Shown here one piece after another: positions 1-36,255 of a DNA stretch of 36,255 bases. Position 1 is the stretch's first letter. Every line of letters begins with the position of its first letter. The translations under genes and the position numbers were made by a program. The stretch comes from Candidatus Gastranaerophilales bacterium. GTDB lineage: Bacteria; Cyanobacteriota; Vampirovibrionia; Gastranaerophilales; Gastranaerophilaceae. The DNA is taken from positions 1-36,255 of the forward strand of contig CALUQQ010000010.1 of the NCBI GenBank assembly GCA_944322955.1, in the 5' to 3' direction. A model generated the notes under the pieces. That model was not told where the DNA came from. It ran no database searches and worked only from the letters and a program-made list of their open reading frames with translations.

Positions 1-689
1 GTATTGCTTATATTGAAATAATGTGTTGTTCCTATTCCGGCATCAGTTGTACCGATTGCACCGCCTCTGTTTGATGAGTTGCCTGTAAATTCGGAATTAT
101 TCAGGGTTAACTGTCCCCAGCCGCCTAAATAAATAGCACCGCCGCCGTCGGTATTATCAGCCGGTTCATGACCGCCTGCGTTGTTATTTATGAATTTGGT
201 GTTATTGATTTCAGCTTCTGAATAAAGTCCTATAGCACCGCCTGAATATACGGTTGCTTCGTTATTGTCAAAGGTGGAATTATTTATGACAAGTTTAGGG
301 CCTGCATTTGCCGGAATTTTGTCGGGGAATGATGTTGATATAGCGCCGCCATCCCAGTTCGCAAGGTTGTTTTTGAAAGTACTGTTATCAATGTTTATAG
401 TACCGTCTTGAACAAAAAAGCTGCCGCCATATCCGCTTCCGGTTGCGTTGTTATTTTCAAATACCGTATTTGAAATTGCAACATTTAACGGACTTCTGAT
501 ATTCGGATCGGATTTATTATCTATAAATTGATATGCACCGCCAAATCCGTTTCCTGTTTGAGAGCTTACTGTTGTGTCAGCTATTGAATATGATGTATTT
601 GAATCAATAACTTGACGCGCTTCAGTCATGTTCATTGCAAAAGCCGATAATATTATCGCAGTTGCCAGTAATTTTCTTTTTCTTGTCAT
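1..689 (-). CDS. Pmp-like secreted/outer-membrane beta-helix protein (N-terminal part)
   Basis: The 5' part of a gene that runs off the left edge. About 229 codons are open with no stop. It starts with a signal peptide (basic MTRKRK, hydrophobic core, cleavage near TEA-R). The body carries alternating GGAI-like motifs (FGGAY, YGGSF, DGGAI, SGGAI, GGGAI, RGGAI) and FxxN motifs (FENN, FKNN, FDNN, FINN, FTGN), spaced about 25-40 residues apart. This pairing is the hallmark of the chlamydial polymorphic membrane protein repeat (Pmp/POMP), which folds as a right-handed parallel beta-helix on autotransporter-like adhesins. The start ATG at 687-689 has an AGAGGA Shine-Dalgarno. The C-terminal anchor, a beta-barrel or other, lies outside the window, so the secretion route is unknown. 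It is divergent from the XRE gene at 859. Confidence 0.8.
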   Translation of the reverse strand, partial: MTRKRKLLATAIILSAFAMNMTEARQVIDSNTSYSIADTTVSSQTGNGFGGAYQFIDNKSDPNIRSPLNVAISNTVFENNNATGSGYGGSFFVQDGTINIDNSTFKNNLANWDGGAISTSFPDKIPANAGPKLVINNSTFDNNEATVYSGGAIGLYSEAEINNTKFINNNAGGHEPADNTDGGGAIYLGGWGQLTLNNSEFTGNSSNRGGAIGTTDAGIGTTHYFNISN

Positions 690-820
690 AATTCATTCCT
701 CTGTTTTAAAAGTTATTTAATATTTAATATTAATTCCTTGTATTATTATAATTCATATTTCCATTTTATTGTATGGTATTAAATTTAATTTGTCAACCAG
801 TTTAATACAATTATTTATCA

Positions 821-849
821 TTGGATGTTAAAGTAAAATATTTTACAAT
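821..849 (+). promoter_or_regulatory. Promoter of XRE gene, near-leaderless
   Basis: TTGGAT (821-826), 17-bp spacer, TACAAT (844-849). The ATG at 859 is only 9 nt past the -10 box, so the predicted leader is about 2-4 nt. The AGG in front of the ATG would not be in the mRNA. Confidence 0.6.
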
Positions 850-858
850 AGGTAAATT

Positions 859-1182
859 ATGACATCTGATATTTGTAAAGAACTTGGAAATAATATAAGA
901 AGACTGAGAAAAGCAGCCGGCTTTAGCCAAGAAACTTTTGCTGAGGCTATAGAAATAGGGACAACATCTTTGAGTTTGATAGAAATCGGAAAAGGTTTTG
1001 TGACAGCCAGAACCCTTGCTAAGATCGCTGATGTACTTAATGTGGATGTGTTTAAGTTGTTTCTTGTAAAAAATGATGATAATTTGGATTTATTTTATCA
1101 AAATATATTAAAAAAAGTCGAAAAATATAAAAATAATAAAGAAAAATTGGTACTTTTGGATGCTTTTTTGAATGTTTTATAA
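859..1182 (+). CDS. XRE-family HTH transcriptional regulator
   Basis: A 107-residue DNA-binding protein. Residues 8-67 form a Cro/C1-type helix-turn-helix domain (IRRLRKAAGFSQETFAE, then the recognition helix around TTSLSLIEIGK), followed by a charged Lys/Asn-rich helical tail. No ligand domain is visible, so its target and signal are unknown. It stands alone, divergent from the Pmp-like gene, and could regulate the 170-bp region between them. Its 3' end overlaps the convergent MATE gene by 6 bp. The start is fixed by the promoter placed just before it. Confidence 0.85.
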   Translation: MTSDICKELGNNIRRLRKAAGFSQETFAEAIEIGTTSLSLIEIGKGFVTARTLAKIADVLNVDVFKLFLVKNDDNLDLFYQNILKKVEKYKNNKEKLVLLDAFLNVL

Positions 1183-2556
1183 AGAAATATGACGGCTGAA
1201 TTTGTCTTTTAGAATTAATTTTTTAATATTAATAAAGTAACCGAGAGAAACAATCACTGATGCGGTAATCCATGCAATCGGGCCGGCATAGAACATGCCA
1301 TAATAACCGAACCTTACGGCTAAATAAACTGCTGCAAAGGCTCTTATCATAAGTTCCGCAAAAGATGAAGTGAGCGGAATAAGGGTTCTGCCCATTCCTT
1401 GAAGTGCGCTTCTGAATATAAAAATTTGTCCTAGGAAGAAATAGAACAAAGTGCTTATCCATAAATATTCATGCGCCAGATTGATTACTTCTGTTTTTTC
1501 ATTGCCAATGAAGATTCCGACAATATTTGTTCCCCACAGCCGCATGATAATTGCCATAAATATACTCAACAGAAGATTTATCATAGATGTTCTTAAAACA
1601 CCGTAGCGAATTCTCGGGAGATTTTTGGCGCCGAAATTCTGTGCAACAAAAACAGATACTGCAACTCCGAATGAAATCATTGGCATGGTAGCAATTTGTT
1701 CTATTCTTAAGGCGGCTGTCATCGCTGCGATTAAATTTGGGCCGAATGTGTTGCAGACACTCTGTATAATTAAAATTCCTATCCCTAATACGGAAAATTG
1801 CATTGCCATCGGAAAACCGACGTTCAAATGTTTCATTATGAAATCAAAATCTTCTTTGCGGTTTTCTTTTTTAAATTCCCAGTCGGATTTTTTTAAATGA
1901 AGTATGGGGAAATGTTTTTTTATATATATAAGACAAAGAATTACGGAAAAAGCTTGAGAAAGCACAAGTGCGATGGCAGACCCGGGTACTCCCCAGTGAA
2001 AATTCAGAATGAAAATTAAAGCAAGTATTACGTTGAGTATTGAGGCAAATATAAGAAAATACAGAGGAGTTTTGCTGTCACCGAGTGCACGGACAATACT
2101 TGCAAGAAGGTTGTAATAATTTGCAGTCAAAAGTCCGAAAACACAAATTTGAATGTACCAGTATGCGTCATGGAAAATTTCCTCAGGCACGTTCATAAAA
2201 AGTAAAATCGGTTTCATTAAAATGATAAAAATAATTGAAAAAAACAGTGTAAAAATTGTGCTCAAAATAGTTGATATGACGACGGAACGCCTTACGCCGT
2301 CATCATCATTCGCACCGAATTTTTGTCCTGTGACAACGGCAAAACCGTTTGTCATTCCTGTTACGGCAAACATAATAAAGAAAAATAAAGGCGCAGCAGC
2401 CCCGACGGACGCCAGAGATTTGACTCCCAAAGTTCTGCCGACGATTACAATATCTGCAAGGTTATATAACTGCTGAAAAATATTCCCTATTAATAGAGGT
2501 ATGGAAAACAGCAGTATAAGCTTTAATGGAGCACCTTTTGTTAAGTCTTTAATCAT
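1177..2556 (-). CDS. MATE-family multidrug/Na+ (H+) antiporter
   Basis: An inner-membrane efflux transporter of the MATE/DinF superfamily, about 459 residues with roughly twelve hydrophobic segments. The typical opening is present (LTKGAPLKLILLFSIPLLIGNIFQQLYNLADIVIVGRTLG), as is the repeat half starting near the MKHLNVGFPMAMQ segment. Members export cationic drugs or metabolites using Na+ or H+ gradients; the substrate cannot be read here. The family motif starts right after ATG 2554-2556. A TTG at 2584-2586 lies 5 nt past a TTGAAT-17-TATAAT promoter (TATAAT on minus at 2592-2597), so a leaderless TTG start adding ten residues is possible. The 3' end overlaps the XRE gene tail to tail. Confidence 0.9.
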   Translation of the reverse strand: MIKDLTKGAPLKLILLFSIPLLIGNIFQQLYNLADIVIVGRTLGVKSLASVGAAAPLFFFIMFAVTGMTNGFAVVTGQKFGANDDDGVRRSVVISTILSTIFTLFFSIIFIILMKPILLFMNVPEEIFHDAYWYIQICVFGLLTANYYNLLASIVRALGDSKTPLYFLIFASILNVILALIFILNFHWGVPGSAIALVLSQAFSVILCLIYIKKHFPILHLKKSDWEFKKENRKEDFDFIMKHLNVGFPMAMQFSVLGIGILIIQSVCNTFGPNLIAAMTAALRIEQIATMPMISFGVAVSVFVAQNFGAKNLPRIRYGVLRTSMINLLLSIFMAIIMRLWGTNIVGIFIGNEKTEVINLAHEYLWISTLFYFFLGQIFIFRSALQGMGRTLIPLTSSFAELMIRAFAAVYLAVRFGYYGMFYAGPIAWITASVIVSLGYFINIKKLILKDKFSRHISL

Positions 2557-2660
2557 AATAAAAAAATTATTGTTCGCTATAAGCAAAAAAAATTATATAA
2601 CTAAATACTTGAAAATTCAAATCCTTTGTGTAAGAATAAAGTTTGTCAATCAATATTTAT

Positions 2661-2734
2661 GGCAAGGTAGCTCAGTTGGTGAGAGCGCACGGCTCATACC
2701 CGTGAGGTCGAGAGTTCGAATCTCTCCCTTGCTA
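2661..2734 (+). tRNA. tRNA-Met(CAT), elongator type (or tRNA-Ile2)
   Basis: Full cloverleaf: acceptor arms 2661-2667/2727-2733 with a G-U first pair, D arm, anticodon stem CACGG/CCGTG around loop CTCATAC (anticodon CAT at 2695-2697), T arm GAGAG-TTCGAAT-CTCTC, discriminator A at 2734. It lacks the three G-C pairs of the initiator anticodon stem, so it is elongator Met or lysidine-modified Ile. No CCA is encoded. Confidence 0.93.
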
Positions 2735-2741
2735 TTTTATT

Positions 2742-2767
2742 AGAGGGTTTTAGAGACTCTCTTTTTA
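2742..2767 (+). terminator. Rho-independent terminator after tRNA-Met
   Basis: Stem AGAGGGT (2742-2748), 7-nt loop, ACTCTCT (2756-2762) with one G-U pair, followed by a T-rich run. Confidence 0.7.
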
Positions 2768-2925
2768 TTAGCTTTGTGGACTTATAATATTAATGTAAAT
2801 GAAGGTTTTGGAATTATTTAATAAAGTTTCAACCCGTTTTAAAGAGAGAATTTTTGTCGAGGTATTTTTGTTTTTAGTTTTATCAAAACAGCTGAAATAT
2901 TTTTTGCTACCGGAACGATTTTTCA

Positions 2926-2934
2926 TGCTAAACT
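2926..2934 (+). promoter_or_regulatory. Extended -10 promoter, leaderless start
   Basis: TGC-TAAACT, with exactly 6 nt (TTTAAT) between the hexamer and ATG 2941. A TTGCTA lies 19 bp upstream. The predicted transcript starts at the ATG. Confidence 0.5.
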
Positions 2935-2940
2935 TTTAAT

Positions 2941-3423
2941 ATGTTTGAATGGTTTAAAACAATATTAATACTGCCGTTTAATGTAATTGTTGTTATACCT
3001 TTTTTTATATTATATTTTTCAAATTATCATTATCACATACCGGATGGAGTTTTTATAGTTATTGGGTGTATAATTTTAATTGTGGGTTTGTTTCTTGCAG
3101 GTTGGACAATGATGTTATTTAATAATATAGGATTCGGTACGCCAGCTCCCTGGAATCCGCCTAAAAATCTTGTTATAGAGGGACCATATTGTTATGTAAG
3201 AAATCCTATGATTATCGGTGTTTTGTTGATTCTTCTTGCGGAATTTTTTCTTTTACATGCCGTACAGATATTATGGTGGGTAATTATATTTTTCGTGATA
3301 AATACTATTTATTTTCGCGTATTTGAAGAAAAGCAGCTTGAAAACAATTTCGGTGATGATTACAGACGCTATAGACAAAATGTCCCGATGTGGATACCTC
3401 GATTTACCCCATGGCATTTATAA
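2941..3423 (+). CDS. ICMT/PEMT-like membrane methyltransferase
   Basis: A 160-residue integral membrane protein with four hydrophobic segments. It carries the isoprenylcysteine carboxyl methyltransferase/phospholipid methyltransferase signature near residues 75-95 (GPYCYVRNPMIIGVLLILLAE). The C-terminal motif, EEKQLENNFGDDYRRYRQNVPMWIPR, is where SAM is bound in the family. In bacteria these proteins methylate poorly defined small molecules or lipids at the membrane, so the substrate is unassigned. Length is normal. The gene is monocistronic, with its stop close to the end of the convergent HxlR gene and no clear terminator between them. Confidence 0.85.
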   Translation: MFEWFKTILILPFNVIVVIPFFILYFSNYHYHIPDGVFIVIGCIILIVGLFLAGWTMMLFNNIGFGTPAPWNPPKNLVIEGPYCYVRNPMIIGVLLILLAEFFLLHAVQILWWVIIFFVINTIYFRVFEEKQLENNFGDDYRRYRQNVPMWIPRFTPWHL

Positions 3424-3461
3424 ATTTTAAAAAATTGCCTCGCTTTTTAAATTATTATATG

Positions 3462-3809
3462 TTAAATTTTTTTCTGTTTTTCAAGCAATTTTAAATATTC
3501 TTTATAACCGCTGCCCCAGTCGGTCATTGCATCTAAAACCCCTGCAAGACTGTATCCTATATCCGTCAAGGTATATTCTACTTTGGGCGGAATTTGGCTG
3601 TATACTTTTCTCATTACGAGTCCTGCTTCTTCCATATCGCGTAAATTTGTTGTCAAGACTTTTTGAGTAATTGTTCCAAGTGTTTTTTTTAATTCTCCGA
3701 AACGTTTTGTCCCGCTTAATAAATCGCGGATTATGAGAACTTTCCACCTGTTGCTTAAAAGTTTTAAAGTTGTTTCAACCGGACACTTTGGCAGCTCTTT
3801 TAATCCCAT
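3462..3809 (-). CDS. HxlR-family winged-helix regulator
   Basis: A 115-residue regulator of the HxlR/MarR-like type. It has CPVETTLKLLSNRWKVLIIRDLLSGTKRFGELKKTL near residues 9-44, a recognition helix region (TQKVLTTNLRDMEEAGLV) and a beta wing (VEYTLTDIGYSL). Some HxlR proteins sense reactive electrophiles through the conserved Cys in the opening CP motif, which is present at Cys9. The ATG at 3809 has GAGG spaced about 5 nt. An inverted repeat lies over its own -10 box, which points to autoregulation. Targets are unknown, though such regulators often control a neighbouring oxidoreductase. Confidence 0.9.
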   Translation of the reverse strand: MGLKELPKCPVETTLKLLSNRWKVLIIRDLLSGTKRFGELKKTLGTITQKVLTTNLRDMEEAGLVMRKVYSQIPPKVEYTLTDIGYSLAGVLDAMTDWGSGYKEYLKLLEKQKKI

Positions 3810-3819
3810 TCTTACCTCA

Positions 3820-3862
3820 TTAGTATATTTTAGATACTAACATATTTTTGATATATTGTCAA
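3820..3862 (-). promoter_or_regulatory. HxlR promoter with overlapping inverted-repeat operator
   Basis: On the minus strand: TTGACA (3857-3862), 17-bp spacer, TAGTAT (3834-3839). The inverted repeat TTAGTAT-N7-ATACTAA (3820-3840) covers the -10 box and the start site, which suits autorepression by the dimeric HxlR protein. Confidence 0.65.
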
Positions 3863-3864
3863 TT

Positions 3865-4317
3865 TTAAGAATTTTCAGCTTCCATGTCAAGCAGTTGTTT
3901 TTTAATCTCTAAACCGAATGCATAGCCCGTCAAATTACCGTTTGAGCCTATTACTCTGTGACAGGGAATTACTATCATAATTTTATTTTTATTATTTGCC
4001 ATGCCTGCTGCGCGGCAGGCATTTTCGTTGCCGGCTCTTTTGGCGAGTTCTTTGTAGCTTATTGTTTTACCGTATGGGATTTTAATAAGTTCCTGCCAGA
4101 TTTTTTTCTGAAATTCGGTACCGTTGAGTTTTAAAGGCAGGTCAAAAGTTTTTCTTTTGCCGGAAAAATATTCATCAAGTTCTTTAAACGCCTTTTTTAT
4201 TAATGGTGTTTCCTTTCCATAAAGGTCAGGTTTGTTAAGAGATATTGCGAGAATTGAATTGTGGTCGGCGGATATATAAAGTTTGCCAATAGGAGTTTGA
4301 CGTCCGAAATAATACAT
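3865..4317 (-). CDS. ogt: Methylated-DNA--protein-cysteine methyltransferase (Ogt/MGMT)
   Basis: A suicide DNA-repair enzyme that moves the alkyl group from O6-alkylguanine to its own cysteine. At 150 residues it covers the short N-terminal domain and the ATase domain. The active site IPCHRVIG lies around residues 117-124 (acceptor Cys in PCHRV). It is preceded by the helix-turn-helix and arginine-finger region (YGKTISYKELAKRAGNENACRAAGMANNKN). Its ATG overlaps the stop codon of the upstream parvulin gene by one base (TAATG), so the two are probably translationally coupled. No Ada-type N-terminal regulator domain is present, hence Ogt rather than Ada. Confidence 0.93.
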   Translation of the reverse strand: MYYFGRQTPIGKLYISADHNSILAISLNKPDLYGKETPLIKKAFKELDEYFSGKRKTFDLPLKLNGTEFQKKIWQELIKIPYGKTISYKELAKRAGNENACRAAGMANNKNKIMIVIPCHRVIGSNGNLTGYAFGLEIKKQLLDMEAENS

Positions 4318-4667
4318 TATTTTCTGTCCGTAACTTTGATTAAATGCCAGCCAAATTCAGTTCCTACAGGTTCTGAAACCTCACCGACAGAAAGCTCAAA
4401 CGCCTCATCCTCAAAAGGCTGTACCATTTGGCCTCTGGAAAAATATCCTAAATCCCCGCCTCTTTGACCTGACGGGCAAAGAGAATAGGTTTTGGCATAA
4501 TACGCAAAGTCCCCGCCGTTATCAATATCTTTTTTAATCTGAATAGCTTCTGCACGGGTTTTTACTAAAATATGGCTTGCTCTGACCTGTTTTGCTTCGT
4601 CATAGGCAAATGCAGTCCCGCACAAGAGAATGAATACCGTAAAAATTTTTGAAAGTCTTTTAATCAT
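4317..4667 (-). CDS. Exported parvulin-type peptidyl-prolyl isomerase
   Basis: A 116-residue protein: a signal peptide (MIKRLSKIFTVFILLCGTAFA, residues 1-21) followed by one rotamase (PPIC) domain. Family features are RASHILVKTRAEA near residue 29, FAYYAKTYSLCPSGQRGGDLGYFSRGQMVQPFEDEAF, and the end FGWHLIKVTDRK. It would act in the periplasm as a prolyl isomerase for exported proteins. It is much shorter than SurA or PrsA and lacks their chaperone arms. It is the first gene of a two-gene unit with ogt, an unusual pairing with no obvious shared pathway. Confidence 0.9.
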   Translation of the reverse strand: MIKRLSKIFTVFILLCGTAFAYDEAKQVRASHILVKTRAEAIQIKKDIDNGGDFAYYAKTYSLCPSGQRGGDLGYFSRGQMVQPFEDEAFELSVGEVSEPVGTEFGWHLIKVTDRK

Positions 4668-4963
4668 ATTTTGATTTTATAATAATATTTAAATAAATGC
4701 AATTAGCAGAGTTTATAATTTTCTTGCCAAAAATACCAAAAAATGATAAAATTCAAATGAAAATGATGAAAAGGAGAAAAAATGATTAAAAATGTTAAGT
4801 CTGGAAATCTCGGGGGGGGGCGACCCTTTTAACCGCTTGTAGCGCGGGTTTTGGGGGTATTATTTGGGAAAAGTTACTAAGATACTATGATACTAAGGCA
4901 CTAAGAAGTAACAGTCGGGTTAGAAAACCCGGTATTCAATATGTCATCCTGAGGTGCCAAAGC
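4668..4963. other. Gene-poor stretch: promoter, orphan 16-codon ORF, G9 tract and repeats
   Basis: It contains a plausible promoter (TTGCCA 4724-4729, 17 bp, TAAAAT 4747-4752), a strong SD (AAGGAG 4771-4776) and ATG 4782. That ATG opens only 16 codons (MIKNVKSGNLGGGRPF), the last ones crossing a run of nine G (4812-4820). Further on are short repeats built on TACTAAG (about 4875-4906), a small hairpin CGGGTT-AGAA-AACCCG (4916-4931), and the first copy of TGTCATCCTGAGG. The composition is clearly more GC-rich than the surroundings from about 4811. Confidence 0.6.
4724..4784 (+). promoter_or_regulatory. Promoter, SD and start codon ahead of G9 tract
   Basis: TTGCCA-17-TAAAAT, then AAGGAG five nt before ATG 4782-4784. 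The quality of these signals suggests a real gene start, but the frame closes after 16 codons. Confidence 0.5.
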
Positions 4964-5048
4964 GTGAGCGAGCAGAGGCGTTGCGAGCGAACAAGAGAGG
5001 CACGACAACACACTAAATATTGGTGGAGCTTGTCATGTCATCCTGAGG
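4942..5048 (+). repeat. Direct repeat TGTCATCCTGAGG, two copies
   Basis: Copies at 4942-4954 and 5036-5048, inside a GC-rich patch of roughly 4811-5200. Similar TCATCCTGAGG...GAAGGATC strings are familiar as dispersed intergenic repeats in bacterial genomes. Here they are translated in frame ahead of a prepilin. Confidence 0.6.
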
Positions 5049-5902
5049 CGATAGCCGAAGGATCACATAAAATGCGACCCCGCCCCCGAATTTCAAACAC
5101 TCGCAAGCTCGTGTTGAAATTCAACCCCGCCGTGGTGGGGGTAAGCCCCTTGTGCGAAGCACACAGAAAACACTTATTCCTCCCTATTACCTTATTCACT
5201 TCAAAGAAAGCTGCCTTCACCCTCGCAGAAGTCTTGATAACACTCGGCATAATCGGTGTTGTGGCTGCGATGACAATTCCGACATTAATCGCGAATTACA
5301 AAGAGAAAGCCTTACAGAATCAGTTTAAGAAAAGCTATGCCATGATAAATCAGGCGTTATTGTCTGCGCAGAGCAGCTTCGGTTATATCCCGAGATGTTA
5401 TTATGCTTATGGCAGTGCCTCTGTTACAACAACATCCGAGTGCCTTGATTTAACCGAGAAATTTTTGTCAAACCTTAAAGTAATAAGAATTTGTGAAGAC
5501 CATGCTTATGAGAAAGGTTGTATTCCTGAATACAAAGGTATAGATGATATTTTAAAAGAACAGCATAAGGATGATGAGGATTATGATGAAGAATACTGGC
5601 AGGATTACGCAACGCATAATTGCGGCGGATTTAACACGTCAGAGATATTAAATAACAAGAAGGTCTATATACTTGCAGACGGTACAATAATGTTTTTTTA
5701 TAGAGAAAATAGCAGCGGATGTCTAATTACAGCTATTGATGTAAACGGTATGAAAGGTCCGAATAAATCAGGATATGATTTATATGCAGTAAGGCTTAGC
5801 TCCGACGGAAATCGTTTCAGGTATGAATCTGACGGTTGTCTAGCTGCGGAAGAAGGCGGTAGAAGCTTTAATCAGATGTATAATGCAGCATTTAAAAAAT
5901 AA
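4964..5902 (+). CDS. Type IV prepilin-like (pseudopilin) protein with odd extended leader
   Basis: The reliable part begins at about codon 85. There the cleavage site is KKAA/FTLAEV, with the conserved Glu5 and a long hydrophobic N-helix (LITLGIIGVVAAMTIPTLIA). A variable globular domain of roughly 200 residues follows. This is the class III/IV N-methylation signature handled by PilD prepilin peptidase, although -1 is Ala rather than the usual Gly. Several Cys pairs in the globular part may form disulfides. The start is doubtful. GTG 4964 lacks a supporting SD, the next ATG is 5071, and the first ~80 codons read through a GC-rich repeat patch. The normal short leader seems displaced. A terminator follows directly. 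The target (pilus, secretion pseudopilus or surface fibre) is unknown. Confidence 0.8.
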   Translation: MSEQRRCERTREARQHTKYWWSLSCHPEAIAEGSHKMRPRPRISNTRKLVLKFNPAVVGVSPLCEAHRKHLFLPITLFTSKKAAFTLAEVLITLGIIGVVAAMTIPTLIANYKEKALQNQFKKSYAMINQALLSAQSSFGYIPRCYYAYGSASVTTTSECLDLTEKFLSNLKVIRICEDHAYEKGCIPEYKGIDDILKEQHKDDEDYDEEYWQDYATHNCGGFNTSEILNNKKVYILADGTIMFFYRENSSGCLITAIDVNGMKGPNKSGYDLYAVRLSSDGNRFRYESDGCLAAEEGGRSFNQMYNAAFKK

Positions 5903-5904
5903 AT

Positions 5905-5935
5905 AAGCGGCTACTTTGGCCGCTTTTTATTTTTC
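5905..5935 (+). terminator. Rho-independent terminator of the prepilin gene
   Basis: Stem AAGCGGC (5905-5911), 7-nt loop, GCCGCTT (5919-5925), then a T-rich tail. Confidence 0.85.
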
Positions 5936-5937
5936 CC

Positions 5938-6210
5938 CTATTTCCATAAACTTTTTATTTTATCAATTATTTCTTTTAGCCATTTTTTTAAGTCAAAGTC
6001 ATCATCTTGAGGTAAATCAAGTTTTCCGCTCATTGTGAAGGTGTCAAATTCGGGCTTTGATGTGAAAAGATTGATTTCTTCGTGTTTTTCTTCATGTTCT
6101 TTTCTGCCCTGACTCATATAGCCTAAGTTTCCTGCGCCGCCGTCGTTTTGCATATTCGCTGCGGCTTGGATTACCGGCTTTGAACTCAAAACGTTTACAT
6201 CGAAACTCAT
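5938..6210 (-). CDS. Small uncharacterised protein, 90 aa
   Basis: I do not recognise a family. The ATG at 6210 has AGGGG spaced about 8 nt. The sequence opens with a conserved-looking segment (MSFDVNVLSSKPVIQAAANM), has a Gly/Asn-rich turn, a His/Glu-rich stretch (KEHEEKHEE), an acidic patch (QDDDFD) and an amphipathic C-terminal helix (LKKWLKEIIDKIKSLWK). There is no signal peptide or membrane segment. It is probably a small soluble protein, perhaps lineage-specific. It is transcribed alone, convergent to the prepilin gene, whose terminator lies between the two ends. Confidence 0.7.
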   Translation of the reverse strand: MSFDVNVLSSKPVIQAAANMQNDGGAGNLGYMSQGRKEHEEKHEEINLFTSKPEFDTFTMSGKLDLPQDDDFDLKKWLKEIIDKIKSLWK

Positions 6211-6311
6211 TTTTTTGTCCCCTTGATTTTTTCCCTTATATATATAAAGTATTTTTCATGAAGAAATGTTACAATTTTTGAGGGATTGTAACAAAAAATT
6301 TACAATACGTT

Positions 6312-6899
6312 TCAAGTTGCAAATTTAAATACAGCCTGTGTTTTGAATCCAATTTCAAATAAATCTTTTTTGCGGACGGCATAAGTTATATCCGGGCGGT
6401 AATCAATATTATTGGGTGTTAAATAAAATTCAGTTATATTATTTTCACTGTCGTAATTGATGCGTACTTTTTTTATTAAATTTACATGCGCTCTATCAAG
6501 ACCGTCGGCAATTTTTAAAATTCCTGCAAGACGTTTGACGGTTTTTCGGTCTTTCTTATCAAGAGTACAGTAGATTTCGTGTTCTTTTTTGTCGGGAAGA
6601 CCCCCTCTATGGTATCTACAGATACAGGATATAATATGTTTTTCTTTTTCTGAATAGTTTTCAAGCCCGTATTTCAGAATCATTTTTTGGCTGTGTTTAT
6701 GATGGCTTTTGGAATCTATAAAATAACCTATATCATGTAAAAGAGCCGCTTCTTCCAGATATTTACGTTGTTTATTTGAGAGTTCTTTTAAAGTGTCATT
6801 TACTCCGTCAAAAATCATCATAGACAATCTTCTTACCTCATGGGGATGAGAGGAGTTGTTAGAGAACTTTTCCAGCATTTGTTCCGTTGTAAGTTTCAT
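6312..6899 (-). CDS. HD-domain phosphohydrolase-like protein
   Basis: About 195 residues from ATG 6897-6899. It has HD-superfamily metal ligands: H at HPHEVRR, HD in AALLHDIGYFID, then KHSQKMI and YHRG. It resembles the C-terminal HD module of Ppx/GppA phosphatases (ICRYHRGGLP, LAGILKIADGLDRAH) without the actin-like phosphatase domain. It probably binds or hydrolyses a phosphorylated nucleotide or similar ligand in the cytoplasm; the substrate is unknown. A TTGCTG-17-TAAACT promoter ends 8 nt before the ATG, favouring this start over a TTG 18 nt upstream. It is divergent from the GGDEF gene, with overlapping promoter regions. Confidence 0.85.
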   Translation of the reverse strand: MKLTTEQMLEKFSNNSSHPHEVRRLSMMIFDGVNDTLKELSNKQRKYLEEAALLHDIGYFIDSKSHHKHSQKMILKYGLENYSEKEKHIISCICRYHRGGLPDKKEHEIYCTLDKKDRKTVKRLAGILKIADGLDRAHVNLIKKVRINYDSENNITEFYLTPNNIDYRPDITYAVRKKDLFEIGFKTQAVFKFAT

Positions 6900-6907
6900 A
6901 TATTTTA

Positions 6908-6951
6908 AGTTTAGCAAAAAAATACTTCAGCAGCAATTTTTATGGTATAAT
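6908..6951. promoter_or_regulatory. Back-to-back promoters of HD and GGDEF genes
   Basis: Minus: TTGCTG (6931-6936), 17 bp, TAAACT (6908-6913), 8 nt before ATG 6899. Plus: extended -10 TGG-TATAAT (6943-6951), 9 nt before ATG 6961. The two promoters interleave, so the genes may be co-regulated or compete. Both predict nearly leaderless transcripts. Confidence 0.55.
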
Positions 6952-6960
6952 TTTTTTGAT

Positions 6961-7623
6961 ATGGAAGAAAGACGTGAAAAACCATTGGGAGAGAATTTTG
7001 ATTTTCCGCCATCAGTGTTGGACGAAATTCAAAAAAACATTGAAGAAATAATTTTAAATTTTGATGTGCCAGAAGGTAATAAACTTGATGTAATTAAAAA
7101 GATTAATTTTATGTATTCCCAAACGCGTTATATGTCTGTAACGGATGCTTTGACAGGGTTATACAACAGGCGTCACTTTGAGGAATGTCTGGAACGTGAA
7201 TTTTTGCGTGCAAAAAGATACAAAAATGATTTAAGCTTTGCAATTATTGATATTGACTTTTTTAAACGTGTTAATGACACATATGGTCACAGCACCGGTG
7301 ATTATGTATTGAAGGAAGTTGCTTATAATATTTTACAGACTTTTAGAAAAACAGATATGGTATTCAGATATGGAGGTGAAGAATTTGCGGTAATTATTAC
7401 AGAAACACCTCTTGATAAAGCAATTATTCCTCTTGAACGACTTAGAAAAACTATTGAAGAAAATGTAGTGAAATATAACGGACAAACTATTAATATTACT
7501 ATAAGTACCGGGATTTCTGGTATTAATGAAGAAACTGAATCCGTACATCAGTTGTTTGAAAATGCAGATAAGGCTCTTTATAAAGCTAAATCAAGCGGAC
7601 GTAATTGTGTTATGCATCTTTAA
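6961..7623 (+). CDS. GGDEF diguanylate cyclase
   Basis: About 220 residues. A short N-terminal helical region (1-55) is followed by a complete GGDEF domain: DALTGLYNRRHFEE near residue 62, FAIIDIDFFKRVNDTYGH, and the catalytic motif RYGGEEF. An intact inhibitory I-site RKTD sits five residues before GGEEF, so product feedback by c-di-GMP is expected. It makes c-di-GMP from two GTP. No sensor or transmembrane region is present, so it is cytosolic. An upstream in-frame extension from 6856 would overlap the HD gene and is unlikely given the promoter right before ATG 6961. Confidence 0.92.
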   Translation: MEERREKPLGENFDFPPSVLDEIQKNIEEIILNFDVPEGNKLDVIKKINFMYSQTRYMSVTDALTGLYNRRHFEECLEREFLRAKRYKNDLSFAIIDIDFFKRVNDTYGHSTGDYVLKEVAYNILQTFRKTDMVFRYGGEEFAVIITETPLDKAIIPLERLRKTIEENVVKYNGQTINITISTGISGINEETESVHQLFENADKALYKAKSSGRNCVMHL

Positions 7624-8812
7624 ACATATTTTGAAATTTTATACAGGCAGCAAGTGCATGTTGTACGGTGTCCATTTTTACTATGGAGGCATTTTTCGGA
7701 ACACCGACTTCTCTCCAATCAGCGGAATTCGGGAAACCTCCTTTAAGAGGGCCTTTTTGAATTTGTACCAGTCGAAGGAATTTTATACCTGTATCAATGG
7801 ATTTCATAATCCGCATTTTTAAAATATCATCATCAACAGAATTGTAGGTTGCAATTAGTCCTTCAACAATACAGGCTATATTTAGCGGCTTGATGTTATC
7901 TATCAAGGCGCCGTAATAACGTTCTTCTTTATTTACAATTTGTTTAGGAATTACCTGTTCAACCATTTTTATCAGATGAAGAGTAAGAATATGTTTTTCA
8001 TCCGGCGATAAATTGTTATCAGGAGTTTTGAAAAGTTTTTCAGTTGCGAGCATGGCAGTATAATCGAATTGAACTTCTTTCTGGCGATTGCGCAGATTGG
8101 CGAGAAATAGTAAACCTTTTTTGGCACTTTCAAGCCATTTTTTCTTAGGGTTAAATTCATAGAGATATAAAAGCCCTAAAGGTGCATCTCCGGTATAATT
8201 TAGGTTGAAACTGTCACCGATGCCGCCGTTTTCGATGTCGTAAAAATTGTAAAATTGACCTGTTTTTAGTTGCATAAATAGCAGAAATTGTCCCATACCT
8301 TCAAAAATTTCATCGGGGATAATTTTTTCAGGCCTTAAATCAGAAAAAGCTACAAGTGCCATTGCTGTTGCGGAAAGTTTTGCTTTTTCGCATTTAACAT
8401 TTTCTTCATCGGGTTTGGAAATTACGGCATAGCGATTGAAACCCAGAGGTTTTACGTATTCATTAACGAAATATTTTGCTGAAGACCGTCGTCTTTCAGC
8501 AAGTCCTTTAATATTTAGTTCTTTTTCACACAGATATAGTGAATAAAGCATTCTGGCATGGTTTGTTGTGTTATAAACATTTTTATTGACGTTATATTTA
8601 TCCCGGATATTACGTATATAAATAAACCTGCCGTTATCCAGCATATTTTCATTTACATATGACAGGGCGTAAATTATAGAATTATGTATTTTGGAAAGAT
8701 TTCGTTGAGAGGCCGTAAATTTATTAGCGTCTTTGGAAATTATCCATGCAAAAATTGCCGCTCCCAGTATGACAGCGCCGAGATAAATATATTGTAGAGA
8801 AATTCCTTCCAT
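7610..8812 (-). CDS. Membrane-anchored all-helical (toroid-like) protein, function unknown
   Basis: 400 residues. Residues 5-25 form one N-terminal membrane segment (LQYIYLGAVILGAAIFAWII), and the rest is a soluble alpha-helical domain. Recurrent paired helices and motifs (NTTNHARMLYSLYL, LSATAMALVAFSDL, FNLNYTGDAPLGLLYLYEF, DTVQHALAACIKF) resemble the (alpha/alpha)6 toroid of glycan-active enzymes or terpenoid-cyclase-like folds. No catalytic set can be assigned with confidence. It lies 31 bp downstream of the MurF-like gene on the same strand, but has its own TTGATT-17-TACAAT promoter with 6 nt to the ATG. Its 3' end overlaps the GGDEF gene tail to tail. The pairing suggests work on a cell-envelope peptide or glycan, which is inference. 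Confidence 0.8.
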   Translation of the reverse strand: MEGISLQYIYLGAVILGAAIFAWIISKDANKFTASQRNLSKIHNSIIYALSYVNENMLDNGRFIYIRNIRDKYNVNKNVYNTTNHARMLYSLYLCEKELNIKGLAERRRSSAKYFVNEYVKPLGFNRYAVISKPDEENVKCEKAKLSATAMALVAFSDLRPEKIIPDEIFEGMGQFLLFMQLKTGQFYNFYDIENGGIGDSFNLNYTGDAPLGLLYLYEFNPKKKWLESAKKGLLFLANLRNRQKEVQFDYTAMLATEKLFKTPDNNLSPDEKHILTLHLIKMVEQVIPKQIVNKEERYYGALIDNIKPLNIACIVEGLIATYNSVDDDILKMRIMKSIDTGIKFLRLVQIQKGPLKGGFPNSADWREVGVPKNASIVKMDTVQHALAACIKFQNMFKDA

Positions 8813-8818
8813 ATCGCA

Positions 8819-8847
8819 ATTGTAGCAGACCGTTATATAAAAATCAA
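8819..8847 (-). promoter_or_regulatory. Leaderless promoter between MurF-like and toroid-like genes
   Basis: Minus strand: TTGATT (8842-8847), 17 bp, TACAAT (8819-8824), then 6 nt to ATG 8812. The -35 overlaps the stop codon of the upstream gene. Confidence 0.6.
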
Positions 8848-10184
8848 TTTTTTAAGATGTTTACTATTTTGTATAAGCCTGTTGCGTGTGATGATTTAAC
8901 AAATACATTATCATTATTATTTATAAAATTTTTAATCTCCGGAACAAGTTTATTTACATTTTCAAAATAATGACATTCAAAATTATCTTTGAGGATGTCA
9001 AAAACATTTTGCATTTCAGGTCCGCACAAGATTATTTTGGAAGGATTGACGGTTTTTATTACATTGACAAGTGATAGATGGTATTCAGTTGATTTGTCAC
9101 CGCCTTCTGTCATATCGCCCAGCACAAGAACTTTATTCTCACAGTATTTTTTACCGAAAGCTTCAAGTGTTGAGGTCATAGATAGCGGATTTGCATTAAA
9201 GGCTTCATCAACAAGCGTTATATTTTTTCCGTCAATTGTTAAATTTGAAGTTTCTCCGCGTCCTTTTAAGTTTTTAAAATCCTCAAGTTTTTTTATGGTT
9301 TTATCCGGAGGGATATTAAGAATTTTTGAAACGGCTATTGCCGCTGCCATATCATACATTAGGTATTTCGGAATGTAATTTTTGCCTGTTGCGTAAATTT
9401 TTCCGTCAATTTCAAAAGAAGCTTTATCCGCCAAAATTTTTATATTGACGCCGTCTTGTTCTCCGAAAGTTATTATATTAAGTCCTTTGGTAATCGCTGC
9501 TTCTTCAAAAATTTTATAGCATTCCATATCACGGTTTAAGATAGCAGATTTACCGGGTTTCATTGTTGCGAATATTTGGCTTTTAGCTTTTGCCATGCCT
9601 TCAATTGTCTGGCCTTCTTTTAGGTGAACTGCCGCAAGATTTGTTACCACCGCAATATCCGGGAATGATACATATCCGTTGCCTATTGAAGATTCTATAA
9701 CCCAGTATGTTTTTGTAATATCAAACGTTGTCATATTCCAGCAAATAGCAATGAGAGTATTTGCAAGATTCAGATTAGCATCTGCTCCGTATTCTTCAAG
9801 AGTATCGTAAATCATTTTTGTTGTGGTAGATTTCCCGGCGCTTCCCGTAAGGGTTATTACGGTTCCTTTATATAATCTTCTTATATATTTGCCGAGTGCA
9901 AATAATGCTTTTGTAATATCGTCGACTTCTATTGTCGGCATGTTCATATCTTTGAAGTTATCATAATTTGTGCACATTATTGCTGAAATGTTATCTAAAA
10001 ATGGTAAAATATTCTGTTTTACTGCACCTTTAGTTTCGCCTGGAGATCTTAAAACCACAACATTTTTTTTGTCTAAATCAGTGTGCCAGATTCGAAATCC
10101 TGATGAAGACCAGTCTTCAGGGAAATTATAAAATCTGCAGTTTTCAACTGCTGCCTGTATATTTTCTTTATTCCAAAAATTCAT
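8844..10184 (-). CDS. Divergent MurF-like Mur ligase
   Basis: 446 residues. The P-loop TGSAGKSTTTKM near residue 112 and the Mur central domain (VVTNLAAVHLKEGQTIEGMAKAKSQIF) are present, with MurF-type signatures DEAFNANPLSM and VLGDMTEGG. Mur ligases form an amide bond using ATP and an acyl-phosphate intermediate. The N-terminal domain that binds UDP-MurNAc in true MurF is degenerate, and the C-terminal KGSR motif reads KSSH. It may therefore be a paralogue that attaches an amino acid or peptide to another carrier, rather than the essential MurF. The start is set by a TTGCAC-17-TATAAT promoter 6 nt before the ATG. It is first in a unit with the toroid-like gene. Confidence 0.85.
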   Translation of the reverse strand: MNFWNKENIQAAVENCRFYNFPEDWSSSGFRIWHTDLDKKNVVVLRSPGETKGAVKQNILPFLDNISAIMCTNYDNFKDMNMPTIEVDDITKALFALGKYIRRLYKGTVITLTGSAGKSTTTKMIYDTLEEYGADANLNLANTLIAICWNMTTFDITKTYWVIESSIGNGYVSFPDIAVVTNLAAVHLKEGQTIEGMAKAKSQIFATMKPGKSAILNRDMECYKIFEEAAITKGLNIITFGEQDGVNIKILADKASFEIDGKIYATGKNYIPKYLMYDMAAAIAVSKILNIPPDKTIKKLEDFKNLKGRGETSNLTIDGKNITLVDEAFNANPLSMTSTLEAFGKKYCENKVLVLGDMTEGGDKSTEYHLSLVNVIKTVNPSKIILCGPEMQNVFDILKDNFECHYFENVNKLVPEIKNFINNNDNVFVKSSHATGLYKIVNILKN

Positions 10185-10190
10185 AGAATC

Positions 10191-10219
10191 ATTATACTTG
10201 ATTTAAAAAAGTTGTGCAA
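10191..10219 (-). promoter_or_regulatory. Leaderless promoter of MurF-like gene
   Basis: Minus strand: TTGCAC (10214-10219), 17 bp, TATAAT (10191-10196), then 6 nt to ATG 10184. Confidence 0.65.
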
Positions 10220-10222
10220 CAA

Positions 10223-10244
10223 AAAAGAGCCCGAAGGCTCTTTT
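10223..10244. terminator. Bidirectional intrinsic terminator with UUCG loop
   Basis: Nine-base stem AAAAGAGCC / GGCTCTTTT with loop CGAA, read as UUCG on the minus strand. It overlaps the stop codon of the 75-aa gene and ends that minus-strand transcript. Confidence 0.85.
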
Positions 10245-10470
10245 AAGCTGTTTTTTTGTGTTTTGCTTTTTCTTCTGCTATTTTTTCTTGGACTTTTTCT
10301 TTAATTTCACCGGCCTTTTCCTTAACATTTTCTTTTGCAAGATGAGCTTTTACTTTGGCTTCATCAACACCGCGTTTTATGTCTTCTTTGACTTCATTGG
10401 CTTTTTCTTTTACTTTGTGTGCTGTATTATCCATTTTTTCTTTTATGTTTTTTTTATTATCTTCGTGCAT
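10243..10470 (-). CDS. Small KE-rich helical (LEA/CsbD-like) protein
   Basis: 75 residues, almost entirely Lys, Glu, Ala, Asp and Val in an amphipathic 11-residue rhythm (KEKMDNTAHKVKEKANEVKEDIKRGVDEAK and so on). It lacks Cys and any hydrophobic core. This resembles group-3 LEA and apolipoprotein-like bacterial stress proteins, which are unfolded in solution and become helical on membranes or on drying. AGGAG lies 6 nt before the ATG, and a strong terminator overlaps the stop, so it is probably a well-expressed single gene. Function is by analogy only. Confidence 0.8.
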   Translation of the reverse strand: MHEDNKKNIKEKMDNTAHKVKEKANEVKEDIKRGVDEAKVKAHLAKENVKEKAGEIKEKVQEKIAEEKAKHKKTA

Positions 10471-10566
10471 AATAATCTCCTTTCTATGTTATTATAAGCT
10501 TTTTTCTTCGGTAATTGATTATCGGAAAGTATAATATTTATGCTATACTAATTGAGGAGAATTTAT

Positions 10567-11601
10567 ATGAAAGCATTGATTTGCCATAAAAACGGTTCAA
10601 TTGAATTAATTGAAAAAGAAATGCCAAAACTGCAAAATGACAGGGATGCCATTGTAAAAGTTACATTGTCATCAATTTGCACAAGTGATTTGCATATAAT
10701 ACGCGGGTGTGTTCCGCGTTTTGTGCCGGAAACCGTTCTGGGGCATGAATTTGTCGGTGAAATAGTTGAGGTCGGATCCGCCGTTAAAAATTTGAAAAAA
10801 GGTGACAGAGTCGCAGCAAATTGTGAAACTTTTTGTGGAGAATGTTTTTTCTGTAAAAGGGGGTTTATAAATAATTGTGAAAAAGGCGGCTGGGAATTGG
10901 GATGTAGAATTGACGGTTGTCAGGCAGAATTTGTCAGGGTTCCGTTTGCAGATACCGGTTTGGCAAAAATCCCTGATAACGTAAGTTATGAAAATGCGCT
11001 TTTTGTCGGAGATATTTTATCAAGCGGATATTTTGGTGCTGAGATGTGCGAGATTAAAAAAGATGATACAATTGCGGTTATAGGTTCCGGGCCTGTTGGA
11101 CTTTGTGCTATGATGTGTGCAAAATATATGGGTGCCGGAAAAATTATTGCAATTGATGTTAACGTTTTAAGGCTTAAGATTGCTAAAAATCAAAAATTGG
11201 CAGACTTTGTATTTAATCCTTTGGTTTGTGATATAGAAAAAGAGGTTAAAAATTTGACGGAAAATCGTGGAGTTGATAGTGTTATTGAATGTGCCGGTGC
11301 AAAAGACACATTTGAAATGAGCTGGAAAATTGCGCGCCCTAATGCAATTATAGGCGTTGTTGCAATGTATGAAGAAAATCAAATACTGCCTTTGCCTGAA
11401 ATGTACGGAAAAAATTTAACATTTAAAACAGGCGGGGTGGATGCAGTGCATTGTGAAAAACTTTTGGATATGATTTCAAAAGGTATGTTTTCAACAGACT
11501 TTCTTATTACCAATAAAATTTCTTTGAGGGATATCAAAAAAGGCTATGAATTTTTTGAAAATCGTTCAGACAGTTGTCTAAAAGTTGTGGTTACATCATA
11601 A
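10567..11601 (+). CDS. Zinc-dependent medium-chain alcohol/polyol dehydrogenase
   Basis: 344 residues, MDR superfamily, NAD(P)-dependent. Catalytic zinc ligands are Cys in SSICTSDLH, the His-Glu pair in LGHEFVGEI, and a later acidic residue. The structural-zinc lobe has four Cys in NCETFCGECFFCKRGFINNC. The Rossmann motif GSGPVGLCAMMCAKYMGA is followed by an acidic residue (IAIDV), which favours NAD(H). It resembles the sorbitol/threonine-dehydrogenase or secondary-alcohol dehydrogenase branch; the substrate is not fixed. GAGGAG before ATG 10567 sets the start (an upstream TTG would add five residues). The 3' end overlaps the convergent permease gene by 11 bp. Confidence 0.9.
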   Translation: MKALICHKNGSIELIEKEMPKLQNDRDAIVKVTLSSICTSDLHIIRGCVPRFVPETVLGHEFVGEIVEVGSAVKNLKKGDRVAANCETFCGECFFCKRGFINNCEKGGWELGCRIDGCQAEFVRVPFADTGLAKIPDNVSYENALFVGDILSSGYFGAEMCEIKKDDTIAVIGSGPVGLCAMMCAKYMGAGKIIAIDVNVLRLKIAKNQKLADFVFNPLVCDIEKEVKNLTENRGVDSVIECAGAKDTFEMSWKIARPNAIIGVVAMYEENQILPLPEMYGKNLTFKTGGVDAVHCEKLLDMISKGMFSTDFLITNKISLRDIKKGYEFFENRSDSCLKVVVTS

Positions 11602-12532
11602 GTTCTTGGGTTAACATGCCGCTCAGGATGCTTATTAAAAGTAAAAGCAAGATGATATAAATTGAATCTTTCAGGCTAGAATTTTTTCTTAAAAGAACTA
11701 AAAGTCCGAGTCCTGCATTTGAACATAATCCTGCAATCGCAGCGCCAAAAGTTATTGTGCCTTTGATAAGCATCATCGTTAATGCAATTGATACTGCACA
11801 ATTTGGTATTAATCCTATAATTGAGGTTATTAAAGGCTGCAAAAATTTATGTGCCAAATCTGGATTACTTAAAAAGTTTATTATAATAGCATCTTTGATG
11901 AAGAAGTTCAAAATAAGCGTTATAATTAAAATAAATGCGAATACATTAAGTGTATGCATAATAGGATGCAGCCACAGATTAATTTTATTATCAGTTAAAA
12001 TATCGTGTTTACAGCAGCCTTCTTCCGGGATTTCTGCTTTTGCGTTTTTATCAATAACCGATTTGAACAAGAAATCTGTCAGATACCCTGCAAATATTGC
12101 AATAACTAGTTTTACGCCTATAACAGGAAGAACGAGATAAATTTTTTCAGGGTATGATAATAAAACAGGCAATGCTTCATCGGAGGTTGCAAGATAAATA
12201 GCAATTAATGTTCCGCGGGTAATGAGTTTGTTTGTATAAAGCGAGCTTGCTATTATTGAAAATCCGCATTGAGGGATTATTGCCGCCAAACTTCCTATTA
12301 AAGGTCCTGTTTTCCCGGAATTTTTCATAAAAGTATTGACTTTATCCGCATAATAATATTCAAAAAGTTCTATAAAAACAAAAACTATAAACAAAAACGG
12401 CAGAGTGTGAAAGCTGTCAATCAATGCATCACATACCCAGTCCGGGAAACCAGTACTTTCGATAAGTTTGTCAATCCCGCCGAATAAAAAATCGTTAAGT
12501 CCGAGAATTTTATGTAAAAAATTCGTTATCAT
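11591..12532 (-). CDS. ArsP_2-type permease (putative manganese/arsenic efflux transporter)
   Basis: 313 residues with eight or so membrane segments in two related halves. Each half carries a polar motif: SLAAIIPQCGFSIIASSLYT and TSIIGLIPNCAVSIALTMMLI (P-x-C-x-x-S). These paired proline-cysteine motifs characterise the DUF2899/ArsP_2 permeases annotated as putative manganese or arsenic exporters. A central cytoplasmic loop contains EEGCCKHD, a possible metal-binding site. The TTGAAA-17-TAAAAT promoter ends 8 nt before the ATG. No ArsR- or MntR-type regulator is adjacent. Substrate assignment is family-based and uncertain. Confidence 0.85.
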   Translation of the reverse strand: MITNFLHKILGLNDFLFGGIDKLIESTGFPDWVCDALIDSFHTLPFLFIVFVFIELFEYYYADKVNTFMKNSGKTGPLIGSLAAIIPQCGFSIIASSLYTNKLITRGTLIAIYLATSDEALPVLLSYPEKIYLVLPVIGVKLVIAIFAGYLTDFLFKSVIDKNAKAEIPEEGCCKHDILTDNKINLWLHPIMHTLNVFAFILIITLILNFFIKDAIIINFLSNPDLAHKFLQPLITSIIGLIPNCAVSIALTMMLIKGTITFGAAIAGLCSNAGLGLLVLLRKNSSLKDSIYIILLLLLISILSGMLTQELMM

Positions 12533-12540
12533 ATGTAATT

Positions 12541-12569
12541 ATTTTAGTACGAAATGTATGCGTTTTCAA
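12541..12569 (-). promoter_or_regulatory. Near-leaderless promoter of permease gene
   Basis: Minus strand: TTGAAA (12564-12569), 17 bp, TAAAAT (12541-12546), then 8 nt to ATG 12532. Confidence 0.55.
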
Positions 12570-12639
12570 ATTTTTAAAAAATAATAATTTAAACACATCG
12601 GCAATGGAATTTTGCAAACGGCTGATTAATTCTGTAAAT

Positions 12640-13353
12640 ATGAAAAAAATAATTGCGACTATATTAATTTTATCTTTAACATCACCGGTTATAGCAGAGG
12701 AACAAATTCTCGGTTATGAACACATGTTTTGCGAAAAGGGCGCCATGACGGATAGTGTTGCAATTACCGATTTACATAACATAATTTGTAAAGGTAATGC
12801 TTTTAAGGTTGCTTTTAACTGCGATTTCAAATCAGAATGTTCCAAAGCCGGCGACAGAGTTAATTTTGATGTACCAGGTGCAATATATACAAGAGAGGGA
12901 ACCCTTTTAATTCCGGCATGTTCAAAAGTTGTCGGGACAGTTATAAGAATAGATAAACAAAGAGTTCCGAATAAAAATGCACGTGTGTATATAAATTTTG
13001 AATGTTTAATTCTGCCTGACGGTACGGCTGTACAGATGTCGGCAAAACCTTTAACAAAAGACGGTGCATTAAAAGAAGACGGCTGGCATACTGCAGGGAA
13101 ATTACTTGCATATACTTTAGGGCTTGGCATTGTTGGTGCAGGTGCAGGTACAGGCTTCGCATTTATTCCTAATCCCGCAAAGCTCGGAGTGGGTTATGCA
13201 ATAGGTATTCCTGTCGGCACAACTGTCGGTTTGATAACTGGTTTGATTACACCGGGATTGAAATATCACGCAAAAGCGGGTGAAAATATAGTTTTAATCC
13301 TTTGCGAGGACTTATGTCTTTCAAAACAACCAGATTGCAGCTGTAATCAATAA
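12640..13353 (+). CDS. Secreted protein, envelope/assembly domain of unknown role
   Basis: About 237 residues from ATG 12640 (another ATG at 12604 would add 12 residues ahead of the signal peptide). The signal peptide is MKKIIATILILSLTSPVIAEE. The mature region has a beta-rich domain (GDRVNFDVPGA ... GTLLIPACSKVVGTV ... NARVYINFECLILPDGTAVQMSA) of the kind seen in exported proteins whose 'pristine value plus default constant' strands recall VirB10-like and related periplasmic domains. It is followed by a glycine-rich hydrophobic stretch that could insert in a membrane (GIVGAGAGTGFAFIP ... VGTTVGLITGLITPG) and a Cys-rich end (CEDLCLSKQPDCSCNQ). Function is unknown. It ends in a terminator shared with the cupin gene. 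Confidence 0.8.
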   Translation: MKKIIATILILSLTSPVIAEEQILGYEHMFCEKGAMTDSVAITDLHNIICKGNAFKVAFNCDFKSECSKAGDRVNFDVPGAIYTREGTLLIPACSKVVGTVIRIDKQRVPNKNARVYINFECLILPDGTAVQMSAKPLTKDGALKEDGWHTAGKLLAYTLGLGIVGAGAGTGFAFIPNPAKLGVGYAIGIPVGTTVGLITGLITPGLKYHAKAGENIVLILCEDLCLSKQPDCSCNQ

Positions 13354-13355
13354 TA

Positions 13356-13383
13356 AAAAAGGCTCAATTTAGAGCCTTTTTTA
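13356..13383. terminator. Bidirectional terminator
   Basis: AAAAAGGCTC, 6-nt loop AATTTA, GAGCCTTTTT. It serves the secreted-protein gene on plus and the cupin gene on minus. Confidence 0.85.
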
Positions 13384-13689
13384 TTAGATTTTAATCAAAA
13401 AGAATTTGCTGTCTTTATTTGCAACGACTTTGTGCTCCTTATCTTTTTTGAACATAAGGATTTGGCCTTTGTCGACTTCAAATTTTTCCGCGTCAAAATG
13501 AAGTTCAATTTCTCCTTCAAGAACATACACTGCTGCATCGCAAATTGATGTGTGTGTGTCAATAATTTCACCTTTTTTAAGAGCAATAATAGCAAGAGTA
13601 CTGTCGTTGTTTGCCATTAATACATTTTTTTCGAAATTACCGTTGTCAAATCCGACAAGATCTTTTGCTTTTAGAACATTAAAAAACAT
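13384..13689 (-). CDS. Cupin-domain small barrel protein
   Basis: 101 residues forming a single cupin barrel, with motif 1 (GEIIDTHTSICDAAVYVLEGEIELHF) and motif 2 (VDKGQILMFKKDKEHKVVA). The usual metal ligands are only partly present: one His in DTHTS and one in KEHKV, with no full HxH...E pair. It may bind a metal weakly or serve as a ligand-binding barrel. The ATG has AGGAGG at good spacing and lies inside the end of the upstream esterase gene (11-bp overlap), so the two are translationally coupled. The substrate is unknown. Confidence 0.88.
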   Translation of the reverse strand: MFFNVLKAKDLVGFDNGNFEKNVLMANNDSTLAIIALKKGEIIDTHTSICDAAVYVLEGEIELHFDAEKFEVDKGQILMFKKDKEHKVVANKDSKFFLIKI

Positions 13690-14644
13690 AGTTACCTCCT
13701 TTAAATATTTGTTTTATCATTTCGCAAGCGAGCAAAAATGCTGCTTTAACGGGTTCTGTGTTATAAATCGCATTAAGTATCATAAAATCGTGTATGGTGC
13801 CGTTAATTCTTATATTTGTTGTTTTTACACCAGATAGATCAAGTTTTTGTGCATAAGTTTCCGCTTCATCTCTCAGAACATCATTTTCTGCCGTAACAAT
13901 TAACGCTGGCGGAAGATTTTTCAATTCATCTTTTGTTGCGTTAATTGGCGACATAAAAGGGTGTTTGCGTTTTTCTCTATCAGGTTCGTAAGCTTGCCAA
14001 AACCATTCCATAGCTTTTCTGGTAAGCCAAGGTCCTTCTGAAAAATCTTTGTAGGATTGGGTATTCATTTCGGCATTTGTGACAGGATAGAATAAAATTT
14101 GGGAAATAATTTTTGGACCATTTTCTATCGAAGATCGAAGTGCCGTCACTGTTGCCATATTTCCTCCGACGCTGTCGCCTGCAATAACAATTTTTTCAGG
14201 GTCAATTTTAAAATCTTTTGGGTTATCAAAAATATATTCAAGGGTTTCGTAAATTTCATTGATAGCTTGGGGATATTTTGCCTCTGGGGAGCGGGAATAT
14301 TCGGGGAAAATTATGGTGGAATTTGTACGAACTGCAAATTGTCTTAAAAATCTGTCCCATGAATGTTTACTGCCTAAAATCCAGCCTCCGCCGTGTATAT
14401 ATAAAATCACGGGAAGTTTTTTGTTTGTTTTTTTCGGTTTAAAAATTCGGATTGGTATTTCGTAATTTTGGGTTTTAATTAAGGTATCTTCAACATAAGC
14501 GTCAACAGGTCTGTAATCTTGCATCTGAAGATTTTCGAAAAATTGTCTTGCGTTTTCAGGCGTCATTTCATAGAGGGGTTTACCGCCTTGAGATGTTAAA
14601 TTATCAATGAATTTTTGGGTATCTTCCGTGAGGTTTTGCACCAT
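13679..14644 (-). CDS. Alpha/beta-hydrolase, HSL-type esterase/lipase
   Basis: 321 residues. The HSL-family oxyanion motif HGGGWILGS lies near residue 90, the nucleophile elbow GDSVGGNMA near 165, the catalytic Asp in ENDVLRDEAE and the catalytic His in IHDFMIL. It hydrolyses short acyl esters in the cytoplasm; the physiological substrate is unknown. AAGGAGAT precedes the ATG. It is first in a two-gene unit with the cupin. The length is standard for the family and all three catalytic residues are in place. Confidence 0.92.
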   Translation of the reverse strand: MVQNLTEDTQKFIDNLTSQGGKPLYEMTPENARQFFENLQMQDYRPVDAYVEDTLIKTQNYEIPIRIFKPKKTNKKLPVILYIHGGGWILGSKHSWDRFLRQFAVRTNSTIIFPEYSRSPEAKYPQAINEIYETLEYIFDNPKDFKIDPEKIVIAGDSVGGNMATVTALRSSIENGPKIISQILFYPVTNAEMNTQSYKDFSEGPWLTRKAMEWFWQAYEPDREKRKHPFMSPINATKDELKNLPPALIVTAENDVLRDEAETYAQKLDLSGVKTTNIRINGTIHDFMILNAIYNTEPVKAAFLLACEMIKQIFKGGNYVF

Positions 14645-14784
14645 ATTATCTCCTTTTTTAAAAAGGATAATTGAATATTGTCTATTTTACATTCCCTGAA
14701 AGGTGAATTATAGCGTATGCGGAAAAAATTCTCTTGCGTCAAAAATATTTTATGTTAAGATAAGAATACAGCAGAAGAAATCAG

Positions 14785-14858
<74 letters not shown>

Positions 14859-14861
14859 AAT

Positions 14862-14891
14862 AAAAAAGACGGGATAAAACCCGTCTTTTTT
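14862..14891. terminator. Terminator copy 1 after tRNA-Arg
   Basis: Twelve-base stem AAAAAAGACGGG / CCCGTCTTTTTT with loop ATAAAA. Confidence 0.88.
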
Positions 14892-15046
14892 ATTTACATT
14901 GAATAGCGAAGAGAACGCTTTTTTTCGTTCGAGCGGGAGCGAGCTGAGGGCGGAGGAACTTTCTTTGTAAGAAGCAAAGCTTCGGAAAAGAAAGTCCGTA
15001 GACCCGTTAAAAGCGAGCGACCAAGACAATCGCATCCGAGATAAAT

Positions 15047-15074
15047 AAAAAGACGGGTTTTATCCCGTCTTTTT
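15047..15074. terminator. Terminator copy 2, downstream of fic
   Basis: Eleven-base stem AAAAAGACGGG / CCCGTCTTTTT, with loop TTTTAT, the reverse complement of the loop in copy 1. It can end the minus-strand fic transcript. Confidence 0.8.
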
Positions 15075-15158
15075 ATTTACATTGAATAACGATGAGAAAA
15101 CTTTTTCAATTTGAGTGGATATTTTAATTAATGTTTTAATAGAATCAACATTATTCGT

Positions 15159-16301
15159 TTATGTCCCCTCTTTTAAAATTTCCAAATACTCTATATACGC
15201 AAAAGTTCTATTTCTGCTTTGAGTTGAAGTTTGTTCAAGGATGCCGATACTAATCAGGTCTTTGACTATGTTTGACATAGTATTGAAGGCTATATCAAGC
15301 TCTCTGGCTGTTTTTTGAATTTCAATAATAGGATTTGATTCTAAGTATTCAAATACTCGCATTGCGTTTTTAGCTCTGCGTCCCAAACTCTCAATTTTTA
15401 GGCAATAGTTATCATGCAAAGATGTTAATTTATCAATGGTATCAACTGCGTCTTTTGCTGATTCATAAACACCTTCTAAGAAGAATTTAATCCATTGTTC
15501 GTAGTTTCCTTTTAAGCGCACTTCATTCATTCTGTCATAGTATTCAATCCTATTTTTCTTCAAGAAGTAAGAAATATACAATGCCGGTGTGCTTAAAACT
15601 TTCTTTTCCATTAAAAACAAGGTTATTAAAAGTCGTCCTATTCTTCCGTTGCCGTCTAAGAACGGGTGAATAGTTTCAAATTGGTAATGAATTAACCCTG
15701 CTCTAATTAAAATATCAAGGTCATCATCACCATTGATATATTTTTCTAAATCGGACATCGCCTGAACCATGTCTTCAACAGAAGGCGGAATATAGCGGGC
15801 ATTTTGTAAATTACAACCTGTAGCACCAATCCAGTTTTGAGAATATCTAAATCCGCCGGGGCGTTTATTTTGTCCTCTAACTCCTGATAATAAAACTTCA
15901 TGAGCCTCTTTAATTAAGCGATTGCATAAAGGAAGTTCTTTTAATCTGTTAATTGCATAATCAGTTGCTTTTATGTAGTTTACAACATCACCGACTGGAC
16001 GATTTGTGTTTTCTTCCAAGCACGGGTCTAATACATCTTCTAAAGTTGCCTGAGTGCCTTCAATTTGAGAAGACATAAGAGCTTCTTTCCTTACATACAT
16101 TGAAATAAACAAATGAATATTAGGAATTCTGCTTGAGATTCCTTCAAGTAACGCAAGCTGCTTATTGGCTTTTACCAACAAATCTACAATATCCTTATCA
16201 AGTTCTATTGGCGGATTAGGCGGCAGTATAGCCGGCATGAATGATTTGTATGCCATTTCCCCTGATAAATTGTTTTTGTATATTCCTGCTCTATTATCCA
16301 T
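15159..16301 (-). CDS. Fic-domain AMP-transferase with inhibitory motif
   Basis: 380 residues. The N-terminal Fic_N-type region includes SSQIEG near residue 80, which matches the (S/T)xxxE(G/N) inhibitory helix (class II, self-inhibited). The Fic core motif HPFLDGNGRIGR lies near residue 216, with catalytic His and anion-binding GNGR complete. The C-terminal winged-helix segment (IIEIQKTARELDIAFNTMSNIVKDLISIGILEQ) suggests DNA binding. Fic enzymes transfer AMP, or less often other nucleotide parts, to protein hydroxyls. The target is not known. GGAG precedes the ATG after a 23-nt leader, and the promoter carries repeated ATTGAAATA boxes that the winged helix might read. Confidence 0.93.
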   Translation of the reverse strand: MDNRAGIYKNNLSGEMAYKSFMPAILPPNPPIELDKDIVDLLVKANKQLALLEGISSRIPNIHLFISMYVRKEALMSSQIEGTQATLEDVLDPCLEENTNRPVGDVVNYIKATDYAINRLKELPLCNRLIKEAHEVLLSGVRGQNKRPGGFRYSQNWIGATGCNLQNARYIPPSVEDMVQAMSDLEKYINGDDDLDILIRAGLIHYQFETIHPFLDGNGRIGRLLITLFLMEKKVLSTPALYISYFLKKNRIEYYDRMNEVRLKGNYEQWIKFFLEGVYESAKDAVDTIDKLTSLHDNYCLKIESLGRRAKNAMRVFEYLESNPIIEIQKTARELDIAFNTMSNIVKDLISIGILEQTSTQSRNRTFAYIEYLEILKEGT

Positions 16302-16313
16302 GGCAACTCCGAA

Positions 16314-16373
16314 ATTGAAATAATATGTTTATTATAACATTTATATTTCAATTTAGCAACTTAAATTGAAATA
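16314..16373 (-). promoter_or_regulatory. fic promoter with three ATTGAAATA boxes
   Basis: Minus strand: TTGCTA (16354-16359), 17 bp, TATAAT (16331-16336). Boxes: ATTGAAATA at 16314-16322 and 16365-16373, and its reverse complement at 16344-16352 inside the spacer. A degenerate fourth box (ATTGAAATG) lies at 16461-16469 near the next gene. Confidence 0.65.
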
Positions 16374-16507
16374 AGATTAAACAATTTGTTACAGTATTTT
16401 AATTTCATATTCAGTTCAACAGAATTTTGTCAAAAAGCAGAATATTTCTTTTTTATTTATATTGAAATGGTTTATTTAAAGTTTATCCTTTGACTTGACA
16501 GATGTTG

Positions 16508-16522
16508 TATAATTAAAATATG
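16508..16522 (+). promoter_or_regulatory. -10 box and leaderless start of the TolC-like gene
   Basis: TATAAT (16508-16513), six nt, ATG 16520-16522. No convincing -35 at 17 bp. Confidence 0.45.
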
Positions 16523-17226
16523 AAGAATAAAAAGATATTATGCCTTTTCTTGCTGGTTTTATTTTTTTTCTGGCAGGGAATATTAAAGCATTTGGCATAG
16601 AAGAGGAAGAAGATTTATTTAAACCTGTTGAAATAAAAGACGGTATGGCGCTTTCCATTTCTGATTGCGTTGCCGCTGCGTTTCAAAATAGTCCGAAAAT
16701 TCGGCGTCAAAAATATAATCTTGATGTTGCAAAAAGTAATGTCGGAATTGCAAAGTCGCAATATTTTCCGGTAATAAGCGCAGGCGCTGGTTTTTACAAT
16801 GAGAATAATTCCGATAACTTATATTACAACTCGCATTACCGTGAGCTTCCTGACATCGGGATAACTATTAACAAGCTTGTTTGGGATTTCGGAAAGACAA
16901 CAGCTTATATAAAAATGGAAGAGTTTTACAAAATCGGCGCGGAATACGAGTTTATGGACAGTTTGTGTTCTACTTTGTTTGATGTGAAGCTTAAATATTA
17001 TAATTTTTTAAAGTCGAAAGCAATGCTTGAAGTTGCCGAAAATAATTTTAAAATAAATGAAAATTTTGTTAAATTGGCAAAAGGTAAAAATATAACTGAC
17101 ATAACTACCGCCGAATTGAATCTCAGTAATGCAAAAGTTAAATATATAGAGGCTAAAAATAATTACAAAAATACAAAAAATTATTTAAAAATTCAACAAA
17201 TCAATCGCTTTAATATTGATTTTTAA
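16520..17226 (+). pseudogene. TolC-family outer-membrane efflux protein, frameshifted and half-length
   Basis: From ATG 16520 the frame gives an ideal lysine-rich signal peptide (MKNKKILCLFLLVLFF) but closes at 16598. One extra base in the T8 run (16562-16569) would join it to LAGNIKAFGIEEEED and the long frame. That frame, open to 17226, carries the first OEP repeat: SISDCVAAAFQNSPKIRRQKYNLDVAKSNVGIAKSQYFP, a beta region, then the coiled helices. A TolC monomer needs two such repeats (about 430-480 residues). Here the protein stops after about 220 and only 68 bp remain before the next gene. It is either a remnant or, if translated from ATG 16540, a half-protein of unknown use. Confidence 0.7.
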
Positions 17227-17294
17227 TAGTATTTTAATATTGACGCTTTTTGAAAAATGGATTATGATAATTTTGTAAAAGAGAGGAGCGAATT

Positions 17295-18452
17295 ATGCAG
17301 AATTTTGAATTTTATGGCCCTACGCGTGTTGTGTTTGGCAAAGATACCATAAAAGAGCTTTCAAGACTAATTCCGCGCGATAGAAAGATTTTAATGACAT
17401 ACGGCGGAGGTTCTATTAAGAAAAATGGTGTTTATGATCAGGTTAAAAAAGTACTTGAGGGTTATGATTTGTTGGAATTCGGGGGGATTGAGCCGAATCC
17501 TAAATATGAAACTTTAGCAAAAGCTGTTGAAATCGTTAAAAAAGAGGGCGTAAATTTTTTGCTTGCAGTAGGAGGCGGCTCTGTTCTTGACGGAACAAAA
17601 TTTATTGCGCTTGCCTCTAAATACGACGGCGATGATGCTTATGATGCTATTATGATAAGAGCCGAGCATCCGGCATCAGCAATTGAATTGGCTGATGTTA
17701 TTACGCTTCCCGCAACGGGTTCCGAGATGAATAATGGCGGTGTTATTTCAAGAATTTCCACAAGCGAAAAACTTGCTTTTCATAATCCAAATGTGTTTCC
17801 GAAATTTTCCGTTATTGACCCCACAGTTACTTTTTCTTTGCCTGAAAGACAGACTATCAACGGCGTTGTGGATACTTTTGTTCATACAATGGAATTTAAT
17901 TGCACTTATGACGTAAATTCACCGCTTCAAGATATCTGGGCAATGGGAATTTTAAGAACACTTATATCGGAAGCGCCGAAAGCGCTGGCAAATCCTAAAG
18001 ATTATGATGCAAGAGCAAATCTTTTCTGGTGTGCAACATGCGGCTTAAATTATTGGATTTCTTGCGGTGTGCCTCAGGATTGGTCAACGCATATGATAGG
18101 ACATGAATTGACAGCATTTTACGGAATTGATCACGGTCAAAGCCTTGCAATTGTTCAGCCGCGCTTGTTGAGAAATCAAAAGGTTGCAAAATCCTATAAA
18201 CTTGCAAAAATCGCACGTGAAGTTTTCGGAATTAATGAGTCTGTTGATTTGAAGGCCGCTGATATGGCTATTGATAAAATTGAAGAATTTTATAATTCAA
18301 TAGGTATGAAAACCAGACTCGCGGATTACGGTATAAACGCGCAGGAAGCTGCTGAAAAAGTTCGTGACCGTTTTAGAGAACGTAATGTGGCTTTTGGTGA
18401 AAAAGGCGCAATTACGGCCGATGTGGCTTACGAAATTGTAAAAGCATGCTAA
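17295..18452 (+). CDS. Iron-containing alcohol dehydrogenase, YqhD/butanol-dehydrogenase type
   Basis: 385 residues, close in plan to E. coli YqhD. It opens FEFYGPTRVVFGKDTI, has the nucleotide-binding GGGS segments (TYGGGSIKKNGVYDQV, LAVGGGSVLDGTKFIA), LPATGSEMN, and the metal ligands Asp and His in NGVVDTFVHTME plus two His in THMIGHELTAFYGIDHGQ. It would reduce aldehydes to alcohols, usually with NADPH (GGGS with a neighbouring Lys favours NADPH). GAGGAG precedes the ATG at proper spacing. It is monocistronic, ending in a strong terminator. A role in fermentative redox balance or aldehyde detoxification is likely. Confidence 0.93.
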   Translation: MQNFEFYGPTRVVFGKDTIKELSRLIPRDRKILMTYGGGSIKKNGVYDQVKKVLEGYDLLEFGGIEPNPKYETLAKAVEIVKKEGVNFLLAVGGGSVLDGTKFIALASKYDGDDAYDAIMIRAEHPASAIELADVITLPATGSEMNNGGVISRISTSEKLAFHNPNVFPKFSVIDPTVTFSLPERQTINGVVDTFVHTMEFNCTYDVNSPLQDIWAMGILRTLISEAPKALANPKDYDARANLFWCATCGLNYWISCGVPQDWSTHMIGHELTAFYGIDHGQSLAIVQPRLLRNQKVAKSYKLAKIAREVFGINESVDLKAADMAIDKIEEFYNSIGMKTRLADYGINAQEAAEKVRDRFRERNVAFGEKGAITADVAYEIVKAC

Positions 18453-18463
18453 GCTTATATAAA

Positions 18464-18489
18464 AAGCCTCTTTCATTTGAAAGAGGCTT
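18464..18489. terminator. Strong bidirectional terminator
   Basis: Eleven-base stem AAGCCTCTTTC / GAAAGAGGCTT with loop ATTT, between two convergent genes. Confidence 0.88.
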
Positions 18490-18493
18490 AATT

Positions 18494-19105
18494 TTATTCT
18501 CCTTGATGGCAGTGGTGATGTCCGTGACAGTGGCTGTGTTCGCCGCCGCAAGAGTTCTCACCCGTCACAAGAGTTGAATTCATATAAGAATTGACAACAT
18601 CTTCAATCGGCATTTCAGGACAGCCTGATATAACTCGTACTCCGTTTTGGCTGAATATTCCAAGCGGTCGCTGCCCCATTCCGCCTGCTAATACTACATT
18701 CGCCCCTTGTTCGGATATCCAGCTTGCGCTTTGGCAGCTTATTCCCTCCTCCGGAATCTTTGTTTCAACATTCAAAATTTCTTTTGTTTCCGGGTTTACC
18801 TCAACAAATGTAAATGAGTCGCAGTGTCCGAAATGTGAACATAATTTTCCTTCTGCTGTCGGTACGGCAATTTTCATAATTTTATCTCCTTTTAATTTAT
18901 CTGTATTTGACTGCAGTAATATCGCACTTTCCAATGCTTCCGTTTCCGTTATATTGTGTAAGGCCGCATACTCTCTTAATATCTTAAGGATGTTTTCATT
19001 AATTCTTCGGTTAAACGGAATTTTATTCAGGCAGGTCTTTTTTCGGCCGGCGTTTAATCTTTTGCCGCCCCATTTTTGACATTTTTTGTCGCAGTCATTT
19101 TGCAT
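18494..19105 (-). CDS. Ribbon-helix-helix-like domain fused to NifX/NifB-type cofactor-binding domain
   Basis: About 203 residues from ATG 19105. The first ~75 residues hold two Cys (CDKKC), a GGKRLNAGRKK basic motif and a short two-helix segment that looks like a DNA-binding RHH. From MKIAVPTAEGKLCSHFGHCDSF on it is a dinitrogenase iron-molybdenum cofactor-binding (NifX/NafY) domain. The tail is very His/Cys-rich (CGGEHSHCHGHHHCHQ), likely metal-binding. Such domains bind Fe-S or Fe-Mo clusters, yet no nif genes are here, so a metal-sensing role is possible. The promoter is TTGACA-17-TATAAT with 6 nt to the ATG. A second start with AAGGAGAT lies inside, at ATG 18875-18877, just before the NifX domain. 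Confidence 0.85.
   Translation of the reverse strand: MQNDCDKKCQKWGGKRLNAGRKKTCLNKIPFNRRINENILKILREYAALHNITETEALESAILLQSNTDKLKGDKIMKIAVPTAEGKLCSHFGHCDSFTFVEVNPETKEILNVETKIPEEGISCQSASWISEQGANVVLAGGMGQRPLGIFSQNGVRVISGCPEMPIEDVVNSYMNSTLVTGENSCGGEHSHCHGHHHCHQGE
18875..18892 (-). promoter_or_regulatory. Internal Shine-Dalgarno and ATG before the NifX domain
   Basis: On the minus strand, AAAAGGAGATAAAATT directly precedes ATG 18875-18877. The spacing is ideal and the position matches the domain border, so a separate short NifX protein of about 128 residues may be made. Confidence 0.6.
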
Positions 19106-19111
19106 AAATTT

Positions 19112-19140
19112 ATTATACAATATTTTTTTGATTATGTCAA
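19112..19140 (-). promoter_or_regulatory. Consensus leaderless promoter of RHH-NifX gene
   Basis: Minus strand: TTGACA (19135-19140), 17 bp, TATAAT (19112-19117), 6 nt to ATG 19105. It is a near-perfect sigma-70 promoter. Confidence 0.75.
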
Positions 19141-19153
19141 TACATATTCAAGA

Positions 19154-20470
19154 TTAAGTATTTGAAATTTTTTCCGCAAGTATTTTCGACTGATTAATAA
19201 CGGCATCCATATTTAAGTATTCAAATGAGCCGAATCTTCCGTTTAAATGTATGTTTTGTGATGAGAAATAGTTTTTAATCAAATCCATATTTTTGCGGTG
19301 GTTAAGGTCGTAAATTACATATGCATAATCAAAGCGTTTTAAATCAGTGAAATTAACATCTTGTTTTGAATCTATAAATCCTATTTTTTCCAGTCCTTCG
19401 ATGACTTTTTCTGTTAATTCTTTGTCGCTTGATTGGTCGTTCAGGTCGTTTTTGCGATAGGTAATTTCGGCCATATAAGTGGCAGTGCCGTCAATATGGT
19501 AATTTGCTCCCATAAAGTCAAGTTTTGAAATTCTATGGAATTTTATGTTTTTATCCGCAATTGTGAAGGTGTAATTTTCTCCGGCATAATCTTTTTTGAC
19601 ATTAACTATACAGACGGCAATAGAATTATATCTGAGATTACTGGCTGCTGTTATAACCTCTTTAGGCTTGCAAGTATCTTTGTATATTTGGACGAATTCA
19701 TTGACTGGTATGGTTGAAACTATTTTGTCTGCTTCAAACATTCCGGAAGATGTGGTAATCTTAAATCCGTAAGATGTTTTTTCAATTTCTTTAACTTTTG
19801 CATTGGTGTGAATTTTTATTTTAGGATTGAGTTTTGAAATAAAAGCTTTGATCAGAGCTTCTGTGCCGCCTTTTTTGGGGTAAGTAAAATAAAGCTGGTG
19901 AAGATATCCGTCAATTGTTTCACCTTTGGCGCTTCGCAAAATATCTTCTTTAGGCGGTTTTGGAATCCTTTCAACCATTTGGGTATCCATAAACGAGGGA
20001 TCAAATTTCCAGATTTTTTCGTTGTAAGGTCTTAAATAGATATTTGTAATTCCTTCACCGAAAGTTTTCAGGAAAAATTGGAGCATATTTTTTGCGTCAT
20101 AATTTTCATAAGGATTATGAAGAAAAGAGTTGACGCAGTAATCAATATCTTCCGGAGGAAGTTTGGAAAGATCGTTTTCAAAAGGGTATTGCACCAGGCG
20201 TTTTTTATGAATAATTCTATTAGAACGTCGATGTTTTTCGTTATTTTTGCCGAGCAAATTGTTCATTAAATCAAGTATTTCTTTGTTTTTAGAAAAAATA
20301 ATGTGCGGGCCGACATCGTATTCAATTCCGTTTTTAACAAAGGTTCTGCAGATTCCACCGGGTGAGGCGTCTTTTTCAAGAATATGTATTTCGTCTATAT
20401 TTTGGTTGTTTTGTAAAAAATATGCTAATGATATTGCGGACAGTCCGCCGCCAAGTATTGTGTAATTCAT
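19154..20470 (-). CDS. FAD-dependent oxidoreductase, UDP-galactopyranose-mutase/PPOX-like
   Basis: 438 residues from ATG 20470, which has GGAGAT ahead of it. The Rossmann FAD motif GGGLSAISLAYFL follows MNYTIL and is continued by HILEKDASPGGICRTF. GPHIIFSK and PYNEKIWKFDPSFMDTQMVERIPKPP match the UGM-like and protoporphyrinogen-oxidase-like amine-oxidase branch found in polysaccharide loci. Possible roles are ring contraction of a nucleotide sugar or a redox step on a lipid-linked sugar. True bacterial UGM (Glf) is shorter and differs in the FAD motif region. It is last in the glycan operon, separated from the deacetylase by a few bases. Confidence 0.85.
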   Translation of the reverse strand: MNYTILGGGLSAISLAYFLQNNQNIDEIHILEKDASPGGICRTFVKNGIEYDVGPHIIFSKNKEILDLMNNLLGKNNEKHRRSNRIIHKKRLVQYPFENDLSKLPPEDIDYCVNSFLHNPYENYDAKNMLQFFLKTFGEGITNIYLRPYNEKIWKFDPSFMDTQMVERIPKPPKEDILRSAKGETIDGYLHQLYFTYPKKGGTEALIKAFISKLNPKIKIHTNAKVKEIEKTSYGFKITTSSGMFEADKIVSTIPVNEFVQIYKDTCKPKEVITAASNLRYNSIAVCIVNVKKDYAGENYTFTIADKNIKFHRISKLDFMGANYHIDGTATYMAEITYRKNDLNDQSSDKELTEKVIEGLEKIGFIDSKQDVNFTDLKRFDYAYVIYDLNHRKNMDLIKNYFSSQNIHLNGRFGSFEYLNMDAVINQSKILAEKISNT

Positions 20471-20487
20471 TTTTAATATCTCCATAA

Positions 20488-21066
20488 TTATCCTTTTCTA
20501 ATTCTAAACCAGGTTTTGTCCTTATGATGCAAAACTGGGGGGGGTCCTCCTGATAAGCCGATTTTATAACCTGCAAGATTTACAAGTTGTTCTGTTTTTT
20601 CGTTATAATTCCAAAAAGGATATACGAAAAATTGGAACCCTTCACAATCGAGTTTTTTAAGCCAATTAGGGCATATAATCTCCTCAAGAATTTCCTTATC
20701 TGTTTGTAAAGTCGTAAGATCTTTATGGGATTTGCCGTGATATTGCAGGTGGCCGCCTTGTTTTACAATATTTTTTAAGTCATTAGTATTTAAAAAATAC
20801 CCGCTATTGTCCGATACAAAATCTGCTACTATACATACATCAAACGGATAGTGAAAAAATTTTAATATCGGCAAGGCATATTTTAAAAAGTCTTTTGTCC
20901 CGTCATCAAATGTTAACGCGACATTTTTTTTGCTTTTTGGATTATAATTATTCAGATGTACAACTTTTTTGCATACGAGTTTTAACATATCAAGAAAAAA
21001 TTTGTATGGCGTTATTGTTATTTTGTCATCTATGTTATTTTTTATTCGATGATAAGTATATATCAT
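20488..21066 (-). CDS. Polysaccharide deacetylase (NodB-type)
   Basis: 192 residues from ATG 21064-21066, which overlaps the radical SAM stop as ATGA. It opens MIYTYHRIKN. The NodB metal motif TFDDG (catalytic Asp plus metal-binding Asp) lies near residue 52, and the second motif reads HGKSHKDL, giving H-x-x-S-H in place of the usual HSxxH. It would remove N- or O-acetyl groups from the glycan. It is slightly short, and its last 15 residues follow a run of eight C (20537-20544 on plus as G8), where one lost base would replace the end by about 55 unrelated residues. The current frame gives the usual TWFRIRKG ending. Confidence 0.85.
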   Translation of the reverse strand: MIYTYHRIKNNIDDKITITPYKFFLDMLKLVCKKVVHLNNYNPKSKKNVALTFDDGTKDFLKYALPILKFFHYPFDVCIVADFVSDNSGYFLNTNDLKNIVKQGGHLQYHGKSHKDLTTLQTDKEILEEIICPNWLKKLDCEGFQFFVYPFWNYNEKTEQLVNLAGYKIGLSGGPPPVLHHKDKTWFRIRKG

Positions 21067-22259
21067 TTGCCGGAACCGCATTTTATTTTTATTTTTGCAC
21101 CGCAGACAGTTATAACTTTTCTTTTTATATTGTTTGAATAACGGTTTTTGACAGAAAATATGTTTTCCAGTAATGAATTTTTATTCTTATTCGGATAATA
21201 AGGTATACAGCCTTTCGGATAACGTTGTTGAACTTCTTGATAATCCGGGTTAGTTTCATAAAGTTTTGTGTTGAATGCTTCCTTTATAGTTTCCTTTAAC
21301 CATTCTCTTCCGTCTGGCATGATACGGTTGCGAATCGAAGCATATGTTGGTGTATTAAGTTGTGGTTTGTCGCCCCAAGCTAAATATGCATGACAATTTA
21401 CGCAATGTTTGGATGGGCAATTGGGTCCAATTGGAATATTAGGTATTTCTTCGTCTGCATTTTCAAAGATATTTTTTTCAAATGGTGAAATATCTGTACT
21501 AATGAAAGAACATGGTCTTAAAATACCATTAATTAAATCTATTGTATATGAAAAATATCCGGCAAAGCAATAAGTTTTATCGTTACTGCTGTGCCAATAA
21601 TTTAATCGGATATTAAACATTTCTGAGTTAAATTCATCCCATATTTTTTTATATTTACGTCTGTTTAATTTTGTACAAATTATATTAGGTTTATGGCTGT
21701 CACGTAAAACAGTAACATGAGGCAAAGCTCCGAAATTTTCCATTGAATATTGTTTAATCTCATCCAGATAAGGTATATAATCATCGGATGCACCCATTTC
21801 AATTGTAAAACTTGCAGGTGAATTGAGAATTTTTTTTACATTTTCTGCATATACATTTAAAAGGTTTTTTCTTTTTAGTTCTAAATAATGAAAAGAAAAT
21901 TTGAAGAATAATCTGGAAAGATATTCTTGGGGAAGTTGTAAATATTCATCATATTTTTGGCTTGCAGTTCCGTTACTTACAATGTTAACAACATGGCCTT
22001 GTGCTAAAAGATCTTTTACAATATTAAATAACTCAGGATACAGAGTTGTTTCTCCTCCCGCACAAAAATTTATAATTGCATTGCCACCCAGCCTTTCTTT
22101 TGAAAGGCATTTTTGGGTTATGTAATCTACGGGATATTTTAATGGCGGAATTGGTTCTTGAATTTCTTTTTTATTGACGTAGCAATAACTGCAATTTAAA
22201 TTACAAACGCTCATAGGAATTGAGAAATCTATAAATTTTACATAAGTTTTTTTATTCAT
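21063..22259 (-). CDS. Radical SAM protein of the glycan operon
   Basis: 398 residues. The SAM [4Fe-4S] motif CNLNCSYC lies near residue 19, then GGETTLYPEL and VSNGTA as in the classic radical SAM barrel. Further Cys (CSFISTD, CPSKHCVNCHAY) look like a SPASM/twitch-type auxiliary cluster region. The final ~40 residues are the shared IFSVKN...GAKIKIK tail. It would carry out a radical modification, perhaps of a sugar or of a peptide; the substrate is unknown. It sits between the GT2-pyruvyltransferase and the deacetylase, overlapping the latter by 4 bp. Confidence 0.88.
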   Translation of the reverse strand: MNKKTYVKFIDFSIPMSVCNLNCSYCYVNKKEIQEPIPPLKYPVDYITQKCLSKERLGGNAIINFCAGGETTLYPELFNIVKDLLAQGHVVNIVSNGTASQKYDEYLQLPQEYLSRLFFKFSFHYLELKRKNLLNVYAENVKKILNSPASFTIEMGASDDYIPYLDEIKQYSMENFGALPHVTVLRDSHKPNIICTKLNRRKYKKIWDEFNSEMFNIRLNYWHSSNDKTYCFAGYFSYTIDLINGILRPCSFISTDISPFEKNIFENADEEIPNIPIGPNCPSKHCVNCHAYLAWGDKPQLNTPTYASIRNRIMPDGREWLKETIKEAFNTKLYETNPDYQEVQQRYPKGCIPYYPNKNKNSLLENIFSVKNRYSNNIKRKVITVCGAKIKIKCGSGK

Positions 22260-24241
22260 TATTTTATTCCCCTTTCATTTTTTATCATTTCAAACATATT
22301 ATCAAATTGTTTCTGCCATTCCGGATAATCAGTATCCGAAATCGTTTGGATTTTTTTTGCTGCGTCAGCTAATTTGTCAATATCTGTATCAATATAAATA
22401 ATGCTTTTGCAATCCTTTAGAAAATTTAAAAATTCTTTTAGTTTGTGATCTTGTGATTTTATTGCAATACACGGCGTTTTGGTTATGATGGAAAATATCA
22501 AACCGTGCAGTCTGTCGGTGATGACAAATTTGTGTTTGGCAAAGTTGTTTAATTGTTCTTCTACAATGTAATTTCTTTTGAATTTAGATATATATGATTC
22601 AGAATATAAATTTTTGGTATAGTCAACCGGTATGTTTAAATTTTTGGTAAAATTCATTACTTGGTTGTATTGTTCCTCATTCATCGCGCTTTCATCACCT
22701 ACATCACGGATGCAGCAAAGTACTCCTTCACGTTCAAAATTTTTATTATAAGGATATGAACATACTATATCTGGGAATAAAAAGCTTTTTGTGTTTGGAA
22801 AATATTCTTTTGCGTATTCAAGGCTTTTTGGATCTCTGTTCATAATAGTTACATTCGGATGGCTTTCATAGATTTTTCTGCTTATGGCAATTTCTTTGAG
22901 CCCTTGTCTATCTTCTGTAAAAAATATTGACTGCGGGAATATAAATATAGGATTTTGCGGAAAATTTTGTACAACTTTTCGTCTTAATTCTTCTTCCCCA
23001 AGATATCTGTTACCAAAGTTTCCTCCGCCTGAGCACCATATCATATCGTATGGGGTCATTACGTATTTTAAGTATTTTAAATTATTATCAAATTCCCATG
23101 TGGAAAATTCTATAATCTGGTATTCAGGAAAGTATTTTTCGGCGAACTTTATTTCAGCTTCCGCAATTGCGGCATCGCCTATATTGTTGTGGCGTGATGT
23201 CCCGAATAAAAATATTTTCTTATCCTTCACCGGAACAAAATTGATTGTTGAATAAAAAAGCTGCTCAATTTCGCTGGTTTTGTCAATAATATCTGTTTCT
23301 CGATCACTTTTTACTTTAAATTTAAATTTTATTCCGAATAAGGTTAAAATTTTTCTTTTACCCCTTAGTGTATAAATATTTTTTGACGAAAAAATTTTTT
23401 CCGCTAAAGTTGTTTTTACAGTTTCATCAAACGGTTTGTTCTCTGATATCATAGTATTTATTGCTTCATTTATTTTGTATGATTCACTTTCAAGATTTTG
23501 TAAACTTTTTAAATTTGCCTTATTGTAAGGCAGAAGTGTGTTTAGTAATTTTATTTTTGCATCACGTGTTAATTTTAAACCGAGATCGCAAATTTTATCG
23601 GTTAGATTTGTATTATGTATACGGTATTTTAAAAGCGGTTTGTTTAAAACGGCAAGTTTTGTCATTAGAACGGCTCTTGTCCATAACTCTTGATCTTCGC
23701 CTGCTGTATAATTTTCGTCATAGAAAAGATTATATTTGTCAAAAATTTCCCGTTTGAACATTACGGTCGGATGACAAAATACGCATGTGTTTAATACGTT
23801 TACCGCTCCTATATAAAATACTTCCGGTTTGTCTTCATAAAAGAATTGCAAAAAATATTTGTCCTTGCATTTTTTTTGAGATAATAATTCTGCTTTTGTA
23901 CCTAAAATGTCTATTTCGGGATGTTCTTTAAAGGTTTTTAATTGCTCCTCAAATCTTTCCGGAAAAGATATGTCATCAGCGTCCATTCGTGCAATATATT
24001 CCCCTTTAGATTCTTTAATCCCTGTATTTAATGCTGCAGCAAGATTTTTACGCGGTCCGTTAATAAGACGAATTCTTTTATCGTCATAGGTATTAATTAT
24101 TTCACGTGTTTTATCGGTTGAATTGTCATCAATAATTAATAATTCGAAATCCGTAAATGTTTGATTAAGAATACTTTCGACAGCTTCTTTTAAGTATTTT
24201 TCAGCGTTATAAGTCGGCAGTATGACCGATAGTTGTACCAT
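22259..24241 (-). CDS. GT2 glycosyltransferase fused to polysaccharide pyruvyltransferase
   Basis: 660 residues in two catalytic parts. Residues 1-230 are a GT-A family 2 transferase (SVILPTYNAEKYLKEAVESILNQTF, IIDDNSTD, MDADD metal motif, GEDQELW). Residues 280-311 are the shared IFSSKN...GIKFKFK module. Residues 335-650 are a polysaccharide pyruvyl transferase domain (FGTSRHNNIGDAAIAEAE, GGGNFGNR, PQSIFFTEDRQG, DRLHGLIFSII). The second domain adds a pyruvate ketal from PEP to a sugar. The fusion suggests that a sugar is added and then ketalised by one protein. The stop overlaps the next ATG by one base. Confidence 0.92.
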   Translation of the reverse strand: MVQLSVILPTYNAEKYLKEAVESILNQTFTDFELLIIDDNSTDKTREIINTYDDKRIRLINGPRKNLAAALNTGIKESKGEYIARMDADDISFPERFEEQLKTFKEHPEIDILGTKAELLSQKKCKDKYFLQFFYEDKPEVFYIGAVNVLNTCVFCHPTVMFKREIFDKYNLFYDENYTAGEDQELWTRAVLMTKLAVLNKPLLKYRIHNTNLTDKICDLGLKLTRDAKIKLLNTLLPYNKANLKSLQNLESESYKINEAINTMISENKPFDETVKTTLAEKIFSSKNIYTLRGKRKILTLFGIKFKFKVKSDRETDIIDKTSEIEQLFYSTINFVPVKDKKIFLFGTSRHNNIGDAAIAEAEIKFAEKYFPEYQIIEFSTWEFDNNLKYLKYVMTPYDMIWCSGGGNFGNRYLGEEELRRKVVQNFPQNPIFIFPQSIFFTEDRQGLKEIAISRKIYESHPNVTIMNRDPKSLEYAKEYFPNTKSFLFPDIVCSYPYNKNFEREGVLCCIRDVGDESAMNEEQYNQVMNFTKNLNIPVDYTKNLYSESYISKFKRNYIVEEQLNNFAKHKFVITDRLHGLIFSIITKTPCIAIKSQDHKLKEFLNFLKDCKSIIYIDTDIDKLADAAKKIQTISDTDYPEWQKQFDNMFEMIKNERGIK

Positions 24242-24244
24242 TTT

Positions 24245-25354
24245 TTACCTCCAGCTAATAATATAAAATAAGTTAAATAGTTTGATTTTACTACTATAAC
24301 TCTTTTTGAATTCAACTAATGGTATTGTATCAAAAAGCCAAACTTTAAAACCGTTTGGGTAGTTTTTTATTTTTAAAATAGGAACTATATGGAATAGTTT
24401 TACCCATATTTCTTCTTTTCTTCCATGAAATTTTCCGTGCCGGTTATTCTTTAATTCCTCAAAAAATTCTTTTAAATATTTATCCTTAAAGTAATAAAAA
24501 GTAATACCGGATAAATCAATTTCGTTTAGATAGTTATGGGCTTTTGTCCAAAATACATTTAGGTCTTCTTTGTTTTGGATATTTTCATAGTTCCATAATA
24601 GGTTCATAACAGTAGCGTATAAAAAACCTTCTTTTAATTCGTTCCAGATTTTAGGGTATTGTGTGATTTTTGAATAAGCATATTTTTCAGAATTTAAACC
24701 GTCTGTTGCGTTTACATTTTTTGTGGATTGAGTGGTATTTTTCTGATAGTAATAGTACAGAGGTTCTTTTACTATAATATATTTATTCGCTTTGTATAAA
24801 GTTTCATAATGATATGGGGCATCAATAAATGATTGTTTGGTTTCAATCATTTTTATATTATTTTCAATCAAAAATTTTTTATTGTATATACAGCTCCATA
24901 CAGAAGGTTGCCAGCTTAAAAACCATGAATTATCATAAATTGAGAAATTTTCAGGTATTGATTTGCCAAGCGTTACAATTTTTTGTTCTTTATCATATAT
25001 AGTAAAAAATCCGCATTTTACAACATCGGCATTATATTCCTGGGCTTTTTTGTATAATTTTTCATACATTTCAAGGTTACACCAGTCATCAGCTTCAACA
25101 ATTCCGATATATTCACCTGATGCAATTTCTAAGCCTTTATTGAATCCTTTACCGTAACTACCAGGATTTTGTAATATTATTATGCGATTGTCTTTTTGGG
25201 CATATTCTTCGCATATTTTGTTACAGTTCTCCGGTCCGTCAGTTGCAAGAATGATTTCAATATCTTTTAATGTCTGTGAAATTATGCTGTCCAGACATCT
25301 TCTTAAATATTTTTCCACATTATATATAGGTACTATTATTGATATTTTAGGCAT
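24245..25354 (-). CDS. GT2 glycosyltransferase
   Basis: 369 residues. GT-A fold family 2: SIIVPIYNVEKYLRRCLDSIISQTL at the start, ATDGPEN, SYGKGFNKGLEIASGEYIGIVEADDW with the EADD metal motif near residue 92. The C-terminal 50 residues hold three short repeats of the pattern KLF-h-h-P-h-h-K-h-K (LFHIVPILKIK, LFDTIPLVEFK, LFNLFYIIS). It transfers a sugar from a nucleotide donor. The acceptor is not predictable. GGAAA precedes the ATG, which overlaps the upstream gene's end by 8 bp. Confidence 0.92.
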   Translation of the reverse strand: MPKISIIVPIYNVEKYLRRCLDSIISQTLKDIEIILATDGPENCNKICEEYAQKDNRIIILQNPGSYGKGFNKGLEIASGEYIGIVEADDWCNLEMYEKLYKKAQEYNADVVKCGFFTIYDKEQKIVTLGKSIPENFSIYDNSWFLSWQPSVWSCIYNKKFLIENNIKMIETKQSFIDAPYHYETLYKANKYIIVKEPLYYYYQKNTTQSTKNVNATDGLNSEKYAYSKITQYPKIWNELKEGFLYATVMNLLWNYENIQNKEDLNVFWTKAHNYLNEIDLSGITFYYFKDKYLKEFFEELKNNRHGKFHGRKEEIWVKLFHIVPILKIKNYPNGFKVWLFDTIPLVEFKKSYSSKIKLFNLFYIISWR

Positions 25355-27053
25355 TTATGTTTCCTTTTTGTTTTTTTAAATAAAATGGACTTAGTCTGTC
25401 CCATTTGACATTACGTCTGATGATTTTTGCAGGATTACCGGCTAGTAATGAATTTTCTTCTGTAAATTTTTTTGTGACGACAGATCCGGCACCTACTATA
25501 GAACCTCGTGGAATTTGAGCATTTTTTAATAAAATTGTCCCAGCTCCAATCCAACAATTTGATTGTATTAAAATAGGAGTTTTTATTTCATTCAACATCA
25601 TACATCCGTTTGTTTTGGTCGTATTACTTATATCTATTATGCTATGACCATCGCTGGGGAAAATTTTTATATAGCCGTCAAGCATGCAATCGTCTTCTAT
25701 TAATAATTGTGAATTTTCGTCAAGATTGCATATACCTCCAGCAATAGTTGTATTTTTGCCGATTTTTAATACTTGATTTTCTCCATATTTACACCTTACA
25801 TAAAAATTAGAAATCCCCCATGAAGTGTTGGGTAATATTTCAAAAAAAGCATTTTTGGAATCTATGTCAAAGAAGCAGTTTGAAAATTTGTAAGGTCTAT
25901 GAATTTTTATTGTGTTATTTGTACCTGAAATTTTAATCTTTAAACCTTTTATTCTCGCTTTGCTGCACAGGTTGTGTTCTACTCCGTTTTCATCAACTAT
26001 AATAATTTTATTCGTTCTTTTTTTTAGCTTAATTTTAATGCCGCATATGGTTATAATTTTATGTGGATTTGCTATGTTCGGACTGTTTTTTATTGAAAAA
26101 ATATTTTCTAATATACTGTTTTTACTCCAGAATTTTTCATATGGAGTTTGAATGATTTTAATTAATATATCTTGTGAAACAGGGATGTTTTTGTCATTCA
26201 AAAATTTTCTTGCCATTTCATGACCTATTTTTTTATATTTTTCAGAACCGTTATTTTGTACATATAACCAGCAGATGTAGTAAGTTGTGAAAAAAGCTTC
26301 TTCACGTTGTTTAAATAAAGCGTTTGCTTGTAAGAAATTATAGAATAGTTCACCTATTTTCATATGGTCTAATACATTTTTTCCTATTTCGCCGTTAAAA
26401 GTTTGTGCCATAAGGGAGTTTTCTCTGCGTAAATAATTGTACAATTTGTCTTGTATACAATACATATTTTTGCATACTGACCAGTATGCCCAGTTAAAAT
26501 AAGCGTCTTCGTTGTTTAAATTTTCCGGGAAACGTATTTTATATTTTTGGATTATTTCTTTTTTATATAGTTTATTCCAAACGGCGACATTTATATTTCC
26601 GTAAACATCATTTGTCAGCGGAATTTGACCGTTATAATTTATTGTAAAATATTTTTCATCTTGATATTTTAATTTTTTATTCTCTTTTCCTTCAAAAATA
26701 ATATTAGTCCCGCATTGTACAATATCTATATCCGGTGTTATAGCATTATACATTTTGGCCAAATATTCAGGTTCAATCCAATCGTCACTGTCTACAAAAA
26801 CTATATATTCCCCTTTTGCAATATCAAGTCCTGCGTTTCTTGCGCCGCCAAGTCCGTTTTGGACACCTTTTATTAAAGTTATTCTGTTATATTTTTTAGC
26901 ATATTCTTTGCAGATTTTATCATCTTTTTCAGGCCCATCAGAAATAAGAATGAGTTCAAAATCCTGAAAAGTCTGGGCGATGATTGAATCTAAACATTTA
27001 GAAAGATATCTTGCAACATTATAAACTGGCACAATAATAGTTATTTTAGGCAT
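25347..27053 (-). CDS. GT2 glycosyltransferase fused to hexapeptide-repeat acetyltransferase
   Basis: 568 residues. Residues 1-230 form a family 2 transferase (IIVPVYNVARYLSKCLDSIIAQTF, VDSDDW). Residues 313-346 are the shared IFSIKN...GIKIKLK module. From about residue 375 on there is a left-handed beta-helix O-acetyltransferase of the WcaF/maltose-acetyltransferase kind, with irregular hexad repeats, then CWIGAGTILLKNAQIPRGSIVGAGSVV and LLAGNPAKIIRR. A sugar may be added and then acetylated by the same polypeptide. The domain order parallels the GT2-pyruvyltransferase in the same operon, with the same module as linker. Confidence 0.92.
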   Translation of the reverse strand: MPKITIIVPVYNVARYLSKCLDSIIAQTFQDFELILISDGPEKDDKICKEYAKKYNRITLIKGVQNGLGGARNAGLDIAKGEYIVFVDSDDWIEPEYLAKMYNAITPDIDIVQCGTNIIFEGKENKKLKYQDEKYFTINYNGQIPLTNDVYGNINVAVWNKLYKKEIIQKYKIRFPENLNNEDAYFNWAYWSVCKNMYCIQDKLYNYLRRENSLMAQTFNGEIGKNVLDHMKIGELFYNFLQANALFKQREEAFFTTYYICWLYVQNNGSEKYKKIGHEMARKFLNDKNIPVSQDILIKIIQTPYEKFWSKNSILENIFSIKNSPNIANPHKIITICGIKIKLKKRTNKIIIVDENGVEHNLCSKARIKGLKIKISGTNNTIKIHRPYKFSNCFFDIDSKNAFFEILPNTSWGISNFYVRCKYGENQVLKIGKNTTIAGGICNLDENSQLLIEDDCMLDGYIKIFPSDGHSIIDISNTTKTNGCMMLNEIKTPILIQSNCWIGAGTILLKNAQIPRGSIVGAGSVVTKKFTEENSLLAGNPAKIIRRNVKWDRLSPFYLKKQKGNINA

Positions 27054-27066
27054 TTGTGTCCAACCT

Positions 27067-28254
27067 CTACTTTGATTTGTATTCTGCTACGGGAATGAAT
27101 CCAAACAAATAAAATTTTATTTGTCTTGAGTTTTTCTGTTTTACCTTAATAAAAGGTAATATATTGTACAATTTTATCCAATATTTTTTGTAGCTTTTCT
27201 GGGTGATACTCATTTTTATAAATAGTATGTATATATTCCCGATTATATTGTTTTGTTTTGTAAAATTCTTATTCACTAAATATTTGTCCAGTAAGCTAGG
27301 GTCTTTTTTAATTTTTATTAAAAAATTCTTATCCCAAAGCCGGAGATATTTAGATTCGTTTATTTCTTGTTCAGTAATATAACTAAGGTTCTCTTTTAAA
27401 AGTTGTAAATCATTTAAAGAAAGACAAGGTTCAATTTCATTCAATTTTTGAAATGTATTGGAGTATTCTTCGTTTAAATTATAACTAGCAAAATATGGGT
27501 AAAGTTCCTGATATTTTTTTGCGACTAATTTGTGTAACTCATTAAATCTTCTTATTCGAACAGAAAGCTTAAAGTTAGCCGCTGTTATTTTACTTATCCA
27601 AGTACGATGATTATAAAACGGCTTGTTAAGCCAAGCAATTTTGTCAGTATTTAATAATGAATCTATCTTGAATATGTGGTCAACAAAAGGATCTTTGTCA
27701 GTTGAAAATTTAATATATTCTTTTTTAATATATTCTGTTTTGTATATGCAACTCCAAATTGATGGGTGAATTCCCATTAGAATAGGATTCTCTTTAATTG
27801 AAAATAATTTATTTTCTGATATATTTTTAACAGAGTCTATAAAGAAACATATTTTGGTAACTTTATCTGATTCAAAATATTCATAATAAGGAGTTTTTAC
27901 AACATCAGCGTCAAGTTTTTTAGCGTATTCATACATTTCTTCTAACATCGTTGGTTCAATAAAATCATCAGATTCAATTATTGAAATATATTCACCTGAT
28001 GCAATATCAAAACCTTTATTTACCGAAGCGCCATAACTGCCGTTTTTTTCATGGATAGTAATAATTCGAGGATCTTTTTTTAAGCCGCTTTCGTACATAT
28101 CGGCAATTGCACGACAAGCATCCAAGTCTCCCTCATCGACTAAAATAACTTCAATATCTTTCAATGTTTGGTTTAAAATGCTATCAACGCATTGCATTAA
28201 ATATTTTTCTACTTTGTATATTGGCACAATAACTGATACTTTAGGTCTAGCCAT
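27067..28254 (-). CDS. GT2 glycosyltransferase
   Basis: 395 residues. Family 2 transferase: SVIVPIYKVEKYLMQCVDSILNQTL, DEGDLDACR, NGSYGASVNKGFDIASGEYISIIESDDF. The metal motif is ESDD. The C-terminal tail has two KL(Y/F)-h-h-P-h-h-K-h-K units (LYNILPFIKVK, LFGFIPVAEYK). It is closest in its first 100 residues to the operon's first GT2 (32993-34099), sharing DEGDLD and NGxYGAS, so the two probably arose by duplication. AAAGGAAC precedes the ATG, and the start overlaps gmhA by 8 bp. Confidence 0.92.
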   Translation of the reverse strand: MARPKVSVIVPIYKVEKYLMQCVDSILNQTLKDIEVILVDEGDLDACRAIADMYESGLKKDPRIITIHEKNGSYGASVNKGFDIASGEYISIIESDDFIEPTMLEEMYEYAKKLDADVVKTPYYEYFESDKVTKICFFIDSVKNISENKLFSIKENPILMGIHPSIWSCIYKTEYIKKEYIKFSTDKDPFVDHIFKIDSLLNTDKIAWLNKPFYNHRTWISKITAANFKLSVRIRRFNELHKLVAKKYQELYPYFASYNLNEEYSNTFQKLNEIEPCLSLNDLQLLKENLSYITEQEINESKYLRLWDKNFLIKIKKDPSLLDKYLVNKNFTKQNNIIGNIYILFIKMSITQKSYKKYWIKLYNILPFIKVKQKNSRQIKFYLFGFIPVAEYKSK

Positions 28255-28834
28255 AAATTAGTTCCTTTCTATTTTCAATATTTTGATTTATCAAAATGTC
28301 ATATATCATATGGCAAAAAATCATGTGAATATCTTCGGTTATTTGCATGTTATTAATGTTTGCATTGACAGAATATTTTGCAATTTTTTTCAAATCCCCG
28401 CCGTTATAGCCTGTCAGGCCTATGGTTAATCCGTTATGTTCGTTTGCGTATTCTATCGCTTTTAAAACATTTTTTGAATTCCCGCTGCCGGATATTCCGA
28501 TTACCATATCGCCTTCTTTGAAAAAGTTTTTTAAGGGTTCTACAAATATATTCTCATAGCTTACGTCATTTGCGTAAGCCATCATTGTTGCCACATTGTC
28601 GTTTAGGCAAATCATTTTGAACTTTTTATCCAGTCCGTAACTCATGCCTTTATTAAAATCGCAGCAAAAATGGCTTGCTGTTGCCGCAGAACCGCCGTTT
28701 CCTAGAATAAAAATTGTCCGGCCTTCATCTCTTACCTGTAAAAGTAATTTGATGAATGTGTCAATTTCTTTTCTGTCAAGGTTGTCTATGCAGTTTTGCA
28801 AACGGCTTAGATAATTGTTAATCCCTTCTATCAT
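28247..28834 (-). CDS. gmhA: Phosphoheptose isomerase GmhA (SIS domain)
   Basis: 195 residues, the usual size. SIS fold with ILGNGGSAATASHFCCDF near residue 45, where the Ser of GGSA contacts phosphate, and ISGSGNSKNVLKAIEYA near residue 112. It converts sedoheptulose 7-phosphate to D-glycero-D-manno-heptose 7-phosphate in the cytoplasm, the first step to GDP- or ADP-heptose. AGGAG lies ahead of the ATG. The ATGA overlap with hddA shows coupling. With HddA and HddC-GmhB beside it, it belongs to the GDP-D-alpha-D-heptose route and not the ADP (LPS core) route. Confidence 0.94.
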   Translation of the reverse strand: MIEGINNYLSRLQNCIDNLDRKEIDTFIKLLLQVRDEGRTIFILGNGGSAATASHFCCDFNKGMSYGLDKKFKMICLNDNVATMMAYANDVSYENIFVEPLKNFFKEGDMVIGISGSGNSKNVLKAIEYANEHNGLTIGLTGYNGGDLKKIAKYSVNANINNMQITEDIHMIFCHMIYDILINQNIENRKELIYG

Positions 28835-29835
28835 AATTCGCTCCTGTATAATTTTGCTTTGCTGTAATGAATTACATTTGTCCCTTTGTTATCAAATTTG
28901 AAATCTATTTCTTTTAAATCTTTTAAAGCCCGTCGGACTTTTGTTCTATGTTGTTCTTCCACGTAAAACAATAAAAAGCCGCCGCCGCCGGCTCCTAAAA
29001 GTTTGCCTCCGCCTGCGCCGTTTTGCATTGCTAAATCGTAGTAATAGTCAATATCCGGATTTGAAATGCCGTTTGCCAGTTCTTTTTTGTACATCCAGCC
29101 GGCATGTAGAATTTCGCCCATAGCGTCCGTGTTGCCTTTTAAAAGTTCTGCTTTTAAATCTTTTGACAATTGAACCATTTTATGCAAATTATTAATTTTT
29201 GCCTGGTCGTTTGTTGTATTTTTCTTCTGCTCGGCTAAAATGCTTCCTGCAGCTCGAGTTTTGCCTGTATAAAACATTAAAAGATTTTTCTCAAGGACAT
29301 GATAAGCATCTGTCGGCAGATATAATTTTTCTACATCCACGTTCCCGCATTTATGAAATTGTATAAAATTTAATCCGCCGCATGCACACGCATATTGATC
29401 CTGTTTGCCTATAGGCTCTTTCAAATCTTCTATTTCAATTTCACAGGCCTCTTTTGCAAGATCTTCTTTGTTTTTGTAGTTGTCTGTATAAACATTACAC
29501 AGATTTATAAGCCCAACGGTAAATGCTGAAGATGATGCAAGACCCGTTCCCGACGGAATATCAGCACTTGAATTGAAATCTACACCTGCTATACCGTATT
29601 TTTTGAATACTGTTTTTATAATTGGATGCTGAATTTCATCAACGGATTTGACCTGCTCTGTTTTGGCATATTTCAAAAGATATGCATTTTCGTCAAAATA
29701 CGGGTGCATTGAAAGATAAATATATTTATTTATGGAAACGGAAAGTACCGACCCGCCGAATTTTTCATAGTAATTTTTTAAATCGCTTCCGCCGCCTGCA
29801 AAACTTATTCTAAATGGTGTTCTTGTTATTATCAT
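28831..29835 (-). CDS. hddA: D-glycero-alpha-D-manno-heptose 7-phosphate kinase HddA (GHMP)
   Basis: 334 residues, GHMP kinase. It opens IITRTPFRISFAGGGSDL, has the ATP loop DIPSGTGLASSSAFTVGLIN near residue 92, and the C-terminal glycine-rich motif GAGGGKLLGAGGGGFLLFYV. It phosphorylates the alpha anomer at C1, giving heptose 1,7-bisphosphate. The alpha choice commits the product to GDP-heptose. The stop of the SDR gene overlaps its start codon region by 4 bp (ATGA). Confidence 0.94.
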   Translation of the reverse strand: MIITRTPFRISFAGGGSDLKNYYEKFGGSVLSVSINKYIYLSMHPYFDENAYLLKYAKTEQVKSVDEIQHPIIKTVFKKYGIAGVDFNSSADIPSGTGLASSSAFTVGLINLCNVYTDNYKNKEDLAKEACEIEIEDLKEPIGKQDQYACACGGLNFIQFHKCGNVDVEKLYLPTDAYHVLEKNLLMFYTGKTRAAGSILAEQKKNTTNDQAKINNLHKMVQLSKDLKAELLKGNTDAMGEILHAGWMYKKELANGISNPDIDYYYDLAMQNGAGGGKLLGAGGGGFLLFYVEEQHRTKVRRALKDLKEIDFKFDNKGTNVIHYSKAKLYRSEL

Positions 29836-30746
29836 ATCAGATTTTCCTCTCTTAAAATCTTTAATAACCCGTCATAGAGCGAAACTTTTGGGTCCCAATT
29901 AAAAAATTGTTTTAATTTTGAATAATCACAATATTCTATAGATGATTCGTCATTGCGTTTGCGGTCATCTATTACTTTTATTTCAAGTTTTCGTCCAAGC
30001 ATATTTTCTATGTTATTTAAAATATCTCTCACAGAATTAGCCCGGCCTGTTCCGACATTGAATCTTTCCAAATTTTGTTTATATGAACATGTATTATTTA
30101 AAATTGAAATCAAACAGTCTATCACATCTGAAATATATACATAATCACGTTTGTCATTAAGGTTTCCTAAAGGTATTGTTTGGTTTTCTTTAATATGTTT
30201 GATGATATGCGGAATAACAAAACTTTCTCTTTGACCATAGCCGTAAACATTGAAAATTCTTAATATCGTGAATTGATTGGATTTGTTATCCGGTGCATAA
30301 TAATCAATAAGTTGTTCCGTTAAATATTTTGATTTACCCAAGATATTGTCAGGTGTAATTATTATATTTTCCGATATAGGTTCATCATGTTTTCCGCCGT
30401 AGACTTTGCCTGTTGAAGTATAGATGAATTTAGCATTTGAACAATACTCATTGAATAAAGTAACTAAATTTTCCGTACCTTTAAGGCTTATTTCAAGAGT
30501 TTTTTGTTTTTGATTTACAATATCGTCATGAAAAGTTACGGAAGCTAGGTGGTACACGGCGTCAAAATGATATTGGATAAATAATTTTTTTAAAATTTCT
30601 TTATCTGTAATATCTGCTTGCATGTATACTACGTCTTTAATTTGCGTGTTGTGTCTGCCAATTCCGATGACTGTATTGCCCGGAGTTAGTTTTTCGCATA
30701 GTTTTCGGCCGATAAAACCGTTTGCTCCCGTAACTAATATATTCAT
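29832..30746 (-). CDS. Extended SDR nucleotide-sugar epimerase/reductase with altered active site
   Basis: 304 residues. Rossmann motif TGANGFIG at residues 7-14, and the Ser/Thr active-site strand FIYTSTGKVYGG. The catalytic YxxxK is changed: the expected Tyr is Leu in NILGKSKYLTEQ, while the Lys is kept. The C-terminal part (FNVGTGRANSVRDIL, FNWDPKVSLYDGLLKI) is normal for sugar epimerases. In context it should act on the 4-keto-6-deoxy product of the upstream dehydratase, or on GDP-heptose itself, but without the Tyr the mechanism must be different or weak. The start is coupled to the upstream gene by TAATG. Confidence 0.88.
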   Translation of the reverse strand: MNILVTGANGFIGRKLCEKLTPGNTVIGIGRHNTQIKDVVYMQADITDKEILKKLFIQYHFDAVYHLASVTFHDDIVNQKQKTLEISLKGTENLVTLFNEYCSNAKFIYTSTGKVYGGKHDEPISENIIITPDNILGKSKYLTEQLIDYYAPDNKSNQFTILRIFNVYGYGQRESFVIPHIIKHIKENQTIPLGNLNDKRDYVYISDVIDCLISILNNTCSYKQNLERFNVGTGRANSVRDILNNIENMLGRKLEIKVIDDRKRNDESSIEYCDYSKLKQFFNWDPKVSLYDGLLKILREENLI

Positions 30747-31735
30747 TATTGACCTCTCAGCTGGTTATTTTTGACTTCGTTTCTCCAATAATCCAGAACA
30801 AATTCAAGAGTTTCGTCTATTTTGTATTTAATTTCCCAGTTTGTCAGTTTTTTGAATTTGCTGAAATCACCGATAAAGGTCATAAGTTCAGTTGGACGAA
30901 CTCTTGCCGGATCTACTTCTATTTTGATTACATCTTTTTTAGGTGAGTGAGAAATTAATTTTTTCAATAAAGATTCCATTGTGTAAATCTGATCTGTTCC
31001 GATTAAATATAATTCTCCGGAAACACCTTTTTCCATAGCAAGGAAATAAGCTCTTACGGTGTCGCGGATATCCGTGAAGTTGCGTGTTGCTGAAAGATTG
31101 CCCACTTTGATTACAGGTTCTTGAAGTCCTGCTTCAATGCAGGCTATTTGGTAAGCAAAAGATGCAATTGCGCCATGAATATTTCGTCTTGAACCTTCAT
31201 GGTTAAATGCTCTTGTTCTTACTATATCCATACCGTAACTTGCCTGATATGTTATGCAGACCATATCCTGTGCAGCTTTACTTGCAGCGTATGGGTTAAT
31301 CGGTTTGATTCTTGTTTCTTCCGTAATAGGTATCATATCAGCAGGTACATCGCCGAATTCTTCGGGTGTTGCACTTGTTAATACTCTTGCTTTGCAATTT
31401 GTTATCCGCATTGCTTCAAATAGATTAATCGTACCTATTGCATTTGTCTGCATATAAACTGCCGGCATGTTCCAAGAGGGTGTTACCCAGCTTAATGCTC
31501 CTAAATGATAGATTTGATCAGGTTTTGCAATATTTATTGCGTTGATTAAGCTTGTTTCATCTAATAAATCACCGTCTATTAATGTGATTTTGTCAAGTGC
31601 ATGTTGAATATTTTTTAAGCTTGAATTCATTCTTTTAAGTACAAATACTTTGTAATCGGTATTTTCCAGAATATAATCCATAAGGTGGCTTCCTGCAAAG
31701 CCGGTAGCGCCTGTGATCAATACATTTTTACTCAT
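30746..31735 (-). CDS. GDP-mannose-4,6-dehydratase-like enzyme (probable GDP-heptose 4,6-dehydratase)
   Basis: 329 residues, extended SDR. It opens MSKNVLITGATGFAGSHLMDYIL, has YHLGALSWVTPSW, the TSATPEEFG active-site segment, the catalytic YAASK (Tyr and Lys both present) and RAFNHEGSRR, a GMD-type substrate loop. True GMD acts on GDP-mannose. Beside a GDP-heptose pathway, the DmhA/WcbK type, which makes GDP-6-deoxy-4-keto-D-lyxo-heptose, is the better guess. That is inference from neighbours. No GDP-fucose synthase is next to it, but the following SDR may reduce or epimerise the product. Confidence 0.9.
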   Translation of the reverse strand: MSKNVLITGATGFAGSHLMDYILENTDYKVFVLKRMNSSLKNIQHALDKITLIDGDLLDETSLINAINIAKPDQIYHLGALSWVTPSWNMPAVYMQTNAIGTINLFEAMRITNCKARVLTSATPEEFGDVPADMIPITEETRIKPINPYAASKAAQDMVCITYQASYGMDIVRTRAFNHEGSRRNIHGAIASFAYQIACIEAGLQEPVIKVGNLSATRNFTDIRDTVRAYFLAMEKGVSGELYLIGTDQIYTMESLLKKLISHSPKKDVIKIEVDPARVRPTELMTFIGDFSKFKKLTNWEIKYKIDETLEFVLDYWRNEVKNNQLRGQ

Positions 31736-33005
31736 TTGTTTTTCCTTTCATAATTATTTCTATTGCTTGTAATAAATTTTTTGCTGTGTAATCGCTTTTT
31801 GAAATTTCGCCTATGGAAATTGTTTTGCAGCCTGCATTTTTGCCTGCTTCAATATCCCGGTTGCTGTCGCCAATCATCCAGGATGCGTTTAAATCAATAT
31901 TTAATTCTTCCGCCGCTTTTAAAAGCATTCCGGGTTTTGGTTTTCTGCACTCGCAGTCAATCTTTAATTCAGGGACTTCTCCTTCAAAGCCTTTATCCGG
32001 ATGGTGTGGACAGTAATAGATTGCGTTAACAAAAGCTCCTTCATTTCCCAAAAGAGTTTCCATTTTTTTATGTGTTTCTTCAACTTCTTCAAAAGTTACA
32101 AATCCTTTAGCAATCATCGGTTGATTAGTTACAACAACTGCCAGATAATCGCTTTTGTTGATTTGTTTTACGGCATTTGGAACACCTTCCAGCAGTGTAA
32201 AATTTTCAACTGTCGGGTTGGTATCCATATTTTTATTCATTACGCCGTCACGGTCTAAAAATATGCAGGGGCGTTTGTTTTGTTTGTTTAATCTTGCAAC
32301 TTTACCGGAGATAAAATCTTGTTTAACTTTTTCAAATCTTTCGGCAGTTCCCATATCTTTTATGTATTCTGGTGTTTTATAAGCATATAAAATTTCTCCG
32401 CGTTTTACTATTTCCGGTAATATGTTTTTGCCGAAATCTTGAGAAATGCCATCTTTTATGAAATTAAAAATTCTATCAGAAAAAATATAAATAGCAGCAT
32501 TTACAAGATTTTGGTAATACTTATTTTTTTCATGCGGTTTAGGAAACATTTTTATAACTCTGCCGGATTTATCAATTTCCAATAAATCACTGTCATAAGG
32601 GTGGTCATTTGGATGTACAAGTGTTGTGCCGATTGAATCTGGGTGTTTTGCATCAAATTCAATAAAACTTTGTATGTCAAAATCCATTACCACATCGCCG
32701 TAAAATACCATAAATTTTTTGTCGAGTTTTCCTTCAAGAAGTTTCAGGCTTCCTGCTGTTCCAAGCGGATATGGTTCAACTATATGGTGAATTTTTACTC
32801 CGAATTTTTCTCCGTCACCAAAATATTCTTCAATAACGTGTGCAAGGTGACCGGAGAGAATAAAAAATTCTTTTGAGCCGTATTTTTTTGCAAGTTCAAT
32901 TTGATGCTCCAAAAGTGGTTTGCCGTCTATTTTAACCATTGGTTTCGGAATATCTTTTAGTCCTAATCTTGTACCTTTTCCGCCAGCTATTATTACAGTT
33001 TGCAT
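31728..33005 (-). CDS. hddC-gmhB: Fusion of heptose-1-P guanylyltransferase (HddC) and heptose bisphosphate phosphatase (GmhB)
   Basis: 425 residues from ATG 33003-33005, preceded by AGGTGG. Residues 1-230 form a nucleotidyltransferase (VIIAGGKGTRLGLKDIPKPMVKIDGKPLLEH, VFYGDVVMDFD, NLVNAAIYIF), which activates the sugar 1-phosphate with GTP. Residues 245-420 are a HAD phosphatase (FLDRDGVMN, VVTNQP, SWMIGDSNRDIEAGKNAG) with the GmhB zinc loop CPHHPDKGFEGE...CECRKPKPG. Together they turn heptose 1,7-bisphosphate into GDP-heptose. Usually these are two genes, so the fusion channels two steps in one protein. Confidence 0.94.
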   Translation of the reverse strand: MQTVIIAGGKGTRLGLKDIPKPMVKIDGKPLLEHQIELAKKYGSKEFFILSGHLAHVIEEYFGDGEKFGVKIHHIVEPYPLGTAGSLKLLEGKLDKKFMVFYGDVVMDFDIQSFIEFDAKHPDSIGTTLVHPNDHPYDSDLLEIDKSGRVIKMFPKPHEKNKYYQNLVNAAIYIFSDRIFNFIKDGISQDFGKNILPEIVKRGEILYAYKTPEYIKDMGTAERFEKVKQDFISGKVARLNKQNKRPCIFLDRDGVMNKNMDTNPTVENFTLLEGVPNAVKQINKSDYLAVVVTNQPMIAKGFVTFEEVEETHKKMETLLGNEGAFVNAIYYCPHHPDKGFEGEVPELKIDCECRKPKPGMLLKAAEELNIDLNASWMIGDSNRDIEAGKNAGCKTISIGEISKSDYTAKNLLQAIEIIMKGKTNE

Positions 33006-34099
33006 AACCACCTCGAGAAATCCTTAGCTATTAACTGTTTGCCAAATAGGATGACATTCAACTTGGATGTGTTTAAACGTATTGAAAAAAGTTTTTTACG
33101 CTTATCATGTCTTAATTTTTTTCGTATGAGCCTATCAATATAATCAGTGAATTTTTTCTTATCATTTATCAGTAAATTTATAATTTTCGGATCGACCTTT
33201 TTATAAAAATCTTTTGTCAGTTCATTTTTATTGTAGAATTCTCTAAATTCATCAGTGAATTTGTCAATAAATTGTTCTCTGAATTCAGGTTTAATCCGTT
33301 TTAAATTCCAAAGATATGTAAAATATTGATTAAGTAGTTTCGGTGTATTAATATATTCTTTTAAATCAGGATGGCTTTCTACAAAATTTGTAATTTCAGT
33401 GTATTCATCGCATATGGGAAAAACTTTCTCGCTGTTATTTACGGAAGATGATTCATTATCAGTTCTGTAATAAAGGTATGCCTTTGGCGTGAAAACAATC
33501 TTTTCGGCAAGAGACAGTGTTTTAAAAGCAAAAGAGGTATCTTGATAGCTTCCGCCTTTTGTTTCTAAAAATTTTATATTGTATTTTTTTAAGAATTCTC
33601 GTTTATAAATTGCACTCCAAATTGACGGTACTATTCGAAGAATTGAAGGATTGTTTTTGACGTTAAGGATTTTATTTGTTTTAACTTTTATAAGATTACA
33701 AGCTTTGATCGACTGGTTTTTAACAGTGTTGTAATTGTAAAAGTCGGATTTTACTATATCGGCGTCATTTTCTTTTGCTATTTTGTATAAATCAAGAAAC
33801 ATATTTTTGTCGACAAAATCATCGGCTTCAACAATTCCGATGTACTCGCCGGAGGCAATAGCAAAACCTTTATTCATGGATGCTCCGTATCCTCCGTTTT
33901 TTTCGTGGATTGTTTTAATTCGTTTGTCTTTTGCTTCATATTCATCAATTATTTTTCGGCATTCATCCAGGTCGCCTTCATCAATTAATATTATTTCAAT
34001 ATCCGTCAATGTTTGATTAATAATACTTTCTATACATTGTCTTAAATATTTTTCGACTTTGTACACAGGAACTATTATTGATATTAAAGGCTGTGACAT
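32993..34099 (-). CDS. GT2 glycosyltransferase, first gene of the glycan operon
   Basis: 368 residues from ATG 34097-34099, which has GGAGAG 8 nt ahead; an ATG at 34118-34120 would add seven residues. Family 2 start: PLISIIVPVYKVEKYLRQCIESIINQTL, DEGDLDECR, NGGYGASMNKGFAIASGEYIGIVEADDF with the EADD motif. The tail (LFSIRLNTSKLNVILFGKQLIAK) looks like a weak copy of the FSIK/GIK module. It likely starts the polycistronic mRNA, from a TTGAGA-16-TATAAC promoter overlapped by a palindrome. Confidence 0.92.
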   Translation of the reverse strand: MSQPLISIIVPVYKVEKYLRQCIESIINQTLTDIEIILIDEGDLDECRKIIDEYEAKDKRIKTIHEKNGGYGASMNKGFAIASGEYIGIVEADDFVDKNMFLDLYKIAKENDADIVKSDFYNYNTVKNQSIKACNLIKVKTNKILNVKNNPSILRIVPSIWSAIYKREFLKKYNIKFLETKGGSYQDTSFAFKTLSLAEKIVFTPKAYLYYRTDNESSSVNNSEKVFPICDEYTEITNFVESHPDLKEYINTPKLLNQYFTYLWNLKRIKPEFREQFIDKFTDEFREFYNKNELTKDFYKKVDPKIINLLINDKKKFTDYIDRLIRKKLRHDKRKKLFSIRLNTSKLNVILFGKQLIAKDFSRWLCKL

Positions 34100-34121
34100 T
34101 AAGTTGGCTCTCCGTTTCATT

Positions 34122-34169
34122 TATAACATTTTATCTAAAATGTTATAATAAATTTTAATCACCTCTCAA
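34122..34169 (-). promoter_or_regulatory. Glycan-operon promoter with palindrome over the -10
   Basis: Minus strand: TTGAGA (34164-34169), 16 bp, TATAAC (34142-34147). The 26-nt palindrome TATAACATTTT-ATCT-AAAATGTTATA (34122-34147) overlies the -10 and the start site. The bases TCTCAAT (34164-34170) match half of the operator-like repeat upstream of the XRE gene at 35145. Confidence 0.55.
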
Positions 34170-34284
34170 TAATGTTATCACAGATAAAATTGGATTGTTG
34201 CGTTTGTTAATTTTTGTAATTTTTTATAGCTCTAGTATCGGGATATGTTTTAAAATTGTTGTTAATTCAAGCATTAAAATATTA

Positions 34285-34306
34285 CAACATTTTGGATAAA
34301 ATGTTG
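34285..34306. repeat. Second inverted repeat, CAACATTTT-GGAT-AAAATGTTG
   Basis: A perfect 9-bp stem with 4-nt loop. It shares the ACATTTT/AAAATGT core with the palindrome at 34122-34147. It lies just past the end of tspO and could also act as a weak terminator for it. Confidence 0.55.
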
Positions 34307-34325
34307 GAGTATTTTATAGATAAAG

Positions 34326-34715
34326 TTAATTTAAAGCGACGATTTCATAATTCAGATAAGCGGCAAAGATTAGCCATAAAAAATATGGTATCAAAAGATA
34401 AGCCGCAGTCTTGGACTGTTTATAAAATAAAATAATATTTATAAAAACTATAGCAATTAATAATATAATTATTACAAATGCAAGTTTTATATTGTGAGAG
34501 TCAAAAAAGACCGGCGACCAAAGGAGATTTAACAGTATTTGCATGGAAAATACTACAAGCGGTATAATTTTATTTTGCCGGATACCGTCTTTTATGTAAA
34601 AAAATAAAGAAAGCGCAATTGTTATGTAAAGAATAGTCCAGGTAATCGAAAATGCCCAGTCAGGTGGTGTCAGAGGTGATTTATTAAGCGCATAATACCA
34701 TAGAGACTCTTTCAT
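34326..34715 (-). CDS. TspO/MBR family protein, short form
   Basis: 129 residues with four hydrophobic segments. TspO signatures are present: SPLTPPDWAFSITWTILYITI near residue 14, NLLWSPVFFDSHN, and the end YFLWLIFAAYLNYEIVALN. TspO binds porphyrins, heme precursors and sterols in the outer or inner membrane and is linked to stress and envelope control. Family members have five helices and about 155 residues; the first helix is missing here. The start seems genuine, since TACAAT lies exactly 6 nt before ATG 34715. So it is either a true four-helix form or a 5'-truncated gene under a chance promoter. Confidence 0.85.
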   Translation of the reverse strand: MKESLWYYALNKSPLTPPDWAFSITWTILYITIALSLFFYIKDGIRQNKIIPLVVFSMQILLNLLWSPVFFDSHNIKLAFVIIILLIAIVFINIILFYKQSKTAAYLLIPYFLWLIFAAYLNYEIVALN

Positions 34716-34761
34716 ATTTGGATTGTATTATATTTATAAGATTTTTAAATCCGTTGGGCTG

Positions 34762-35066
34762 CTAATTATTTTTGATAAAATCTCCTCCTATTTCATAATC
34801 ATTTACGTTATCAGGCAGTTTGTTATATTTTATAATATCTTCAATGCAGCCGCCAAATATAGAACAAGCCGGAGAATATTCGTTTTTTGTAATTGTTATT
34901 ATAAAAGCATCTTTTCCAAGTTGATTTGGTTTTTAGTTATTAATTTTTTTTCTTTATAATTTGCTATTATTGTCGGTATTGTCATGGCAGCGACTATTCC
35001 GATTATTTAAAGCGTTATTAAAATTTCTGCAAGTGTAAAGCCCGTTTTGTACAATTCTTTTGTCAT
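34762..35066 (-). pseudogene. Decayed type IV prepilin-like gene
   Basis: The ATG at 35064-35066 has AAAGGA 5 nt ahead. Translation gives MTKELYKTGFTLAEILITL, then a TAA stop, then IIGIVAAMTIPTIIANYKEKK. So the prepilin signature is perfect except for one stop codon where family members have Gly. The frame ends again near 34890, while another frame continues with a pilin-like globular end (FIITITKNEYSPACSIFGGCIEDIIKYNKLP) to a TAG at 34762-34764. About half the expected length is missing. It is a broken relative of the gene ending at 5902. Confidence 0.8.
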
Positions 35067-35093
35067 ATTTTTCCTTTCATTTGAATTATTACT

Positions 35094-35142
35094 ATTGAGA
35101 AATCTCAATGATTTTGTAAATATTATATTGCATAATCTCAAT
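35094..35142 (+). promoter_or_regulatory. Operator-like repeats and -10 of the small XRE gene
   Basis: ATTGAGA-AA-TCTCAAT (35094-35109) and a single TCTCAAT (35136-35142) two nt before the ATG. A possible -10 CATAAT (35131-35136) gives a leader of nearly zero. Binding of the downstream regulator to the repeats would block its own start. Confidence 0.55.
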
Positions 35143-35144
35143 AA

Positions 35145-35360
35145 ATGCAATATTCAGAATTAGGAAAATATATAAAACAAAGACGGGAAAGGCTAGGTAT
35201 ATCATTAAACAAATTTGCACAAGAAGCAGATATTGACTGTGCAATTTTGTGTAGAATAGAAAATTTAAAACAGGGTATAAAAGTCGGAATTTTGGAAAAA
35301 ATAGCAAATAATTTTGGGAAAACTCCGGCTGAATTTTTAAAGGAATTTGAAGAAAATTAA
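35145..35360 (+). CDS. Small XRE-family regulator
   Basis: 71 residues, a bare helix-turn-helix domain: LGKYIKQRRERLGISLNKFAQEADIDCAILCRIENLKQGIKVGILEKIANNFGKTPAEFLKEFEE. It is the size of phage- or plasmid-type repressors and of orphan XRE genes, with no toxin partner next to it. The palindrome ATTGAGA/TCTCAAT just upstream is a candidate self-operator. The 3' end abuts the convergent SGNH gene by one base gap. Confidence 0.88.
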   Translation: MQYSELGKYIKQRRERLGISLNKFAQEADIDCAILCRIENLKQGIKVGILEKIANNFGKTPAEFLKEFEEN

Positions 35361-35361
35361 T

Positions 35362-35982
35362 TTATTGTATATTTAAGATAAATTCAGCCAATTTTTCAGC
35401 TATGATTTGATGAGATTCTTTAGTATAATGAAGTCCGTCTATTTTGCAAGGTGTAACAATTTTGTTAAAATCAAAGTATAAACATTTATTATTTTTGGCA
35501 AATTTTTCCCAAACCGGAAATGTTCTGAGAATTTTTTCCATAGATATGGTGTCAAAAAGTATTCTGAATTCACTATGAAGTATATCTTTAGTAATTTTTA
35601 CGGGTGGTACAAGTATTATTTTAGTTTTAGGATTTGCTTTTCTTATTGCGGATATCATCCTTCTTAATCCTGTTCTTACGACATTTTCATCAAGTTGATA
35701 AGATATTTGGGCATCATTTGTACCAAGTTGAATTATGCATATATCAAAATCATTGTGTTTTTTGATATAAATGGGCAGATATTCACCACCGCTTTGTTTT
35801 AATGCTGCAGGATAAGCAAAAAATGCTGTACGGTTATTCATGCCTTCTTCTGCTATATAGTATTCATTACCGAGAATTTTCGATAAAATACCGCTCCAAC
35901 GATTTTGTTTATCATATCTTCCGGCATTTTCCGGGTTGAAACCAAAAGTATTTGAATCTCCAAAACACAAAATTTTTTTCAT
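35362..35982 (-). CDS. SGNH/GDSL-family hydrolase
   Basis: 206 residues from ATG 35980-35982 (an ATG 9 nt upstream is possible). Block I is FGDSNTFGFN (nucleophile Ser), followed by the Asn/Gly block EEGMNNRTAF. Block III is QLGTNDAQ (oxyanion Asn), and block V is DGLHYTKESHQ with catalytic Asp and His. It resembles the arylesterase/acyl-CoA-thioesterase-I-like and cephalosporin-C-deacetylase-like esterases. It has no signal peptide, so it is cytoplasmic. It lies 28 nt after tRNA-Glu on the same strand with no terminator between, and may be expressed with it. Confidence 0.9.
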   Translation of the reverse strand: MKKILCFGDSNTFGFNPENAGRYDKQNRWSGILSKILGNEYYIAEEGMNNRTAFFAYPAALKQSGGEYLPIYIKKHNDFDICIIQLGTNDAQISYQLDENVVRTGLRRMISAIRKANPKTKIILVPPVKITKDILHSEFRILFDTISMEKILRTFPVWEKFAKNNKCLYFDFNKIVTPCKIDGLHYTKESHQIIAEKLAEFILNIQ

Positions 35983-36009
35983 AAAGCCCATCTCTATTTT
36001 TTTATCACT

Positions 36010-36084
36010 TGGCGGCGGTAAGGGGAATTGAACCCCTGTTTGGAGAATGAGAATCTCCCGTCCTAACCACTAGACGATACCGCT
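36010..36084 (-). tRNA. tRNA-Glu(CTC), CCA encoded
   Basis: The D arm TCGTCTAGTGGTTAGGAC is typical of tRNA-Glu. The anticodon stem GGAGA/TCTCC surrounds TTCTCAT (anticodon CTC), and the T arm is AGGGG-TTCAATT-CCCCT. The acceptor AGCGGTA/TACCGCC has an A-C mismatch at pair 1-72. The discriminator G and CCA follow (36010-36013), unlike the other two tRNAs. TGG-TACAAT (extended -10) lies at 36095-36103, with TTGCTA at 36116-36121. Confidence 0.93.
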
Positions 36085-36172
36085 TTATAATTTTATTGTA
36101 CCACTAAAAAATTTTTAGCAAATTTTTTAAAACATCAATAAAACGTATGATTTTATTTTTTACATCCTCTGC

Positions 36173-36255
36173 TAATATAAAACCATACTCCTTAGAGACT
36201 AAGATACACATATCCCTAATCAACAGCTATGCACCTCAGTACATAGCTTTTTTTT
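36173..36255 (+). ncRNA. Candidate small RNA or attenuator leader
   Basis: An extended -10 TGC-TAATAT (36170-36178), a short hairpin CTTAG-AGA-CTAAG (36191-36203), then AGCTATG (36225-36231)/CATAGCT (36242-36248) with a run of T to the window edge. No ORF is seen. The unit of about 70 nt could be a stand-alone sRNA or a leader of a gene beyond the window. Confidence 0.35.
36225..36255 (+). terminator. Intrinsic terminator at the right edge
   Basis: Seven-base stem AGCTATG/CATAGCT, 10-nt loop, then eight or more T. Confidence 0.7.

Follow-up and report, generated by a model that had tools for sequence, protein, structure and literature searches.

A prepilin locus carrying a nine-base G tract in the window, meaning the whole stretch of 36,255 nucleotides analysed here, is probably phase-variable, as part of a large family of type IV prepilin genes that slippage would switch in a gut bacterium of Candidatus Gastranaerophilales. 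The window corresponds to contig C10 of the host genome, a draft of 1.5 Mb (138 contigs, 78% complete), and the closest named relatives of its pilin, at 71% identity, belong to Candidatus Gastranaerophilales.

All features of the locus lie on the plus strand. A promoter-like site, TTGCCA-17-TAAAAT (4724–4752), matches the consensus at 10 of 12 positions with a TG ahead of the second hexamer. It is the top score of a sigma-70-like promoter scan that overall returned close to chance numbers (7 sites found vs. 4.4 expected), and the promoter that the preliminary description had placed ahead of ATG 4782 was recovered as a consensus match only. A Shine-Dalgarno sequence, AAGGAG (4771–4776), is found 5 nt upstream of ATG 4782 and paralogues are arranged alike. 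The present reading frame from this ATG, MIKNVKSGNLGGGRPF followed by the TAA stop at 4830–4832, spans 4782–4832 and would represent the OFF state. It ends after 16 codons, with the G9 tract (4812–4820), the proposed slippage switch, occupying codons 11–13. The tract, the perfect Shine-Dalgarno, the start and the early stop were all confirmed in the sequence as first described. The pilin frame runs without a stop from 4799 up to the stop codon at 5900–5902. One extra G fuses ATG 4782 to this frame, which bears out the fusion proposed earlier, and a G10 tract would accordingly be the ON form. The leader coding region (4821–5215) is followed by the predicted mature pilin, FTLAEVLITLGIIGVVAAM..., of 228 aa plus stop (5216–5902) and by a terminator-like hairpin with a T tail (5905–5925).

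The N-methylation motif of the window pilin scores above the cut-offs of both PF07963 (22.9 bits vs. 21.2) and TIGR02532 (18.6 vs. 16.3). Known prepilin leaders measure 6–26 aa (PMC4471445). A short hydrophilic leader of roughly this length ending in Gly was not found here, as the fused window leader is about 145 aa long and ends in KKAA, placing Ala rather than Gly before the cleavage site. Short leaders, in part ending in Gly, are present in many of the paralogues and relatives. On the strength of motif and family context we would still place the window pilin with the type IV prepilins despite its atypical leader. The host draft genome contains 68 prepilin-type N-termini detected with PF07963, and the same genome has one match to an A24 prepilin peptidase and four to T2SSE-type ATPases.

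Comparison of positions 4782–5230 with the host genome resulted in 64 matching stretches, and a tract-centred pattern search gave 40 matches; the stretches around matches were used for analysis of paralogues. A near-identical G-tract leader is present at about 30–40 places in the draft genome. As the element surrounding it recurs dozens of times, the G9 tract of the window is not there by chance. Most copies share a common design in which each has its own Shine-Dalgarno and ATG, followed by roughly ten poorly conserved codons, AATCTC-G9-CGACCCTTTTAACCGC and the leader, and conservation among them begins abruptly about five bases 5' of the tract. Viral contigs and contigs of named genomes, searched with a DNA pattern, gave no match to the exact element, and only short matches to the leader repeat were found elsewhere in the window. 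A second family in the host genome has C8–C9 tracts in the leader (MKTNTTKAVQ...PPP). Members of this C-tract prepilin family (L018, L034, L035, L037 and L292–L294) have had repeats inserted into them as well. Start codons could be assigned to 28 G-type leaders of the host genome, with tracts of 8–11 bases. 22 of these are one base short of the pilin frame, 3 are otherwise out of frame, 1 is broken and 2, L016 and L045, are in frame, both with G10.

In the taxonomic family of the window, G8+ tracts positioned 6–36 nt 5' of FTxxE codons were found in 49 of 191 genomes, representing 16 of 41 genera, and C8+ prepilin leaders in 20 of the 191. A reversed-pattern control gave 0 matches in the same genomes. 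Of 382 genomes sampled across the class, 74 had the G version, all within the family of the window except for two in another family of the same order; no G8+ leaders were seen outside the order in this sample. In G042, 44 of the 45 long G/C tracts (G8+, either strand) fall in prepilin leaders. In G121, 44 of 113 tracts meet the strict motif, and in other genomes likewise only a part does so; the leftover tracts within fetched regions belong mostly to prepilins with longer leaders. No report of pilus phase variation for Melainabacteria, Vampirovibrionia or Gastranaerophilales was found in the open-access literature searched.

Tract length and reading frame were then compared over 138 loci, nearly all in relatives, whose starts were assigned by rule. 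Tracts ranged from 8 to 15 bases, with 40 loci in frame and 59 and 39 in the two frames out, all lengths being taken from assemblies that are mostly metagenomic, with one genome per species. Homopolymer lengths of G runs in draft assemblies and databases can be wrong, as found for Bifidobacterium (PMC9187656). The pilin ORFs behind out-of-frame tracts are intact and as long as the others, with medians of 298, 292 and 245 aa for the three frame classes and only 2 short ORFs. Among near-identical locus pairs 5 of 18 differ in tract length and 13 are equal, so that length change between them is real but not extreme. Similar loci with unequal tracts include L131 and L138 (G10 and G11 at 93% identity) and L008 and L013 (G9 and G11). 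In genome G075, prepilin G tracts reaching as many as 22 G (L051, L078 and L135) are interrupted by scaffold gaps (NN), as if the assembler had met unresolved tract lengths. The proposal of a phase-variable contingency locus is well supported by comparison of these homologous tracts of 8–15 bases in paralogues and many related species, which are spread over three frame classes with pilin ORFs intact. As in contingency genes generally, a mononucleotide tract of unstable type lies in the reading frame near the start, a change of one base toggles an intact ORF, and length and frame vary between loci and between species.

One state nevertheless dominates in the genus of the window. Outside the host genome 37 of 66 loci of the genus have a tract nine bases long that is one base short, which together with the 22 of 28 in the host genome is a more uniform picture than unconstrained slippage might produce. 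The G and C families of the genus are alike in this respect, and the zero-frame stop often follows soon past the tract. Such a pattern might be expected of programmed recoding, in which the nine-base run would be fixed one base short and a set share of pilin would arise either from −1 ribosomal frameshifting or from a base added through transcriptional slippage. The same genus however also contains other registers and lengths (10, which is in frame, 11 and 8), and other genera have tracts of 10–15 bases whose commonest state is in frame in G121 (G12), out of frame in G009 (G13) and mixed in G042, where the modal G10 is in frame. A fixed recoding signal does not predict such variation. Register and length that recoding would conserve across the family both vary across genera, which makes recoding less likely, and no stimulatory structure is established, the fold of the leader being weak (z −1.6). 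We therefore regard recoding as unlikely. In Campylobacter jejuni, polyG tracts gain bases at lengths of 8–9 and lose them at 10–11 (PMC4085013), and by analogy a bias of this kind could hold the tracts of the window's genus near nine.

The leader between tract and pilin is packed with repeats that recur in many other prepilin leaders of the host. Between the tract and the FTLAEV codons, the pilin frame of the window leader contains no stops and each of the other two frames contains 8, and an open frame was seen in 0 of 500 dinucleotide shuffles. Among the loci of the host genome with an assembled pilin, 13 of 14 leaders can be read through from the tract into the pilin, and in no frame other than that of the pilin. 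Over these 14 loci (about 1,459 codons) 1 stop was counted in the pilin frame vs. 91 and 130 in the others, although the copies share repeats and are thus not independent, with inserts that vary in make-up (65–204 aa). Another 12 leaders are open as far as the contig end. Altogether 25 of 28 are open in the pilin frame while L003, L012 and L028 are broken. The frames indicate that the leader is translated and is kept open in the pilin frame.

The basic form of the leader is represented by two relatives in the host genome, L045 (19 aa) and L065 (22 aa), that have no repeats and retain the tract. A comparison with orthologous prepilins lacking the repeat had been suggested in the preliminary description, and the repeats were dropped as the main feature on account of these paralogues. 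Insertion of a repeat element into the leader had also been offered there as an alternative to phase variation. Repeats have indeed invaded the leader, but as an alternative this does not hold, since the repeats leave the pilin frame open and paralogues free of them keep the tract. In the copies seen, the repeats are mosaics confined to prepilin leaders. Rickettsia palindromic elements are partly inverted repeats that lie in protein-coding genes and keep the frame open. They are named in PMC10969869. The leader repeats resemble them in having inverted parts inside coding sequence with the frame open, and differ in being mosaics restricted to prepilin leaders in the copies seen. Within the window leader an inverted repeat, GAATTTCAA / TTGAAATTC, is found at 5088–5122. 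At 5151–5163 there is a short palindrome, TGTGCGAAGCACA, that reads GTGAGCGAAGCTCAC in the copies of other leaders, where the arms have changed and yet still pair, and that encodes the recurring leader motif (V)SEAH. RNA structure as the function of the leader was considered and dropped on account of the weak fold (z −1.6). The leader of L013 contains an in-frame tandem repeat (1452–1627) of 3.1 copies of a 57-base unit, a multiple of three, and its length may also change in steps of 19 residues.

If the repeats had brought internal start codons with them, pilin would be made at any tract length and the tract would be a relic at this locus. The start-codon scan detected an in-frame GTG (4964–4966) with an SD-like GAGGT at 8 nt and, correcting the preliminary description, an in-frame ATG within the repeat (5072–5074) preceded by an SD-like AAGGA at 9 nt, so that an internal start is possible in the window. 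Of the complete long leaders in the host genome, 8 of 13 have some in-frame start supported by an SD-like match of at least 4. L023, L024, L040 and L046 on the other hand have no start supported in this way, and short leaders almost never contain any start codon. In fact, of 176 short leaders just 6 contain any in-frame start codon between tract and pilin. In short leaders the ribosome must therefore pass over the tract, and internal initiation is nearly excluded for them. Furthermore, the frame above the internal starts is open back to the tract in the window and in 24 others of the 28 leaders, an openness that would be unnecessary if selection acted on an internal start. Bypass of the tract at this locus is on this evidence improbable.

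Decay of the gene following insertion of a repeat in the leader, or an artefact in which the homopolymer is off by one at every copy, finds some support in a 138-contig draft with contigs that break at these repeats and in 3 broken leaders out of 28 but is very improbable, given that the remaining 25 are open in the pilin frame, that the OFF ORFs of relatives are full length and that unequal tract lengths occur side by side within the same assemblies. The miscount of a single tract, as initially considered, cannot explain a series of loci.

The locus is best accounted for by phase variation. Slipped-strand mispairing during replication would alter the G (or C) run by one base and thereby decide whether the ribosome reads in the pilin frame. 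At G9, the length in the window, translation would end after 16 codons, and with G10 it would pass through the leader into the prepilin. Prepilin peptidase would then cut off the leader together with tract and repeats. As the run sits in this removed leader, the mature pilin should be the same whatever the run length. We infer slippage as the cause, switching within populations, cleavage of the long leaders and an effect on the cell surface.

The nearest precedent is found in Bifidobacterium breve and its relatives, whose loci for sortase-dependent pili contain an intragenic G tract. Slippage has been shown there and turns pili on, and in-frame lengths were enriched in mice (PMC9187656). Both cases concern a gut commensal in which a 5' G tract in a pilin precursor gene sets, by its length, the joining of signal region and pilin. 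Bifidobacterium breve however has LPXTG pilins at one or two loci per genome, while the genes described here are type IV prepilins, dozens of them in a genome, and carry the tract in a leader that would be cleaved off. G-tract phase variation of pilC1/pilC2 in Neisseria is a classic case (Jonsson et al. 1991, cited in PMC4471445; PMC5953494). There too a homopolymer lies within a reading frame, and its slippage governs whether a component of the type IV pilus is made, but PilC is an accessory pilus protein encoded in two copies, unlike the pilin subunit genes that carry the tract here. The polyG/polyC phasome of Campylobacter jejuni NCTC11168, likewise classic, comprises 29 loci whose tracts are at least 7 long (PMC4965091). 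Genome-wide G/C tracts of about 8–11 bases within reading frames are a shared property, but in Campylobacter jejuni they affect diverse genes whereas here almost all examined tracts are in one family, the prepilins. The present system is different from these precedents in gene family, number of loci and location of the tract in a discarded leader.

Further ORFs were noted elsewhere in the window. A candidate surface-sugar cluster on the minus strand (20488–34120), named by eye, includes several glycosyltransferases, a GmhA-like isomerase, a sugar kinase, two epimerases and a single 427 aa ORF in which a nucleotidyltransferase is fused to a HAD-type phosphatase. An ORF cut by the contig end (3–689, minus strand) has repeated NNSxFxxNxA-like motifs and looks like a beta-helix surface protein. 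At 16540–17226 there is a TolC-like ORF of just 228 aa, which is short for its family.

Taken further, the long G/C tracts of this order of gut bacteria might largely serve prepilins and form a combinatorial switch of the fibre coat. Tens of pilin genes would then turn on and off independently of one another, and tract and repeats would reside in the discarded leader, leaving the mature fibre unaffected. We give this reading an even chance. If true, uncultured gut Gastranaerophilales would hold one of the larger known single-family phasomes, aimed at pilins, and each cell would get a different fibre set. This would matter for how a commensal lineage, for which hardly any genetics exists, attaches in the gut and escapes phages and immunity. 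In each genome, gene callers would split dozens of pilin genes or give them wrong starts, and the state of each switch would be readable from existing metagenome reads.
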